Assembly (NCBI GenBank): GCA_029242325.1
Contig: JAQWUD010000019.1
Span: forward strand, 1-64,000
From: Luminiphilus sp.
GTDB taxonomy: Bacteria; Pseudomonadota; Gammaproteobacteria; Pseudomonadales; Halieaceae
Direction of reading: 5' to 3'
DNA length: 64,000 nucleotides
Shown: in pieces, positions 1-64,000 of the stretch
Numbering within the stretch: position 1 is the stretch's first letter
Layout of the letters: every line of letters starts with the position of its first letter
Notes under the pieces: generated by a model
Databases searched by the model: none
What the model was told of the DNA's origin: nothing
Seen by the model: the letters and a program-made list of their open reading frames with translations, nothing else
Position numbers and translations under genes: made by a program

Positions 1-1291
1 CGGGTATGCCGTCTGTGGCGCTATACATGCACATGGGCGACACGCAAACCCGGTTCTGCAACGTCATGTTTCGAAGTGAGAAAGGCAGGAACATCGGGGG
101 CAGGGGATCGTTAGCCGCCTCGCCGATGTGTCGCTTGGCCAGGTGTGTCTCCATCGAATCCAGCCATACTTTATCGCGCAGGCGCAGATTTTCATGGCTG
201 ACCCGCTGACTGCGTGTCAGCATCGAATAGTTGAACTGTTTTAAGTCAAATGCATCGATATAGCGCGGAACATTTTCAAACCAAATCATGGCATTGCGAG
301 CACTATTTTGCAGCCGCAGCACATCAATTTTGCGCTCTTCTTGGTAGTTCGTCAGCGCAGAGGCAATTGATTCTCCACTGTCTAGGTGGTGCGCAAGCGA
401 AATAGCGTCTTCCAATCCTAGTTTCGTTCCTGAACCGATAGAAAAATGAGCGGTGTGAGCCGCGTCTCCGATCAACACAATGCGATCGTCTTTGATCCAG
501 TTTTCACAATAGACTGCGGGAAAGTTAATCCAAGCCGACCCTCGCACGTGAGCCGAATTGGTGAGCAATCTGTGTCCATCCAAATACTTCTCGAAGATTC
601 GGCGGCAGGTCTCTGCGCTCTCTTCGTGAGACATCTCTTCAAAGCCCAGTGCGTCGTAAACATCGGGTGTCGCTTCGACAATAAATGTTGAGGTGTTTTC
701 GTCGAATTGGTATGCGTGGGCCCAGATCCAGCCATGCTCGGTGCGCTCGAATATAAAGGTGAACGCATCCCGGAACGTCTGGTGCGTTCCCAGCCACACG
801 AATTTGTTGGGCCGCGTTTCAACGGTGCAGCCGAATTCGTCGAGATAGGTATTACGGATTTTCGAGTTGAGGCCGTCGCTGGCAACAATGACGTCGGCGT
901 CAGCGAATCGGGTGTCGATATCGTCTAAGCCTATCTCCTGCTCAAAGTGCAGCGCCACGCCTAGCTCTGCGGCCCTCTCGTGCAGGAGCTGCAGGAAGCG
1001 CTTTCGACCGAGGCCAATGAAACCGTGACCGCCCGAGCGCTCCACTTTGCCAGACACATGGCAGTCGATTAGATCCCAATGAATGAACTCGTTGACAATG
1101 CGCTGAGCGCTGACGGGGTCGTTGGCCGAGATGTTGTCGACTGTTTGGTCTGAAAACACAATACCCCACCCGAAGGTGTCGTCGGGTTTATTGCGCTCGT
1201 AAACTTCAATCTCGTGGTCGGGATTGCGCAGTTTTAGGCTGATCCCCAGATACAGGCCGGCGGGCCCGCCTCCGAGACAGATGACTTTCAC
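1..1291 (-). CDS. Bifunctional salicylyl-CoA/2-aminobenzoyl-CoA-type hydroxylase-oxidoreductase, N-terminal part (runs off left edge)
   Basis: The window holds the first 430 residues; the gene continues past base 1. It starts at a GTG preceded by AGGAG about eight bases upstream. Residues 1-380 are a class A flavin monooxygenase: the FAD-binding CLGGGPAGLYLG at 5-16, DG near 139-140, and the GDAAHTAHFSIGSG motif at 275-288. From about residue 399 a new domain begins (PPMFLPFSLRNMTLQNRVCV, then SPMCMYSATDG), which is the opening of an Old Yellow Enzyme barrel. This domain order is that of 2-aminobenzoyl-CoA monooxygenase/reductase and the related salicylyl-CoA 5-hydroxylases, which hydroxylate and then reduce an aromatic CoA thioester in the cytoplasm. 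The exact substrate cannot be read here. It is divergent from the marR gene, which probably controls it. Confidence 0.85.
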   Translation of the reverse strand, partial: MKVICLGGGPAGLYLGISLKLRNPDHEIEVYERNKPDDTFGWGIVFSDQTVDNISANDPVSAQRIVNEFIHWDLIDCHVSGKVERSGGHGFIGLGRKRFLQLLHERAAELGVALHFEQEIGLDDIDTRFADADVIVASDGLNSKIRNTYLDEFGCTVETRPNKFVWLGTHQTFRDAFTFIFERTEHGWIWAHAYQFDENTSTFIVEATPDVYDALGFEEMSHEESAETCRRIFEKYLDGHRLLTNSAHVRGSAWINFPAVYCENWIKDDRIVLIGDAAHTAHFSIGSGTKLGLEDAISLAHHLDSGESIASALTNYQEERKIDVLRLQNSARNAMIWFENVPRYIDAFDLKQFNYSMLTRSQRVSHENLRLRDKVWLDSMETHLAKRHIGEAANDPLPPMFLPFSLRNMTLQNRVCVSPMCMYSATDGIP

Positions 1292-1321
1292 TGTGTGCTC
1301 TCCTATTTAAGGCTAATGCCC

Positions 1322-1381
1322 GAAACGTTTTATATATAAAATGATTTCACTAGTATAAAGGAAACATTTTATGTTTAAAAT
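1322..1381. promoter_or_regulatory. Divergent promoter region with two 21-bp operator-like direct repeats
   Basis: The 124-bp divergent gap is strikingly AT-rich compared with its surroundings. Two copies of a 21-bp element starting GAAAC, at 1322-1342 and 1361-1381, match at 18 of 21 positions. The core of the first copy is a perfect 14-bp palindrome, TTTTATATATAAAA (1328-1341); the core of the second is TTTTATGTTTAAAA. MarR dimers typically bind AT-rich palindromes of this size in divergent promoter regions. That these are sites of the adjacent MarR protein, repressing both itself and the hydroxylase, is inference. Confidence 0.6.
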
Positions 1382-1415
1382 ATCTACACCATATTTCTCC
1401 CACGAGTAATGCGCT

Positions 1416-1910
1416 ATGGATTCAATCGGCGTTCAAGAACCAGTTGATCATGAGTCACGGGCAGAACAGAGCGACCATCAGGCGATCCGGTTGTGGCTTA
1501 GGTTGCTGACCTGCACCAATTTGATTGAGCGGCACCTTAGGAATCGATTGCGAGGCGAGTTCGACACCACCCTGCCCAGATTCGATTTGATGGCGCAGTT
1601 GGCGCGAGAACCGGAGGGGCTGACAATGGGCGATCTGTCTCAGCGGATGATGGTGTCAGGTGGCAATGTATCCGGTATTGCCAATCAGTTGCAGAGCGAG
1701 GGATTGATCAGTCGGGAACCCGTTCCAGGGAATCGTCGTGCCTTCTGTGTCACTCTGACTGCGTTGGGTAACAAGCGATTTTCCGAAATGGCCTCGGCGC
1801 ATGAAGCCTGGATAGTGAAGTGCTTGGCTGAGTTGAGTGGTGAGGAGCACGAGAACATGATGTCAATGCTGAAACAGATCAAGGTGAGCGTGGGCGGCAT
1901 CGAGGGCTAG
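1416..1910 (+). CDS. MarR-family transcriptional regulator
   Basis: This 164-residue protein matches the MarR winged-helix family in length and layout. An N-terminal helical dimerisation part (WLRLLTCTNLIERHLRNRLR) is followed by a helix-turn-helix (LTMGDLSQRMMVSGGNVSGI) and the wing (GLISREPVPGNRRAFCVTLT). A C-terminal helix closes the dimer. Regulators of this subgroup often control aromatic-acid degradation and respond to an aromatic CoA thioester or free acid. It is divergent from the monooxygenase/OYE fusion and lies four bases before the downstream flavoenzyme gene, so it is probably co-transcribed with it. The ligand is unknown; the family assignment is firm. Confidence 0.9.
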   Translation: MDSIGVQEPVDHESRAEQSDHQAIRLWLRLLTCTNLIERHLRNRLRGEFDTTLPRFDLMAQLAREPEGLTMGDLSQRMMVSGGNVSGIANQLQSEGLISREPVPGNRRAFCVTLTALGNKRFSEMASAHEAWIVKCLAELSGEEHENMMSMLKQIKVSVGGIEG

Positions 1911-1914
1911 TATC

Positions 1915-3375
1915 GTGTGGAAACCGCCAGAGCGCATTAAATACCAGACCACTGTTGAGCAGTGGCCTACCAAGCAAGAGGCCGCGAAGAGTCATGTTTA
2001 CTCGGCGCTATCTGCCCCGAATCTGTGCCTCGAGCAACGCACGTGGGTGCCCGCAATGGTGCCATGGCGTGCCAGTGAGGAAGGTGACGTGACGCAGAAC
2101 GTGATCGATTGGTATGCGCGTTTTGCGGAGGGCAGACCGGGCGCTCTCGTAGTTGAGGCAACCGGTATACGAGATATCCCCAGCGGACCGCTGCTGCGGA
2201 TTTCAGACGACCGCTATATCGCCGGCCTGCAACGACTGACTGATGCGGTGAAGGAGGCGAGTAACGGCAGAACCCGTGTGCTAATTCAGCTCATCGATTT
2301 TCTAACTATCCGACGACGACCGGAAGCAGAGGCGTTTTTTATGCGGTTTCTGACAGTGACCGCAGCGCATCGACGAGCCTTGCAAATGGAGCATGCGAGT
2401 GAAGCGGGGGTAAGGCAGCGCTTGGCGTCGTTAAGCGATATAACGCTGGAGGCGGTGCTGTCGTTGCGGGAGCTTGAGTCACTGCGCCAGGGCTATCGCG
2501 AGCGTATCACTGATATGCATTTGTCGGCGGTCGCTGCTCTGCCTGAGACGCTGCCTACGCTGTTCAGTCAAGCCGCTAAGCGAGCGAAAGCGGCCGGCTT
2601 TGATGGTGTGGAGTTGCACTACGCTCACGCCTACACAATGGCGTCTTTTCTGTCCGCCACCAATACCCGGGCTGATGGATACGGCGGCAGTCGAGAGCAG
2701 CGTCTGCGATTGCCGCTTGAAGTTTATGAGGCGGTGAGGGCGGCGGTCGGTGAAGATTATGCGGTCGGCTGTCGGTTCCTAAGTGATGAAACCATCGCCT
2801 CTGGGAGCGACGTTGATGACGCCTGCTTTTTTGCCAGAGAATTTGCTCGAGCCGGCATGGATTTTTTGAGCTTGTCTCGAGGCGGTAAATTTGACGATGC
2901 CAAGCAACCCAAAGTTGGATGGGCCGCCTATCCTTATACCGGCCGGAGTGGCTATGAATGCATGCCCTCTTATGTATCTGACGAGCAAGGCCCCTGGGGT
3001 CGAAATACAGAGCCTGTTGCGTCAGTGCGAAATGCGGTGCGGGGTGCTGGGTTTGTGACGCCCGTCATCTCGACGGGTGGGATTCATAGTTTCGATCAAG
3101 CAGAGTCATTACTTGTCGAGGGTAAGGCCGACGTCGTAGGGCTTGCGCGGCAGGCATTGGCCGATCCGGATTGGTTCGAGAAAGTGCGTCTCGGCCATGG
3201 CGAGGAGGTTGTGCTCTGTCGCTACAGCAATTACTGCGAAGGCCTCGATCAAAAGCACAAGCAGGTCACCTGCGAGCTGTGGGATCGCGCGGCGCTTGAT
3301 GCGCCCGATGCGGTGCTGGCCTCTGATGGTAAGCGTCGGCTGACAGCGCCGAAATGGTTTCCTGAAGGCACCTAA
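1915..3375 (+). CDS. Divergent Old Yellow Enzyme-family NADH:flavin oxidoreductase
   Basis: This 486-residue (beta/alpha)8 flavoenzyme starts at a GTG four bases after the marR stop. The OYE signature is clear: AGFDGVELHYAHAYTMASFL (H235 and H238 are the likely substrate-binding pair), N.R.D.YGGSREQR, and C-terminal phosphate-binding stretches VISTGGIHSF and DVVGLARQALADPDW. It departs from the family in two ways. The usual QLxHxGR near residue 125 reads QLIDFLTIRRR, and the stretch from there to the AGFDG motif is about 100 residues, some 30 longer than usual. Three cysteines near the C-terminus (CRYSNYCEG and VTC) may be remnants of an Fe-S site or structural. It probably reduces an enone- or dienoyl-type intermediate in the same pathway as the fusion enzyme; the substrate is unknown. 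Confidence 0.75.
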   Translation: MWKPPERIKYQTTVEQWPTKQEAAKSHVYSALSAPNLCLEQRTWVPAMVPWRASEEGDVTQNVIDWYARFAEGRPGALVVEATGIRDIPSGPLLRISDDRYIAGLQRLTDAVKEASNGRTRVLIQLIDFLTIRRRPEAEAFFMRFLTVTAAHRRALQMEHASEAGVRQRLASLSDITLEAVLSLRELESLRQGYRERITDMHLSAVAALPETLPTLFSQAAKRAKAAGFDGVELHYAHAYTMASFLSATNTRADGYGGSREQRLRLPLEVYEAVRAAVGEDYAVGCRFLSDETIASGSDVDDACFFAREFARAGMDFLSLSRGGKFDDAKQPKVGWAAYPYTGRSGYECMPSYVSDEQGPWGRNTEPVASVRNAVRGAGFVTPVISTGGIHSFDQAESLLVEGKADVVGLARQALADPDWFEKVRLGHGEEVVLCRYSNYCEGLDQKHKQVTCELWDRAALDAPDAVLASDGKRRLTAPKWFPEGT

Positions 3376-3596
3376 GCCGACCGGAGACGGCCAGCATTGG
3401 TCCCAATGGGACGTTGCAGCCTCTGTAGCGCGACCTGCCTATTACGCAAATGGGTATGGTGTAGGGATAAGGATTCATGCAGGATGCTCGGCGTCCGGGG
3501 TAATCGGTGTGGTCGCCTCGGTCGTGCTTCGCTGACCTGTCAATGTGGTGACCGTCTGTCGGAGACGTTGAGAATGACTGCATTGGAGTAGATTGC

Positions 3597-5057
3597 ATGA
3601 AATCCGAGCTCACAGACCCAGGCTTGCTTAAGACGTCGTCATATGTGGCGGGTCACTGGATGGTTGGCGCTGGCCCTAATCTCGCAGTGACGAACCCTGC
3701 TACGGGAGACACCGTAGTCGAAGTGAGCACTGTTAACCGATCGGGCACCGAAGAGGCTATATCCGCCGCCCATGATGCAATGATGAGTTGGAGGGCTGTG
3801 CCCGCCAAGTCTCGAGCTCAGGTGCTCAGACGGTGGTTCGACCTGATGATGGCGCATCAGGAGGACCTCTCTGTGATTATGACAACGGAGCAGGGCAAGA
3901 CGCTTGCCGAGAGCCGAGGCGAGGTAGCCTACGGCGCGTCATTCATGGAGTGGTTCGGCGAGCAGGCCAAGCGAATCGACGGCGATGTGATCCCGGCACC
4001 CTCTGCCGACAGGAGAGTGGTCTGTATCAAGCAGCCGATCGGCGTGGTGGCGGCGATTACGCCCTGGAACTTCCCCAACGCCATGATTGCCCGTAAAGCG
4101 GCACCTGCGTTGGCGGCGGGTTGTGCCATTGTGATTAAGCCGGCATCGGAAACGCCGCTATCTGCGCTGGCGATGGCGGAGCTTGCGGAGCGGGCAGGGG
4201 TGCCTGCGGGCGTCGTCAATGTGGTGGTCGGATCGTCTTCGGAAATCGGGCCAGCGCTCACAGACAGCCCCCTCGTGAGAAAACTGACCTTTACTGGCTC
4301 AACCGAAGTGGGGCGGCGGTTGGAGCAGGCATGTTCGGTCACACTCAAGCGAACCTCGATGGAGCTGGGCGGTAATGCGCCGTTTATCGTGTTTGAGGAC
4401 GCTGATCTCGATGCGGCGGTTCAAGGGGCCGTGGTGTCCAAGTATCGAAATAGTGGACAAACCTGCGTCTGCACCAATCGGATTTTGGTTCAGGACAGTA
4501 TTCATGATGAGTTCGTCTCCAAGCTTGTCGCGGCGACCGCGGAATTGAAGATGGGCAATGGGCTCGACGAAGGCGTGCAGCAGGGGCCGTTAGTGAACGT
4601 TGGCGCCGTCGACGACGTCGAGCAGTTGGTGCAGCGCTCCACAGAGGCGGGCGCTCACATTGCGTTGGGTGGCGCGCGCTCGGATTTAGGGCCCTGCTAT
4701 TACCAGCCCACGGTATTAACGGGGGTGACTCCCGATATGGCGGTGTTTCGAAACGAAATTTTTGGGCCTGTTGCGCCAGTGACGGCATTTCGGGACGAAG
4801 CAGAGGCGATTGCCCTGGCCAATGACACGGAGTTTGGGCTGGCGTCGTATTTCTACACTCGGGATATTGGCCGCGTTTGGCGTGTTGCGGAGGCGTTGGA
4901 TTACGGCATGGTGGGGATCAACGAAGGCATTATCTCCAATGAAATGGCGCCTTTCGGGGGTGTGAAAGCTTCGGGCTCGGGTCGAGAAGGCTCCAAATAC
5001 GGCATCGACGATTACCTCGAAATCAAATACATCCTGATGGGCGGGCTGGACCGCTGA
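3597..5057 (+). CDS. NAD(P)-dependent aldehyde dehydrogenase, succinate-semialdehyde dehydrogenase type
   Basis: At 486 residues it has the usual length of the GabD-like ALDH family. The cofactor region (TPWNFPNAMIARK and the FTGSTEVGR turn), the general-base glutamate in MELGG (E256) and the nucleophilic cysteine in NSGQTCVCTN (C290) are all present, with GPVAPVTAF and the conserved C-terminal FGGVKASGSGREGSKYG. The CVC context and overall wording are those of succinate-semialdehyde dehydrogenases, which feed four-carbon units into the TCA cycle as succinate. A 221-bp non-coding gap separates it from the flavoenzyme gene, so it may have its own promoter. Substrate preference is inferred. Confidence 0.85.
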   Translation: MKSELTDPGLLKTSSYVAGHWMVGAGPNLAVTNPATGDTVVEVSTVNRSGTEEAISAAHDAMMSWRAVPAKSRAQVLRRWFDLMMAHQEDLSVIMTTEQGKTLAESRGEVAYGASFMEWFGEQAKRIDGDVIPAPSADRRVVCIKQPIGVVAAITPWNFPNAMIARKAAPALAAGCAIVIKPASETPLSALAMAELAERAGVPAGVVNVVVGSSSEIGPALTDSPLVRKLTFTGSTEVGRRLEQACSVTLKRTSMELGGNAPFIVFEDADLDAAVQGAVVSKYRNSGQTCVCTNRILVQDSIHDEFVSKLVAATAELKMGNGLDEGVQQGPLVNVGAVDDVEQLVQRSTEAGAHIALGGARSDLGPCYYQPTVLTGVTPDMAVFRNEIFGPVAPVTAFRDEAEAIALANDTEFGLASYFYTRDIGRVWRVAEALDYGMVGINEGIISNEMAPFGGVKASGSGREGSKYGIDDYLEIKYILMGGLDR

Positions 5058-5127
5058 AACGGGTGCACGATATTGGCTTAAGATGTCAGGAAGGTTCTCT
5101 CATCGTTAGGTTGTTGAAGGTAGAAGT

Positions 5128-5601
5128 ATGAGTAAGGATTCTGCAGACTTCCGACAGGCATTGGGCCGCTTTGCGACGGGTGTGTGTTTGGTCACTGTTA
5201 ACGACCTCGAGCTGGGGCCGTTAGCCACAACGGTCAATTCTTTCTCGTCGGTCTCATTGGATCCGCCGCTTGTGCTGTGGAGCATTCAAACCTCCTCCGA
5301 CCACCTGGGCGTGTATACCGGTTGCGCGCATTTTGGTATCAGCGTCCTCTCGGCAGATCAAGCGGCGCTGTCCGGGCATTATGCGGAGCGCAGTGGGCAC
5401 AACGCGCTACCAGAACACTTCATAACCGGTTCGGCGGGGGAGCCAAAATTGATCGATGCGCTGGCACACTTTTGCTGCGCCACGCATGCGGTCCATCCCG
5501 GCGGTGACCACAAGATTATCGTCGGCGAGGTATTGGGCTTTGAAGCAATCGAAGCTGCCCCGCTCGTGTTTTATAGCGGCGGCTATCGCTCGCTTTCCTG
5601 A
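5128..5601 (+). CDS. Flavin reductase-like, FMN-binding domain protein
   Basis: This 157-residue protein is a single flavin-reductase-like domain (HpaC/ActVB fold). The family start FRQALGRFATGVCLVTV, the FMN-contacting TTVNSFSSVSLDPPLVLWSI and the late HKIIVGEVLGFE and PLVFYSGGYRSL are all visible. Such proteins use NAD(P)H to make reduced FMN or FAD for a separate monooxygenase, or act on their own flavin. It follows the aldehyde dehydrogenase by 70 bases on the same strand. Its partner oxygenase is not identified in the window; the fusion enzyme at the left edge carries its own FAD and should not need one. It could belong to oxygenase genes left of the window. Confidence 0.85.
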   Translation: MSKDSADFRQALGRFATGVCLVTVNDLELGPLATTVNSFSSVSLDPPLVLWSIQTSSDHLGVYTGCAHFGISVLSADQAALSGHYAERSGHNALPEHFITGSAGEPKLIDALAHFCCATHAVHPGGDHKIIVGEVLGFEAIEAAPLVFYSGGYRSLS

Positions 5602-5664
5602 TGCGCAGAACCGTCGGCTCGTCGCGGCGCAAAGTGAGTATTTACATGTCGCTTCAACTGGAGC

Positions 5665-6276
5665 TTACATCCCGTTCATGTAGGTCTCGTGATCGATCAA
5701 GCCACCGTTTCGGATGGGTTTGAGAGCGCTCGCGTAGGCAAGCAGCAGTTCGAGCGCATAGTCACAGCGAGCACTGAAGGCATCGTGCAGTGCGCCATTA
5801 TTTTGGGAAGCGTCCTCATTACACAGGGACTTCACTTGCCTTGCAATCAACTGTTCCGGTAGCCAGCACAGCCGGTTGTTTTTATAGCTGCTCATTCTCA
5901 GTTCGGAGATCACATAGGCTCCGCCTTCTCCGGCGGATACGGCACAGGGCAGCGCCGGTTTATGCGAGAGCTCCCCGGTTCCGGCCCACAGAAGAAAGAA
6001 ATTTTTCAGGGCCGCCGGGACCATGCCATGCCACTCCGGTGCAATCACGATAAATCCATCGCAGGCATCGAGCTCGGCTTTTAGTGCGGGCATGGCAGAC
6101 CACTGAGGGCCGTTGCTCCACAGACTCTCATCCCACAGAGGCAAGGGTGTTTTGCCTAGATCCAAGGTCCAGGAGCATAAGCCACTCCTCGATGTCAGTG
6201 CGGTCTCGAGGAATCGACCTACTTTGGCGCTCTGGGAGTCCTTGCGGTGACTCCCGATAATCACGCCGATTTTCAT
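5665..6276 (-). CDS. NADPH-dependent FMN reductase (flavodoxin-like fold)
   Basis: This 203-residue protein starts MKIGVIIGSHRKDSQSAKVG, the FMN-phosphate loop of the NADPH-dependent FMN reductase family, and carries DGFIVIAPEWHGMVPAALKNF, the second flavin-binding stretch. I chose the ATG at 6276, which has an AGG eight bases upstream; a TTG at 6291 would overlap the previous stop. It lies 11 bases downstream of the dienelactone hydrolase gene on the same strand and is probably co-transcribed with it. Members reduce flavins, quinones or azo compounds; the in vivo substrate cannot be told. It converges on the flavin reductase gene with a 63-bp gap. Confidence 0.85.
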   Translation of the reverse strand: MKIGVIIGSHRKDSQSAKVGRFLETALTSRSGLCSWTLDLGKTPLPLWDESLWSNGPQWSAMPALKAELDACDGFIVIAPEWHGMVPAALKNFFLLWAGTGELSHKPALPCAVSAGEGGAYVISELRMSSYKNNRLCWLPEQLIARQVKSLCNEDASQNNGALHDAFSARCDYALELLLAYASALKPIRNGGLIDHETYMNGM

Positions 6277-6287
6277 CGTATGACCTG

Positions 6288-6959
6288 TCAAGCCGAGAGG
6301 GCGTCATGGAATAGCGCCAGCGTTCGTTCCTTGGCCTGCGCTGCAGACGGCGCATCGAAGGCGTCACGTTGATCGCAGTTGAAACCGTGATCAGCGGCGT
6401 AAACATGCACCGCCAGGTTTGGCTGTTTCTCTTGAAAGGCGGCGACGGAGTCCATCGGAATGTGGGCGTCCTGCTCGCCGAAATGCAAGATAATCGGGCA
6501 GCCGGGCGTCATGTCCGCATTGTTGGGAATGCCGCCGCCATAGTAGGCCGACGCGGCCGAGACGTTGCTCAGGTTGCAGCTGGACAGCCATGTGAGCAAT
6601 CCGCCGAAACAGTAGCCGACCACGCCGACGCTGCCGTGTGCCGCCGCATGATCGATGGTGGCCTGCAGGTCACTCAACGTTTGGCTCATGTCGAGCTTTT
6701 GAAATGCCAGCTCAATGCCCGTGTTCATGTCATCCTCGGTGTAACCCAATTGCACGTCCCGTTCTAACCGGTCAAAAATGGCCGGTGCAATGGCGTAAAA
6801 GCCCTCGGCAGCGTAGCCGTCCACGACCGAGCGAATGTGAGAGTTCACACCGAAGATCTCCTGAATCACGACAACTGCGCCTTTGGCTGTCGTCGAGGGG
6901 CTGGCCTCGTAGGCGCCTAACTCAAATCCATCTGCGCAGTGAATGGTTGTGACAGTCAT
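6288..6959 (-). CDS. Dienelactone hydrolase family protein
   Basis: This 223-residue alpha/beta hydrolase has the catalytic triad of dienelactone hydrolase: C117 in GYCFGG, D164 in FGEQDAHIP and H191 in AADHGFNC. The conserved VVVIQEIFGVNSHIR, with the family glutamate, lies near residues 29-43. The ATG at 6959 is chosen because an AAAGGAG sits eight bases before it; the open frame continues about 130 codons further upstream without family similarity. Dienelactone hydrolase opens the lactone ring in modified ortho-cleavage of aromatics, but many paralogues are general carboxylesterases. Here the neighbourhood supports a role in ring-compound catabolism, without proof. Confidence 0.9.
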   Translation of the reverse strand: MTVTTIHCADGFELGAYEASPSTTAKGAVVVIQEIFGVNSHIRSVVDGYAAEGFYAIAPAIFDRLERDVQLGYTEDDMNTGIELAFQKLDMSQTLSDLQATIDHAAAHGSVGVVGYCFGGLLTWLSSCNLSNVSAASAYYGGGIPNNADMTPGCPIILHFGEQDAHIPMDSVAAFQEKQPNLAVHVYAADHGFNCDQRDAFDAPSAAQAKERTLALFHDALSA

Positions 6960-7204
6960 CGTGGTCTCCTTTGCGACCCGTGAGCGAGTCATTGTGTGAG
7001 CGGACCGGTATTGTGAACAAAGTGAACGCTGATTGAAAACCCCGTCGTCATCAAACAGCAATAATCGGGTCTGAGCAGGGGCTCGACGGTTTCCATCGAC
7101 AGGGCCAGCCTCTACAATCAGGCTTCTCGGATTCTTCGGTAGACGTTTGGCACTTGTTGCACCGGGTCTATCCCGCAGGATCCGCCCACAGATGGCTTTC
7201 CAAT

Positions 7205-8059
7205 ATGTCTGCACCGAACACAATGATCTCCACTGCTGATTTGGCCTCGCTCGTCGAGAAGCAGGGCGGGGTAGTGCTCGATGCTTCGTGGTACCTGCCT
7301 GCCGACGACCGTGACCCGGGGGCGGAATTTTTGGCCGCGCGGATTCCCAGCGCACAATTCTTTGACATTGAAACGATAGCCGACGCTGACCACGAATGCC
7401 CTCATATGCTGCCCAGCGAGGCGCTATTTACCGCGGTTGTTCGTTCGTTGGGAATTGATGGTGATACTCGCGTCGTTGTTTATGACGGAAAAGGTTTGTT
7501 CTCGGCAGCCCGAGCCTGGTGGATGTTTCGCGTTTTTGGTCACACTAAGGTTCAGATCCTGGAGGGTGGATTGCCGGGCTGGATCGCTGCCGGATATCGT
7601 ACCGAGAGCGGCAGCGCTGCGGACTTGCCTGCCGGACAGGATTTCGTCGCGACGCGACAGCGAGAGTGGTTGACCGACGTGAAGGGCGTCAAGGCCGCTC
7701 TGATCGATGACGCCAGCATTGTGTTGGACGCGCGCTCCGCAACTCGGTTTCTCGGCCAGGAGCCTGAGCCGAGGCCGGGGGTTCGACCTGGCCATATTCC
7801 GGGATCGCAAAATCTTCATTACGCGCAGATTCTCACCGGTGATCCATCACGCCTTAAATCCGCCCCCCAGCTAGAGGCGCTATTCGAATCAGTGGGCGCA
7901 GCAGAGGGCAAGACAGTCGTCACCACCTGCGGGTCAGGTATTTCGGCTTGTTTGTTGGCGTTGGCGCTGCACGAGCTGGGGCGCTCACCGGTAGCCGTTT
8001 ATGATGGCTCTTGGGCAGAATGGGGCTCCCGCGCAGATTGTCCGGTGGCGGGGGAATGA
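7205..8059 (+). CDS. sseA: 3-mercaptopyruvate sulfurtransferase (two-domain rhodanese)
   Basis: This 284-residue protein has two rhodanese domains. The inactive N-terminal one (VVLDASWYLP, ARIPSAQFFDIE, VVYDGKG and ARAWWMFRVFGH) is followed by an active C-terminal one (SIVLDARSATRFLG, RPGHIPGSQNL) with the catalytic cysteine C242 in the loop CGSGIS. That loop is the signature of 3-mercaptopyruvate sulfurtransferases rather than thiosulfate sulfurtransferases. The enzyme passes sulfur from mercaptopyruvate to thiol or cyanide acceptors in the cytoplasm. No good ribosome site precedes either ATG (7205 or 7223); 7205 gives the usual length. It is divergent from the dienelactone hydrolase gene across 245 bp and is followed by tpiA after 53 bp. 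Confidence 0.9.
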   Translation: MSAPNTMISTADLASLVEKQGGVVLDASWYLPADDRDPGAEFLAARIPSAQFFDIETIADADHECPHMLPSEALFTAVVRSLGIDGDTRVVVYDGKGLFSAARAWWMFRVFGHTKVQILEGGLPGWIAAGYRTESGSAADLPAGQDFVATRQREWLTDVKGVKAALIDDASIVLDARSATRFLGQEPEPRPGVRPGHIPGSQNLHYAQILTGDPSRLKSAPQLEALFESVGAAEGKTVVTTCGSGISACLLALALHELGRSPVAVYDGSWAEWGSRADCPVAGE

Positions 8060-8112
8060 GAAGCGCTGCGCCCTCTGTTATCTTGCCGCGCTTAGAAAAT
8101 CATGCGTAAGCT

Positions 8113-8853
8113 ATGACCACTTTGTATCTCATTGGCAATTGGAAGCAGCACGGCAGCAGGGCATCGATCGCAGCCTTTGCCAGTCAGTGGTCGTTCGAAG
8201 GCCATGAGCGCCTTGCAGTCGCTATTGCCCCTCCTTTTCCGTATATCGGTGAGTTGGGGGCGGCCCTGCCGAATTGTCTGCTGGCCGCCCAGGATTGCTC
8301 GATTCATGAGCAGGGAGCGCATACCGGAGAAGTGTCTGTGGGGATGCTTGCGGACGTAGGTTGCCGTTTTGTTTTGGTGGGGCACTCTGAGCGGCGCGTG
8401 CATCACGGTGAGACCGATGAATTGATTGGACGCAAGCTGGCTGCCGTGCAGGCCGCAGGACTGACTCCGGTACTGTGCGTCGGCGAAGACAGTGCGACGC
8501 GTGAGGCTGGGGACCAGAATCACGCAGTGCGGGCGCAGCTTGGCGGTGCATTGCCGGCTATCGCGTCACAGTTGTTGATTGCCTACGAGCCGGTGTGGGC
8601 GATTGGTACAGGACTGACGGCAACGCCTGATCAAGTGGATGACATGCATGCGGTGATCAAAGCCGAGGTCAACGCCTTATTGGGCGGAGACAGCGAAATT
8701 CCTGTTCTCTACGGGGGTAGCGTCATTCCCGAAACGGCCGAGGCATTATTCGGTTGCCCCCATGTCGATGGTGCGCTGGTGGGAGGAGCTTCACTAGACC
8801 CCGATTCATTTGCCGCAATAGCGCGATCTGCCCGCAATAGCTTGAGTGATTAA
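8113..8853 (+). CDS. tpiA: Triose-phosphate isomerase
   Basis: This 246-residue protein interconverts dihydroxyacetone phosphate and glyceraldehyde 3-phosphate. All catalytic residues are present: N9 and K11 in GNWK, H91 in VGHSERR and E159 in AYEPVWAIGTG, with the phosphate loop YGGSV and GALVGGASL at the end. Two conserved spots differ from most bacterial enzymes: GNWKQHGS in place of the usual GNWK(M/L)NGS, and AAQDCS in place of AAQN. It is not next to secG or the glycolytic genes; instead it is followed with one base between by a thiolase-like gene. It may be a second, diverged copy or the only one; the window cannot decide. Confidence 0.9.
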   Translation: MTTLYLIGNWKQHGSRASIAAFASQWSFEGHERLAVAIAPPFPYIGELGAALPNCLLAAQDCSIHEQGAHTGEVSVGMLADVGCRFVLVGHSERRVHHGETDELIGRKLAAVQAAGLTPVLCVGEDSATREAGDQNHAVRAQLGGALPAIASQLLIAYEPVWAIGTGLTATPDQVDDMHAVIKAEVNALLGGDSEIPVLYGGSVIPETAEALFGCPHVDGALVGGASLDPDSFAAIARSARNSLSD

Positions 8854-8854
8854 C

Positions 8855-10387
8855 ATGTCGATAGATCCCGATACGCCGGTTCTGCTGGGGGCTGGCCAGT
8901 TCACAGAGCATCTCGATGGTGACTTTGTTGGTCTCACCCCGGAAGAGCTGGCGGCCAAAGCCTGCGAAGCAGCCTTGAGCGACACGGGCGCCGGAGAGGC
9001 GGTTGCCGCGCAGATTGATCGCTTGGCTTGTGTCCGGTTATTCGCGCATTCGGTGCCCGAGCCGGTCGTGCCGGTCATTGCGCCGTTTGGTCGCAGTACC
9101 AGCCCGCCCCTTTCGATTTTGCGGAGTTTGTCGCTGCCCAACGCGACGGCGATCTATTCTCGAGCCTGCGGTGACGAGCCTCAGCGGCTGGTCTTTGAGA
9201 TGGGTGGCGCCATCTTGCGGGGTGAGATCCGCGGGGCCGTGATCTGCGGAGCAGAGGCCCTTGCAACCTCGCGACACTTGCAGCGGCAGGGCCTTTCTGC
9301 CGACTGGAGTGACGACCCGGTGGGAGAAACGGACGACCGTGGTGCCGGTATCGATCTGTTGTTTGATACCGAGCTGAATCGTCATGGCGCCTTCGCACCG
9401 GTCGATATTTACCCGCTACAGGAGCAGGTTCGGCGCAGTGAGCTCGGTCTGAGCAAAACGGAGTATCGCCAGCAGTTGGCAAAGCTCATGGCACATTTCG
9501 CGAACGTGGCGTCACATAATCCCTTCGCTATGTTTCGCGAGCCGATGACGGCTGATGAGATTGGGGAGGAATCACCCAAAAATCGTTTAATGGGGGATCC
9601 GCATCTCAAATCCATGGTGGCAAAGGATGGCGTAAACCAGGCGGCCGCGCTGGTTATCACGCGCTACGAGACCGCAGTGTCAATGGGGGTGGCTGATCGA
9701 GCCATTTACCTTCAGGGTCATGCAACGGGCTCTGAGCCTCAGGTATTGACCCGCCCCTCGTTGGGGCAGGCGGCTTCCATGACAGAGGCTTACCACACCG
9801 CGCTTGCCAGTGCCGGCGTGACGGCAGACCAGATTGCGGCCGCTGACTTGTATTCCTGCTTTCCCATCGCAGTGTGGGCGGCGATGGATGCCCTGGGCAT
9901 TGATTTGGGGGACCCGAGGCCACTGACCCTGACGGGCGGCCTGCCTTTTTTTGGGGGCCCGGGTAACAATTACTCTACCCATGGCATTGCCGAGATGGTG
10001 CGCTGGTTGCGCCAGCAATCAGAGCCCACAACCGGCATTGTGGGGGCTAATGGGGGCTATCTGTCCAAGCATGCGGTGGGCGTTTATGCCAACATCCCGG
10101 TTGATTTTCCGGTGCCTGCTGCGGAGGCCACCGCGGCTGAGGCTGTCGTGGTGGTGGCGGATCCGGAATCGGAGGGTGTGATCGAGAGCTATACCTTCCA
10201 GCGTCAGGCCGACAAGTCCCGTGCGATTGTGGTGGGCCGGCAAGTGTCTGATGGCCGCCGCTGGGTGGGTGTGGCTGATCCCGATGACGCGGACTTGCTC
10301 GCCTGGTTTGAGGCAGAAGACCCGCTCGGGGTGCGGGTAGAGGTGGTAGCCGGAGAGCGCAACGTTGTGCGCCGGCTAGCGGAATAA
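8855..10387 (+). CDS. Thiolase-like protein type 1 (TLP1) / acetyl-CoA acetyltransferase-like
   Basis: This 510-residue protein has a thiolase fold followed by an additional C-terminal beta-rich domain of roughly 80-90 residues (from about VIESYTFQRQAD), the layout of thiolase-like protein type 1. Family stretches include GAVICGAEAL, DLYSCFPIAVWAAMDALGI, LTGGLPFFGGPGNNYSTHG and GIVGANGGYLSKHAVGVY. The usual nucleophile motif of degradative thiolases is not evident (the region reads IYSRACGDEPQRLV), so the activity, thiolysis or another CoA-ester reaction, is uncertain. The ATG at 8855 follows the tpiA stop by one base, implying translational coupling. With the downstream SDR and crotonase it makes an acyl-CoA or steroid-chain degradation module. 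Confidence 0.8.
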   Translation: MSIDPDTPVLLGAGQFTEHLDGDFVGLTPEELAAKACEAALSDTGAGEAVAAQIDRLACVRLFAHSVPEPVVPVIAPFGRSTSPPLSILRSLSLPNATAIYSRACGDEPQRLVFEMGGAILRGEIRGAVICGAEALATSRHLQRQGLSADWSDDPVGETDDRGAGIDLLFDTELNRHGAFAPVDIYPLQEQVRRSELGLSKTEYRQQLAKLMAHFANVASHNPFAMFREPMTADEIGEESPKNRLMGDPHLKSMVAKDGVNQAAALVITRYETAVSMGVADRAIYLQGHATGSEPQVLTRPSLGQAASMTEAYHTALASAGVTADQIAAADLYSCFPIAVWAAMDALGIDLGDPRPLTLTGGLPFFGGPGNNYSTHGIAEMVRWLRQQSEPTTGIVGANGGYLSKHAVGVYANIPVDFPVPAAEATAAEAVVVVADPESEGVIESYTFQRQADKSRAIVVGRQVSDGRRWVGVADPDDADLLAWFEAEDPLGVRVEVVAGERNVVRRLAE

Positions 10388-10424
10388 ATTGTTTTTAATT
10401 TGATTGAGGAAAGGGAGTTAAAGC

Positions 10425-11198
10425 ATGGATATTAATGGGAAAGTTTCGGTCGTTACGGGCGGCGCTTCGGGAATTGGGCAAGCCGTATCGCGACGCATTG
10501 CGGCGGCCGGCGGCAAGGTCGTGGTCTTTGACCTGAATGAAGATGCCGGACAGGCAATGGTGGCTGAATTGGGGGCGGGCAACTGCGTTTTTGCCAACGT
10601 GAATGTCGTCGATGAAGCCTCAGCCAAAGCGGGTATTGATGCTGCGGTGGCCGCTTTTGACACGATCCATGTCAACGTGAACTGCGCGGGGATTGGCAAT
10701 GCGGCCAAAACACTCGGTCGTGACGGCCCCTTCCCCATGGATGTCTGGAGCAAGGTCATTGCTGTCAACTTAACGGGCACTTTTAATGTTTTGCGCCTCT
10801 GCGCCGAGGTGATGGCGAAAAATGACCCCGTGACGGATGACGGTTCCCGCGGTGTGATTATCAATACCGCATCAGTCGCCGCCTACGAGGGCCAGATGGG
10901 CCAAGCCGCTTACAGCGCGAGTAAAGGCGGTATTGTGGGTATGACGCTTCCCATCGCGCGAGACCTGTCCAATGTGGGCATTCGCGTCAACACGATTGTT
11001 CCCGGCTTGATTAATACGCCGCTTTTTAACGGGTTGACGCCTGAATTTGTCGAGTCGTTGTCTCAATCGGTGCTGTATCCCAAGCGTCTGGGTCGCCCCG
11101 AGGAAATTGCGCAACTCGCGACCGCGATTATCGATAATGACTACATCAATGGTGAATGTATCCGCATGGATGGCGGCATTCGAATGCAGCCGCGATAA
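10425..11198 (+). CDS. SDR-family 3-hydroxyacyl-CoA dehydrogenase (HSD10-like)
   Basis: This 257-residue classical short-chain dehydrogenase has the nucleotide motif TGGASGIG (11-18), an acidic residue after beta-2 (VFDLNED), which favours NAD, and NCAGIG (86-91). The catalytic set is S150, Y163 and K167 in a Y-x3-K arrangement. The inserted GRDGPFPMDVWSKVIAVNLTG and the end INGECIRMDGGIRM resemble type-2 3-hydroxyacyl-CoA dehydrogenases (17-beta-HSD10). It would oxidise 3-hydroxyacyl-CoA to 3-ketoacyl-CoA, the step after the crotonase encoded next and before thiolysis. A strong AAGGGAG ribosome site precedes the ATG. It lies 37 bp after the thiolase-like gene and 13 bp before the crotonase gene, in one probable operon. 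Confidence 0.85.
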   Translation: MDINGKVSVVTGGASGIGQAVSRRIAAAGGKVVVFDLNEDAGQAMVAELGAGNCVFANVNVVDEASAKAGIDAAVAAFDTIHVNVNCAGIGNAAKTLGRDGPFPMDVWSKVIAVNLTGTFNVLRLCAEVMAKNDPVTDDGSRGVIINTASVAAYEGQMGQAAYSASKGGIVGMTLPIARDLSNVGIRVNTIVPGLINTPLFNGLTPEFVESLSQSVLYPKRLGRPEEIAQLATAIIDNDYINGECIRMDGGIRMQPR

Positions 11199-11211
11199 CA
11201 GGAGCACTAAC

Positions 11212-11982
11212 ATGACAGAAGAAGCAACTGTACTGACGAACGATGTGGACGGTGTCCTGATTATCACGATCAACCGGCCAAAAGCCAAAAACGCGGTGAA
11301 TCTTTCTGTGGCGCAGGGCATCGCAGCGGCTCTGGACCGGCTCGATAACGATGATGCTTTGCGCGTCGGGGTTCTCACCGGAGCCGGAGGCACATTTTGC
11401 GCTGGCATGGACCTGAAGGCTTTCGTCTCGGGCGAGTTCCCGCAGATTGAGGGTCGAGGATTTGGTGGCATGACAGAGCGCTCGGCGGATAAGCCGCTGA
11501 TTGCTGCAGTAGAAGGTTATGCCCTGGCGGGGGGCTGTGAGTTGGCCATTGCGTGTGATCTGATCGTCGCAGCGGAGAACGCGAAATTTGGCATTCCTGA
11601 AGTGAAGCGCGGGCTCGTTGCCGCCGCTGGTGGCTTGGTGAGACTCCCCTCGCAGATTCCCTATCGCGTCGCAATGGAACTTGCGTTGACCGGGGAATTT
11701 ATGGGGGCGGAGCGCGCGATGTCGATGGGGCTGATCAACCAGTTGACTGCGCCAGGTGATGCACTGGCGACAGCCCGTTCCCTGGCGGCGCAGATCGCCG
11801 AAAACGGCCCGATGGCGGTCAGAGTCAGTAAAGCGATTATCAAGGCATCGCGAGATTGGAGTGGCGACGAGACTTTTACGAATCAGCACGCGCTCACCCA
11901 GCCGGTTTTCACCAGTGAAGATGCGATTGAGGGCGCTACCGCCTTTGCAGAAAAGCGGAAGCCTGAGTGGAAAGGTCGCTAG
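11212..11982 (+). CDS. Crotonase-family enoyl-CoA hydratase
   Basis: This 256-residue protein has the crotonase CoA-binding and oxyanion-hole segments GAGGTFCAGMDLKAF and GYALAGGCELAIACD. Both glutamates used by hydratases are present, in GGCELA and in GIPEVKRGLVAAAGG, so true enoyl-CoA hydratase activity is likely. The start ATG at 11212 has AGGAG eight bases upstream; the open frame reads further back into the SDR gene and was trimmed. It completes the hydratase, dehydrogenase and thiolase-like set of this operon, which would shorten an acyl-CoA side chain in the cytoplasm. The actual substrate (fatty, branched or ring-derived acyl-CoA) is not visible. Confidence 0.88.
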   Translation: MTEEATVLTNDVDGVLIITINRPKAKNAVNLSVAQGIAAALDRLDNDDALRVGVLTGAGGTFCAGMDLKAFVSGEFPQIEGRGFGGMTERSADKPLIAAVEGYALAGGCELAIACDLIVAAENAKFGIPEVKRGLVAAAGGLVRLPSQIPYRVAMELALTGEFMGAERAMSMGLINQLTAPGDALATARSLAAQIAENGPMAVRVSKAIIKASRDWSGDETFTNQHALTQPVFTSEDAIEGATAFAEKRKPEWKGR

Positions 11983-12051
11983 CGAGCGGCGCCTCGATAA
12001 TCTGTTTGCCTGTTGAATCTGCGATTTAGGGCTGGAATGGAGAGCGGTGAC

Positions 12052-13164
12052 ATGAGTGAGGGCGATCTCAGCAATTTGCGCAAGGTGTTGGCTCGTGACT
12101 TGATGCAGGTTTACATTCGCCTGCTCCTGCTGATGGGGGTGGTGTGGTTCTGTGTGCAGACCTTTTCACCATTCCTCCCATTGATGTTGTGGGCACTTAT
12201 CCTTGCCGTATCGCTGCATCCATTCAACCAGTGGCTAGCTGCACGCCTCAACCTGAGGAAGGGGCTGTCAGCGGGGTTGTTTGTGCTGGTGAGTCTGATC
12301 CTGATTGGCACGCCCACGGTTCTACTAGCTGTCTCCATGGCTGAGCATGTACGCGACTGGGCTATTTTCCTTGGTGAACATGGTGGCTCGATTCCAGAGG
12401 CCAATCCCGAGGTGTCAAATTGGCCGCTCATCGGGCCTGCGCTATTTAACCTGTGGCAAGCAGCGCACCAGGATCTCGTGTCGGTGGCACAGATGGTGCA
12501 GCCGCAATTGATGTCAGCGGGCAAGGCGATGTTGGGAGCCGTGGCTAACACCATGCTGGCTTTGGTGCTCTTTTTTCTTGCCCTCATCATCTCTGGTTTT
12601 ATGATGGCCAGCGCCGATCGAGGTGCCACGCAGGTCGCCCATTTATTCAATACGTTTGCCGACAAGCAACGCGGAGCAGAGCTGCAAGCGCTGATGGTGG
12701 CCACGATTCGCTCGGTCTCCAATGGCGTCGTTGGCGTGGCGTTTTTACAGGCATTGGCTTTAGGCGTCGGCTTTTTGGCGCTGGGGGTGCCCGCGGCGGG
12801 CGTGCTGGCCATGGTGGTGCTGTTCCTCGGCGTGCTACAGCTGCCATCCGCCCTTGTGGTTTTTCCCGCTATAGCCTGGCTTTGGCTGGGAGGCGAGAGT
12901 GCCACCTGGGCCGCTGGGTTTGGCACCGCTTATCTCCTGGCTGCCGGCATGGCGGATGGCCTTTTGAAACCTTACCTGCTGGGGCGCGGCGTGGAGACGC
13001 CCATGCCCATCGTTCTGATCGGTGTGCTCGGTGGCATGGCGGCAGAGGGCTTGATCGGCTTGTTTGTGGGGGCAGTCATGCTCTCGGTTGGTTATAAGCT
13101 CTTGTCGTCATGGGTGGATCACAGCCTGTCCGAGAGTGATGAACTAGAGCAATCAAGCTCGTAA
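12052..13164 (+). CDS. AI-2E/PerM-family membrane permease
   Basis: This protein of about 370 residues has the PerM/YdiK/TqsA layout. Paired N-terminal membrane helices (VYIRLLLLMGVVWFCVQTF and FLPLMLWALILAVSLHPF) and a third (GLSAGLFVLVSLILIGTPTV) precede a soluble amphipathic stretch. A C-terminal group of helices follows, with the family motifs ANTMLALVLFFLALIISGFM and PMPIVLIGVLGGMAAEGLIG. Members are inner-membrane exporters, of autoinducer-2 or of sodium in some cases; substrate prediction from the family alone is unsafe. Two ATGs fit: 12052 has GGAG nine bases upstream, while 12037 has AGGG. I use 12052. It is 69 bp after the crotonase gene and its functional link to that operon is not obvious. 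Confidence 0.82.
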   Translation: MSEGDLSNLRKVLARDLMQVYIRLLLLMGVVWFCVQTFSPFLPLMLWALILAVSLHPFNQWLAARLNLRKGLSAGLFVLVSLILIGTPTVLLAVSMAEHVRDWAIFLGEHGGSIPEANPEVSNWPLIGPALFNLWQAAHQDLVSVAQMVQPQLMSAGKAMLGAVANTMLALVLFFLALIISGFMMASADRGATQVAHLFNTFADKQRGAELQALMVATIRSVSNGVVGVAFLQALALGVGFLALGVPAAGVLAMVVLFLGVLQLPSALVVFPAIAWLWLGGESATWAAGFGTAYLLAAGMADGLLKPYLLGRGVETPMPIVLIGVLGGMAAEGLIGLFVGAVMLSVGYKLLSSWVDHSLSESDELEQSSS

Positions 13165-13193
13165 ACACCGCTGCAGACGTGCACAGAAGCACC

Positions 13194-13217
13194 GACCATT
13201 GCTGTGTGGCAATGGTC
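13194..13217 (+). other. Strong inverted repeat after the permease gene
   Basis: GACCATTGC (13194-13202) and GCAATGGTC (13209-13217) form a perfect nine-base-pair stem with a six-base loop. The sequence that follows is TGTGTTCCTG, not a clean T-run, so it is a weak candidate for an intrinsic terminator and may instead be a 3'-end stabilising hairpin or a regulator site for the downstream esterase gene, whose ATG is 53 bp away. Confidence 0.5.
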
Positions 13218-13270
13218 TGTGTTCCTGCGACTTGCGTATTCTCTTTGGAAGTCATTCAGAGTAGCAACAC

Positions 13271-15064
13271 ATGTTTGAGTCATTGACCAGAGGATCGCTC
13301 GGCGCGATGATTTTGCTCGTCTGTTGGTCGTGCACCGTGACTGAGCAAGCAGCCATGGAGGGGTCCGTAGTGACCTCCAGCGGACGGGTGAAGCCTGAAG
13401 CAGGTCCTGAGGCTTCGGTGAAGTACCGCGACGTTCCCTTTGCGCAGCCGCCTGTGGGCGAGGGGAGATGGTCGGCGCCGGTATCCTTTGATACACCTGA
13501 GCACGAGATTGCGCCATTGCAGGAGCCTGTGATGTGCCCTCAGCCGCAAAGCATGACCTCGGGAGGCGCAGAGGGTGACTACCTCGGAGATGAGGATTGC
13601 TTATACCTCGATATCTACGCGCCAGGGCCGGCATCGATTATTAGTGACCTGCCCGTCATGGTGTGGATTCATGGTGGTAGCAATGTCAGCGGGTATAAAG
13701 GAACGTATGATTTTTCACGGTTAGCCGCTCGTCAAAAAGTAATCGTTGTCGTCATCAATTATCGATTGGGTCCGTTTGGATGGTTCGTGCATCCGGCATT
13801 AAACGGCGCCAATTTGGCCTCGCCGGCGCTGGCCAATTTCGGCACTCTGGATATGATTGAGGCCCTTCGCTGGACGCAATCCAACATCGAACGGTTTGGC
13901 GGTAATCCGGATAACGTGACGGTATTTGGCGAAAGTGCGGGCGGCAGAAATGTTTTTAGCCTGCTGGCCTCGCCGTTAGCCGAGGGATTGTTTCATCGTG
14001 CTATTGCACAGTCAGGCCACGTCAGAAGCGTGACGCCGGCTCAGGCTTACAATGCCGAGCGGCGCTTTTTGAGAGTGGACAGGGGCGGCTGGGAGGTTAC
14101 TCAGGCACTGGAGCTCGATCAGGCGACTGTTGATGCTGCGGCATTGCGCGCGGTATCGATGGAGCGCTTACTGCGCGCTTATTTCGAGCTTGAGGAGGAC
14201 CATATTCAACCAGCAATCGTCAACGACGGGATCGTGATCCCGGAAGCCGGCGTGTTGGCGGCGCTGGCTGATACCGATCTTGCCAAGCAGGTGCCCGTGA
14301 TGGCAGGTACGACTCGAGATGAAATTACGCTCTGGTTAGGGCTCAGCCGATATTTCGTTGATGTCAGCTATCCATTCACCAAGGCCTTACCCGCCAAACT
14401 GAGGATTAAGAATCCGCCTCTCTATCGATTTTGGGTAGAAATGCGTTCACGGGGGTGGAAGCTTGGTGCTGTTGATAACCCGTTTGCGGCGATGGAAACG
14501 GGGGGTTATAGCGAGTTGTATGCGTACCGATACGATTGGGACGAGCAGCCAGATAATTACTTCGTCCGCTTTTCGGAGCTGTTGGGCGCTTCACATGCGA
14601 GCGAAATTGCGTTTGTAATGGGTGCGCCAATGTACGGCACCATCGGCAACTTTATGTATCCCGATAGCGATTCAGCCCGAGAGATGACCGATACCATGAT
14701 GGCAGTATGGGGATCCTTTGCTCGCGATGGCGTCCCACAACTGCCAGATGGCACTGCATGGCCACGTTACAGTGCTGAAGAGCCCGCCTTCATGAAGCTC
14801 GATGTCGGCGATGCTCTGGGGATGAGCGATGACGTGCCCGATTTGGCGGCATTATTGGATCGAGTGGCCAAAACCGAGGTGCTAAATGAGGTGCAGCAGT
14901 GTCTGCTCGTGTGGGAATTGCTCACAGCGGTGGGTATTCCGAATTATGAGGCCTACGGGCAATGGCAAGATGCACGTTGTGCTGCCGTTGATCCTCCCGC
15001 AGAAAAACGCCGTGTTCGGGAGGCGATCGAAGCGGAGCATGGCAGTGTCTATTTTTCGGGTTGA
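13271..15064 (+). CDS. Type-B carboxylesterase/lipase family protein, exported
   Basis: This 597-residue alpha/beta hydrolase belongs to the cholinesterase-like carboxylesterase family. The oxyanion region VMVWIHGGSNVSGY, the nucleophile S222 in FGESAGGRN, the acid E351 in GTTRDEITLW and H442 in GASHASEIAF make a complete triad. EDCLYLDIY and RWTQSNIERFGGNPDNVT are further family signatures. The N-terminus is a hydrophobic export signal ending in VCWSC, possibly a degenerate lipobox, so the enzyme is probably periplasmic or a lipoprotein. It would hydrolyse carboxylic esters outside the cytoplasm, perhaps supplying substrates to the acyl-CoA genes upstream. Substrate specificity cannot be read. 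Confidence 0.88.
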   Translation: MFESLTRGSLGAMILLVCWSCTVTEQAAMEGSVVTSSGRVKPEAGPEASVKYRDVPFAQPPVGEGRWSAPVSFDTPEHEIAPLQEPVMCPQPQSMTSGGAEGDYLGDEDCLYLDIYAPGPASIISDLPVMVWIHGGSNVSGYKGTYDFSRLAARQKVIVVVINYRLGPFGWFVHPALNGANLASPALANFGTLDMIEALRWTQSNIERFGGNPDNVTVFGESAGGRNVFSLLASPLAEGLFHRAIAQSGHVRSVTPAQAYNAERRFLRVDRGGWEVTQALELDQATVDAAALRAVSMERLLRAYFELEEDHIQPAIVNDGIVIPEAGVLAALADTDLAKQVPVMAGTTRDEITLWLGLSRYFVDVSYPFTKALPAKLRIKNPPLYRFWVEMRSRGWKLGAVDNPFAAMETGGYSELYAYRYDWDEQPDNYFVRFSELLGASHASEIAFVMGAPMYGTIGNFMYPDSDSAREMTDTMMAVWGSFARDGVPQLPDGTAWPRYSAEEPAFMKLDVGDALGMSDDVPDLAALLDRVAKTEVLNEVQQCLLVWELLTAVGIPNYEAYGQWQDARCAAVDPPAEKRRVREAIEAEHGSVYFSG

Positions 15065-15095
15065 GCAATAAGGGTGTCACGGCGTTGCTCCTGAA

Positions 15096-15713
15096 ATGAA
15101 CGTCGTTGTGGCTATCGCTGGTGGGTCGGGAAGTGGCAAATCGACGCTCGCCGAGAGTTTGCTCAGTGTTCTTGGGCCTGAGCGAGTCGCTGTGTTGCCG
15201 ATCGACGCTTATTACCATGACCTGTCCCAGCTCGATTCCGAAGCTCGCGAAAAAGTTAATTTTGATCACCCGGATGCGCTGGATCTGGCGTTGTTCGCGT
15301 CTCATGTTGCCGGATTGCGAGAGGGCAGGCCGGTCCAGTGCCCCGCCTATGAGTTTACGACGCACTGCCGGTTGCACTATTCGATCACGGTGCAACCCCA
15401 GTCCTGCATTGTGGTGGAGGGTATTCTGGTCGCTGCTACTCAGGAGCTTCGTGCGCTCTATGATGAGCTGATCTACGTCGATACTGACGCGCAGGTGCGG
15501 TGGCCCAGACGCTTGCGTCGGGATCAGGTTGAACGGGGCCGTGACAGGCAGTCGATTGAGCTATTTTGGGCGCGTGCCGAAGGGACATTCAGAGAGTGGG
15601 GGTGCCGAGCAAAGGACTATGCTGACCTCGTCATTCGGGGCGATCAGCCCACGGAGGCAATGGTAGCAACGCTGCTCGCACACGTGGGAGAGCGGCTACT
15701 GGACTTGGATTAG
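15096..15713 (+). CDS. Uridine kinase-like P-loop kinase
   Basis: This 205-residue protein has the uridine kinase/phosphoribulokinase family layout. A P-loop GGSGSGKST at 9-17 is followed by DAYYHDLS, NFDHPDALD, PAYEFTTHCR and IVVEGILVA. These match uridine kinase Udk, which phosphorylates uridine and cytidine with GTP or ATP in pyrimidine salvage. After about residue 140 the sequence (RRLRRDQVERGRDRQSIELFW) keeps the lid region RxxRRDxxERGR. It begins 31 bp after the esterase gene and converges on the HNH gene with a 28-bp gap. I leave the symbol blank because family members outside close relatives can act on other small molecules. Confidence 0.85.
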   Translation: MNVVVAIAGGSGSGKSTLAESLLSVLGPERVAVLPIDAYYHDLSQLDSEAREKVNFDHPDALDLALFASHVAGLREGRPVQCPAYEFTTHCRLHYSITVQPQSCIVVEGILVAATQELRALYDELIYVDTDAQVRWPRRLRRDQVERGRDRQSIELFWARAEGTFREWGCRAKDYADLVIRGDQPTEAMVATLLAHVGERLLDLD

Positions 15714-15741
15714 CGGTCCCCGGGGCGGGCGTGAGGCGGCT

Positions 15742-16017
15742 CTACTGCTCTCGTTGTTTTGCAGCCCATCCGAAGTGTTTTGACAGCGCTTCGTCCTGCG
15801 ACAGAGCCGCTAACGAGTTGAAGTTCCTGGCAAGGGTCATCTCATCGTATTGGCGATGAATAGCGCGGTGACAGAGTCGACAAATCCGAATACCCGCCTG
15901 TAATCGCGCTTTGCTGTAGTGGCGCCTAAAGTGCGCACGGCGGTGCACCTTTTTGGGTATCAAGTGGTGGAAAGTGAGAGGGGCAGGCCGCCGACAGCAG
16001 GCACAGGTTTCGGCCAT
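15742..16017 (-). CDS. Small HNH-type nuclease-like protein
   Basis: This 91-residue protein is little more than one HNH/beta-beta-alpha metal domain. C5 and C8 (in CACC) and C46/C49 (CRLC) form the zinc pairs, the HH at 17-18 is the catalytic histidine pair, and H50 and H54 follow in HRAIH. Basic residues crowd 23-38 (HRRAHFRRHYSKAR). Stand-alone HNH proteins of this size occur widely in bacterial chromosomes; their role is usually unknown. Its start is eight bases after the stop of the glutathione-peroxidase-like gene on the same strand, so it is probably the last gene of that operon. There is no sign of a restriction or toxin partner beside it. Confidence 0.75.
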   Translation of the reverse strand: MAETCACCRRPAPLTFHHLIPKKVHRRAHFRRHYSKARLQAGIRICRLCHRAIHRQYDEMTLARNFNSLAALSQDEALSKHFGWAAKQREQ

Positions 16018-16025
16018 TGTCCCAA

Positions 16026-16577
16026 TCAGATTTGTTCACTGGGCAGCGCGCTGCGAATGGCTGTTCGCAACTCCTCACTGTCGGGCTTGACGCTACTGGA
16101 AAACCGACCGATGACTTGGCCGTCTGAGGAAATGAGATACTTGTTGAAATTCCAGCTCGGGTAACCTGCCGCCGCGCCCAAGCCCTTAAACACCGGATTG
16201 GCGTCGTCTCCACGAACGGCGGAAGTAGCCATGACAGGGAAGCTGACTTCATATTTTTCGAAGCAGATTTCTGCGGCATCCCCCTCGTCGTTGTCCTCCT
16301 GAAAGAAGTCATCGCTGGAAAATCCCACTACCACGAGTCCGTTTTCTCGATAATCGCGATGTATCTGCTCGAGGCTTTCAAACTGTGGGGTGTACCCACA
16401 GTAACTTGCAGTATTGACGATCAATAATGCCTTGCCCTCGTAAGCCTCACAGAATTGAATGGAGTCCGTAGAGGCCAATCGACGCATGGAGTGATCGAGA
16501 AAGTCTGGACAGCCGGCATGGAGTGCAGGTGAGTTTGTCAGTGCCGCCATTGTCATAATCAACAAATGCTTTTTCAT
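16026..16577 (-). CDS. Exported glutathione peroxidase-family protein
   Basis: This 183-residue protein starts with a signal peptide (MKKHLLIMTMAALTNSPALHA), so it should act in the periplasm. The peroxidatic cysteine is C60 in NTASYCGYTPQF and the WNFNKYLI motif supplies the catalytic Trp and Asn. The segment that usually reads PCNQFxxQE reads SSDDFFQED, so the canonical tetrad glutamine is replaced, as in the PSNDFG subgroup of proteobacterial members. It probably reduces peroxides with thioredoxin-like partners rather than glutathione, by family knowledge. The ATG at 16577 with AAGGAT upstream is preferred over a TTG nine bases earlier. It lies 87 bp downstream of the hydrolase gene. Confidence 0.88.
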   Translation of the reverse strand: MKKHLLIMTMAALTNSPALHAGCPDFLDHSMRRLASTDSIQFCEAYEGKALLIVNTASYCGYTPQFESLEQIHRDYRENGLVVVGFSSDDFFQEDNDEGDAAEICFEKYEVSFPVMATSAVRGDDANPVFKGLGAAAGYPSWNFNKYLISSDGQVIGRFSSSVKPDSEELRTAIRSALPSEQI

Positions 16578-16664
16578 GTGTCTCAAATCCTTGATGGTCT
16601 AGGGTGTATACGGGCTTGAAATCAATATAGATGATGAGCCGGTAGGGGGCCCGCGAGCACACAG

Positions 16665-17603
16665 TCAGTCGACAAACAATTCAAGAAATTGTGAGACTGT
16701 CGCCCTAGTCCAGTCTGGGTGACAGGGATGAGCGGCTACGTGCGACCCCCACGCTCTCTTACCCTCAAGGCAGCTCGCACTGAGATCCACAGCAGGTACC
16801 TTTGCTAGTGACACATTGGGGTTGGTTGCGGCGAGCGTGGCGGCATAGGGCGATCGCGTAACGGGATCGTCCCAATCCTGAATGAGCAAAATGGGGAGTG
16901 CTATTTTTTGCCCCATGACAAGTGGGCTACGGCTGCCACTGGGAAGATCATATTGATGAATCGCGGCGCTGACTGCTACTGAGAACAATCCGGCGGGTAA
17001 CAAGGTGGTAACCTGCCCACCCCGCATCAAGCTGTCACGGATATCGAGTTGTGGATCTAGCAGAATGATCCCATCCGCCTCGAGTCCATGGTGTACCGCA
17101 TGAATCACCGTGCTGCCCCCCATCGAAGCTCCCAAAACGATTCTCGGTAAATTGTTTGGATGATGCTGGTCGAGCCAGCGTGCAGCTGCGATCACGTCGG
17201 GCCACTCGCCGCTACCCATTCTTAGAATGCCATCGGTTTGCGGCGAGTTTCCGTGGTTGCGAATGTCCATTGTTACGATGGATATATTGAGTTCGTGCAG
17301 GGTGCGATAAAAATCGAGCGAACCGATGTACTGAGAAATTCGGTTAGAGCCGGCACCATGGACAAAAATGAGCTCTGCGGCTGGTTGCTCTGCTGGTATC
17401 CACCAGCCTTCTAGCAACAGGTCTTCGCTAGAAATACGAATATCTTCAAAGAAAAGGTCGCGGCTAGCCGGATCCTGATCCACCGGGTAGGGTGTGGTGG
17501 TGACGATATAGGCAGGCGCCCACAGCAACGAGAGCAGCAACCAGATGCCGGCTAGGCCCGATACGCCAATGGTAACCAGCCGGAAGAGTTGCAGAAGGCT
17601 CAT
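16665..17603 (-). CDS. Membrane-anchored alpha/beta hydrolase
   Basis: This 312-residue protein has an N-terminal membrane helix (VTIGVSGLAGIWLLLSLLW) and an alpha/beta hydrolase body. The oxyanion loop is FVHGAGSNR, the nucleophile elbow is GASMGGS, and QDWDDPVTR looks like the acid region. The late ...GSHVAAHP could hold the catalytic histidine. It resembles the BAAT/YfhR-like serine aminopeptidase group; the substrate is unknown. The start ATG at 17603 lies five bases after the acyltransferase stop, so the two are almost certainly co-translated and may act on the same lipid or ester. It is oriented so that the catalytic part probably faces the periplasm. Confidence 0.8.
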   Translation of the reverse strand: MSLLQLFRLVTIGVSGLAGIWLLLSLLWAPAYIVTTTPYPVDQDPASRDLFFEDIRISSEDLLLEGWWIPAEQPAAELIFVHGAGSNRISQYIGSLDFYRTLHELNISIVTMDIRNHGNSPQTDGILRMGSGEWPDVIAAARWLDQHHPNNLPRIVLGASMGGSTVIHAVHHGLEADGIILLDPQLDIRDSLMRGGQVTTLLPAGLFSVAVSAAIHQYDLPSGSRSPLVMGQKIALPILLIQDWDDPVTRSPYAATLAATNPNVSLAKVPAVDLSASCLEGKRAWGSHVAAHPCHPDWTRATVSQFLELFVD

Positions 17604-17608
17604 ACCAT

Positions 17609-18475
17609 TCAGGCGGACAGTACGCGGCGAAGCCAGCCGTCGCGGTGGCGCTCCCGTTCGCGAAGCAACAAAAGCGCCTTGATTTCCGCATCAATCGCTT
17701 TCGCAAATTTTCGTCTGAGAGCTGTCAGCTTTTGTGTCGTCAGTTTCTCGCCCCTGTATTCGTCAAGCGAGATGGGCTTTCCGATGGCGAAGTATGTGGT
17801 TTTCGGCTTCGGGAGGGGGCCTCCCAGCATGCCTGTCGGTATTGGAGGCACCAGGTCAGCCCGCAAGTCTGCAGGTAACATCCCTGCCTTCATCATCAAC
17901 CGTACCAGTGAAGAGTTGAACAGCCGCTCTGAAGAAATCGCATGATCGTAGTATTCATCGGGTCCCACGGATGCCACGGGGACCACGTCGTACCCGGCTT
18001 CTGCGGCAAGCCTGACAAACCCATAGCGCTGCTTCCACTGCAACTGATAGCGGGATTCCGGTGGTTTGATGGCTTCGTACGCGCCGCCGGGATAGAGCAG
18101 TAAGTCATCTCCCCGTGCCATCAATCGCTGCACGACCGGCGCCCGGCCTGATACGCCCCCCATGGCATGAGCCAGCGCGGCATAATAAGGATTCGCAAAT
18201 AAGGTTTTATCTCCCAGCCCTTTAACGTATCTGCCATGATCGTAATAGAGGTAGAGATGAAACAGTGCCGCATCTATTGCCATAAAGGCATGATTACCTA
18301 TCAGCAGTGCAGGTCGGGCTGGGAGATTGTCTGCCCCAATGAAGCGGGGCTTAAACCATTTGCGTGCCAGCCCCGCCGCGGCCGCCACTTGCGGCGCCGC
18401 GGGCACGCCAAAACGCGATACGTATTCGACATACGCATCGGGTTCTTTTTCTGGGCAGGGTGCGCGATCTACCAT
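17609..18475 (-). CDS. PlsC-like lysophospholipid/glycerolipid acyltransferase
   Basis: This 288-residue protein has the acyltransferase motifs of the PlsC/DGAT2-like group. Motif I reads NHAFMAID (one residue longer than the classic NHxxxxD), motif II/III is near LLLYPGGAYEA, and VPVASVGPDEYY follows. The arrangement, with YPGGAYEA and KPPESRYQL, is like the hemolysin/DGAT-type bacterial acyltransferases, which move an acyl group from acyl-CoA or acyl-ACP to a glycerolipid at the inner membrane. The start at ATG 18475 is used; a TTG 12 codons upstream is less likely. It is the first gene of the minus-strand cluster that continues with the membrane hydrolase, and is divergent from the DMT transporter gene across 98 bp. 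Confidence 0.82.
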   Translation of the reverse strand: MVDRAPCPEKEPDAYVEYVSRFGVPAAPQVAAAAGLARKWFKPRFIGADNLPARPALLIGNHAFMAIDAALFHLYLYYDHGRYVKGLGDKTLFANPYYAALAHAMGGVSGRAPVVQRLMARGDDLLLYPGGAYEAIKPPESRYQLQWKQRYGFVRLAAEAGYDVVPVASVGPDEYYDHAISSERLFNSSLVRLMMKAGMLPADLRADLVPPIPTGMLGGPLPKPKTTYFAIGKPISLDEYRGEKLTTQKLTALRRKFAKAIDAEIKALLLLRERERHRDGWLRRVLSA

Positions 18476-18573
18476 GGTGAGTACTCTTTGGGACCAGCGG
18501 GAGCTTAGCAAAAGTTTGGCTATATTTAACTGGCACTATTGCCCGCCGGCATAGCTTCGTTACCGAGATATAT

Positions 18574-19464
18574 ATGTCACAGCCAGTTGTTAAGCATTGG
18601 GCGTTGCTCGGATATTTGGTCTTTGTATGGGGGTTTGCCTTTGCGTTGATCGCTGTTGCGCTCAAGTCGTTTCATCCGCTATTCATTGTCTGGTGTCGCC
18701 TCTGGATGGGGGCACTTGTCATGTGGTGCGTCTGGCGGTGGCGCGGTGGCCATTGGGACATGGAGAGAAGCTGGTGGAGCAGAGTGACCCTGCTCAGCCT
18801 AACGGGCAATATCATTCCGTTTTCCCTGATTGCATGGGCGGAGCAGTCAGTTCCTTCGGCAGAAGTGGGTATTCTCATGGCCTTAATGCCGATTGCGACG
18901 TTGGTGTTGGCGCACTGGCTTCTCGAACACGAACCGCTGACACGGCAACGCTTATTGGGCGTTGTGATGGGTTTTCTCGGTGTTGCGCTCCTGGTAGGCG
19001 ACGACATATTCGCCCATGCCAACCGGGGGCAATGGCAAGGTCAACTGGCTGCGCTGGTGGCTACGCTGAGTTATGCCTTTAACGGAGTCTATGCCAAGCG
19101 CATGCCCGCGGCTGAACCTATCACGCTGGCGTTGGGTACGCTGACTGTGGGTAGCGTGATCATTGCCGTTCCTGCAGTCGTGATGCAGGCATCTGGCTCC
19201 GGGCTCGAGGCGTCGTTTGCATCTTCAAGTGCATTGGTTTTGCTGGGTATGATGGGGACAGGCATCGCCACGTGGTGCTACTTTGTTGTGGTCAGTGAGC
19301 GAGGTCCTGGGTTTCTGTCGACCATTAATTATCTGATTCCGGCAGTTGCCTTCGCGGCAGGCACCGTGTTTTTGGCGGAACCTTGGGGGTGGGAGCACTT
19401 ACTGGCGCTACTCTTGATTTTGGTCGGGGTGGGTTTGATACAGGTGCGTAAGCCTGCGATATGA
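18574..19464 (+). CDS. EamA/DMT-family transporter
   Basis: This 296-residue membrane protein has ten predicted helices in two five-helix EamA repeats, typical of the RhaT/YdcZ type of drug/metabolite transporters. The first repeat begins LGYLVFVWGFAFALIAVAL and ends with GVVMGFLGVALLVGD; the second runs from LAALVATLSYAFNGVYAKR to LLLILVGVGLIQVRK. Such inner-membrane proteins export amino acids or other small metabolites; no substrate can be assigned. It stands alone, divergent from the acyltransferase gene and abutting the end of the HAD gene: its stop at 19462-19464 touches the opposing stop at 19465. Confidence 0.88.
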   Translation: MSQPVVKHWALLGYLVFVWGFAFALIAVALKSFHPLFIVWCRLWMGALVMWCVWRWRGGHWDMERSWWSRVTLLSLTGNIIPFSLIAWAEQSVPSAEVGILMALMPIATLVLAHWLLEHEPLTRQRLLGVVMGFLGVALLVGDDIFAHANRGQWQGQLAALVATLSYAFNGVYAKRMPAAEPITLALGTLTVGSVIIAVPAVVMQASGSGLEASFASSSALVLLGMMGTGIATWCYFVVVSERGPGFLSTINYLIPAVAFAAGTVFLAEPWGWEHLLALLLILVGVGLIQVRKPAI

Positions 19465-20313
19465 CTAAAGGTTGAAACGCTCTCGTAGAAATCGAGCCAC
19501 GCCGTCCTCATCGTGATGGCCAATCACCTTGTCCGCTGCGTCTAAAATCACAGGGTCGGCGTTGGCGGGTGCATAGCATTCGCTTGCGGACTCAAACATG
19601 CTGAGGTCATTGTCGCCGTCACCAAAGGCGATGACGTGATCAATGTCGAGCTCAGAGCGGAGGCGGTTAATGGCGTTGCCCTTGCTCCCGAGGCTGTGAT
19701 GAATGTCTACCCAGTGCAGCGCGGGTTCTGTGGCCGCATGCCCCATTTCCCGCTCATGAATCGCCACCCCGGAGTAGGCGATAAGGTGCGGCTCCTCTGC
19801 AATGCTGGCGCGGACGTGGGTGACCGCCTCGGCGCTACCCAGTGCGAAGACGTTGATCACGCTAATTTCGTCTGGCATGGCCGTCAGGGGCTCGAGCGGC
19901 AGGTGTCGCTCGGCCTCAAAAAGATCTGCCAATTTGTGCTCGCTCTGCGTTTTAAGCGGTCCGTGATACAACACGTGCCGCTGCCCTGGCCGCAGTGAAA
20001 AGACAAACGGCGTCAGGTCGTTGAGGGTAAAGGCCGCCAACACGTGCCAGACCTCTTCCTTCGCCAGCAAGTGGTGGTGACTGTAACGCTCCTCCTCGGG
20101 TGACCAAATAATGGCGCCATTTTTCAAAATCAGGGGCAGGGTAAAGAAATGATCCTTCAGGGGCGTCACGGCCGCCTGCAATGTACGACCCGTAGCTACC
20201 GTGTAGGGAATCGCCCGGGCGCGCATGAGCGACAGCGTCTCGGCGGTGTACGGCGAAATTTTCGAACTCTTGTCTAGGAGCGTGCCATCGAGGTCGAACA
20301 CAACAAGCGTCAT
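19465..20313 (-). CDS. Cof-type HAD hydrolase
   Basis: This 282-residue protein is a haloacid-dehalogenase phosphatase with a type-II cap (Cof/YidA group). Motif I is VFDLDGTLLDKSSKIS, motif II sits near YTVATGRTL, motif III holds the lysine in LGSKGNAI and motif IV is IAFGDGDNDLSMFE. Members dephosphorylate sugar phosphates, flavin or pyridoxal phosphates, often with broad specificity. It has no obvious operon partner: 51 bp separate its start from the end of the DUF3501 gene on the same strand, so it may receive read-through from that operon. Confidence 0.9.
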   Translation of the reverse strand: MTLVVFDLDGTLLDKSSKISPYTAETLSLMRARAIPYTVATGRTLQAAVTPLKDHFFTLPLILKNGAIIWSPEEERYSHHHLLAKEEVWHVLAAFTLNDLTPFVFSLRPGQRHVLYHGPLKTQSEHKLADLFEAERHLPLEPLTAMPDEISVINVFALGSAEAVTHVRASIAEEPHLIAYSGVAIHEREMGHAATEPALHWVDIHHSLGSKGNAINRLRSELDIDHVIAFGDGDNDLSMFESASECYAPANADPVILDAADKVIGHHDEDGVARFLRERFNL

Positions 20314-20364
20314 ATTTGTGCTCCAGGCAGATAGCGACTCAATGGCACGGGCCTCTCGTCCAAC

Positions 20365-20961
20365 TTAGTGTTCAGTCAGTACCAGGTCAGCCACCAGCGA
20401 ATCGCGGATGGCTGCAGGCACTTCGTAACGATCTATCCGGTAGCTGGGGTGGTCAATACCGGCGAAGAGCGCGGCACCGTCTTTGAGCGCATTGATCTGT
20501 TCTGGTGACACCTCGAAGCGCAAAAAGTGCACTGAAGCGGTTTTGTCGGCAGTCGTTCGGTCAAGATCCTCGTCCGCTATTGGTACGATACGGTCAAGGT
20601 CGCCCACCTGCATCCAGATCTGATCTTCAATGCCGATCATTTCTCCTAGTCTGACCGCTCTCTGGGCCGGGTCGGGGATCTCGATCATAAAGGTGACCTT
20701 CCAGTTGTGACCGTCTGGGATGAGGGGGTTGTAAGCGCTTAATTCCTCTTCGATGCCTTCTGCCTCAAAAACTCGCTCGATGCGCAGCATTTCTTGAATC
20801 TGGTAGCGAACGGTCGTGGCGTCTTCAAAATAGAGCCGGGCATGCTCCCCGAGGGCGAGCTGGCGGTTCTTTTTATGAGCCATCACTTCGGTGCGGAAGT
20901 CCGCGCGCTTGGTCGCATATTCTTCAAGGCTCCACAAATCGTCACGTGTCAGGTGTGTCAT
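20365..20961 (-). CDS. DUF3501 family protein
   Basis: This 198-residue soluble protein has no signal peptide or membrane helix and no recognisable catalytic motif. It matches what I know of DUF3501: the N-terminal LEEYATKRADFRTEVMAHKK, a charged helix QEMLRIERVFEAEGIEEEL and the late SVHFLRFEVSPEQI. The family is poorly understood and regularly follows a rubrerythrin and a GlpC-like Fe-S protein, as it does here (34 bp after the Fe-S gene). A GAGGAA ribosome site precedes the ATG. A role in an electron-transfer or assembly step for the peroxide-reducing rubrerythrin is inference from context only. Confidence 0.8.
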   Translation of the reverse strand: MTHLTRDDLWSLEEYATKRADFRTEVMAHKKNRQLALGEHARLYFEDATTVRYQIQEMLRIERVFEAEGIEEELSAYNPLIPDGHNWKVTFMIEIPDPAQRAVRLGEMIGIEDQIWMQVGDLDRIVPIADEDLDRTTADKTASVHFLRFEVSPEQINALKDGAALFAGIDHPSYRIDRYEVPAAIRDSLVADLVLTEH

Positions 20962-20995
20962 ATTCGATTCCTCGGATTGGTTACAGTTTGAATGA

Positions 20996-22318
20996 TTAGA
21001 GGCCGTAAGCTTCTCGGAGCAATGTCATGGGGTGCTCTGCCTTGGCGACCTTTTCCGACAGATGGGCAATATGCTCACCCGCCATGGGGCAGTCACTGAT
21101 GAATCTGTCTGGCGCTTGCTCGTCAACCTTGCGAACTGTCGGCCGCGCGATCTTTACCGATTTATCCCGCGTCTCCTTTTTGACTGCATAAGTCCCATCA
21201 TGGCCAGAGCAACGCTCGTAGGCGGTCACATCACTTTCGGAGACCAGATTCAATATGTCGCGCGTTTTCAGCCCGATATTTTGCACTCGCTGGTGGCAAG
21301 CAACCTGATACGCCACGTCCCCCAGTGCCGCTTTGAAGTCAGTGTTGAGTGCATTGCCTTTGTGCCGCGCCCAGAGGTATTCGAAAGGATCATAGAAAGC
21401 GCTCTGCACCTTCAGCACATCAGGGTCGTCGGGGTACATCAGTGGCAGCTCCTGTTTGTACATGAGCACGCAGGAGGGGATCGGTGCCGTGAGGTCATAG
21501 CCCTCATCAACCAGTTTAGCGAGCACGGGAATGTTGGCTTGCTTGAGCGCGTCGACACTGTCGAGGTCACCGAGCTCCAGTTTTGGCATGCCACAACATT
21601 GTTCCTTCGGCACAATGTCGATATGAATCTCGTTATGCTGAAAAACCCTGACGAAATCTTCTCCCACCTCAGGGCTGTTGTAGTTGCCATAGCAGGTGGC
21701 GTAGAGGGCGACTTTCCCCGTGGTTGTGCCCACAGGATGTGGCTCGATCGTCTGCAGCAAAGGCACCACTCGTTTGCGCAGTGTCTTGCTGTGTAGTGTT
21801 GGCAGTGGTGCCTCGTGATGAATATCAAGCCCTGCAGAGAGCGCCTTGCGAAAGACTCCCGTTTTGTTGAGCGCATTCACGGTAATGTCCACCAACGGTA
21901 TTGAGGTGATGGAGAGTAAGCGGTCTGTGCTGGTCAGCGTCCGATCGCGCAAGGGTGCGCCTTGCTCTTTGAAGCGCTGGGCTTTTGCTCTCAGCATCAG
22001 ATGTGGGAAGTCCACATTGAATTCGTGGGGTGGCACATAGGGGCACTTGGTGAGGTAGCAGAGATCGCAGAGGTAGCACTGCTCTGCGACTTTGTTGTAG
22101 TCCGCTTTGTCGACGCCGTCCACCTCCAGGGTGTCGCATTCATCGATGAGATCGAACAGGGTGGGGAAAGCGTCGCACAAACTTACGCAGCGTCGACAGC
22201 CATGGCAGACATCGAACACCCGTTCCAGCTCGTCGTTAAGCGCGCCTTTGTTCCAGAAATCATCACTTTGCCAGTCCAAAGGGTGGCGAGTGGGTGCGTC
22301 AATGCTACCTTCTCTCAT
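20996..22318 (-). CDS. GlpC/heterodisulfide reductase-like Fe-S protein linked to rubrerythrin
   Basis: This 440-residue protein has two N-terminal ferredoxin-type clusters, C38/C41/C44/C48 and C81/C84/C87/C92, followed by two CCG-like domains as in GlpC. The first CCG domain is intact in its key part (ATCYGNYNSPEVG, then EQCCGMPKLELGD). The second is degenerate: GlpC-type CCG reads CSG here (YERCSGHDGTY) and the closing DCxxC reads DCPMAG. It has no membrane segment, so it is probably a cytoplasmic electron carrier that passes electrons to the rubrerythrin encoded upstream. It sits 152 bp after the rubrerythrin stop, beyond an attenuating hairpin. Family membership is firm; the electron-donor role is inferred. 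Confidence 0.85.
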   Translation of the reverse strand: MREGSIDAPTRHPLDWQSDDFWNKGALNDELERVFDVCHGCRRCVSLCDAFPTLFDLIDECDTLEVDGVDKADYNKVAEQCYLCDLCYLTKCPYVPPHEFNVDFPHLMLRAKAQRFKEQGAPLRDRTLTSTDRLLSITSIPLVDITVNALNKTGVFRKALSAGLDIHHEAPLPTLHSKTLRKRVVPLLQTIEPHPVGTTTGKVALYATCYGNYNSPEVGEDFVRVFQHNEIHIDIVPKEQCCGMPKLELGDLDSVDALKQANIPVLAKLVDEGYDLTAPIPSCVLMYKQELPLMYPDDPDVLKVQSAFYDPFEYLWARHKGNALNTDFKAALGDVAYQVACHQRVQNIGLKTRDILNLVSESDVTAYERCSGHDGTYAVKKETRDKSVKIARPTVRKVDEQAPDRFISDCPMAGEHIAHLSEKVAKAEHPMTLLREAYGL

Positions 22319-22411
22319 GGCGTTTGCATCTCATCGTTAACCTTCGGTTTGAGCGCCATCCGCTAATGTTAATTCCCCGCGAGCTTTATTTGCTTCACGT
22401 GATCGGAGGGC

Positions 22412-22444
22412 GAAAAAAACAAGGGGAGCCACTTAGCTCCCCTT
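22412..22444 (-). terminator. Intrinsic terminator after the rubrerythrin gene
   Basis: Read on the minus strand, a nine-base-pair stem (AAGGGGAGC with GCTCCCCTT, six-base loop) is followed after one G by seven T. It lies 27 bp beyond the rubrerythrin stop and 94 bp before the start of the Fe-S gene. It should end most transcripts after rubrerythrin and let a fraction read into the two downstream genes. Confidence 0.85.
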
Positions 22445-22470
22445 GGTGTTGGCGTGAGCCTGGGTTGCAA

Positions 22471-22890
22471 TCAGTCGTCGAGGTTGTCCAGCGCCTTCTG
22501 AAAACGGTTGGCGTGACTGCGCTCTGCCTTGGCCAGCGTCTCGAACCAGTCAGCGATTTCGTCAAAACTTTCATCGCGAGCGGTCTTGGCCATGCCGGGA
22601 TACATGTCGGTGTATTCGTGTGTTTCACCGGCGATCGAAGCTTCGAGGTTCTTCTTGGTATCGCCCATGGGCAAACCGGTAGCGGGGTCGCCAACCTCTT
22701 CCAGGTACTCAAGGTGCCCGTGAGCGTGACCCGTCTCGCCCTCGGCTGTCGATCTGAACACGGCAGCGACGTCATTGTAGCCTTCTACGTCGGCTTTTGA
22801 GGCGAAATACAGGTACCGTCGATTGGCTTGCGACTCTCCTGCAAATGCATCTTTTAGGTTCTGCTCGGTAGCACTATCTTTTAATCCCAT
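22471..22890 (-). CDS. Rubrerythrin (di-iron peroxidase domain only)
   Basis: This 139-residue protein is a four-helix ferritin-like domain with the rubrerythrin metal ligands: E19 in [10 protein letters not shown], the ExxH pair E52/H55, E89 in AGETHEY and the second ExxH pair E123/H126. It lacks the C-terminal rubredoxin domain, so it needs a separate electron donor, plausibly the Fe-S protein encoded next. Rubrerythrins reduce hydrogen peroxide to water in the cytoplasm. The ATG at 22890 follows AAGGAG; the longer frame upstream is non-coding. It is divergent from oxyR across 229 bp, which fits peroxide control, although I could not identify an OxyR site with confidence. Confidence 0.92.
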
Positions 22891-23119
22891 TTCTTGCTCC
22901 TTAGATTGCTGTCGTCGATCCTGTGCCCAAACAAACTGTATGAGCTTCGCGGTCATCTTAATATACCGATCTCGTGCAAGTTTGGCTTACTGGAAATTTA
23001 AAAAAAATTGATCGAAAAATCCGATTAAAATGTAGGGGCGTAGTGAGCCAAGCATATGCAGCAGCTCACGCTGCCAATGTGTCGCCCGCTTCCTCGCTTT
23101 TCGGAAAAAGAGATCTCGT

Positions 23120-24019
23120 ATGCGCTTGCCCACCCTCAAACAGCTTCGCTATCTGTGCGCCCTGGCTGATCACCAGCACTTTGGTCAGGCTGCTGCGGGG
23201 TGTCATGTCAGCCAAAGTACGTTGAGCGCCGGTATTTTGGAGCTGGAGGAGTCGCTCGGCGTCAGTCTGGTCGAGCGCAACAACCGCCGAGTGTTTCTAA
23301 CCTCGTTGGGCGAGGAGGTCATTGTGCGTGCACGGGACTTGCTGGTCGATGTCGAGGATATGGTGTCACTATGCGCGGGCGCGGGGGTGCCATTTCAAGG
23401 GCGGATGAGAATGGGGGTTATTCCCACCGTCGCACCGTATCTTTTGCCGGGTCTGCTCAGTCAAATCCGGGAGCGGCATCCCGCGTTGAAGCTGTTTATC
23501 AGGGAAGATCTCAGCCAGTCACTTGTCGACAGCCTGTTGGCTGGGGAGTTAGACGTGCTGTTGCTGGCGCTTCCATTCCCGGCTGAACAGGTGCAGACGA
23601 TGTCGCTGTTCGAGGACGATTTCTTGCTGGCGTGCCCTGCAGAGCACCCACTCGCATCACGCAGCACTGTGCGCACTGCAGACCTTAGAGGGGAGTCCCT
23701 TCTTTTGTTGGAGGAGGGGCACTGCTTGCGGGATCATGCGCTCGAAGCGTGCAAGTTGAGGGACTCACAGATAACCGTTCCCTATCAGGCGACCAGTCTC
23801 GCGACTATTGTGCAGATGGTGGCAAACGGCATTGGCATCACGTTGCTGCCGGGTATGGCAACCGCTGCCGGCATTGCGGACAACACGGCGCTATGCGTTC
23901 GGCCTTTTGATCAAACCAATGTGTCCAGGCAGATTGGTTTGATGTGGCGTAAAAAAACACCAAGGCACGTTGAGTTTCGTCAGCTGGGCGAGCTAATTGC
24001 GGGGCTTGTAAAGCCCTGA
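23120..24019 (+). CDS. oxyR: LysR-type hydrogen-peroxide sensor OxyR
   Basis: This 299-residue LysR-type regulator has an N-terminal helix-turn-helix (HFGQAAAGCHVSQSTLSAGI) and a C-terminal sensing domain. C202 and C211 in EEGHCLRDHALEAC are separated by eight residues exactly like the Cys199-Cys208 redox pair of E. coli OxyR. TSLATIVQMVANGIGITLLP is also an OxyR signature. Oxidation of the pair by peroxide forms a disulfide and switches the protein to an activator of catalase, peroxidase and related genes. It is divergent from the rubrerythrin operon, its likely target, and ends 17 bp before the opposing ygiQ-like gene. Confidence 0.93.
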   Translation: MRLPTLKQLRYLCALADHQHFGQAAAGCHVSQSTLSAGILELEESLGVSLVERNNRRVFLTSLGEEVIVRARDLLVDVEDMVSLCAGAGVPFQGRMRMGVIPTVAPYLLPGLLSQIRERHPALKLFIREDLSQSLVDSLLAGELDVLLLALPFPAEQVQTMSLFEDDFLLACPAEHPLASRSTVRTADLRGESLLLLEEGHCLRDHALEACKLRDSQITVPYQATSLATIVQMVANGIGITLLPGMATAAGIADNTALCVRPFDQTNVSRQIGLMWRKKTPRHVEFRQLGELIAGLVKP

Positions 24020-24036
24020 TTCGCGGGGCGGTGTGA

Positions 24037-26145
24037 TTAGCGTCGGCGCCCCTTGCCCCGCTGTTCCCCCGTATGCTGTGTTCGAAAGGTTCCGCCCTCG
24101 GGTTTAACCACCCGGTGGCGTTTGGGAGGCTGTCGGGCAGGAATGAGGTGTTTTGATCCGTTACCGATCAGATCACGCCGCCCCAATTTCTTCAAGGCCT
24201 TACGTAGCAGGGGCCAATTATCGGGGTCGTGATAGCGTAAAAAGGCTTTGTGTAAGCGTCGCTGGCTCACTCTTTTGACGGCGCCGATTTTCTCGCTATT
24301 GCGTTTCACGCGTTGTAACGGGTTGAATCCGGTGTGATACATGGCCGTCGCCGTCGCCATCGGTGACGGGTAGAAAGTTTGCACTTGATCTGCCCGAAAG
24401 CGACGCTGCTTGAGCCACAGCGCGAGCGACACCATATCTTCGTCGGTCGTGCCCGGGTGGGCGGCAATGAAATAGGGAATCAGGTACTGTTTTTTACCGG
24501 CTTCTTTCGAGAAGCGCTCAAACATTTCCGCGAAGCGATCATAGCTCCCGATTCCCGGTTTCATCATTTTCGATAATGGCCCGGATTCAGTGTGTTCAGG
24601 TGCGATTTTTAAATAGCCGCCGACATGGTGGGTCACCAGTTCTCGCACATACTCGGGGCTCTCGACAGCAAGATCGTATCGTAGCCCAGAAGCGATCAGC
24701 ACTTTTTTAACGCCCTCTGTTTCTCTCGCTCTGCGGTAAAGTGCGATTAAGGGATCGTGGTCTGTATTCAGATTCTTGCAGATGCCTGGATACACGCAGC
24801 TGAGTTTTCTGCACGCGGCTTCAGTTGCCTTATCTTTGCAGGCCAGTCGCCACATGTTCGCTGTGGGACCTCCAAGATCTGAGATGACGCCGGTAAACGC
24901 GGGACTTGTGTCTCGGATCTGCTCTACCTCCCGGATGATGGAGTCCTCGGAGCGGCTCTGAATGATGCGCCCTTCATGCTCTGTAATAGAGCAAAAAGTG
25001 CAGCCGCCAAAGCAACCCCGCATGATATTGACCGAGTGTTGAATCATTTCCATCGCGGGCACCGCGGCGCCACCATAGGACGGGTGCGGCAGTCGTTGGT
25101 AGGGCAGTTCAAATACCCAGTCCAGCTCATCCGTTTCCAGCGGTATGGGTGGCGGGTTAAGCCAGACCTCACGGTCGCCGTGAGCCTGAATGAGCGGAAG
25201 TGCGTTGTAGGGGTTGGTTTCCTTGTGAAAGACCCGGGAAGCATGGGCATACAAAACGGGGTCTTCCATCACTGCCTCGGCCGAGGGTAATCGGATGGCA
25301 TGGCTTTCTTTTCGGCTGCTTGCCATGACGCGCACCGGCTCAGCAGCGTCTTTCGTGGTTTTATCTTCGCTACACTGCTCGGGTTCCATGCCCTGATAGG
25401 GGTTGGGATGGGCCTCAACGGCTCCGGGTTCGTCTATCGACGTCGAATCAACCAGAACCCGATCTGCTGGCGGTGCGGCGGTAATCAATGCGGTTCCGCG
25501 AATATCCTTGAGCGTATCGATCGCCGCGCCATTTGCCAGGCGATGCGCCACCTCCACAATCGCTCTTTCCGCATTACCGAACAGGAGGAGATCACTCCTG
25601 CTGTCGAGTAAAATAGAGCGCTTTACGCGATCGCTCCAGTAGTCATAGTGAGCGATTCGGCGCAGGCTGGCTTCAATCCCACCAATGACGATTGGCGTGT
25701 CCCTCCATGCTTCTCGCAGCCGCTGACTGTAGACTGTAACGGCATGGTCAGGGCGTTTTCCCGCTACATTGCCGGGAGTGTAAGCGTCATCATTCCGCCG
25801 TTTTCGATCCGCCGTGTAGTGATTGATCATCGAATCCATGTTGCCGGCAGTGACCCCGAAAAAAAGATTGGGTCGCCCCAACGCTTTAAAAGCATCGGTA
25901 GATCGCCAGTCTGGCTGGGCGATCATGCCTACCCGGAATCCTTGCGCTTCAAGCACTCGACCAATTACCGCCATGCCAAAGCTCGGGTGGTCGACGTAGC
26001 CGTCGCCTGAAACAATAATAATGTCGCAACTGTCCCAGCCGAGGCTCTGCATTTCGTCACGAGACATCGGTAGCCAGGGTGCTGGTCCAAGGCACTCGGC
26101 CCAGTATTTCCGATAATCAAATAGAGCGCTTGGCTTATCCTGCAT
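24037..26145 (-). CDS. YgiQ-family radical SAM protein
   Basis: This 702-residue protein belongs to the YgiQ family. The radical-SAM cysteines are in GCFGGCTFC (C-x3-C-x2-C, near residue 375), preceded by an N-terminal cobalamin-binding-like region ([20 protein letters not shown]) and followed by [20 protein letters not shown] and the C-terminal [19 protein letters not shown]. The tail after about residue 660 is rich in Arg and Lys. The function of the family is unknown. Its ATG lies inside the end of the potassium-channel gene, with an 11-bp overlap, so the two are translationally coupled. It converges on oxyR. Confidence 0.92.
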
Positions 26146-26992
26146 CGTGTTTCATCCGTTCCCTGATGCCCCGTGGCACGTCAAGCGCACTCCCGCAATG
26201 CTTGCAGTGCATCGCATCCAGGCTATGGCCCTGGTTTTCGCAAATGGGGCAGCTCCAGGGCAGAGTGGCTCCGGGACTCTCCCGTTCGTTAATGCGTTCC
26301 CATAGCTCCCGCGTAATGATGGCGGTGGGTACGGCGATAATGCTATAGCCTACCAGCATACCAAAGCCTGCAACGAATCGGCCCGCCGCTGTCTGGGGTA
26401 CCAGGTCACCGTAGCCGACCGTGGTGATCGTCACAACGGCCCAATAAATACTGAGCGGAATGCTGTCAAACCCATTTGCGGGCCCCTCAATGACGTAGAT
26501 CACACAGGCAAAAACAATAACGACGATCATGACGATTATGAGAAAAACAAGGATTGATCGCGCAGTATTTCTGAGTACGCCCACTATCTCGTTGAGTTCT
26601 TTGAACAGGGTCATCAGTCGCAAAATCCTGAACACACGGACCATCCTCAGGAGCCGCACTACCACCAATGGGCCGGCTTGAGGGGAGAAGAATGCGATAT
26701 AAGTCGGCAGAATGGCTAGCAAATCCACCATGCCCCAGAAGCTGAAAAAATAGGCTCGCCGGCGCTCCGTGCACCACAGCCGGGTCAGGTATTCGATCGT
26801 GAAAAGAGCGGTAAAGACGATTTCAAGTTGCCAGAGTGAGGAGCCGTAAGCGGTATTGATGTGTGGCACAGAATCAATCATCACCGTCAGTACGCTGGCA
26901 AGAATCAGGACTAACAGGGCGATATCGAAGGCACGCCCGGCCGGCGTATCCGTGCCAAAGATAATGACCTCCAGTGTTCGTCTAATGGTCAT
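26135..26992 (-). CDS. Voltage-gated potassium channel with C-terminal zinc ribbon
   Basis: This 285-residue protein has a six-helix Kv-type layout. The S4 voltage sensor has regularly spaced arginines ([15 protein letters not shown], about 113-127) and the selectivity filter TTVGYGD sits at 190-196 before the S6 helix ([20 protein letters not shown]). Unusually for the family, the cytoplasmic tail ends in a zinc ribbon, C248/C251 and C263/C266 (CPIC and CKHC). The subunit should form a tetramer in the inner membrane that conducts K+ on depolarisation; the ribbon could respond to metal or redox state. The coupling to ygiQ is by overlapping reading frames; a functional tie is unknown. Confidence 0.9.
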
Positions 26993-27085
26993 CGGATCCC
27001 CTGTGCATGAGCTGAATTTGGGCGTGATAGCCAGCGCATCGCAAGCATCTCCTCGCCGAGGGCTCGCAGATACATGACAGCCCGC

Positions 27086-27730
27086 TCATAATAGCGCCTC
27101 GAGACTTGACCAAACGCTCTCGAGGATGCGCGGTTGCGCCTGGGCGGTTGGGTGTATCCCGTCGGCTTGCATGAGGTCGGTCTTTAATGCGACCGATGCC
27201 AGTGGGAACGCTGCCAACGTGGCGTCGGTTCCCTCTATCGCTTGTGCGAAGCTGGCGCGAAAGGCATCAGTATAGATTTTTCCAAAGTTGGGCGGGATTT
27301 CCATCGGTAAGATCAGCACCTTTGCGTCATTATTCTCGGCGAGCGCAATCATTCTGGCCAAATTGTCTCGGAGCTGACCAATGGGGTAACCCCGCAGCCC
27401 GTCATTCCCGCCCAGCTCAATGATGACGATACTCGGCACATGCTGTCGCAGGAGCACTGGCATTCTCCGTAACCCGCCGCCCGAGGTCTCCCCCGATATA
27501 CTCGCGTTGACGACTTCAAGGCCCTGATGATCGCGCTGCAACCGGTTTTCTAGAAGTGCCACCCAGCCCTCCCCAAGTGACATGCCATACGCCGCACTGA
27601 TACTGTCGCCCACTATTAGAATCCCGTCGCGCTGCTTGGAAGGGTCAGCCGAGCCCGACAGTGAGAGCAGCAGCAATCCAAGCAAAGGTAATGCCCGTAA
27701 GGGTTTGTCGAGGACACGCAGTATGATCAA
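27086..27730 (-). CDS. tesA: SGNH/GDSL arylesterase, acyl-CoA thioesterase I
   Basis: This 214-residue protein has an export signal (LPLLGLLLLSLSGSA, about 14-28) and the four SGNH blocks: VGDSISAAYG with S43, NASISGETSGGG, ELGGNDGLRG and DGIHPTAQAQ. It is a periplasmic lysophospholipase/thioesterase/arylesterase of the TesA type. The only start in frame before the signal is a TTG at 27730, which places the start inside the first codons of the opposing ABC transporter gene: the two coding regions overlap by eight bases, so each promoter must lie in the other gene. The same divergent arrangement with ybbA-ybbP is known in E. coli. Confidence 0.9.
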   Translation of the reverse strand: MIILRVLDKPLRALPLLGLLLLSLSGSADPSKQRDGILIVGDSISAAYGMSLGEGWVALLENRLQRDHQGLEVVNASISGETSGGGLRRMPVLLRQHVPSIVIIELGGNDGLRGYPIGQLRDNLARMIALAENNDAKVLILPMEIPPNFGKIYTDAFRASFAQAIEGTDATLAAFPLASVALKTDLMQADGIHPTAQAQPRILESVWSSLEALL

Positions 27731-28385
27731 AGTTAGTCAACTCCTTAAAACAGTGCCAACCGCTGACGGTGATCTCGATATCCTGGGTGGGATTGAGCTG
27801 GAGATCGAGGCAGGGATGTCGGCGGCCATTGTCGGTGCATCCGGGTCGGGTAAGTCTACCTTGCTGGGGCTCCTCGCGGGCATGGATACAGCGACCGCAG
27901 GGCAGATTTGGCTCGATGGGGAATGCCTGAGTGATTTGGACGAGGACCAGCGCGCCCGTTTACGGGCTGAGAAAATTGGCTTTGTCTTTCAAAGTTTCCA
28001 GTTGTTACCTGCCCTGACCGCCAAGGAGAACGTGATGTTGCCGCTCGAATTGGCCGGGATTGCTGGACCAGGCCCCATAGCAGAGCGCTTTCTGACAGAG
28101 GTGGGCCTCGAGAGTCGGTTGGAGCATTATCCGACGACGCTGTCGGGGGGCGAGCAGCAACGTGTAGCGATTGCCCGCGCCTTCGCTCGCGAACCGCGCG
28201 TTTTATTTGCGGATGAGCCTACTGGTAATTTAGACACGCGAACGGGCGAGCGAGTGATTAATCTTCTTTTTGAGCTCAATGCGCGTACCAGCACAACACT
28301 CGTGCTGGTGACCCATGATGAGCGGTTAGCCCAGCGGTGTGATCGCCGTTTCGCGATGACTGCTGGTGCGTTGTGTGCCCTATAA
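27723..28385 (+). CDS. ybbA: ABC transporter ATP-binding protein YbbA
   Basis: This 220-residue LolD-like ATPase has a Walker A GASGSGKST at 38-46, FVFQSFQLLPALTAKENV around the Q-loop, the signature LSGGEQQRVAIARA, Walker B VLFADEPTG and the H-loop LVTHD. ATPases of this kind work with FtsX-like permeases in lipid or lipoprotein extraction and cell-envelope stress rather than in uptake. The start ATG at 27723 lies inside the opposing tesA start region. The permease gene follows after 29 bp. The symbol follows the tesA-linked orthologue. Confidence 0.88.
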   Translation: MIKVSQLLKTVPTADGDLDILGGIELEIEAGMSAAIVGASGSGKSTLLGLLAGMDTATAGQIWLDGECLSDLDEDQRARLRAEKIGFVFQSFQLLPALTAKENVMLPLELAGIAGPGPIAERFLTEVGLESRLEHYPTTLSGGEQQRVAIARAFAREPRVLFADEPTGNLDTRTGERVINLLFELNARTSTTLVLVTHDERLAQRCDRRFAMTAGALCAL

Positions 28386-28414
28386 ATGGTCCGGTCCAGT
28401 AAAGGCGTGATGCG

Positions 28415-30904
28415 GTGAGCTCTTCACTGTCACTGACCGGAAAGCTGCTGGTGCGAGAGTGGCGCAGCGGTGAGCTGGGTATTTTACTGCTGGCACTGGT
28501 CCTGGCTGTGTCTGTTGTGGTGGGTGTGAGCAGCTTCGTGAGCAGGTTGCAGGCTGCCTTGCTATCCGAAAGTGCGCGGTTTCTTGCTGCAGATATGGTG
28601 CTGGTCAGTCGCACTCCAATGCCGGAGGTGTGGTCGGCGAAAGCGGAGGAGATGGGACTGCGGATCACGCTGGGTATGGGGTTTCCGTCCATGGCTGTTG
28701 CCGACGCTGATCACATGGCGCTGGTATCAATCAAGGCCGTGTCCGACGGATACCCGTTGAGAGGCGAGTTACAGTGGTCCTCTGAGCCCTATGGCACAAT
28801 CCTGCCCGGGGGGGTAATACCTCGCGCTGGAGAGGCGTGGCTGGCGCCTCGGTTGTTTGCGCTCCTCGGCATTGAGCTGGGTGATCCGGTTTTCGTGGGG
28901 GAGGCCGAGCTCACTGTGTCTGGCGCGATCAGAGCCGAGCCTGACGCTACCACAGCGGTCTTTGGATTTGGCCCGCGTTTGCTGATGAATACGGATGATA
29001 TTCCGCTCACGGGTGTCATTCAGCCGGGTAGTCGTATCGAATACCGATTGCTCTTAGGTGGATCTGCCGAAGCCATTGAAGCGTTCTCTGAGTGGGTCAC
29101 TCCCGAGTTGGGTCAGGGGCAGCGCCTGGATTCCGTGGCGGGCTCCCAACCGCGGATCGGCGATACTCTGGACCGAGCTAAAGGGTTCTTGCTCCTAGCG
29201 GGCAGTCTGGCCGTGGTGCTGGCGGCCGCCGCCATAACGCTGGCGAGCCGACGCTTCGGTGAGCGGCATACGCAGTATGTCGCCATTCTCAAGAGCCTCG
29301 GTGCGGAGTCTGGATATATCGCGGGGCTGTATGGGAGCAGTCTGGTTTATATGGGTCTGTTTGGCGCCGCAGTAGGCTGTTGTCTCGGGTGGGTGTTGCA
29401 AGAGGCTTTCATTCAGGTATTGGGTGACCTACTGCCCGTTCAGCCGGGTGCAGCAGGCTGGCAGCCTGCTTTTATCGGCGTGGTCACGGCAATGGTTTGT
29501 CTGGTTTTCTTTGCTTGGCCTCCTCTTCGTCGGTTGGGGGCCGCCTCACCCTTGCGAGTGCTGCGTGCCGACATCGGGGTTGCCGAGGCTCAGCGTCCGC
29601 TGGATTTCGTCCTCGGAGGTCTCGCCATTATCGGGCTCATGTGGTGGTACAGCGGCAGCGCCCTGATCACCGCAGCCGTGGCGGTGGGTTTAATGATCGT
29701 GATTGCACTCGGATTTTCTGTCGCGCGTTTGCTGCTCTCGGGAAGCAAAACGGTGGGGGGGTTCGCAGGCAGTGTGTGGCGCGTGGCGCTGGCGGGGCTG
29801 CAAAGGAGAGGGCGGGCCAGTGCGCTGCAAATGGTGATCTTTGCGATGGCGATCATGCTCATGCTGTTGCTATCAGTGGTGCGCTCGTCGCTGATCAGCC
29901 AGTGGCAGGCGCAACTCCCGCCGGATGCGCCCAACCACTTTCTGTTAAATCTTGCTCCGGAGGAGAGGCAATCGCTGCAAGACTTTTTCGCCCTGAACCA
30001 CATCCCTTCTGAGGTCATGTATCCGATGACACGGGGTAGGGTGTTCAGCGTCAACGACGAGCCCCTGCCTCAATGGGAGCAGGTGGAAGCGGAAGATGCG
30101 CCGCGCCAGCGCGAGGCGAATTTCACCTGGTCCGATGAGTTGCCGCCAGGCAACGCACTTTTAGATGGGCGATGGTGGTCGGCCGACGATGAATCGTCCT
30201 GGGTGTCGGTTGAGGAAGATTTTGCGAAAGCTATCGGGGCGAGTGTGGGCGATCGGTTGGCACTGCGAATCGGTGCCGATAGCTTCGAGGTGGTCGTGGG
30301 CAGTATCCGTCAAGTTGATTGGCAATCCATGCGACCCAATTTTTTCATGGTTTTCCCCCGTCACGTACTTGAGAGATATCCCGGCATGTACATGACCAGC
30401 TTTCGTCTGCCTCAGGGCCAGAAGCCGCTGCTGAACGAGCTTGTTAAGGTGTTACCCACTGTCACCATCATCGAGTTGGATATCGTTATTCGAGAGATGC
30501 GATCGGTGGTTGATCAGGTGGCGAGAGCCCTCGAACTGGTGTTGCTCGTTATCCTGTTGGCGGGAGGCCTGGTGCTTATTTCAGGCGTTCGATCCAGCCT
30601 CGACACGCGGCTTCGTGAGAGTGCGCTGATGCGGGCTCTGGGCGCGCGTCGGGGGCTGGTATTGGGGGCTCTATGGGTGGAGTTTCTGGTCCTCGGTGGG
30701 TTAGCGGGTGCGCTGGCCAGCGTGGGTGCCGAGGTTGCCGCATGGGCCTTGCAAACTCAGGTATTCGAGATGAGCTGGACGCCCACCCCCGTCATGTGGT
30801 GGTTAGGTCCGGTCGCGGGGGCGATGATTGTGGGAGCCTTAGGGGTGTGGTCCAGTCGGCGGGTAGTCAGTGTCCCGCCTGTTGTGCTGCTCCGAGAGGT
30901 ATAA
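28415..30904 (+). CDS. ybbP: FtsX-like ABC permease YbbP
   Basis: This 829-residue membrane protein has two FtsX-like cores. An N-terminal helix (GELGILLLALVLAVSVVVGV) precedes a periplasmic domain of about 200 residues, a first group of helices (about 250-460), a second periplasmic domain (about 500-690), and last a helix group beginning LELVLLVILLAGGLVLISGV with the family motif TRLRESALMRALGARRG. The start is a GTG with AAGG upstream. It pairs with the ATPase encoded just before. Orthologues are thought to move lipids or hydrophobic molecules across the envelope; TesA next door suggests acyl products, but this is inference. Confidence 0.88.
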   Translation: MSSSLSLTGKLLVREWRSGELGILLLALVLAVSVVVGVSSFVSRLQAALLSESARFLAADMVLVSRTPMPEVWSAKAEEMGLRITLGMGFPSMAVADADHMALVSIKAVSDGYPLRGELQWSSEPYGTILPGGVIPRAGEAWLAPRLFALLGIELGDPVFVGEAELTVSGAIRAEPDATTAVFGFGPRLLMNTDDIPLTGVIQPGSRIEYRLLLGGSAEAIEAFSEWVTPELGQGQRLDSVAGSQPRIGDTLDRAKGFLLLAGSLAVVLAAAAITLASRRFGERHTQYVAILKSLGAESGYIAGLYGSSLVYMGLFGAAVGCCLGWVLQEAFIQVLGDLLPVQPGAAGWQPAFIGVVTAMVCLVFFAWPPLRRLGAASPLRVLRADIGVAEAQRPLDFVLGGLAIIGLMWWYSGSALITAAVAVGLMIVIALGFSVARLLLSGSKTVGGFAGSVWRVALAGLQRRGRASALQMVIFAMAIMLMLLLSVVRSSLISQWQAQLPPDAPNHFLLNLAPEERQSLQDFFALNHIPSEVMYPMTRGRVFSVNDEPLPQWEQVEAEDAPRQREANFTWSDELPPGNALLDGRWWSADDESSWVSVEEDFAKAIGASVGDRLALRIGADSFEVVVGSIRQVDWQSMRPNFFMVFPRHVLERYPGMYMTSFRLPQGQKPLLNELVKVLPTVTIIELDIVIREMRSVVDQVARALELVLLVILLAGGLVLISGVRSSLDTRLRESALMRALGARRGLVLGALWVEFLVLGGLAGALASVGAEVAAWALQTQVFEMSWTPTPVMWWLGPVAGAMIVGALGVWSSRRVVSVPPVVLLREV

Positions 30905-30916
30905 GCAAACAGACTC

Positions 30917-30944
30917 CGGGGGCGTCGAGGCCCCCGCCTTTCTC
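30917..30944 (+). terminator. Intrinsic terminator between ybbP and mdh (convergent)
   Basis: A seven-base-pair GC stem (CGGGGGC and GCCCCCG, six-base loop) is followed on the plus strand by CCTTTCTC. It ends the ybbAP transcript 12 bp after the stop. On the minus strand the same stem lies beyond the mdh stop but is followed by a less T-rich stretch, so its effect there is weaker. Confidence 0.7.
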
Positions 30945-30951
30945 ATGCCAG

Positions 30952-31932
30952 TCAGCCCAGCAAGTGAGCGACAGCATCTCGTTCTTCTGCCAGCTCTTGA
31001 GCCGTGGCGTCCATTTTTTCACGACTAAACTCAGAAATGTCCACGCCCTGAACAATCGCCCAATCGCCGTTTTCACAACGGCAGGGGAAGGAATAAATCA
31101 GTCCCTGCTCGATGTCATACGACCCGTCGGAGATGACTCCCATTGAGACCCAGTCGTCGGTTGGCGTGCCGAGTGCCCAGCTGCGCATGTGGTCTATGGC
31201 GGCGTTGGCGGCAGAGGCAGCCGAGGAGGCGCCCCTCGCCTCAATAATGGCTGCACCTCGCTGCTGAACTGTGGGAATGAAATCTGCGCTGTACCAGTTC
31301 ATGTCTAGGTTCGACATTGCCGACCCCCCTTTTACCAGGGCGTGATGCAGATCGGGGTATTGCGTAGCAGAGTGGTTGCCCCAAATGGTCATTTGTCGGA
31401 TGTCATTTACCGTGGTGCCGGTCTTTTGGGCCAACTGGGTCTTGGCGCGGTTGTGGTCCAGGCGGGTCATCGCGGTAAACTGCCTTGGGTCAATATCGGG
31501 TGCATTGCGCTGGGTGATGAGCGCGTTCGTGTTTGCGGGGTTACCGACGACCAATACTTTGATGGTTCGGCTGGCTACTTCGTTGATCGCCTTGCCCTGA
31601 ACGCCAAAAATCGCCGCGTTGGCCTCTAGTAAGTCTTTCCGCTCCATACCGGGGCCTCGCGGGCGGGCTCCCACGAGCATGGCGTAATCACTGTCCTTAA
31701 AAGCGACCTCAGGATCGTCTGTGCAGATGACGTTACTCAGCAGGGGAAATGCGCAGTCATCCAGTTCCATCTTGACGCCCCCGAGCGCATCCATTGCCGG
31801 GGTAATATCAAGTAGCTGCAGAATGACCGGTTGGTCATCACCGAGCATGGAACCCGATGCGATGCGAAATAGTAGGGCGTAACCAATCTGTCCGGCTGCG
31901 CCAGTGACAGTAACGCGAACGGGTGCTTTCAT
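30952..31932 (-). CDS. mdh: Malate dehydrogenase
   Basis: This 326-residue NAD-dependent enzyme oxidises malate to oxaloacetate in the TCA cycle. It has the glycine-rich [19 protein letters not shown], the substrate-arginine loop [38 protein letters not shown] and the catalytic histidine in [12 protein letters not shown]. The wording is that of the cytosolic-type malate dehydrogenases found in many proteobacteria. The ATG at 31932 has GAGGAG eight bases upstream; the longer upstream frame was discarded. It stands alone, divergent from ttcA across 363 bp and convergent with ybbP. Confidence 0.95.
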
Positions 31933-32295
31933 GTAAAGACTCCTCAGTGATGGGAAGAGAGTAAGCGGCTTCGAAGCGGGTCGGATTGTCCAGTCAGATG
32001 GCAGAAAACACAAGTCCGTTCACCCTCAGGTTATAGTGGCAGCGTCCATCCCCGCCTCTGATGCCTCTCGGGGGGCTTGTTTCCGCGTGCCTACGCAGCG
32101 CCCGCAAGCTACCCCCGTATCAGACCATCTCGATAGGGCGCTGGCTCAGTTGGCGGTGGGTAATGTGTTTCAATCGAGGGGGTGGTCACTGCCCCCGAGC
32201 GGGCTTTTGCGCAAAAGGCTTACGTTTTCTATCATCCGCTTCTCAGCGGCTTCAATCGGCAGCCAGTTAACCTTCGCGGCAGTCAGGACACAGAC
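31933..32295. other. 363-bp divergent gap between mdh and ttcA
   Basis: No convincing gene, tRNA or riboswitch is seen here; the reading frames across it lack family similarity. It holds a candidate mdh promoter at the left. In its right half it has a GC-rich inverted repeat (GGGGG, nine bases, CCCCC, about 32178-32196) followed closely by the perfect 14-bp palindrome CTTTTGCGCAAAAG (32204-32217). The ttcA frame is open back to 32182, so part of the gap could encode an N-terminal extension if a GTG there were used. Confidence 0.5.
31985..32013 (-). promoter_or_regulatory. Possible sigma-70 promoter of mdh
   Basis: On the minus strand TTGTGT (32013-32008) and GACAAT (31990-31985) are separated by 17 bp, about 50 bp upstream of the mdh ATG. 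Each hexamer matches consensus at four positions, so this is only a candidate. Confidence 0.35.
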
Positions 32296-33174
32296 ATGGC
32301 AGAGCACTTTCACAGGGCGGTCCCCGCGGCGGCTGACACGGACAGCCGACGGGATCGGCTCGAGTTTAATAAGTTACGTAAACGCCTGCGCCGGCAGGTG
32401 GGAAAAGCCATTGCCGATTTCAATCTTATTGAAGATGGTGACCGGGTGATGGTCTGTATTTCCGGGGGTAAAGACTCTCACGCCATGCTTGAGCTTTTGA
32501 TAGCGCTGCGCGACAGCGCGCCGGTGGATTTTGAGATTATCGCTGTAACCCTCGACCAAAAACAGCCGGGATACCCAGAGGAGGTCCTTCCGACTTACTT
32601 GGAGAGCCTTAACATTCCTTTCTACATAGTGGAGCGAGACACTTACAGTGTCGTCCGGTCAGTCATTCCCGAGGGCAAAACCACGTGCGGACTCTGCTCC
32701 CGGCTGCGTCGAGGAACGCTCTACGGGTTCGCCGAACAGATTGGGGCGACCAAAATGGCTTTGGGTCATCACAGGGATGACATCGTAGAGACCTTATTTT
32801 TGAATCTTTTTTTCGGTGGCAAACTGAAGGCGATGCCCGCCAAGCTGAAAAGTGACGATGGCCGCCATATCGTCATCCGTCCGCTGGCTTATTGCCGAGA
32901 GTCAGACCTTGAGGATTATGCTCAGGCCATGCAGTTTCCCATTATCCCCTGCAATCTCTGCGGCACTCAGGAGAACCTGCAACGTCAGGAAATCAAACGA
33001 ATGCTCAGATCATGGGAGCGGCAATATCCGGGGCGCACGGAGACGATTTTTCGGGCCTTAGGTAACGTGGCGCCTTCGCACCTGCTCGATCGGGATCTTT
33101 TTGACTTCGGCGAGTTGCACGTCGAAGTCGACACCAGTCTCGGTCTGCCCGATATCCGCGTTGTGAATCTCTGA
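32296..33174 (+). CDS. ttcA: tRNA 2-thiocytidine(32) synthetase
   Basis: This 292-residue protein has the PP-loop SGGKDS near residue 56 and the two CxxC pairs of TtcA ([12 protein letters not shown] and [15 protein letters not shown]), which bind its Fe-S cluster. [20 protein letters not shown] is a further signature. It thiolates cytidine 32 in certain tRNAs, using ATP and a sulfur donor. I chose the ATG at 32296, which gives the normal family length. The stop shares one base with the ccmA start (TGATG), so the cytochrome c maturation operon is translationally coupled to this tRNA modification gene, a connection not explained by function. Confidence 0.94.
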
Positions 33175-33767
33175 TGCCGCTGCTCACGGCACACGATGTT
33201 GGTATTGAGAGAGGCGATCGTCGGCTCTTGACGGGAGTTTCCCTCTCCATCAACAGCGGAGAATTGTGGCAGCTCGTGGGTGCAAACGGTGTGGGCAAGA
33301 CCAGTCTTCTCAGGGCGCTGAGTGGTTTGGCGCGATTGGGGGTGTCGGGAGAGGTACAGCGGCACGGGTCACTGCTGTATCTCGGGCACGCGTCAGCGCT
33401 TAAGCTGAGTCTCACTGCCTCTGAGAATCTGCGTTATCACCCGGCGTGCGATGTTGAGGCTTGCGCCGAACAGATTGCAGCTGCGCTGGCCGAGGTGAGT
33501 CTGTCGGGTTTGGAGGACCGTCCCGTCGGGACCTTGTCGGCCGGGCAAAAGCGTCGCGTTGCATTAGCCCGACTCATGTTGAGTCCGGCATCTCTGTGGT
33601 TGCTCGACGAGCCGTTTACTGCGCTCGACGCTGCAGGCTGTGAGTGGCTGGAGCGCCGCATGCGCGAGCACATTGCGGCGAACGGGGCCGCGGTATTTAC
33701 CAGTCACCAGCCTAGTCGGTTTGGTGCATTACAGAGGGATCTGGACCTCAAACATCATGTCGCATGA
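33174..33767 (+). CDS. ccmA: Cytochrome c maturation ATPase CcmA
   Basis: This 197-residue ABC ATPase has a Walker A GANGVGKTS around 36-44, the signature LSAGQKRRVALARL and Walker B LWLLDEPF. These, with its short length and position before ccmB, identify CcmA. With CcmB, CcmC and CcmD it forms the membrane complex that uses ATP to release haem-loaded CcmE in the periplasm. Its first base is the last base of the ttcA stop, and its last 11 bases contain the start of ccmB. Confidence 0.93.
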   Translation: MPLLTAHDVGIERGDRRLLTGVSLSINSGELWQLVGANGVGKTSLLRALSGLARLGVSGEVQRHGSLLYLGHASALKLSLTASENLRYHPACDVEACAEQIAAALAEVSLSGLEDRPVGTLSAGQKRRVALARLMLSPASLWLLDEPFTALDAAGCEWLERRMREHIAANGAAVFTSHQPSRFGALQRDLDLKHHVA

Positions 33768-34455
33768 CGTTCCGTCGGTGTCTCTCATCGCCGCATTTGC
33801 CGGGCAGTTTGCCCGTCATGCCAAGGCGCTGATCAACAGTCCCGCAGATGTAGCGAATCCGCTACTGTTTTTTTTCATGGTAGTGACGCTGTTTCCCCTA
33901 GGTCTCGGTCCTGACCCGGAACGTCTGTCAAGTATGGCGCCCGGGATTCTGTGGGTGGTCGCGTTGCTTGCCAGTCTCATGGTCAGCGGTAAATTATTCG
34001 CTTCTGACTTCGAGGACGGGAGTCTGGAGCAACTGATGCTTTCACCCTACCCACTTGCCATTTTGGCACTGGCAGAAGTGGCCGCACATTGGTTTGCAAC
34101 CGGTGCCCTGCTGGCGCTGATTGCGCCGGTATTTGGGGTCATGCTTGGCTTGCCTTCGGAGGGTCTGCTCGTTTTAACGTTAAGCCTATTGCTCGGTAGC
34201 GTTTGCTTAACCCTTATCGGCGCCTTGGGCAGCGCATTGACAGTCAGCATTCGTCGCGGCGGGCTGTTGCTCTCTTTGTTGATTATTCCGCTCAATGTTC
34301 CGGTGCTGATATTCGGTACGACTGCCGTTTACGAGGCAGTGGTGGGGGGTAACTGGGTTAGCTGGTTGGCACTACTGGGGGGGCTTGCATTGGGTTCTTT
34401 GGCGCTGTTGCCGATTGCGATCGGCGCTGCCTTACGCGTTTCTGTGGACACTTAA
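33757..34455 (+). CDS. ccmB: Cytochrome c maturation permease CcmB
   Basis: This 232-residue inner-membrane protein has six hydrophobic helices and the CcmB stretches NPLLFFFMVVTLFPLGLGPD, FASDFEDGSLEQLMLSPYP and LLIIPLNVPVLIFGTTAVY. It is the permease subunit that partners CcmA. The ATG at 33757 lies within the last codons of ccmA (11-bp overlap), and a long upstream frame was trimmed. A 76-bp gap to ccmC is the widest inside the operon until the end of ccmI. Confidence 0.93.
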   Translation: MSHDVPSVSLIAAFAGQFARHAKALINSPADVANPLLFFFMVVTLFPLGLGPDPERLSSMAPGILWVVALLASLMVSGKLFASDFEDGSLEQLMLSPYPLAILALAEVAAHWFATGALLALIAPVFGVMLGLPSEGLLVLTLSLLLGSVCLTLIGALGSALTVSIRRGGLLLSLLIIPLNVPVLIFGTTAVYEAVVGGNWVSWLALLGGLALGSLALLPIAIGAALRVSVDT

Positions 34456-34531
34456 TTGTGGTGCGAGTGCGGGACTTCTTTCGAGTGCCAACGGGCGTCA
34501 TTCTGATTGCTTAGGCGCTATACTTGGCCTT

Positions 34532-35269
34532 ATGTGGACCATCATTCATAAAATGGGTTCTCCCCCCTGGTTTTTTCGCTTCAGCGGTGCGTTGGTGCGC
34601 TGGCTTCTGCCCCTGACGATTGCGCTGCTGTGTGTCGGCGCGTTCTGGGGATTGTTGATCGCGCCACCTGACTTTCGACAGGGCAATTCTTACCGGATCA
34701 TCTACATTCATGTGCCCGCTGCGGTAGTTGCGCTGGCGGGTTATTACGTTATGGCATTCGCAGGTGCCGTGAGTCTGATTTGGCGAATCAAGATGGCCGA
34801 CGTCACTATGCGCGCAGCGGCTCCGGTGGGTGCGGCGCTGACGGCCATCGCTTTGTTCACGGGGGCTATTTGGGGGAAGCCGACATGGGGGGCTTGGTGG
34901 GTATGGGACGCCCGTATTACGTCAATGTTGCTGCTTTTCTTCCTGTATTTGGGCGTAGTGGCTTTATTTGAGGCCTATGAAAATAAGACCGCGGCGGCTC
35001 GCGCCTGCGCAGTGTTGAGCCTGATTGGCACAGTGAATATTCCGATTATCTATAAGTCAGTGGATTGGTGGTACTCGCTGCACCAACCTGCGTCCATCAA
35101 GTTTATGGGCGAGTCGGCGATTGATTCCAGCATGCTTTACCCACTGCTGCTGATGATAGCTGCTTTTTATTGTCTGTTTGTTGTAGCCGTCCTCCTGAAT
35201 ATGCGTGCTGAAGTGCTCTGGCGGCATCGGGAATCTGGGTGGATTCAGCAGTTGGTTGAGCGCGCCTGA
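34532..35269 (+). CDS. ccmC: Haem-handling protein CcmC
   Basis: This 245-residue membrane protein with six helices carries the tryptophan-rich haem-binding motif WGAWWVWDARITS in the periplasmic loop and flanking histidines (IHVPAA near residue 60, SLHQPAS near 185). CcmC attaches haem to CcmE. A second ATG seven codons in (MGSPPWFF) is an alternative start; the first one is used. Its stop overlaps the ccmD start by one base. Confidence 0.94.
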   Translation: MWTIIHKMGSPPWFFRFSGALVRWLLPLTIALLCVGAFWGLLIAPPDFRQGNSYRIIYIHVPAAVVALAGYYVMAFAGAVSLIWRIKMADVTMRAAAPVGAALTAIALFTGAIWGKPTWGAWWVWDARITSMLLLFFLYLGVVALFEAYENKTAAARACAVLSLIGTVNIPIIYKSVDWWYSLHQPASIKFMGESAIDSSMLYPLLLMIAAFYCLFVVAVLLNMRAEVLWRHRESGWIQQLVERA

Positions 35270-35475
35270 TGTATTTCGACACGCTCACGGCGCTTTGGTA
35301 CATGGATGGCCACGGCATTTACGTGTGGGTCGCCTATGCCCTGACAGCCGCCCTGCTGATTGCAATGGTGCGCTTGCCCATCAGCCGGTTCCGCCGGCAT
35401 TGGGGCTGGGTGGAAGCGGAGAGGCGGAGGACGTCTGTGAGCAGTCCGGCCGAGACGGAAGAGAAAGGAGGGTAG
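35269..35475 (+). CDS. ccmD: Haem exporter subunit CcmD
   Basis: This 68-residue protein has a single membrane helix (YVWVAYALTAALLIAMVRLP) preceded by MDGHGIYVW and followed by a charged cytoplasmic tail, which is the CcmD pattern. It helps release haem-loaded CcmE from CcmABC. It starts in the ccmC stop (TGATG) and is followed four bases later by ccmE. Confidence 0.88.
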   Translation: MYFDTLTALWYMDGHGIYVWVAYALTAALLIAMVRLPISRFRRHWGWVEAERRRTSVSSPAETEEKGG

Positions 35476-35479
35476 GGTC

Positions 35480-35932
35480 ATGCATCCTGCACGGAAACAA
35501 CGGTTGATGTTGGTGAGTCTTGTCGTGGTGCTCTCAAGTGCCGCTATCGGGCTGGTCGCATTTGCTCTGAGAGACAACATTAACCTGTTTTATCCGCCCG
35601 CGGATGTGGTAGCGGGAAAGGCACCCATAGACCGGAGTATCCGGCTGGGTGGGATGGTGGTGGAGGGTAGCATTGAGCGGAGCGACACAGATCTCGACAC
35701 CACGTTCTGGGTGACTGATTACGAGGCGTCGGTGGCGGTTCGCTATAGCGGTATATTGCCCGACTTGTTTGCCGAAGGAGAAGGTGTTGTGGTCGAGGGG
35801 ATGCTGGATAAGGGAGGCGCTTTGAACGCGACCCAGGTGCTCGCCAAGCACGATGAGAACTACATGCCTCCGGAGGTGGCCGCTGCTCTGGAAGGAAAGT
35901 CCGGTCCTGTCCAGACGCCTCAGTCCTTATGA
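35480..35932 (+). CDS. ccmE: Periplasmic haem chaperone CcmE
   Basis: This 150-residue protein has an N-terminal anchor helix (LVSLVVVLSSAAIGLVAFAL) and an OB-fold periplasmic domain. The covalent haem-binding histidine is H124 in AKHDENYMP, the standard CcmE motif. It receives haem from CcmC and passes it to CcmF/CcmH. AGGGT precedes the ATG. Its last four bases, ATGA, hold the ccmF start. Confidence 0.95.
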   Translation: MHPARKQRLMLVSLVVVLSSAAIGLVAFALRDNINLFYPPADVVAGKAPIDRSIRLGGMVVEGSIERSDTDLDTTFWVTDYEASVAVRYSGILPDLFAEGEGVVVEGMLDKGGALNATQVLAKHDENYMPPEVAAALEGKSGPVQTPQSL

Positions 35933-37908
35933 TTCCTGAGCTGGGTCACGTTGCGCTGATCATTGCCTTTATGCTGGCGTCTGGTTTGGCTGTCTTGCCC
36001 ATGTGGGGCAGTGCCCGACGCGATGTGGCGATGATGAACCTGGCGCCAACGCTGGCAGTGGGCGTGATGCTATTCGTTGCGCTGGCATTTGCTTTTTTGG
36101 CCACGAGCTTTTTGCAGGATGATTTCACGGTTGCCGTGGTTGCTGCGAACTCCAACAGTCTTTTGCCTCCCATTTTCAAGTTTTCTGCTCTGTGGGGTAA
36201 TCATGAGGGTTCACTGCTCCTGTGGGTATTGATCTTGTCGGGTTGGATGACAGCCGTAGCGTTTTTCAGCCGGGGCTTGCCTCTGGTGATGGTGGCGCGC
36301 GTGCTGAGTGTCATGGGAATGATTGCGGTGGGCTTCCTTGCTTTTTCGTTGCTTACCTCCAACCCTTTTGAGCGGCTGCTACCCACTACGCCGCTCGACG
36401 GTAACGATCTCAACCCGTTACTACAGGATCCTGGCCTGATTATTCACCCTCCGCTGCTTTACATGGGTTACGTCGGTTTATCAGTGCCTTTTGCCTTCGC
36501 CATCGCCGCACTGATTGGGGGTCGTTTGGACGCCTCGTGGGCTCGCTGGTCCCGACCCTGGACCAACGTTGCCTGGGGCTTCCTTTCACTCGGGATTATG
36601 CTGGGCAGTTGGTGGGCGTATTACGAACTGGGTTGGGGCGGCTGGTGGTTCTGGGATCCTGTCGAGAACGCCTCTTTCATGCCATGGCTGATGGGAACCG
36701 CGCTGGTGCACAGTCTGGCGGTAACCGAGAAGCGCGGAGTATTCCGTTCATGGACGGTATTGCTCGCCATTTTCGCCTTCTCGCTGTCTCTGCTGGGCAC
36801 TTTTCTGGTGCGTTCCGGAGTCTTGACCAGCGTTCATGCCTTCGCTTCAGACCCCGAGCGCGGGCTCTTCATACTGATTTTTCTGGCTCTGGTGGTGGGC
36901 GCTTCACTATTGCTTTATGCGCTCAGAGCGCCCGCGGTTGCCAGCCGGGTGAGCTATGGCCCGGTCTCCCGGGAATCGTTGCTGATGATCAATAATCTCG
37001 TCTTTACGGTGGCCGCCACGGTGGTGCTTTTGGGCACCTTGTTTCCATTGGTCATGGACGCTTTTTCTCTAGGGAAATATTCGGTCGGTCCACCCTATTT
37101 CAACGCGGTGTTTGTCCCGCTGATGGCCTTGGTTACCCCCTTTATGACTGTGGCTCCGTTGTCACGCTGGCGGGAAGATTCGGCCGCCCGTTGGTTACAT
37201 GAGCTCGTGGTACCAGCAATCGGAGTCGGTGTCATAGCCGCTGCGTCATCCTTTATGGGGCAGCAGGGATTCAATATATGGATCGGGCTGGCCGTGCTAT
37301 TGGCGGGGTGGGTATCTCTTGGCGTGGTGAAAGATTTTTTGCGTCGTGTCAAAGGCAAGGGGCAGGGTCCCTTTCGTTGGCGGGCACTCTCCCCAAGCTT
37401 TATCGGCATGAGTCTGGCGCACCTGGGCTTTGCTGCCGTTGTGCTGGGTGCGGTGGTGGTAACACAGGAGAACCAAGAGCGAGATTTGAGAATGGCGGTG
37501 GGCGATAGTGAGGAGCTGGGAGGTTATCGTTTCGAGCTAAAGCGGCTTGGGCAACTCGCGGGTCCCAACTATGTTGCCGAACAGGCTGTATTCGAGGTGA
37601 GCCGGGCGGGCGAACTGCTCGCTGTGCTGGTGCCAGAAAAACGGCGCTATCTGGCGAGTGGCCAGGTGATGACCGAGGCTGCCATTGACGCGAGCTTGTG
37701 GCGAGATTTGTATATTGCACTGGGAGAGCCAATAGGCGAGGGTGCATGGGCCGTTCGGCTACAATACAAGCCGCTGGTGAGATGGCTTTGGCTGGGTGCG
37801 CTGATGATCGGGCTGGGTGCTATCGTGACAGTGTTTGACCGTCGTTATCGCGCTCAGGCTCAGACCAGGTCAATGATAGAGCACGGGGTGGTGGGGCTTG
37901 CGAGTTAG
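35929..37908 (+). CDS. ccmF: Cytochrome c haem lyase subunit CcmF
   Basis: This 659-residue protein has about fifteen membrane helices. Its WWD motif is in GWGGWWFWDPVENASFMPWL and it has the early GNHEGSLLLWVLILSGW, plus a large periplasmic domain near 500-630. CcmF transfers haem from CcmE to apocytochrome c. It overlaps ccmE by four bases, and its end overlaps the ccmG start by about 11 bases. Confidence 0.95.
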   Translation: MIPELGHVALIIAFMLASGLAVLPMWGSARRDVAMMNLAPTLAVGVMLFVALAFAFLATSFLQDDFTVAVVAANSNSLLPPIFKFSALWGNHEGSLLLWVLILSGWMTAVAFFSRGLPLVMVARVLSVMGMIAVGFLAFSLLTSNPFERLLPTTPLDGNDLNPLLQDPGLIIHPPLLYMGYVGLSVPFAFAIAALIGGRLDASWARWSRPWTNVAWGFLSLGIMLGSWWAYYELGWGGWWFWDPVENASFMPWLMGTALVHSLAVTEKRGVFRSWTVLLAIFAFSLSLLGTFLVRSGVLTSVHAFASDPERGLFILIFLALVVGASLLLYALRAPAVASRVSYGPVSRESLLMINNLVFTVAATVVLLGTLFPLVMDAFSLGKYSVGPPYFNAVFVPLMALVTPFMTVAPLSRWREDSAARWLHELVVPAIGVGVIAAASSFMGQQGFNIWIGLAVLLAGWVSLGVVKDFLRRVKGKGQGPFRWRALSPSFIGMSLAHLGFAAVVLGAVVVTQENQERDLRMAVGDSEELGGYRFELKRLGQLAGPNYVAEQAVFEVSRAGELLAVLVPEKRRYLASGQVMTEAAIDASLWRDLYIALGEPIGEGAWAVRLQYKPLVRWLWLGALMIGLGAIVTVFDRRYRAQAQTRSMIEHGVVGLAS

Positions 37909-38452
37909 TCGTTTCCTTCCGCTGCTGGCTTTTAGCATGCTGGCGGCGCTCCTCTATAAGGGCCTCTCGATTGATCCGACCGAGTTGCCGGCTGCACGTT
38001 TGGGTCAGCCGTTTCCTGAATTTATCAAGATCGACCTGAAAAGCGGACGCGAAATCACGACCGATGCCATGATGCGTAGACCTGCATTGGTCAATGTCTG
38101 GGCGACGTGGTGCTACTCGTGCCGGCTAGAGCATCCTTACTTACTGAGGCTCGCCCAGCAGGGAGTCCCAATTTACGGTCTCAATTATAAGGATGACCCC
38201 GATAAGGCGCTGGGTTGGCTCGAGCAATTGGGAGATCCTTATCAACTGAATATTGTCGATATTGAGGGTTCTCTGGGCCTGGATCTTGGGGTTTACGGCG
38301 CGCCGGAAACCTATGTTATTGGTGCGGATGGACGCATCCTACACCGCCATGTGGGCGTGCTAGACGAGACCGTTTTTTCGCGTGACTTTAGTCGTTGGTT
38401 TCCCAATAAAGCCTCGGTAAGCGGCGGCGCGATTGATGAGGGGAGTGGATGA
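37898..38452 (+). CDS. ccmG: Thiol:disulfide interchange protein CcmG/DsbE
   Basis: This 184-residue periplasmic thioredoxin has an N-terminal anchor (LPLLAFSMLAALLY), the active site WCYSC (C72 and C75) and the cis-proline loop GVYGAPETYVI of the CcmG family. It keeps the apocytochrome haem-binding cysteines reduced. It starts with a TTG inside the end of ccmF, the only start in frame that keeps the anchor. It overlaps ccmH by four bases. Confidence 0.93.
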   Translation: MRVSRFLPLLAFSMLAALLYKGLSIDPTELPAARLGQPFPEFIKIDLKSGREITTDAMMRRPALVNVWATWCYSCRLEHPYLLRLAQQGVPIYGLNYKDDPDKALGWLEQLGDPYQLNIVDIEGSLGLDLGVYGAPETYVIGADGRILHRHVGVLDETVFSRDFSRWFPNKASVSGGAIDEGSG

Positions 38453-38913
38453 AGGTCTGGTCTTATTTGCTCTTCATTGGGCTGTTTTTATGGTCCGTGG
38501 ACGGCCGTGCTGTGATCGAAACCTACGAGTTTGCGTCTGCCGAACTCGAGGCTCGTTATCATCGTTTGAGTCAGGAGTTGCGCTGTCCAAAGTGCCAAAA
38601 TCAAAATATAGCGGATTCCAATGCGCCGATTGCTCGAGATCTGCGGGTGGTGCTTCACGAGCAGCTCGAGAGTGGAGCGAGCGATGACGAGATTCTCGCC
38701 TTCATGGTTGCCCGTTATGGCGAATTTGTGCGCTATCGTCCGGACGTAGACCGCAACACCATATGGTTGTGGACTGCCCCAGTCCTGTTGCTGGGTCTTG
38801 GCGTTGTGGCTTTGGGTTGGCACCTCCGCGCGCGTCGAAGCGGTGGGCAATCGCCTCTCACTCCGGCAGAACAGGCAAGGGTAGAGGCGCTACTTAAGGG
38901 CTCTCGCAATTGA
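38449..38913 (+). CDS. ccmH: Cytochrome c maturation protein CcmH/CycL
   Basis: This 154-residue protein has a signal or anchor at the N-terminus, the redox motif RCPKCQNQNI (C46 and C49), and a C-terminal membrane helix (LWTAPVLLLGLGVVALGWHL). It is the short, CycL-type CcmH; the TPR part is encoded separately by the next gene. It reduces apocytochrome together with CcmG. Overlaps of four bases with both ccmG and ccmI show tight coupling. Confidence 0.94.
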   Translation: MKVWSYLLFIGLFLWSVDGRAVIETYEFASAELEARYHRLSQELRCPKCQNQNIADSNAPIARDLRVVLHEQLESGASDDEILAFMVARYGEFVRYRPDVDRNTIWLWTAPVLLLGLGVVALGWHLRARRSGGQSPLTPAEQARVEALLKGSRN

Positions 38914-40109
38914 AAACCGATTTCCTCCCCTACGCGCTGGCATTGTTGATGTGTGCGGCGTTTCTGATTGTCATGCTGCCTCGCTTCTGGCGGCGGGATG
39001 GCGCGGCCGATACGAACGCAGACTGGTTGCGATTGCGACAGCGAGAGCTTGAGGATGAGTCACTCGAGCTGCGAGAGGAGGCTGCGCTGCGATTTATCGA
39101 GGAGCATGAGGATGACGGTCTGACACGGGCGGAAACTGATCGCCCCGCCTATACCCTAAGGATGCAGGCCCTCGGGGTGGCGGGGCTGGTATTAGGTGTA
39201 TGGTGGTTGTATCAGCTGCTGGGCGGCTGGGAGGATGTGCAAATTGCAGAGGCGCTCGCGCGGGTTGACCAAGCTCAGCCAGACGACGTGTTGGCCCTCA
39301 TCAGTCGTATTGAGGCCCGTGCAGATGCGCGACCGAGCAATGTCGATTATTCGCTTCTTCTGGCGGAGTATTACCTGTCCGGCAATGATCCGACGGCAGC
39401 GCAGGGTTACTTTGACCGGCTTATTGAGTTGGGTGCCACGTCGCCTGACATACTGGGTAAGGCCGCTCAAGCGGAGTTTTTATCCGCTGGAAGGGTGTTG
39501 AGCCAGCGGGCGCGAACGCGCGCGGAGCAAGCCCTCGCCGTCGATCCACGTCAGTCCGCCGCACTTGCAACGCTGGGTATGAATGCTTTCGAAACAGCGG
39601 ATTACCGTCAGGCCATCCTGTATTGGCAGCGCCTTCGCGAACTTGAACCTCCAGGGTCTCCCGGGTACGTCATGCTGGGGCAGGTCATTGAGCGCGCCCG
39701 GCAAGAGCTGGGTTCAGATGCCCTGATGGCGCCAGAAGAGGGGGTAGAGCCCCGTGGGGATGAAGCGGAGGCATTGGCCGGCGTGGTCATCGAGATTGCT
39801 CCTCCAGTGGCAACGAGGGTGCCAGACAATGCGGTGCTCTTTGTCTTCGCGCGTCAGGAAGGGGCAGAGTCAGGAATGCCGATTGCCGTGACTAAGCTGA
39901 CTGTGGGGACTTGGCCGATCGCTGTCACCCTTGACGATCGGTTGTCGATGGCGGGGCAGCTGATATCGGACCACGCCAGCGTATCAATTGAGGTGCAAGT
40001 TTCCCGCAACGGCCAGCCCGGTCGCGATAACGCGATTTTGTGGAGCAGAGTGGATTCCGTCCCTGTTGGTGAGGCAGATCCCCTGGCTATTGTCCTACAA
40101 ACCAATTAA
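38910..40109 (+). CDS. ccmI: Cytochrome c maturation TPR protein CcmI
   Basis: This 399-residue protein has two N-terminal helices (YALALLMCAAFLIVMLP and ALGVAGLVLGVWWLYQLLG) enclosing a charged loop with RQRELEDESLELREEA, then a TPR domain (about 120-265) and a beta-rich C-terminal domain. CcmI captures apocytochrome and presents it to the lyase. It starts at a TTG that overlaps the ccmH stop (TTGA). It is the last gene of the operon; the next gene is smc after 123 bp. Confidence 0.9.
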   Translation: MKTDFLPYALALLMCAAFLIVMLPRFWRRDGAADTNADWLRLRQRELEDESLELREEAALRFIEEHEDDGLTRAETDRPAYTLRMQALGVAGLVLGVWWLYQLLGGWEDVQIAEALARVDQAQPDDVLALISRIEARADARPSNVDYSLLLAEYYLSGNDPTAAQGYFDRLIELGATSPDILGKAAQAEFLSAGRVLSQRARTRAEQALAVDPRQSAALATLGMNAFETADYRQAILYWQRLRELEPPGSPGYVMLGQVIERARQELGSDALMAPEEGVEPRGDEAEALAGVVIEIAPPVATRVPDNAVLFVFARQEGAESGMPIAVTKLTVGTWPIAVTLDDRLSMAGQLISDHASVSIEVQVSRNGQPGRDNAILWSRVDSVPVGEADPLAIVLQTN

Positions 40110-40203
40110 TCCACATTATTCTCGACCAAACATAGTGTTGTTGCCCCGAAGCAGATACACTACATCTTGTGTTTTTTGCGCGCTGACGGGGGTTTAGACC
40201 CTC

Positions 40204-40226
40204 AGCGACTCGATAGCGACTCGGAT
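40204..40226 (+). repeat. Short tandem direct repeat just before smc
   Basis: AGCGACTCGAT is followed immediately by AGCGACTCGGAT, ending six bases before the smc ATG. It may be chance or an element in the leader of the smc transcript. Confidence 0.5.
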
Positions 40227-40232
40227 ACCACA

Positions 40233-43200
40233 ATGCGCCTCAAATCCATCAAGCTGGCCGGCTTCAAGTCCTTTGTAGATCCCACAACGGTCCAGTTCCC
40301 CGGCAATATTTGTGCGGTTGTTGGACCAAACGGGTGCGGTAAATCGAACATCATCGACGCGGTGCGCTGGGTGATGGGCGAGAGCTCAGCCAAGACGCTA
40401 CGTGGCGAGTCCATGACGGACGTGATTTTCAACGGCACCACCGGCCGGCAGCCTGTCAGCCAGGCGTCCATCGAGCTGCTTTTTGATAATTCCCAAGGCA
40501 AAGTGTCCGGTGAGTTTGCGGCCTATAACGAAATCTCAGTGCGGAGAGTGGTCACTCGCGAGGCACAGTCTGAGTACTATCTCAACGGCGCCAAATGTCG
40601 CCGACGGGACATTACGGATCTGTTTCTTGGCACGGGGCTGGGGCCTCGTAGCTACGCGATTATTGAGCAGGGCGTCGTGTCGCGGCTCATTGAATCAAAG
40701 CCCGAAGAGCTCCGCGTTTTTATCGAAGAGGCGGCCGGCATCTCCCGATATAAAGAACGTCGACGCGAGACTGAAAACAGAATGCGGCGCACGGGAGAGA
40801 ATTTAGAGCGGCTGACCGACTTGCGAGACGAGCTGCAAAGAAACCTATCCCATCTTGACCGGCAAGCGCGAGCGGCGGAAAAGTATGCAGAATTAAAAGC
40901 TGAGGAGCGGCGACTGCAGAGTGAGCTTTATGCGATTCAGTGGAGAAGCCTAGCGGGCGCAAGGGGTGAGATCTCCGGCGAAATTGCTGCGCTCGATGTT
41001 AAACGCGAGGCCGCTAAGGCCGAGGTTGCGCACACCGTCTCTCAGCTTGAAACGACCCGACTAGAGCAAGCTGCTGCGGCCGATGCATTGAACTCAGCGC
41101 AAGAGCGTTACTACTCGGTGGGCGGTGAGGTGACGCGAGTCGAGCAGGCGCTTCGGTTTGCGCAGGAACGACGCGGGGAGTTGCAGCGCGATCTGGAGCA
41201 GACGAGAGCCACTCTAGATCAAACCCGTCAGCATCTCATCAGCGATCGCAAGCAGCTCGAGAGGTGGGAGGAAGAACTCAGCCGTTGCGAGCCAACGCTG
41301 AAACAACATAAAGTAATCGCCGATGAGGCGGCTGCAGCGCTAGCTGATGTAGAGAGGGCGGTGCAGGCATGGTCTCAAAACTGGGATACATTCAACGAGC
41401 GCGCGCGCGAACCGAGTCAATCGGCGGAAGTGCAGCAAAGCCGCATCACCTACCTCGAGCAGGTCCTAACTAAACTGCAAGAGCGCAATCGCCAGCATCA
41501 GGCTGAATTGGAAAGCCTGCAGAGTGAGAGCGAAGACGCAGAGATTGCGCCGCTCGTGGCGCGGGTGGCCGAGACGGAGCGCGAGATTCAGGAGCGCGAG
41601 CGAACGATTACGGAACTGCAGCGAGATCTGGCTGAGTCCCAGCAAAAAATCGAGAGTGCACGGGCTGAACAAGACGACATCAGAGCGTCCGTTCAGGAGG
41701 TGCGGGGCCACATTGCGTCGCTCACCGCGCTGCAGGATGCGGCATCCGATGACCGGGAGCGAGTGGCTGTTAATGACTGGGTCGAGACCGAAGCACTGTC
41801 ATCGGATGGCAACGTCTACGCTGCGCTGGAGGTGGACAACGGATGGGAGTCGGCGGTTGAGCAGGTGCTGGGCGAGGCGCTTTCCGCGCTGCTGCTGACG
41901 GATCAGGCTATCACTGGCTTGCCCGGTATCAGCGAATTACCTCCCGGGGCATTTTTGCTGGACGGGCAGGGTCAAGTGCCCGTGGGGGTGGCCGGAACCT
42001 TGGCGGCGCATGTGAAGGGGCCGGCTACTGTCTTGCAATGGCTGGTGGCGGTGAGAACGGCAGATAGTCTTGAAGAGGCGCAGCAGATTGTAGCGGGGGT
42101 GGATGGGCACCAGTCGGTTGTGACGCGCGACGGGCATTGGCTGGGCGTCGGCTGGCATCGACGCCGGTCCCAGGCCGAGGCTGCTGCGGGAATGCTCGCC
42201 CGGCAGACGCAACTCGAGGCACTGCGCAAAGCGTTGAGTGGAAGCCGATCAGAAGCTGATCGCCTCGAGAAGATTTTGAGCGAATTGCTGACTGCTCGCA
42301 CTAGTTTGGAGAAATCACTGTCTCAGAGTCAGCAATCCCTGCAGAGGGCCGTTAATGAGCGCGGAGAGTGGATCGCCGAGCAGCGCGCCGTAGCGGCCAA
42401 GATCGAGCAGCAAACACAGCGGCGAAAGCAATTGGTTGAGGAGTTGGCCGAGAACGCACGCCAGTATGAGCAGGAGCAAGTTCATTTGGCGGAGGCTCGC
42501 AATCAATTATCGAGCGCTCTGGACCAGATGGAGCTGGACGAGGCGGAGCGCGGGCGCTTGCAGGAGCAGCGCACTCGGCTGACTGCAGACCAGTCACGAT
42601 TGCGTGAAGCATCCCGTGCTGCCTCAGATGATTTAATGCGAGGCGAACTGCAGAGTCAGAATCTGATGGCGCAAGCCGCCACTCTGAGAGAGGCTATTGC
42701 TCGAATGGAAAACCAGCTTCGAGGTCTTGAGTCGAGGGAGTTGCAGCTCGCCGACACGTTGCCTTCAGGGGAGGATCCAGACGCAGAGAATAAGGCCAAG
42801 TTGGCCGATCTGCTGGAGCAGCGTGTGGTGGCTGAGAGTGAGCTGAGCAGTCAGCGGTCACGCGCTGGCGATATCGACACCAAGCTTCGCGAGTTGGAAA
42901 GCCAGAGATTGAATAACGAACAGCATGTGCAGGGTGTACAGGCGGACATTGAGCAACTGCGCTTACAGGAAGCCGAGAGTGCAGTTCGGATTGAAACGCT
43001 CGAAAGTGAGATTAAGAAGCGAGACGCCGTGCCGCACGAGGTGGCCAGTTCGTTGGCCGATGAGGCCAGCGAATCGGAGTGGTCAACCCTCGTGGAGCGC
43101 ACGGCCGCGAGGATTAATCGTCTGGGACCGATCAATCTCGCGGCGATCGACGAGCACGCCAAGGCATCGGAGAGAAAGCGGTATCTCGATGCGCAGAATG

Positions 43201-43736
43201 CTGATTTGCAGTCCGCGCTGCAGACGTTGCAGTCCGCGATTCGCAAGATCGACAAAGAAACGCGGCAGCGATTCAAAGATACCTTTGATCAGATCAATGT
43301 GGGGTTTGCGGAATTGTTCCCCAGAGTTTTTGGTGGCGGCACCGCGTGCTTAGAAATGACGGGAGACGACTTGCTGGATACGGGTGTAGCGATATTCGCT
43401 CGACCTCCAGGCAAAAAGAATTCGACCATCCACCTGCTTTCGGGCGGAGAAAAAGCGATGACCGCTATCGCACTGGTGTTTTCGATCTTCCAGCTCAATC
43501 CCGCCCCGTTTTGTATGCTGGACGAGGTAGACGCTCCGCTGGACGATGCAAATGTAGGTCGTTACGCGAGAATGGTGCGCGAAATGGCTGAAAAGGTGCA
43601 GTTTGTTTTCATCACGCATAACAAGATCACGATGGAAGCGGCCGATCAGCTGATGGGGGTAACCATGCAGGAGCCTGGGGTTTCACGCCTAGTGACCGTG
43701 GATGTCGAACAGGCGGCGCAGTTGGTGGCCACTTAG
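40233..43736 (+). CDS. smc: Chromosome segregation ATPase SMC
   Basis: This 1167-residue SMC protein is complete. Walker A GPNGCGKSN lies near 32-40, with coiled coil to about 510, a hinge (near YAALEVDNGWESAVEQVLGE), a returning coiled coil, and the C-terminal signature LLSGGEKAMTAIALVFSIFQ and Walker B FCMLDEVDAPLDDANV near 1068-1105. It compacts and organises the chromosome as a dimer. The ATG at 40233 is used; the frame upstream has no SMC similarity. No scpA or scpB lies nearby. The following zipA starts 10 bp downstream; smc-zipA-ligA is a conserved order in gammaproteobacteria. Confidence 0.96.
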   Translation: MRLKSIKLAGFKSFVDPTTVQFPGNICAVVGPNGCGKSNIIDAVRWVMGESSAKTLRGESMTDVIFNGTTGRQPVSQASIELLFDNSQGKVSGEFAAYNEISVRRVVTREAQSEYYLNGAKCRRRDITDLFLGTGLGPRSYAIIEQGVVSRLIESKPEELRVFIEEAAGISRYKERRRETENRMRRTGENLERLTDLRDELQRNLSHLDRQARAAEKYAELKAEERRLQSELYAIQWRSLAGARGEISGEIAALDVKREAAKAEVAHTVSQLETTRLEQAAAADALNSAQERYYSVGGEVTRVEQALRFAQERRGELQRDLEQTRATLDQTRQHLISDRKQLERWEEELSRCEPTLKQHKVIADEAAAALADVERAVQAWSQNWDTFNERAREPSQSAEVQQSRITYLEQVLTKLQERNRQHQAELESLQSESEDAEIAPLVARVAETEREIQERERTITELQRDLAESQQKIESARAEQDDIRASVQEVRGHIASLTALQDAASDDRERVAVNDWVETEALSSDGNVYAALEVDNGWESAVEQVLGEALSALLLTDQAITGLPGISELPPGAFLLDGQGQVPVGVAGTLAAHVKGPATVLQWLVAVRTADSLEEAQQIVAGVDGHQSVVTRDGHWLGVGWHRRRSQAEAAAGMLARQTQLEALRKALSGSRSEADRLEKILSELLTARTSLEKSLSQSQQSLQRAVNERGEWIAEQRAVAAKIEQQTQRRKQLVEELAENARQYEQEQVHLAEARNQLSSALDQMELDEAERGRLQEQRTRLTADQSRLREASRAASDDLMRGELQSQNLMAQAATLREAIARMENQLRGLESRELQLADTLPSGEDPDAENKAKLADLLEQRVVAESELSSQRSRAGDIDTKLRELESQRLNNEQHVQGVQADIEQLRLQEAESAVRIETLESEIKKRDAVPHEVASSLADEASESEWSTLVERTAARINRLGPINLAAIDEHAKASERKRYLDAQNADLQSALQTLQSAIRKIDKETRQRFKDTFDQINVGFAELFPRVFGGGTACLEMTGDDLLDTGVAIFARPPGKKNSTIHLLSGGEKAMTAIALVFSIFQLNPAPFCMLDEVDAPLDDANVGRYARMVREMAEKVQFVFITHNKITMEAADQLMGVTMQEPGVSRLVTVDVEQAAQLVAT

Positions 43737-43746
43737 GGATCGCCGA

Positions 43747-46803
<3,057 letters not shown>

Positions 46804-46804
<1 letters not shown>

Positions 46805-47424
46805 TGGCTGTGGTGCGATGGGTTAGTTATTTGGTAAGCGTTGTGGTGCTCATGGCTTTGGGGGCATGCGCGACTGCACCCCCGGAGCAGGTCGATAATG
46901 TCTGCGATATTTTTCGGGAGAAATCGGGGTGGTATGAAGATGCCAAAGAATCTCGTGCGCGATGGGGCGTTCCTGTCTCGATCTCCATGGCATTTATGCA
47001 TCAGGAGTCTCGATTCATAGCAACGGCGAAACCGCCCCGGAAAAAGCTGTGGGGGGTAATTCCTGGCCCGCGGCCGTCAGATTCATATGGATACTCTCAA
47101 GCGAAGGAGAGCACCTGGGAGTGGTATCAGCGTAGTACTGGTAACTACAGTGCGGATCGCGATGATTTTGGCGATGCGATCGATTTCATAGGCTGGTACA
47201 ACGATGTCACCCATCGAGAGTTGGGCATCGATAAGCAGGACGCGTTCCGGCTTTACCTCGCTTACCATGAGGGCCATGGGGGTTATCGTCGGCAAACGTA
47301 TCGATCAAAAGACTGGTTGGTCGATGTGGCTAGGAAGGTTGATCGTCAGGCGAAGCAGTACAACAGTCAATTGCAGGATTGCTCAGAGGAGCTGGAGCCT
47401 CGCGGCTGGTTTGATCGGTGGTAA
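46804..47424 (+). CDS. SLT-type transglycosylase-like lipoprotein
   Basis: This 206-residue protein has a lipoprotein signal ending LGAC (C22). A lysozyme-like fold follows, with the likely catalytic glutamate E68 in FMHQESRF and the further motifs SYGYSQAKESTWEWYQ and YLAYHEGHGGY. It would cleave peptidoglycan glycan strands from the outer-membrane side. The GTG start overlaps the ligA stop by one base (TAGTG), so it belongs to the smc-zipA-ligA operon and may serve septal wall turnover. That role is inferred. Confidence 0.82.
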
Positions 47425-47448
47425 TTGCAGCTAAAAACAGCGTGGTTA

Positions 47449-47482
47449 ATGTCACTAGAATGTCACAAAAATCGGGTGTAAT
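47449..47482 (+). promoter_or_regulatory. Pho box and -10 element upstream of phoB
   Basis: Two identical ATGTCAC repeats (47449-47455 and 47460-47466) are separated by four bases, matching the Pho box layout of two seven-base repeats four apart (consensus CTGTCAT). Exactly ten bases after the second repeat is TGTAAT (47477-47482), five of six to the -10 consensus, with no -35. This is the structure of a PhoB-activated promoter, so phoBR is predicted to be autoactivated under phosphate limitation. Confidence 0.85.
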
Positions 47483-47524
47483 GCTTGTAATCAGCAGTGA
47501 AGAAAGAAGCACCCGGGAGATCAA

Positions 47525-48235
47525 GTGAGCGGCGAAAAAGTCCTGTTGGTGGATGATGAGCGTGGTATCCGAGAGATGCTGAAGTTGGCTCTCGAGCTGT
47601 CTGATTTTCAGTGTATTGAGGCCGCAGAGATTCACAGCGCCTATCGGATGATCACCGAGGAGCAACCCGACATTGTTTTATTGGACTGGATGCTCCCTGG
47701 TGGAAGTGGCATAGAGTTGCTGCGAAGACTGAAGAAAGATGAGGCAACTCGGGCCTTGCCCGTGATCATGCTCACTGCAAAAACCCATGAGGACAATGTG
47801 ATTCAGGGGCTTGAAGTCGGGGCTGATGATTATATCACCAAGCCTTTCGCGCCCAAGGAGTTGATTGCAAGAATGCGTGCGATCCTCAGACGCACGGGTA
47901 GTGACGAGGCCGCCTCGGAGGTACGGGTGGGCGAACTGGTTCTGGAAGTGGATAACAGGCGAGTAAGTTTCAGCGGTAAAGCATTGGACATGGGCCCGAC
48001 AGAGTTCAAATTGCTCCATTTTTTTATGCAAAATCCAGAGCGAGCCTACTCCCGTTCCCAGCTGCTGGATCGCGTTTGGGGGACGAATGTCTACGTGGAG
48101 GAGCGAACAGTAGACGTGCACATCCGTCGCCTGAGAAAGGCGTTGCAAGCCGGCAATCCCGCCTACGGCGAGTTGGTTCAGACCGTGCGCGGCACGGGCT
48201 ACCGGTTCTCGTCCAGAGACTTGGCTGTGTTGTGA
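47525..48235 (+). CDS. phoB: Phosphate regulon response regulator PhoB
   Basis: This 236-residue OmpR-type response regulator has a receiver domain with the phosphorylation site D54 (DIVLLDWMLPG), T in MLTAKT and K in ITKPFAPKEL, and a winged-helix DNA-binding domain (FKLLHFFMQNPERAYSRSQL to TVRGTGYRF). It activates phosphate-starvation genes when phosphorylated by PhoR. A GTG start at 47525 is used. The Pho box lies 59 bp upstream, and the stop overlaps the phoR start (GTGA). Confidence 0.95.
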   Translation: MSGEKVLLVDDERGIREMLKLALELSDFQCIEAAEIHSAYRMITEEQPDIVLLDWMLPGGSGIELLRRLKKDEATRALPVIMLTAKTHEDNVIQGLEVGADDYITKPFAPKELIARMRAILRRTGSDEAASEVRVGELVLEVDNRRVSFSGKALDMGPTEFKLLHFFMQNPERAYSRSQLLDRVWGTNVYVEERTVDVHIRRLRKALQAGNPAYGELVQTVRGTGYRFSSRDLAVL

Positions 48236-49554
48236 CCGGGCTCGGGTTTTTTCGTCTTGAAGCCCGCCGCTTGCTGCTTTCCATTATCGCAGGCTCGATC
48301 AGTGGGTTGATCACCGCAGATATTCTCATAGGTGTTGCTGCGGCCAGTTCTATTCTCTTGATCTCATGGGGATGGCAGTTGTCGCGGATGTATCGTTGGT
48401 TTGCTAATCCAGATGAACTTCCACCGATCGGCAATGCGGGTGTCCGCGGTGTACTGCGTGACGTGTATGTCCTGAGAAGCCGCAGCCTTCAGGGCTCCCA
48501 GTCGGCATCACGTGCTCAGCCCTATGCCAAAGAGTCACTTGCATCCATGCGCGAGGCCGCACTGATCGTCAACGTGCGGTTGGAGCTGGTCTGGTGCAAC
48601 GACGCCGCGGAGTACCTACTCGGGATTCAGTTTTCTGAGGAGGAGGGCAGGCTCCTTTCAGAGGTGATTCCGGGAAAATCACTGAAGAAATACATGCGTC
48701 AGGCAAACTTTCAGAAACCACTAAGGATAAAGCCGGGGCCTGATCCGGAATTTTGTTTGCAGTTTGAGTTTTCGCGTTTTGGCGTCCACGATAGCCTGGT
48801 ATTCGTTAAGGATGTCACCGCCCAAGATAAGTTGGAGCGAATGCGCAGCGATTTCGTGGGCAATGTCTCCCACGAACTCCGCACTCCGCTTACCGTCATC
48901 AAGGGATACATCGAGACCTTACAATCCGTTGTGTCAGAAAAAGAAATGACGCTCCAGGCTTCATTGGCATCTATGGATACCCAAGCTGCCAGAATGGAAA
49001 ATTTGATTGCGGATCTGCTGTGGCTATCGAGAATTGAGAGCGTCGAGGGTGAAAGAAAGGAGGATTTGATAAACATCAGCGAATTGCTTTCAACACTTGT
49101 TGCGGAGCTATCCTTAGCTTGGCCGGAGCGCAAGCTAGAGCTAAAACTGGACTCGCCGCAAAGTGTATTGGGCGACGAGGCTGAGCTACTGAGCGCTTTT
49201 AGCAACTTAATTGTGAATGCCTTGAAGTATAGTGATAAGCATTCAATAACGATTAAGTGGATTGATACGGCAGTGGGTCCCGCGCTGTTAGTGGAAGACA
49301 AGGGGCTGGGAATCGACGCAAAACATATACCGAGGCTGACTGAGCGATTCTACCGTGTAGATAAAAGTCGCAGTCAAGAGCGATCGGGCACAGGCTTGGG
49401 CCTAGCGATCGTCAAACACGTCGCGGTTTCGCACGACGCAAAGTTGTTCGTAGATAGTCAGTTGGGCAAGGGCAGTTGTTTCCGACTGGTATTCCCGGCC
49501 AGCCGCACCGAATTGGCGCCAGAATCGCCAGGTGGTATTGACGATTACGGGTGA
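48232..49554 (+). CDS. phoR: Phosphate regulon sensor kinase PhoR
   Basis: This 440-residue histidine kinase has two N-terminal membrane helices (about 12-45) with almost no periplasmic loop, a PAS domain (about 100-200), the histidine H214 in FVGNVSHELRTPLTVIKGY, and an ATPase domain with NLIVNALKYS, DKGLGI and SGTGLGLAIVKH. The lack of a periplasmic sensor domain is the PhoR pattern; the signal is sensed through the Pst transporter and PhoU, which are not in the window. It starts with a GTG overlapping phoB by four bases. Confidence 0.94.
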   Translation: MTGLGFFRLEARRLLLSIIAGSISGLITADILIGVAAASSILLISWGWQLSRMYRWFANPDELPPIGNAGVRGVLRDVYVLRSRSLQGSQSASRAQPYAKESLASMREAALIVNVRLELVWCNDAAEYLLGIQFSEEEGRLLSEVIPGKSLKKYMRQANFQKPLRIKPGPDPEFCLQFEFSRFGVHDSLVFVKDVTAQDKLERMRSDFVGNVSHELRTPLTVIKGYIETLQSVVSEKEMTLQASLASMDTQAARMENLIADLLWLSRIESVEGERKEDLINISELLSTLVAELSLAWPERKLELKLDSPQSVLGDEAELLSAFSNLIVNALKYSDKHSITIKWIDTAVGPALLVEDKGLGIDAKHIPRLTERFYRVDKSRSQERSGTGLGLAIVKHVAVSHDAKLFVDSQLGKGSCFRLVFPASRTELAPESPGGIDDYG

Positions 49555-49627
49555 GTTGCGTCTCTGACCTGACTTTCACTTATTGAGGGGTTAGCATGGC
49601 GCCGCGTAAACATCGGGGATCAGTCTC

Positions 49628-50692
49628 ATGAGTCGGTTCTGGGTAGACACAGTTCAAGCCCTCAAGCCTTATGTGCCAGGTGAGCAGCCGCGTTCACAGA
49701 CGCTGCTTAAACTCAATACAAACGAACACGCGTTACCGCCGTCAGAGAGCGCCATGGCAGTGCTGTCCTCAGTGGACCCGGATCAGCTCCGCCGTTACCC
49801 CGACCCGACAGCGCGTCGCCTACGAGACGCAATTGCAAATCGGGAAAGCCTTGGGCCAGAGCAGGTTTTTGTAGGCAATGGCTCAGATGAAGTGTTGGCA
49901 CATGTCTGGGCGGCTTTTCTTTCAGGGCGCGAACTCACCACTGTGAAGACAACCTATGGTTTTTATCCGGTTTGGAGTCGGCTGTATGGCGCCCAGCTTA
50001 ATCAGGTTGCCTTGTGTGATGACTTTTCGGTTGATTTGAATGCGCTGCAAGCAGTCGGCAGTGCCATCGTGCTGGCGAATCCCAACGCCCCAACGGGTTT
50101 GGCTCTGAAACGGATGCAGGTTGAGGAGTTAGTGGCAAGTAATCGGGATCGGCTCGTAGTCATTGACGAAGCTTACTTTGGTTTTGGCGCAGAGACCGCA
50201 GCGCCTCTCGTCAGCGACTACGATAATCTTGTGGTGACCAGAAGCCTTTCTAAGAGTCACGCACTCGCGGGTTTACGCGTGGGTTATGCGTTGGCGCACC
50301 CCGAATTGATTGAGGGTTTGGTGCGGATCAAGGATTCTTTCAACTCGTATCCCATTGACGCATTAGCGCAGGCGGTGGCGACCGCCTCCATCGAAGATGT
50401 CGATTGGTTTAATCGATCCTCAGCGGTGATCGCCCATAGCCGTGAAAAAATGTCGCAAGGCCTTCAAGCTTTGCGCTTTGTGGTTCTGCCGTCGCAGTCG
50501 AACTTTGTGTTCGTAAAGCATCCCGCCATGTCGGGGAAGAAAATCTTCAATGCGCTGCGGGAACGCAATATATTGGTGCGCCGCTGGGATACGCCCTTTA
50601 TCGCGGAGTGGCTCAGGATTTCGCTGGGTACCGCGGAAGAAACGGATCAGTTTTTGCATGCCGTGAACGAGATAACTGCCACGGGGGCCTGA
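49628..50692 (+). CDS. hisC: Histidinol-phosphate aminotransferase
   Basis: This 354-residue class-I/II PLP aminotransferase has LKLNTNEHALPPSESAM, the HisC N-terminal motif; YPDPTARRLRDAIA; NGSDEVL; PNAPTG; DEAYFGF; and the PLP lysine in SLSKSHALAGLRVGY near residue 208. It makes histidinol phosphate in histidine biosynthesis. It is not in a his operon; it stands 73 bp after phoR and converges on the ketoacyl synthase gene with a four-base gap. It could be a second HisC or an aromatic transaminase; the sequence motifs favour HisC. Confidence 0.9.
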   Translation: MSRFWVDTVQALKPYVPGEQPRSQTLLKLNTNEHALPPSESAMAVLSSVDPDQLRRYPDPTARRLRDAIANRESLGPEQVFVGNGSDEVLAHVWAAFLSGRELTTVKTTYGFYPVWSRLYGAQLNQVALCDDFSVDLNALQAVGSAIVLANPNAPTGLALKRMQVEELVASNRDRLVVIDEAYFGFGAETAAPLVSDYDNLVVTRSLSKSHALAGLRVGYALAHPELIEGLVRIKDSFNSYPIDALAQAVATASIEDVDWFNRSSAVIAHSREKMSQGLQALRFVVLPSQSNFVFVKHPAMSGKKIFNALRERNILVRRWDTPFIAEWLRISLGTAEETDQFLHAVNEITATGA

Positions 50693-50696
50693 CTCG

Positions 50697-51830
50697 CTAC
50701 TTTGACTCTCGACGCCGCAGCACTATCGAGCCAATGCTGTATCCCGCACCGAAAGAGCAAAGCACAGCCAAGTCGCCACTATCGAGATCCTTATTATGTT
50801 TATGAAATGCAATGATTGATCCCGCTGAAGAGGTATTGGCGTACTCATCCAGGATGGTCGGCGCTTCTCTGGGGCTGGGTTGCCGTCCAAAGATTTTTCG
50901 TGCGATCAGGTCGTTCATATTTTGGTTAGCTTGATGCAGCCAGATGCGTTTGAGGCTGTCAGGCGCAATACTTAATCGTTCCAACTGTGCGCTGATTTGA
51001 GCCGCTACGGCAGGGCACACCTCCTTAAACACTTTTCTGCCTTCCTGCACAAAGAGCTTATCGATATCACCGATGCCGCGCTCGTCGGCACGGTTGAGGA
51101 AACCGAAGTTATTGCGAATATTATTTGAGAACAGTGTTTGCAGGCGTGAGTCGATGATTTCCCAACAAGCTGACGCCGAAGTACTCTCCGGAGATTCAAC
51201 GACTACCGCCGTTGCGACATCGCCGAAAATGAAATGTGAATCCCGATCACGAAAGTTGAGGTGGCCCGTGCAAATTTCTGGATTGACGACCAAAACCCGT
51301 GACGCGCTTCCGGAACGTATCGCGTCGCTGGCTTGTTGAATGCCAAAGGTAGCTGAGGAGCAGGCCACGTTCATGTCAAAAGCAAACCCCTTTGCGCCGA
51401 GTGCGGCTTGTACTTCGATCGCCATGGCCGGGTAGGCGCGCTGCATGTTGGAGGCAGCCACAATAACTGCGTCCAGCGTGTCAGCGGTAATTCCAGCGCT
51501 CGCCAATGCTTCTTCTGCTGCTCGGCAAGCAATCTCACACATTACTGAGGGTTCATTGTCTGGTCGTTCCGGAATACAAGGCACCATTGTGTTCGGGTCA
51601 AGGATGCCTCTCTTGTCAATGACATAGCGGCTTCTGATGCCTGACGCTTTTTCGATGAACTCGGTTGAGGAATAGGTTTGTGCTTCGACCTCGCCTGAGG
51701 CTATTGCTCGTGCGTGATGCTCGTTGTGGAGGTCTACCCACGCGTTAAAAGACAACACCAGTTCCTCATTGCTGATGGCGTCTGTCGGTGTATACAAACC
51801 CGATCCTGTAATGGCCGCAAGCGTGGTCAT
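50697..51830 (-). CDS. 3-ketoacyl-(ACP) synthase III family protein
   Basis: This 377-residue thiolase-fold condensing enzyme has the KAS III triad C157 (NVACSSATFG), H299 (WLHQANQNM) and N332 (EYANTSSAG). It is longer than FabH (about 320) and carries the additional N-terminal stretch NEELVLSFNAWVDLHNEHHA, a mark of the longer FabH-like group found in several marine and soil gammaproteobacteria. It would condense a primer acyl-CoA with malonyl-ACP or a similar extender. Its ATG is eight bases after the gltA stop on the same strand, so it is probably co-transcribed with citrate synthase. The physiological product is unknown. Confidence 0.88.
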   Translation of the reverse strand: MTTLAAITGSGLYTPTDAISNEELVLSFNAWVDLHNEHHARAIASGEVEAQTYSSTEFIEKASGIRSRYVIDKRGILDPNTMVPCIPERPDNEPSVMCEIACRAAEEALASAGITADTLDAVIVAASNMQRAYPAMAIEVQAALGAKGFAFDMNVACSSATFGIQQASDAIRSGSASRVLVVNPEICTGHLNFRDRDSHFIFGDVATAVVVESPESTSASACWEIIDSRLQTLFSNNIRNNFGFLNRADERGIGDIDKLFVQEGRKVFKEVCPAVAAQISAQLERLSIAPDSLKRIWLHQANQNMNDLIARKIFGRQPSPREAPTILDEYANTSSAGSIIAFHKHNKDLDSGDLAVLCSFGAGYSIGSIVLRRRESK

Positions 51831-51838
51831 CTGTGTGC

Positions 51839-53134
51839 CTATCGCTGGTCCAGCGGCACAAAGTTTCGTTGCTTTTCGCCGGTGTACAACTGCCGAGGTC
51901 GTCCAATACGGTACGCGCCGCCAATCATCTCGTTCCAGTGTGCGATCCAGCCGACCGTTCGGCCAATAGCAAAGATTACTGTGAACATTGAGGTGGGAAT
52001 ACCGAGTGCTTTGAGAATAATGCCAGAGTAGAAGTCGACATTGGGATAAAGCTTCTTTTCGATGAAGTAGCCGTCTTTGAGCGCAATTTCCTCAAGACGT
52101 TTGGCAATTTCTAGGTTCTCATCTTCTATGCCCAGCTCGGCCAACACCTCATCGGCCGCCTCTTTCATTACCTTGGCGCGGGGGTCGAAATTTTTGTAGA
52201 CCCGATGCCCAAACCCCATAAGCCGGAAGGGGTCGTCTTTATCTTTTGCGCGCGCAATAAATTCGTCAATGCGATCAACCGAGCCAATTTCTTCCAGCAT
52301 CTTGACAACAGCCTCGTTAGCGCCGCCATGAGAAGGGCCCCATAGCGCCGCGATGCCCGCCGCGATACAGGCAAATGGATTCGCCTGCGAGGACCCTGCG
52401 AGCCTTACCGTAGAGGTTGACGCGTTTTGTTCATGGTCTGCATGGAGCAGAAAAATCCTGTCCATGGCGCGAGCGATAGTCGGGGAAACCTGGGATGGCT
52501 CACATGGGTTGCCAAACATCATATTCAGGAAATTCGCCGCATAATCTAGGCTGTTATCGGGATACATAAAAGGTTGTCCGATGGAAAACTTGTAGCTCAT
52601 GGCTGCAATGGTGGGCATTTTTGCAATCAGCCGGAACGCCGCGACTTCTCTATGCCAGGGATCCGATATTTCCGTTGAGTCGTGGTAAAACGCAGAGAGG
52701 GCTCCAACGACCCCGCACATGATTGCCATGGGGTGCGCGTCACGTCGAAAGCCGTTGAAAAAAGTTCTGATCTGCTCGTGCACCATAGTGTGGCGAGTCA
52801 TGATGTCGACGAACTCTTTCTTTTCGTCGGCGGTGGGGAGTTCGCCGTTCAGGAGTAGGTAGCATGTCTCAAGGTAGTCCGAGTGTTGCGCCAATTGCTC
52901 GATAGGGTACCCGCGGTGGAGCAACACGCCCTTTTCACCATCGATAAACGTAATCTGTGATTCGCACGCTGCTGTGGAGGTAAAGCCAGGATCGTATGTG
53001 AAATAGCCGTTCGCGGTAAGTTTGCCCACATCCACCACGTCGGGGCCAAGGCTGCCCGCATAAACAGCGAGATCTATTGACTCTTCCGAGCCGTCGCCGT
53101 GTGTAATCTTAAGAGTCGCTTTCGTTTCGGACAT
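51839..53134 (-). CDS. gltA: Citrate synthase, type II
   Basis: This 431-residue hexameric-type citrate synthase has an N-terminal beta-rich part (about 1-60, with GYFTYDPGF), the catalytic histidines in [10 protein letters not shown] and [14 protein letters not shown], and an aspartate near [15 protein letters not shown]. It joins acetyl-CoA and oxaloacetate to start the TCA cycle. The presence of the N-terminal NADH-binding region suggests allosteric inhibition by NADH as in related enzymes. It is divergent from sdhCDAB across 200 bp holding both promoters, and is followed closely by the ketoacyl synthase gene. Confidence 0.96.
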
Positions 53135-53169
53135 TTAGCTGTCTACCGCCGTGAGAGTAAGAGGTTGCC

Positions 53170-53198
53170 AAACTAATCGCGAGCGCGGGACATGTCAA
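53170..53198 (-). promoter_or_regulatory. Promoter of gltA
   Basis: On the minus strand a perfect -35, TTGACA (53198-53193), is followed after 17 bp by TAGTTT (53175-53170) as a weak -10. The start codon is about 36 bp downstream. The strong -35 and poor -10 suggest a regulated promoter. Confidence 0.6.
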
Positions 53199-53236
53199 TT
53201 TGGAAGAGGGCGCGCGCTAATTTTGTTTGGCAGAAA

Positions 53237-53265
53237 TTGTAATCGCCCGATCGCCCACCTATACT
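53237..53265 (+). promoter_or_regulatory. Promoter of sdhCDAB
   Basis: TTGTAA (53237-53242), a 17-bp spacer and TATACT (53260-53265) make a good sigma-70 promoter. It gives a leader of about 60 bases before the sdhC GTG. Its -35 lies 38 bp from that of gltA, so the two divergent promoters share one control region. Confidence 0.7.
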
Positions 53266-53334
53266 TCGTGGCCGAAAGGTTCCTGAGTTAGACGGGACCC
53301 ACTCGCAAACCACGAGACAATCCTGAGAGACAAT

Positions 53335-53721
53335 GTGAGACCGACTTCAAGGGACCAGCGTCCCGTCAATTTGGATTTGGGCACCATACATTTGCCCATT
53401 ACGGCTTATGCATCGATCACGCATCGCGTAACAGGTGTCGCGATGTTCGTGGCGAGTTTTCTGATGCTGTGGGCGCTTGATCAAAGCCTCGCCTCGGAGG
53501 CTTCTTTTGACGCGCTCGCCGATACCTTAGCTTCTCTCTGGGCGAAGTTGCTTATCTGGGCAACTGCATCTGCCCTGAGTTATCACGCGTTGGCGGGTCT
53601 GAAGCATCTGGTGATGGACGCAGGTTTCGGAGAAACGATGCGTGGCGGCGTCATTGGCGCGCGAGTTGTCTTCGTCCTTGCGGCCTTCGCAGCAGCGCTT
53701 TGGGGAGTTGCCCTATGGTAA
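53335..53721 (+). CDS. sdhC: Succinate dehydrogenase cytochrome b556 subunit
   Basis: This 128-residue membrane protein begins RPVNLDLGTIHLPITAYAS and carries the haem-ligand region SYHALAGLKHLVMD; the ITHRVTG motif near 32 is the SdhC signature. It has three hydrophobic helices and, with SdhD, anchors the complex and binds quinone and haem b. The start is a GTG, since the adjacent ATG runs directly into TGA. It overlaps sdhD by seven bases. Confidence 0.93.
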   Translation: MRPTSRDQRPVNLDLGTIHLPITAYASITHRVTGVAMFVASFLMLWALDQSLASEASFDALADTLASLWAKLLIWATASALSYHALAGLKHLVMDAGFGETMRGGVIGARVVFVLAAFAAALWGVALW

Positions 53722-54074
53722 CGTCAGTCACCAGTTTTAGCCGCACAGGCTTGTCGGATTGGCTGATCCAGAGAGTCACTTCCATTATTTTGCTCGCATA
53801 TTTTATTTTGATTGCCTACCAGTTACTGGGTTCAGTTGACTACACTTCATGGGAGTCCTTGTTCGAGCAAACATGGATGAAGGTGTTCACGTTGCTGGCA
53901 GCCCTGTCTTTAGCGGCACACAGCTGGATTGGGTTGTGGTCCGTGTTTACTGATTATTTAACGGAACGCATGCTAGGGCCGAAAGGTAATGTCATCAGAC
54001 TCACCTGTCAGCTGTGGGCGTCGACCGCACTCGTCGCTTATGTGATTTGGGCGGTCGTTATTGTCTGGAGTTAA
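53715..54074 (+). CDS. sdhD: Succinate dehydrogenase membrane anchor subunit
   Basis: This 119-residue protein has three hydrophobic helices and the SdhD features DWLIQRVTSIILLAYFILIA, the haem-ligand histidine in LSLAAHSWIGLWSVFTDYL, and a closing helix. It completes the quinone-binding membrane part of succinate dehydrogenase. The ATG at 53715 lies inside the last codons of sdhC. Confidence 0.92.
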   Translation: MVTSVTSFSRTGLSDWLIQRVTSIILLAYFILIAYQLLGSVDYTSWESLFEQTWMKVFTLLAALSLAAHSWIGLWSVFTDYLTERMLGPKGNVIRLTCQLWASTALVAYVIWAVVIVWS

Positions 54075-54156
54075 TAGCGGGTACCGACCCGGGCCTCAGA
54101 CACGCCCCGTTGTGTTTGCGGGCCAGACAAGCAAATAGAGTGCGATAGAGAGTGCT

Positions 54157-55920
54157 ATGAGAACGATTTCATTTGATGCGGTGATTGTTGGGGGCGGAGG
54201 TGCAGGTATGCGAGCTGCTCTTCAGTTGGCGCAGTCCGGCTATAAAACGGCCGTGATTTCTAAGGTATTTCCCACGCGCTCTCATACCGTTTCTGCGCAG
54301 GGCGGTATTACCTGTGCGATCGCCAGTGCGGACCCCGACGACGACTGGCGCTGGCACATGTACGACACGGTCAAAGGGTCTGATTATATTGGCGACCAGG
54401 ATGCGATCGAGTACATGTGCTCGGTGGGCCCGGAAGCCATATTCGAGTTGGAGCACATGGGTTTGCCTTTTTCCCGGACCGAGGAGGGTAGGATCTACCA
54501 GCGGCCTTTTGGTGGTCAGTCCAAGAGCTTCGGTGAAGGAGGGCAGGCAGCGCGAACGTGTGCGGCAGCTGATCGCACCGGTCACGCGCTACTGCATACC
54601 CTCTATCAAAACAATATCAAGAACGAGACCGTATTTTTTAACGAGTGGTTTGCTGTCGATCTGGTCAAGAACCAAGACGGCGCAGTGGTGGGAGTGATCG
54701 CAATTTGCATTGAGACGGGTGAAACCGTCTACGTGAAGTCCAAGGCGACGGTGTTTGCAACGGGGGGTGCGGGTAGGATTTACGCGTCTACGACTAATGC
54801 ACATATCAACACGGGTGATGGCATGGGTATGGCCCTCAGGGCAGGAGTGCCGGCTCAGGACATGGAAATGTGGCAGTTCCACCCGACCGGAATCTACGGC
54901 GCGGGTACTTTGGTGACCGAGGGTTGTCGTGGCGAAGGCGGATACCTTATCAATAAAGATGGCGAGCGTTTTATGGAGCGATACGCACCCAACGCAAAAG
55001 ACCTTGCTGGGCGCGATGTAGTTGCCCGCTCAATGGTGATGGAGATACTGGAAGGTCGCGGCTGTGGGCCCAATGGCGATCACGTCAAGTTGAAGCTTGA
55101 TCATCTAGGAGAGGAAGTGCTGGAGTCACGACTGCCGGGTATATGTGAGCTCAGTCGAACCTTTGCCCACGTTGATCCGGTGAAAGAACCCATACCCGTG
55201 GTGCCAACCTGTCACTACATGATGGGGGGTATTCCCACTAACATTCACGGACAGGCGTTAAACGTCGATGCTGACGGCAACGACGCGGTTATCCCCGGGT
55301 TGTACGCGTGTGGGGAGGCAGCGTGTGTGTCAGTGCACGGCGCAAACCGGCTTGGTGGGAACTCCCTTTTGGATCTGGTCGTGTTCGGGCGCGCATCAGG
55401 GTTGTTTATTGAAAAATCCTTGCGCGAGGGTATCGAATTGCGCAATGCGTCGCAGACGGATATCGACGCCGCCAATACGCGACTCCAAGCGCTGAATGAT
55501 CGCGAGAAAGGCGAATCGGTAGCGCCTCTCCGGCATGAGCTTCAGGAAATTATGCAGAATCATTTTGGTGTGTTCCGGACCGGCGATTTCATGCGCGAAG
55601 GTATCGCCAAGCTAGCATCGTTGCGGGAACGGGTTGATTCGGTGGTTTTGGCTGATACCTCCTCAGCCTTCAATACCTCCCGAATAGAGTGCCTTGAGCT
55701 TCAGAATCTGTTTGAGACGGCCGAAGCGACCGCTATAGTTGCCGAAGCGAGGGACGAGAGCCGTGGAGCGCACGCGCGCGACGACTTCACCGAGCGTGAT
55801 GACGAAAACTGGCTATGTCACTCGTTGTATCACAGTGGGGGCAAGCGGGTGTCGAAGCGTGGCGTCAATTTCACGCCGAACACTGTTGAAACGTTTCAAC
55901 CCAAGGCCAGAAGTTACTGA
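54157..55920 (+). CDS. sdhA: Succinate dehydrogenase flavoprotein subunit
   Basis: This 587-residue flavoprotein has the FAD motif [14 protein letters not shown], the histidine for covalent FAD attachment, H43 in [10 protein letters not shown], and the active-site segments [36 protein letters not shown] and [17 protein letters not shown]. It oxidises succinate to fumarate at the inner-membrane surface and passes electrons to SdhB. An 82-bp gap separates it from sdhD; 20 bp separate it from sdhB. Confidence 0.97.
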
Positions 55921-55940
55921 GGGAGACAGGAGCGCCATCC

Positions 55941-56648
55941 ATGTTAAACGTGAGCCTTTACCGCTATAACCCAGAGACCGATAACGCCCCTTATATGCAA
56001 GACTTTACGGTCGATACGGGCGATCGAGACCTGATGGTGCTTGATGTCTTGGAGCTGATCAAGGCGGAGTACGATGGCAGTGTCACTTACCGGCGCAGTT
56101 GTCGCGAGGGTGTGTGCGGCTCCGACGGTTTGAATATGAACGGTAAAAACGGCCTTGCTTGCATTACGCCGCTTTCGGAGTCCGTCAAAGGAGGCAAGCT
56201 AGTGATTCGACCGCTACCGGGTCTACCTGTGATTCGAGATCTCGTAGTCGACATGAGCCTCTTCTACGCACAGTACGAAAAGGTCCAGCCTTATCTACAA
56301 AATCCGACCCCTGCGCCCGCCATCGAGCGTCTTCAGTCCCCGGAAGAGCGCGCGCAGCTTGATGGCCTTTATGAGTGTATTCTTTGCGCATGCTGCTCAA
56401 CCAGTTGTCCCTCTTTTTGGTGGAATCCGGATCGATTTGTCGGCCCAGCCGGGCTGTTGCAGGCTTATCGATTCCTTGCAGATAGCCGCGACACTGCGAC
56501 CGAAGAGCGTCTCGCGAAGCTCGATGACCCCTTCAGTGTATTTCGATGCCATGGCATCCAAAATTGCGTCAATGTGTGTCCTAAGGGCTTGAATCCGACC
56601 AAGGCAATTGGGCACATCAGGGGCATGCTGCTCAATCGGGCCACGTAA
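55941..56648 (+). CDS. sdhB: Succinate dehydrogenase iron-sulfur subunit
   Basis: This 235-residue protein carries all three clusters: the 2Fe-2S set in CREGVCGSDGLNMNGKNG with the closing cysteine in LACI, the 4Fe-4S CILCACCSTSCP and the 3Fe-4S CHGIQNCVNVCPKGLNP. It carries electrons from the flavin to quinone. GGAGACAGGAG precedes the ATG. It ends the sdh operon; sucA follows after 233 bp. Confidence 0.97.
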   Translation: MLNVSLYRYNPETDNAPYMQDFTVDTGDRDLMVLDVLELIKAEYDGSVTYRRSCREGVCGSDGLNMNGKNGLACITPLSESVKGGKLVIRPLPGLPVIRDLVVDMSLFYAQYEKVQPYLQNPTPAPAIERLQSPEERAQLDGLYECILCACCSTSCPSFWWNPDRFVGPAGLLQAYRFLADSRDTATEERLAKLDDPFSVFRCHGIQNCVNVCPKGLNPTKAIGHIRGMLLNRAT

Positions 56649-56676
56649 GTGCCTTCGGGCATCCCATATCTAAAAT

Positions 56677-56725
56677 TTATGGGCTCCCACGTCTGGTTAT
56701 GGGGCTCATAACTGAAAAGAATAAT
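56677..56725 (+). promoter_or_regulatory. Direct repeats and weak promoter before sucA
   Basis: TTATGGGCTC (56677-56686) and TTATGGGGCTC (56697-56707) form a direct repeat with a 20-base period. The second copy overlaps a weak promoter, TTATGG, 17 bp, AATAAT (56697-56725). The rest of the 233-bp gap holds no gene. A small hairpin (ACGCCG with CGGCGT, near 56764-56785) lacks a T-run. A regulated promoter for sucA is plausible, not shown. Confidence 0.4.
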
Positions 56726-56881
56726 ACGTGTTCTAAAAGCACAAACGTCATTTTTTAAGCCTGACGCCGACATTGGACCGGCGTAATCTCCTGCAAAATT
56801 CCATACACTACGCTCCGTGGTAGACTCAGGACGCGCGTAAGCGCGGTATCCTGATGTTTCGAGTCGTATGGGGGAGACTGT

Positions 56882-59749
56882 GTGACCAAGGCGACACCAA
56901 TGCCCGGCATGATGGCGCAATGGGCGACATCCCACATTGCCGGCGGCAATGCTGAATATGTCGAAGTGCTCTACGAAACCTATCTCAGGGACCCCAATGG
57001 GGTAGCACCTGAATGGCGCGACTACTTCGATCAACTCCCCTTAGTGGACTCAACGTCGCGCACTGCACATGACGTTCCGCACTCGGTTCTACGCGAGCGC
57101 TTTGCACGCATCTCGAAGATGCGCGTGCGGACAGACGCCACGGTGGCGCACGATGCTCATGCGACCGAGTATGAGCGCAAACAGGTGCGAGTTGTTCAGC
57201 TGATCTCTGCCTACCGCCAGCGGGGGCACCAGCAAGCCTCTCTGGACCCGCTTGGGCTGGCAACCCGCGCTTTGGTGTCAGATTTGGAGCTCTCTTTTCA
57301 TGAGCTGAGTGAGGCGGACCTCGACACAACCTTTCAGGTTGGTACGGTTTATTTCGGTCGCTCTGAAGCCACGTTAGCCGACATTCAGGATGACCTCAAA
57401 AAGACCTACTGTGGCACGGTAGGCGCCGAATTTCTGCACATCGTCAATACGGAGGAGCGCCACTGGATAATGAGTCGGATGGAGGCTGTCCGAAGCGCAC
57501 CCGAGTTTTCACGAGATCAGCGTTTACAAATCTTGAGACAACTTAACAGCGCTGAGGGACTGGAGAAGTCCCTTGGCTCTAAATACCCGGGCACGAAGCG
57601 CTTTGGACTGGAGGGCGGTGAGAGTCTGATCCCGCTCATGTCGGAGGCAATACAGCGTGTTGGCGGATACGGTGCCAAAGAGATATGTATCGGTATGGCT
57701 CACCGCGGGCGTCTCAATATGCTGGTCAATATTTTGGGAAAGAACCCTGTTGAGTTATTTGATGAATTCGAGGGCAAGGTCACTCACATAGGGTCTGGCG
57801 ATGTGAAGTATCACCAAGGCTTTTCCTCTAACATGATGACGCCCGGAGGGGAGGTGCATCTCGCGCTGGCCTTTAATCCCTCTCACTTGGAAATTGTCTC
57901 TCCAGTGATCGAGGGCTCGGTGCGGGCACGACAGGATCGGCGTTCTGATCGGGTTGGCCAGTCAGTAGTTCCGATAGTAATGCATGGCGACGCTTCTTTT
58001 GCAGGGCAGGGCGTGGTCATGGAAACGTTTCAGATGTCCCAGACCCGCGCGCACCGGACGGGTGGAACCTTACACATCGTGCTTAACAACCAGATCGGCT
58101 TTACCACCAGCGAGCCAGCTGATGCGCGTTCGACAGAGTACTGCACAGACATTGCGAAAATGGTCCAGGCGCCTATTTTTCACGTCAACGGCGATGACCC
58201 TGAAGCGGTTGTGTTCGTCACGCAGCTGGCCGTAGATTTTCGTAACCAGTTTCACAAGGATGTCGTGATCGATTTGGTGTGTTATCGGCGAAGAGGTCAT
58301 AACGAGGCCGACGAACCGTCTGTCACTCAGCCGGAGATGTACGACAAGATCAAGGCTCAGGCGACAACCAGAGATCTTTACGCGCAGCGTCTTATTGCTG
58401 AGGGGCTCCTCAGTGTCGAGGAAGATGCTGAATGGGTGAATCTCTATCGGGAGGCCCTTGAGCGAGACGAGCCGATTGTCAGCTCGCTTGTGTCGAAGCC
58501 TAACAAGGCGATGTTTGTCGACTGGACGCCCTACCTTAATCACCGCTGGGACCTGGCCGCTGATACGAAGGTGCCTATTGGCGACCTCAAAAAGCTGTCC
58601 GAGCGCACTGCGTCGTTGCCGGACGGGTTTTCCGTCCACCGCGTTGTGAGAAAGTTGTTGGATGACCGTCTCAAAATGGGTGCGGGCGCTCAGGAAGTGA
58701 ATTGGGGATTTGCTGAGACGATGGCATATGCGTCTCTGTTGGACGAGGGATTTCCCGTGCGCCTCACCGGGCAGGATGTGGGCCGCGGGACATTCAGTCA
58801 TCGTCATGCAGTGCTTCGCAATCAGCGTGATGGGGGCGCCTGGATTCCATTACAAAATGTCGGTGATGAGCAAGCGTCCTTCCAGATTTATGACTCCCTC
58901 CTGTCGGAGGAGGCTGTATTGGCTTTTGAGTATGGCTATGCCACGACCTCGCCCGGGGTCTTGGTGATCTGGGAAGCTCAGTTCGGTGATTTCGCCAACG
59001 GCGCACAAGTTGTTATCGACCAATTTATTTCGAGTGGGGAAAACAAGTGGAGCCGTCTCTGTGGGTTGACCATGCTGTTACCGCATGGGTACGAGGGCCA
59101 GGGTCCAGAGCACTCCTCCGCGCGGCTAGAGCGGTTTCTGCAGCTTTGTGCTGAAGACAATATCCAAGTGTGTATACCGAGCACACCCGCTCAGGTTTTC
59201 CACATGTTGAGGAGACAGGCTATCCGTCCGTTACGGACACCGTTGGTTGTGATGACCCCAAAGAGTTTGTTGCGCCATAAGGAGGCGGTGTCTGGCATTG
59301 ATGAGTTGGCCGAGGGTAGCTTCAGGACCGTAATTGATGAGACGGACGGGCTTCACGCCGAATCAGTCAAGCGCGTAATCCTGTGTTCTGGCAAGGTTTT
59401 CTTCGATCTGAGAGCGGCGCGACGAGAGCGTGACATCAATGACATTGTCATTATTCGCATTGAGCAAATGTATCCCTTTCCCCGAGTTGATCTGCTTGAG
59501 GTGATCTCACGTTACGTGAACGTAGAGGACGTTGTTTGGTTGCAAGAGGAGCCTAAAAATCAGGGCGCATGGTATGCCATGCAGAGTCGAATCAGGGCCG
59601 TCGTGCAGCGACACAAGGTAGATGTGTTCCTGCGATATGTCGGCAGGGATCCGTCCGCTTCTGCAGCCGCGGGGTATTCAGCGCTTCATATGCGCGAGCA
59701 GGAAAAGTTTATAGATGAGGCACTGGGGCCAATGCCCTGGGGCTTTTAA
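56882..59749 (+). CDS. sucA: 2-oxoglutarate dehydrogenase E1 component
   Basis: This 955-residue thiamine-diphosphate enzyme has the N-terminal SucB-binding region (HIAGGNAEYVEVLYETYLRD), RFGLEGGESLIPLMSEAIQR, GMAHRGRLNMLVNILGK, the ThDP/Mg region with HGDASFAGQGVVMET and NGDDPEAVVFV, and DVGRGTFSHRHAVL in the pyrimidine domain. It decarboxylates 2-oxoglutarate as part of the suc complex. The GTG at 56882 follows GGGGGAG. sucB starts 21 bp after its stop. Confidence 0.97.
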   Translation: MTKATPMPGMMAQWATSHIAGGNAEYVEVLYETYLRDPNGVAPEWRDYFDQLPLVDSTSRTAHDVPHSVLRERFARISKMRVRTDATVAHDAHATEYERKQVRVVQLISAYRQRGHQQASLDPLGLATRALVSDLELSFHELSEADLDTTFQVGTVYFGRSEATLADIQDDLKKTYCGTVGAEFLHIVNTEERHWIMSRMEAVRSAPEFSRDQRLQILRQLNSAEGLEKSLGSKYPGTKRFGLEGGESLIPLMSEAIQRVGGYGAKEICIGMAHRGRLNMLVNILGKNPVELFDEFEGKVTHIGSGDVKYHQGFSSNMMTPGGEVHLALAFNPSHLEIVSPVIEGSVRARQDRRSDRVGQSVVPIVMHGDASFAGQGVVMETFQMSQTRAHRTGGTLHIVLNNQIGFTTSEPADARSTEYCTDIAKMVQAPIFHVNGDDPEAVVFVTQLAVDFRNQFHKDVVIDLVCYRRRGHNEADEPSVTQPEMYDKIKAQATTRDLYAQRLIAEGLLSVEEDAEWVNLYREALERDEPIVSSLVSKPNKAMFVDWTPYLNHRWDLAADTKVPIGDLKKLSERTASLPDGFSVHRVVRKLLDDRLKMGAGAQEVNWGFAETMAYASLLDEGFPVRLTGQDVGRGTFSHRHAVLRNQRDGGAWIPLQNVGDEQASFQIYDSLLSEEAVLAFEYGYATTSPGVLVIWEAQFGDFANGAQVVIDQFISSGENKWSRLCGLTMLLPHGYEGQGPEHSSARLERFLQLCAEDNIQVCIPSTPAQVFHMLRRQAIRPLRTPLVVMTPKSLLRHKEAVSGIDELAEGSFRTVIDETDGLHAESVKRVILCSGKVFFDLRAARRERDINDIVIIRIEQMYPFPRVDLLEVISRYVNVEDVVWLQEEPKNQGAWYAMQSRIRAVVQRHKVDVFLRYVGRDPSASAAAGYSALHMREQEKFIDEALGPMPWGF

Positions 59750-59770
59750 TTCAGTTTTGAGGATATTTTC

Positions 59771-61018
59771 ATGAGTGTTGAGATCAAAGCGCCCGCTTTT
59801 CCCGAGTCTGTGGCAGACGGGGTGGTGGCCATCTGGCATAAAAAAGCGGGGGATGCCGTTGCTCGGGACGAGCTTCTGGTTGAAATAGAAACCGACAAGG
59901 TGGTGATGGAAGTGGTGGCTCCTGAGCCAGGCGTCATCGAATCGATTTTTGTGCAGGTGGGAGAAACCATTGCCAGCGAAGCGTTGCTGGCAACCCTTGT
60001 GGCGGGAGAGGTGGCTTCCCCCGACAGGGCAAGTGGTGCTCCTGGCGAAGCGGCTGATGCGGCGGCAGAAGAAGATCGCACGAGGCCTGCGACCGATGCA
60101 GATGAACCCGTCCCCATGGGTCCTGCTGTGCGCGCCTTGCTGGAGGAGCACAGCCTGAATGCGCCCGACGTTGCGGCGACGGGAAAAGGCGGACGTCTAT
60201 TAAAGGAAGATGTACTAGCCCATGTAGCGAGCCAGCAAGCTCAGCAGGAGCGGCCCGCATCGCTAGCGGAACAGCCTGCCTCTCAGCCGTTGGAACTGAC
60301 CGGCCCCACCAGCGAGCGAATTGAAAAGCGTGTGCCGATGACCCGAATGCGGGCCAGAATTGCTGAGCGTTTGTTGGGGGCTACGCAACAAACGGCCATG
60401 CTCACCACTTTCAATGAGGTCAACATGGCGTCGTTGATGAAGTTGCGCAAACAGTACCGCGACCAATTTGAAGCCGTTCACAACGGCACGCGACTAGGAT
60501 TTATGGGCTTCTTCGTGAAAGCGGCCTGCGAGGCATTAAAGCGCTTCCCAGAGGTGAATGCCTCTATCGATGGTGAGGACGTGGTTTACCATGGGTATCA
60601 GGACATCGGTGTAGCGGTATCGGTGGATGAGGGTTTAGTCGTGCCGGTGCTCCGCGATGCGGACTTTATGAGCATCGCCGATGTTGAGGCGGCGATCTAC
60701 GATTATGGCGTCAAGGCGCGAGACAAAAAGCTCACTATAGAGGAGATGACGGGAGGGACCTTCACCGTCTCCAACGGCGGCGTGTTCGGCTCGCTATTGT
60801 CGACGCCGATTCTCAACCCGCCTCAAACCGGCATCTTGGGCATGCACTCTATTCAGGAGCGCCCGATTGCGATGAATGGGGAGGTGGTGATCCAACCCAT
60901 GATGTATCTGGCGCTTTCGTATGACCACAGGCTGGTAGATGGTAAGACCGCTGTGCAATTTCTTGTAACGATCAAGGGCTTGATTGAGGATCCCGCGCGG
61001 ATTCTGCTTCAACTCTGA
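59771..61018 (+). CDS. sucB: 2-oxoglutarate dehydrogenase E2, dihydrolipoyl succinyltransferase
   Basis: This 415-residue protein has one lipoyl domain with the modified lysine K43 in [11 protein letters not shown], an alanine- and acid-rich linker, a subunit-binding domain ([20 protein letters not shown]) and a catalytic domain with [19 protein letters not shown] and the active-site histidine in [11 protein letters not shown]. It transfers the succinyl group to CoA. The lpd gene follows after 13 bp. Confidence 0.97.
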
Positions 61019-61028
61019 ATGGGGGTAA

Positions 61029-62468
<1,440 letters not shown>

Positions 62469-62495
62469 TAACTGTATCCCTTCGCTGCCGCGGGC

Positions 62496-62529
62496 CCTCG
62501 GTTCCCACGGAGTAGGTAGGTAACCGAGG
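62496..62529 (+). other. Hairpin in the lpd-sucC gap
   Basis: CCTCGGTT (62496-62503) pairs with AACCGAGG (62522-62529) across an 18-base loop, in a 79-bp gap. There is no T-run. It could protect or separate lpd and sucCD messages, or shield the sucC leader. Confidence 0.45.
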
Positions 62530-62547
62530 ACAACCAGAGAGGAAAGT

Positions 62548-63717
62548 ATGAATTTGCATGAATATCAGGGTAAGGCCCTGTTTGCTGAATACGGTTTGCC
62601 GGTTTCTACCGGGCACGCTGTTGAGTCAGCTGAGGCGGCAATTGAAGCGGCGCGCGCAATCGGTGGGGAACGCTGGGTGGTAAAGGCGCAGGTCCATGCA
62701 GGGGGTCGCGGCAAGGCGGGCGGTGTTAAATTAGTCGATTCACCAGAGGCCGCGGCCGAGTTTGCTGATCAGTGGCTTGGCAAGAGACTGGTGACCTATC
62801 AAACAGACGCCTCTGGCCAGCCCGTCTCTTGTATTTTGGTCGAGTCCTGTATCGATATTGCTGACGAGCTTTATCTTGGGGCAGTTGTTGACCGTGCGAG
62901 TCGGCGTATTGTATTCATGGCATCGACTGAGGGTGGTGTGGAGATCGAGAAGGTTGCCCACGAAACACCCGAAAAAATTCTCAAGGCCGAGATTGATCCG
63001 CTAGTGGGTGCGCAACCGTTTCAAGGGCGCGATCTGGCTTTTCGCCTTGGCCTCAGCGGCGCACAAATAAAGCAATTCGTTGCCATTTTTATGGGTCTGG
63101 CCAGGCTGTTTCAGGATAAAGACCTGGCGCTGATCGAGGTGAACCCTTTGGTGATTACCGATGCAGGCGATCTGCACTGCCTCGATGCAAAGGTTGTCGC
63201 TGATTCCAATGCTTTATACCGCCATCCAGAGCTTGAGGCGATGCACGACCCCTCTCAAGATGATGAGCGCGAGGCGCATGCTGCGGCCTGGGATCTGAAC
63301 TACGTGGCGCTCGATGGCAACATTGGCTGCATGGTCAATGGAGCTGGACTGGCCATGGGCACGATGGACATTGTGAAACTACACGGGGGATCGCCCGCGA
63401 ATTTTCTGGACGTGGGCGGCGGCGCAACCAAAGAGCGGGTTACCGAAGCGTTTAAAATTATCCTGTCCGACAGCAACGTGCAGGCAGTTCTGATCAACAT
63501 CTTTGGAGGCATCGTTCGTTGTAACCTGATCGCTGAGGGAGTGGTGGGTGCAGTAGAGGAGGTGGGCGTGGAAGTGCCCGTCGTCGTCCGGCTAGAGGGT
63601 AATAACGCAAGTTTGGGTCGTAAAGTGTTGGCAGACAGTGGCCTGAATATTGAGGCGGCAGAGAGCCTCTCCGATGCAGCGAAAAAGGTGGTTGCCGCAG
63701 CGGGAGGTGCGCAATGA
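62548..63717 (+). CDS. sucC: Succinyl-CoA synthetase beta subunit
   Basis: This 389-residue ATP-grasp protein opens [20 protein letters not shown] and has the nucleotide-binding [28 protein letters not shown], and [20 protein letters not shown] with [14 protein letters not shown]. It works with SucD to make ATP or GTP from succinyl-CoA. GAGGAAAG precedes the ATG. Its stop overlaps the sucD start (ATGA). Confidence 0.97.
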
Positions 63718-64000
63718 GTATTTTGATCAATTCCGATACCCGCGTGATTTGTCAGGGATTCACTGGTTCACAAGGCACGTTCCACTCCGAGCAGGCGTTG
63801 GCGTATGGCACAAAAATGGTTGGCGGCGTAACGCCAGGCAAAGGGGGTCAAACGCACCTGGAGCTTCCCGTTTTTAATACCGTATCTGAAGCAGTGGATA
63901 GCACCGGCGCGGAGGCTTCGGTCATCTATGTGCCTGCGCCATTTTGCAAGGACTCGATTCTCGAGGCTGCCAATGCAGGAATTGAGTTGATCGTTTGTAT
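63714..64000 (+). CDS. sucD: Succinyl-CoA synthetase alpha subunit, N-terminal part (runs off right edge)
   Basis: The first 95 residues are present. [20 protein letters not shown], then [19 protein letters not shown] and [18 protein letters not shown], are the CoA-binding start of SucD, and [17 protein letters not shown] follows. The phosphohistidine region lies beyond the window. It overlaps sucC by four bases. Confidence 0.95.

Follow-up and report, generated by a model that had tools for sequence, protein, structure and literature searches.

An OxyR-linked aerobic-type rubrerythrin module in Luminiphilus with a candidate operator and a recurrent hairpin after rbr

The closest described system is the RBR-RFO-DUF3501 triad with its "aerobic-type" rubrerythrin, published by Cardenas, Quatrini and Holmes in 2016 and reported there from bacteria and archaea (PMC5114695); the module is also reported from some protists, with a predicted mitochondrial location (PMC7050145). 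Ferriperoxin of Hydrogenobacter thermophilus, a related one-domain rubrerythrin, is a peroxidase; a mutant is unable to grow aerobically, and the protein is reduced in vitro by NADPH and ferredoxin-NADP reductase (FNR) without RFO (PMC3317640). Cardenas et al. place ferriperoxin in the same group and report that the RFO gene of H. thermophilus lies apart from the other two module genes (PMC5114695). An oxyR gene beside a DUF3501-RBR operon was noted in 2020 in Sideroxydans lithotrophicus ES-1 (PMC7852563). The module bears on how aerobes re-reduce rubrerythrin and on what DUF3501 does; the literature searched held no published expression data or mutants for RFO or DUF3501.

The window, i.e., the 64-kb stretch of Luminiphilus DNA analyzed here, carries one operon on the minus strand consisting of rbr (22471 to 22890), the RFO gene (20996 to 22318), and a DUF3501 gene (20365 to 20961; 198 residues, PF12007 with E 2e-70), with oxyR (23120 to 24019, plus strand, 299 residues) divergent from it. 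All four genes listed by a first-pass annotation of this DNA were recovered, the DUF3501 gene in the same run as its partners. That annotation was right that the triad recurs in bacteria, but gave too little weight to its publication in 2016 (PMC5114695); the module itself is already known. The window resembles the published module in having three genes of the same kinds, co-localized and co-occurring (PMC5114695), and the Sideroxydans locus in the clustering of OxyR with the triad (PMC7852563). It differs in two elements described below: OxyR sites and a hairpin behind rbr are not mentioned in the available portions of the 2016 paper (PMC5114695), and those of the Sideroxydans paper, which puts four genes in a cluster with OxyR, describe neither an operator nor a hairpin (PMC7852563). 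The explanation that we favor as a whole, with a probability of roughly 0.7, is an aerobic-type rbr-RFO-DUF3501 module under OxyR in which a hairpin provides an excess of rbr RNA and RFO and DUF3501 act as partners of the enzyme. Gene content, co-occurrence, box, spacing, and hairpin are from our own analysis, whereas peroxidase activity and the need for it in aerobic growth are taken from the work of others on a relative.

The rbr gene encodes an aerobic-type rubrerythrin of 139 residues. The gene had been correctly recognized, but its open reading frame had been over-extended to position 22956; the true ATG lies at 22890 and is preceded by AAGGAG within the ribosome-binding region AAGGAGCAAGAA (22891 to 22902, minus strand), as read from the sequence. 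The product matches only the ferritin-like families PF02915 (E 9e-30) and the related PF00210 and contains no cysteine; it therefore lacks a rubredoxin domain, as had been stated. Residues 3 to 139 align with the rubrerythrin of Burkholderia pseudomallei (4di0, E 2.8e-74) and residues 3 to 137 with sulerythrin (1j30, E 1.4e-49). The protein would be a di-iron peroxidase reducing H2O2 to water, and it shares the one-domain architecture of ferriperoxin, from which the system differs in that use of NADPH and FNR was shown for the latter (PMC3317640).

The three genes form a coherent unit, as the first-pass annotation had supposed. Among 274 genomes of the class, DUF3501 was found in 119, rubrerythrin in 118, RFO in 119, all three in 114, and none in 151, so that the triad is complete in 114 of the 123 genomes carrying any of its members. 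DUF3501 does not occur mostly on its own, both other genes being present in 114 of its 119 genomes. At the level of loci, 61 of the 65 named ones that have room upstream keep the three genes together, with RFO usually between the other two. Note that these loci are related to one another and include duplicates (apparently one contig in the case of L032 and L169, as in that of L034 and L196, while L186 and L187 are near-identical), and the counts are therefore not of independent events. For five loci with RFO and DUF3501 but no adjacent rbr (L074, L082, L094, L216, and L218), a replacement enzyme was considered and rejected: rbr is located elsewhere in all five genomes, and these are therefore split operons. 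A gene resembling glutathione peroxidase lies ahead of RFO in L094, a single case.

The regulator possesses the redox pair C202/C211 with the spacing of C199/C208 in E. coli OxyR, in agreement with the earlier claim, and is the one OxyR with the cysteine pair that was found in the window's genome. Its score against the NCBIfam OxyR equivalog, 234 bits, lies below the cut-off of 329, although this is still its best-scoring family. This NCBIfam model is possibly a tight one. Between oxyR and rbr, the OxyR-type palindrome ATCG-N7-CGAT occupies positions 23011 to 23025, and a predicted rbr -10 element, TATATT (22960 to 22965, minus strand), lies 60 nt from the box start. Of 38 regions in which a regulator gene diverges from rbr, 30 contain an exact copy of the palindrome, where 0.03 would be expected, and 36 a copy with at most one mismatch; these regions comprise 35 with a Cys-pair OxyR, one with a LysR protein lacking the pair (L042), and two with fragmentary OxyR, at a contig end (L168) or split (L180). 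Among 86 loci without adjacent OxyR, no exact box was found, and one-mismatch boxes occurred in 17. The same box is located upstream of katG in the window's own genome. As a motif it is not rare, with five exact matches in the 64-kb window against 1.73 expected. Spacing is conserved as well: TAnnnT lies 59 to 61 nt from the box start in 34 of the 38 regions and 61 nt from it at the genome's own katG, and of 46 TAnnnT found at 52 to 70 nt from a box, 39 are at 59 to 61 nt. The spacing of L170 was left out because its best reported box is an upstream one; a second exact box lies there at the usual place. In E. coli, two sites 22 nt apart in the oxyS-oxyR region each differ from the box by one mismatch, and the katG and dsbG-ahpC regions have one such site each, possibly by chance.

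This conserved candidate operator-promoter backs OxyR control. Specifically, oxidized OxyR would bind the palindrome, centered near an inferred position of -65, and activate the rbr promoter, and it would probably also act on its own divergent gene. The OxyR box at divergent oxyR-rbr regions is new relative to the published triad. OxyR adjoins the module in 28 of 39 Halieaceae loci, and only 4 of the 65 named loci with room have it divergently and 5 co-directionally; adjacency is thus lineage-bound and not a general part of the module. The presence of the box at the rbr promoter, in common with katG, and the peroxidase activity of ferriperoxin (PMC3317640) both argue against a module that chiefly handles iron or O2 by way of a ferritin-like oxidase. 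We regard that role as improbable, even though rubrerythrin belongs to the ferritin-like superfamily, with its PF00210 match, and a protein judged Fur-like by eye is found in the neighborhood of 5 of 150 loci.

The gap between rbr and RFO contains a strong hairpin (22420 to 22445, minus strand) of 11 pairs, 7 of them GC, with a loop of 4 and a run of 7 U directly 3' of it (22413 to 22419, minus strand), which conforms to the intrinsic-terminator pattern. The terminator scan returned 8 terminator-like sites against 6.2 expected, a count that is therefore not above chance; among them, the stem of the rbr-RFO site is the longest. Folding of the whole gap gave a z score of -2.90, with 2 of 200 shuffles as stable. 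As judged from folding energies and from reading the gap sequences, the hairpin is conserved: z values below -2 were obtained for 82 of 122 rbr-RFO gaps, against 1 of 127 within rbr itself and 12 of 127 on its upstream side. A strict hairpin-plus-U scan classed 25 of 128 gaps as terminator-like, where 0.7 are expected; this count, like those of Fur-like neighbors (150 loci) and of named loci, was made on loci other than the window's. The strong terminator claimed in the first-pass annotation is recovered as a hairpin with 7 U, and the recurrence of hairpins there in relatives fits more rubrerythrin than partners; the label of an attenuator, if taken as regulated termination, goes beyond what the sequence shows. 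A recurrent hairpin after rbr is a new observation here.

Placed just 3' of rbr, the hairpin would leave more rbr RNA than RFO-DUF3501 RNA, either because transcription partly terminates there or because the 3' end is protected. Since it is stable in 82 of 122 loci and terminator-like in 25 of 128 gaps, an excess of rubrerythrin over its partners is probably a conserved design, achieved through termination or mRNA stabilization. That the hairpin is solely an mRNA 3'-end stabilizer or processing signal, the excess arising from RNA decay, is a credible minority view: stable hairpins far outnumber strict hairpin-plus-U sites, and some relatives have stems without a U run. Against it, the window's 11-pair stem is followed by 7 U, and several relatives are alike. 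A scan of positions 19500 to 25000 gave no second promoter for RFO-DUF3501 in the gap and one promoter-like site elsewhere, with 2.5 expected by chance, a result that is weak either way. Two features of the locus lend themselves to experiments: the promoter, whose OxyR box is defined, and the recurrent hairpin, which should determine how much enzyme is made relative to its partners.

RFO is a GlpC/HdrD-like Fe-S protein of 440 residues, which belongs with the COG0247-like CCG-domain proteins by its PF02754 match (E 5e-13) and its likeness to GlpC. The earlier label of a GlpC-like protein is apt in this sense, although RFO stays under the GlpC cut-offs (208.7 of 278 and 124.7 of 279.9 bits). 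It features two four-cysteine ferredoxin sites (C38 to C48 and C81 to C92, the latter C-x2-C-x2-C-x4-C), a first CCG site (C209, C241, C242, and C283), and a reduced second CCG site (C341, C370, and C410) that lacks two of five cysteines; these 15 cysteines are invariant in 72 of 72 sequences. Close to the second CCG site, H342 and H373 are invariant as well. E. coli GlpC, subunit C of the anaerobic glycerol-3-phosphate dehydrogenase, is 27% identical over 372 columns and likewise has two ferredoxin sites and CCG domains. RFO differs from it by an N terminus about 30 residues longer, by C-x4-C in the second ferredoxin site, and by its second CCG site, which reads CSG and C-x-x-A where GlpC has CCG and CETC (serine after the first cysteine in 71 of 72 sequences, C-x-x-A in all 72). 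The neighbors of its gene are rbr, DUF3501, and oxyR, with no glpA or glpB partner beside it. These invariant ligands unlike those of GlpC are a further experimental handle.

The predicted RFO model (pLDDT 90.6) matches LutA (integrative model 9a6l; Z 23.5, 227 residues, rmsd 2.3), EtfD of Mycobacterium smegmatis (9ojn; Z 21.4, 361 residues, rmsd 3.7), and HdrB (Z about 19); the matches mostly span residues 192 to 440, the N-terminal part being barely covered except by 9ojn and 3kwl. EtfD is larger (742 residues), whereas hydropathy indicates no membrane helix in RFO (maximum KD19 1.05). RFO would thus be an apparently soluble HdrD-type Fe-S protein that probably re-reduces the di-iron site of rubrerythrin or feeds a reductase. 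It may instead not be the electron donor, with electrons coming from ferredoxin-NADP reductase and RFO serving another step, e.g., a quinone- or thiol-linked one; we take this seriously while holding it the less probable case. Ferriperoxin is reduced by NADPH and FNR (PMC3317640), RFO resembles proteins of other partners (EtfD, HdrB, and LutA), its second CCG site is incomplete, and rubrerythrin and DUF3501 occur with no RFO detected in G064 and G586, likewise in G079 at a contig end. Such absences amount to only 3 of the 119 DUF3501 genomes of the class, one of them with a disrupted DUF3501 and another where the contig ends, and the usual position of RFO between rbr and DUF3501 also speaks for a role as donor.

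DUF3501 has no conserved cysteine, and H29, H145, H171, and several acidic residues are invariant among 80 sequences. It matches structure 3fjv (E 3.4e-54, Z 26), the only Foldseek match below E 0.001, which left no informative fold relative. The next match, the gamma-adaptin ear (Z 6.9, 112 residues, rmsd 4.1), was rejected as not above background. DUF3501 is probably a non-redox partner, binding or tuning the peroxidase.

A diverged second DUF3501 is present in 9 of 57 Luminiphilus genomes, in 8 of them divergent from a 2-Cys peroxiredoxin gene, with no rbr or RFO in the stretch covered. According to Cardenas et al., DUF3501 almost never occurs without RBR (PMC5114695), whereas here a paralogue pairs with a peroxiredoxin; this pairing is new and links DUF3501 with the reduction of peroxide by an enzyme other than rubrerythrin. 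Since the pair is free of rubrerythrin, the role of DUF3501 becomes testable apart from di-iron chemistry. A Fur-box-like site was not found in L146, L149, and L150, the last at the end of its contig. Weak second matches among 140 genomes of the family were all in Luminiphilus. An order-wide search of 341 genomes gave 8 matches, seven overlapping canonical DUF3501 and the eighth in G681; none of the nine known carriers was among them, so that this search lacks a positive control. A wider and quite tentative idea, which we rate as unlikely, is that DUF3501 is a general peroxidase-partner family, one copy serving the iron-rich, OxyR-driven rubrerythrin and the diverged copy a peroxiredoxin that contains no iron and is governed by a Fur box, so that under iron scarcity defense could shift to a metal-free enzyme with the same kind of partner retained. 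A chance neighborhood fixed in one genus is plausible, though short of even odds: the pairing is confined to that genus with no weak second match in the family's other genera, the 8 loci lack independence (L142 and L143 have identical scores), and an internal stop falls within the match in three of the nine copies (G338, G343, and G368). A link in function is favored by the close divergent arrangement seen in 8 of the 9 carriers, by the neighbor being a peroxidase, as rubrerythrin is expected to be, and by a 16-base Fur-box-like site that is exact in all six peroxiredoxin-DUF3501 loci viewed.

The genes for rubrerythrin (rbr), the Fe-S protein (RFO), the DUF3501 protein, and OxyR all lie where the first-pass annotation had placed them. 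The rubrerythrin, counted from the ATG at 22890, comprises 139 residues without a single cysteine and, as originally proposed, lacks a rubredoxin domain; residues 3 to 139 can be aligned to B. pseudomallei rubrerythrins and residues 3 to 137 to sulerythrin. RFO (440 residues) features a CCG domain and two four-cysteine ferredoxin sites, and the DUF3501 protein is a full-length PF12007 match. The cysteine pair on which the regulator had been called a bona fide OxyR was confirmed as C202/C211, with the same spacing as C199/C208 of E. coli; OxyR is the best-scoring family for this protein, yet its 234 bits fall below the NCBI OxyR cutoff of 329. The gaps measure 152 nt (rbr-RFO), 34 nt (RFO-DUF3501), and 229 nt (rbr-oxyR). 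An HAD-IIB hydrolase gene (19465-20313, minus strand) follows DUF3501 after 51 nt. Of 20 loci fetched from the genus, 19 have a homologue no more than 5 kb downstream, as does L032, the Luminiphilus contig that is the best named relative. Since none of the other loci among the 150 surveyed has one, this gene is probably not a part of the module.

The locus is real, was correctly read, and belongs to a published module. According to the accessible text of Cardenas et al. (2016), aerobic-type rubrerythrins occur with DUF3501 and RFO, the complete trio being present in 185 of 4,461 genomes (PMC5114695). The module genes are found together with oxyR in Sideroxydans (PMC7852563, available in part), and the trio is present and predicted to be mitochondrial in Andalucia, with homologues in further protists (PMC7050145, likewise). 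A candidate OxyR operator of rbr, a recurrent hairpin after rbr, and a DUF3501 paralogue linked to a peroxiredoxin are additions to this module; no mention of any of them was found in the accessible portions of the literature searched on the module.

The recurrence of the triad, for which a survey of DUF3501 co-occurrence had been suggested, was followed in 274 genomes of the class (Rbr, E ≤ 1e-40; RFO, E ≤ 1e-80): 114 contained the complete trio and 151 none of it, with DUF3501 detected in 119, Rbr in 118, and RFO in 119. The nine incomplete cases comprise one genome with DUF3501 only (G164, the gene being broken by stops), one with Rbr only, two with RFO only, two with Rbr and DUF3501 in which RFO was not detected (G064 and G079, the latter locus at a contig end), two with DUF3501 and a shortened RFO match without Rbr, and one with Rbr and RFO without DUF3501. 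Of the 65 named loci with enough upstream sequence, 61 have the three genes side by side; in the remainder, rbr (three loci) or RFO (one locus) is absent there. In G061 and G202, the RFO match and the DUF3501 match each lie in open frames of 607 to 669 residues, which suggests fused genes; such fusions are reported for Nitrosomonas in the accessible text of Cardenas et al. (PMC5114695). The slot directly upstream of RFO-DUF3501 is occupied in Thiorhodococcus mannitoliphagus by a gene resembling those for glutathione peroxidases (L094:5790-6425), and rbr is located elsewhere in the genome. DUF3501 stands alone at L151:7063-7671, in a genome (G421, 99% complete) where no rbr or RFO was found.

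Of the 39 Halieaceae loci with enough flanking sequence, 28 have a divergent OxyR and two further ones have fragments; among the 65 named loci it was divergent in four and co-directional in five more, and this scarcity of divergent OxyR counts against the generality of the arrangement. In a neighbor census of 150 loci, the OxyR/LysR cluster was the commonest flanking family (42 loci, including 16 that do not belong to the Halieaceae set), followed by putative parE (24) and putative parC (21). Alignment of regulator-rbr intergenic regions revealed the palindrome ATCG-N7-CGAT (23011-23025 in the window) and, further downstream, TA-a-T. In 38 such regions, the window included (35 with a Cys-pair OxyR, one with a LysR protein lacking the pair, two with fragments), the exact box lies within 230 nt of rbr in 30 and, allowing one mismatch, in 36; shuffles predict 0.03 exact boxes. 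No exact box was found at 86 rbr loci without adjacent OxyR (17 with at most one mismatch) or at the five with co-directional OxyR (one with one mismatch). TAnnnT follows 59 to 61 nt from the box start in 34 of the 38 regions, the exceptions being L042 and L192 (none found), L186 (boxless), and L170 (a different box picked); between 52 and 70 nt, 39 of 46 occurrences, katG included, fall at 59 to 61. This spacing would place the box center near -65, the customary position of the LysR-type recognition site. The box pattern by itself is not rare: the window holds five exact copies versus 1.73 expected, as many as in 4 of 100 shuffles, and L249, a stretch of the same genome, holds two. For comparison, ATCGTTCATTGCTAT and ATCGCCATGAACTAT, each one mismatch off the pattern, lie 22 nt apart in the oxyS-oxyR region of E. 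coli; the E. coli katG and dsbG-ahpC regions have one one-mismatch site apiece, possibly by chance.

The window genome encodes KatG, and no PF00199 catalase was found in it. An exact box (L249:2797-2811) lies upstream of katG, with a -10-like TACAGT at 61 nt, a spacing like that of rbr; TATCGT at 66 nt scores equally. One OxyR with the cysteine pair was found in this genome; a second OxyR-like LysR protein (L240:1471-2439), without the first redox cysteine (NEQHLYHKQVSDLC), is divergent from a transporter labeled SulP-like by eye.

The hairpin after rbr (22420-22445, minus strand) has 11 pairs and is followed by 7 U, and the entire rbr-RFO gap folds with z = -2.90. A strict hairpin-plus-U scan picked out 25 of the 128 rbr-RFO gaps, where 0.7 would be expected; 16 of these hits come from the 39 Halieaceae gaps. 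It picked out none of 141 RFO-DUF3501 gaps, a weak control given their shortness (median, 24 nt). For the first 80 nt 3' of rbr, z was below -2 in 82 of 122 cases: 26 of the 39 from Halieaceae, 55 of the 82 from elsewhere, and the window itself. Among 127 control segments each, this level was reached once within rbr and 12 times upstream of it. Stem sequences, in those Halieaceae gaps that were inspected, vary from genus to genus, so that the structure seems to be maintained while the letters change. Of the prediction that rubrerythrin is made in excess of its partners, the recurrent hairpin supports unequal expression as a conserved property; the hairpin data do not separate termination from mRNA protection.

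Fifteen cysteines of RFO are unchanged in 72 of 72 sequences: eight in the two ferredoxin sites, C209, C241, C242, and C283 in CCG site 1, and C341, C370, and C410 in CCG site 2. RFO is not GlpC: its second ferredoxin site reads C-x4-C, whereas that of E. coli GlpC reads C-x3-C, and CCG site 2 carries C-S-G (71/72) and C-x-x-A (72/72) instead of CCG and CETC. H342 and H373 are invariant. Within residues 341 to 413 of the window protein (20996-22318), three cysteines and two histidines of site 2 are invariant and the other two GlpC cysteines are missing; this may be a metal site of another kind. Fold matches of the predicted model, whose pLDDT is 90.6, are EtfD (rmsd 3.7 over 361 residues, Z 21.4), LutA (rmsd 2.3 over 227 residues, Z 23.5), and HdrB (Z about 19), and hydropathy gives no sign of a membrane helix. 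Based on the cysteine set, these fold matches, and the apparent lack of a membrane helix, RFO probably acts like an HdrD/GlpC electron carrier; its role as electron donor is what we infer. Ferriperoxin, a one-domain relative of the rubrerythrin, is described in the accessible part of its report as drawing its electrons in vitro from NADPH through FNR and as required for aerobic growth (PMC3317640).

DUF3501 has no conserved cysteine (highest column, 9 of 80 sequences), which makes Fe-S or thiol chemistry unlikely; H29, H145, H171, and several Glu/Asp residues are invariant in all 80. Among fold relatives nothing stands out besides 3fjv, a DUF3501 relative of solved structure. A diverged DUF3501 (PF12007, E 5e-9 to 5e-20), seen in one genus only, was found in 9 of 57 Luminiphilus genomes, the window's own included. 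It retains the canonical F-E, T, Q-x-Q-E, and V-H, with a stop within the match in three of the nine. A canonical match is also present in seven of the nine carriers; in G367 (88% complete) and G338 (79% complete), no canonical DUF3501, rbr, or RFO was found. In the fetched stretches, neither rbr nor RFO lies near the diverged gene, which is divergent from a 2-Cys peroxiredoxin in eight of nine loci (L142-L150; for example, L148:6213-7835), the ninth lying at a contig end. This linkage is the strongest new clue, as it would tie DUF3501 to peroxide reduction beyond rubrerythrin. The exact 16-mer GATAATCATTCTCATT, which we take to be a Fur box, lies between the two genes in six of the nine loci and is absent from L146, L149, and L150. 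A small cysteine-rich protein (CFCDKHWSAMCGCG...) is encoded after the peroxiredoxin in six loci (for example, L148:7854-8450 and L144:8344-8844); a Pfam scan of two of these proteins gave no match.
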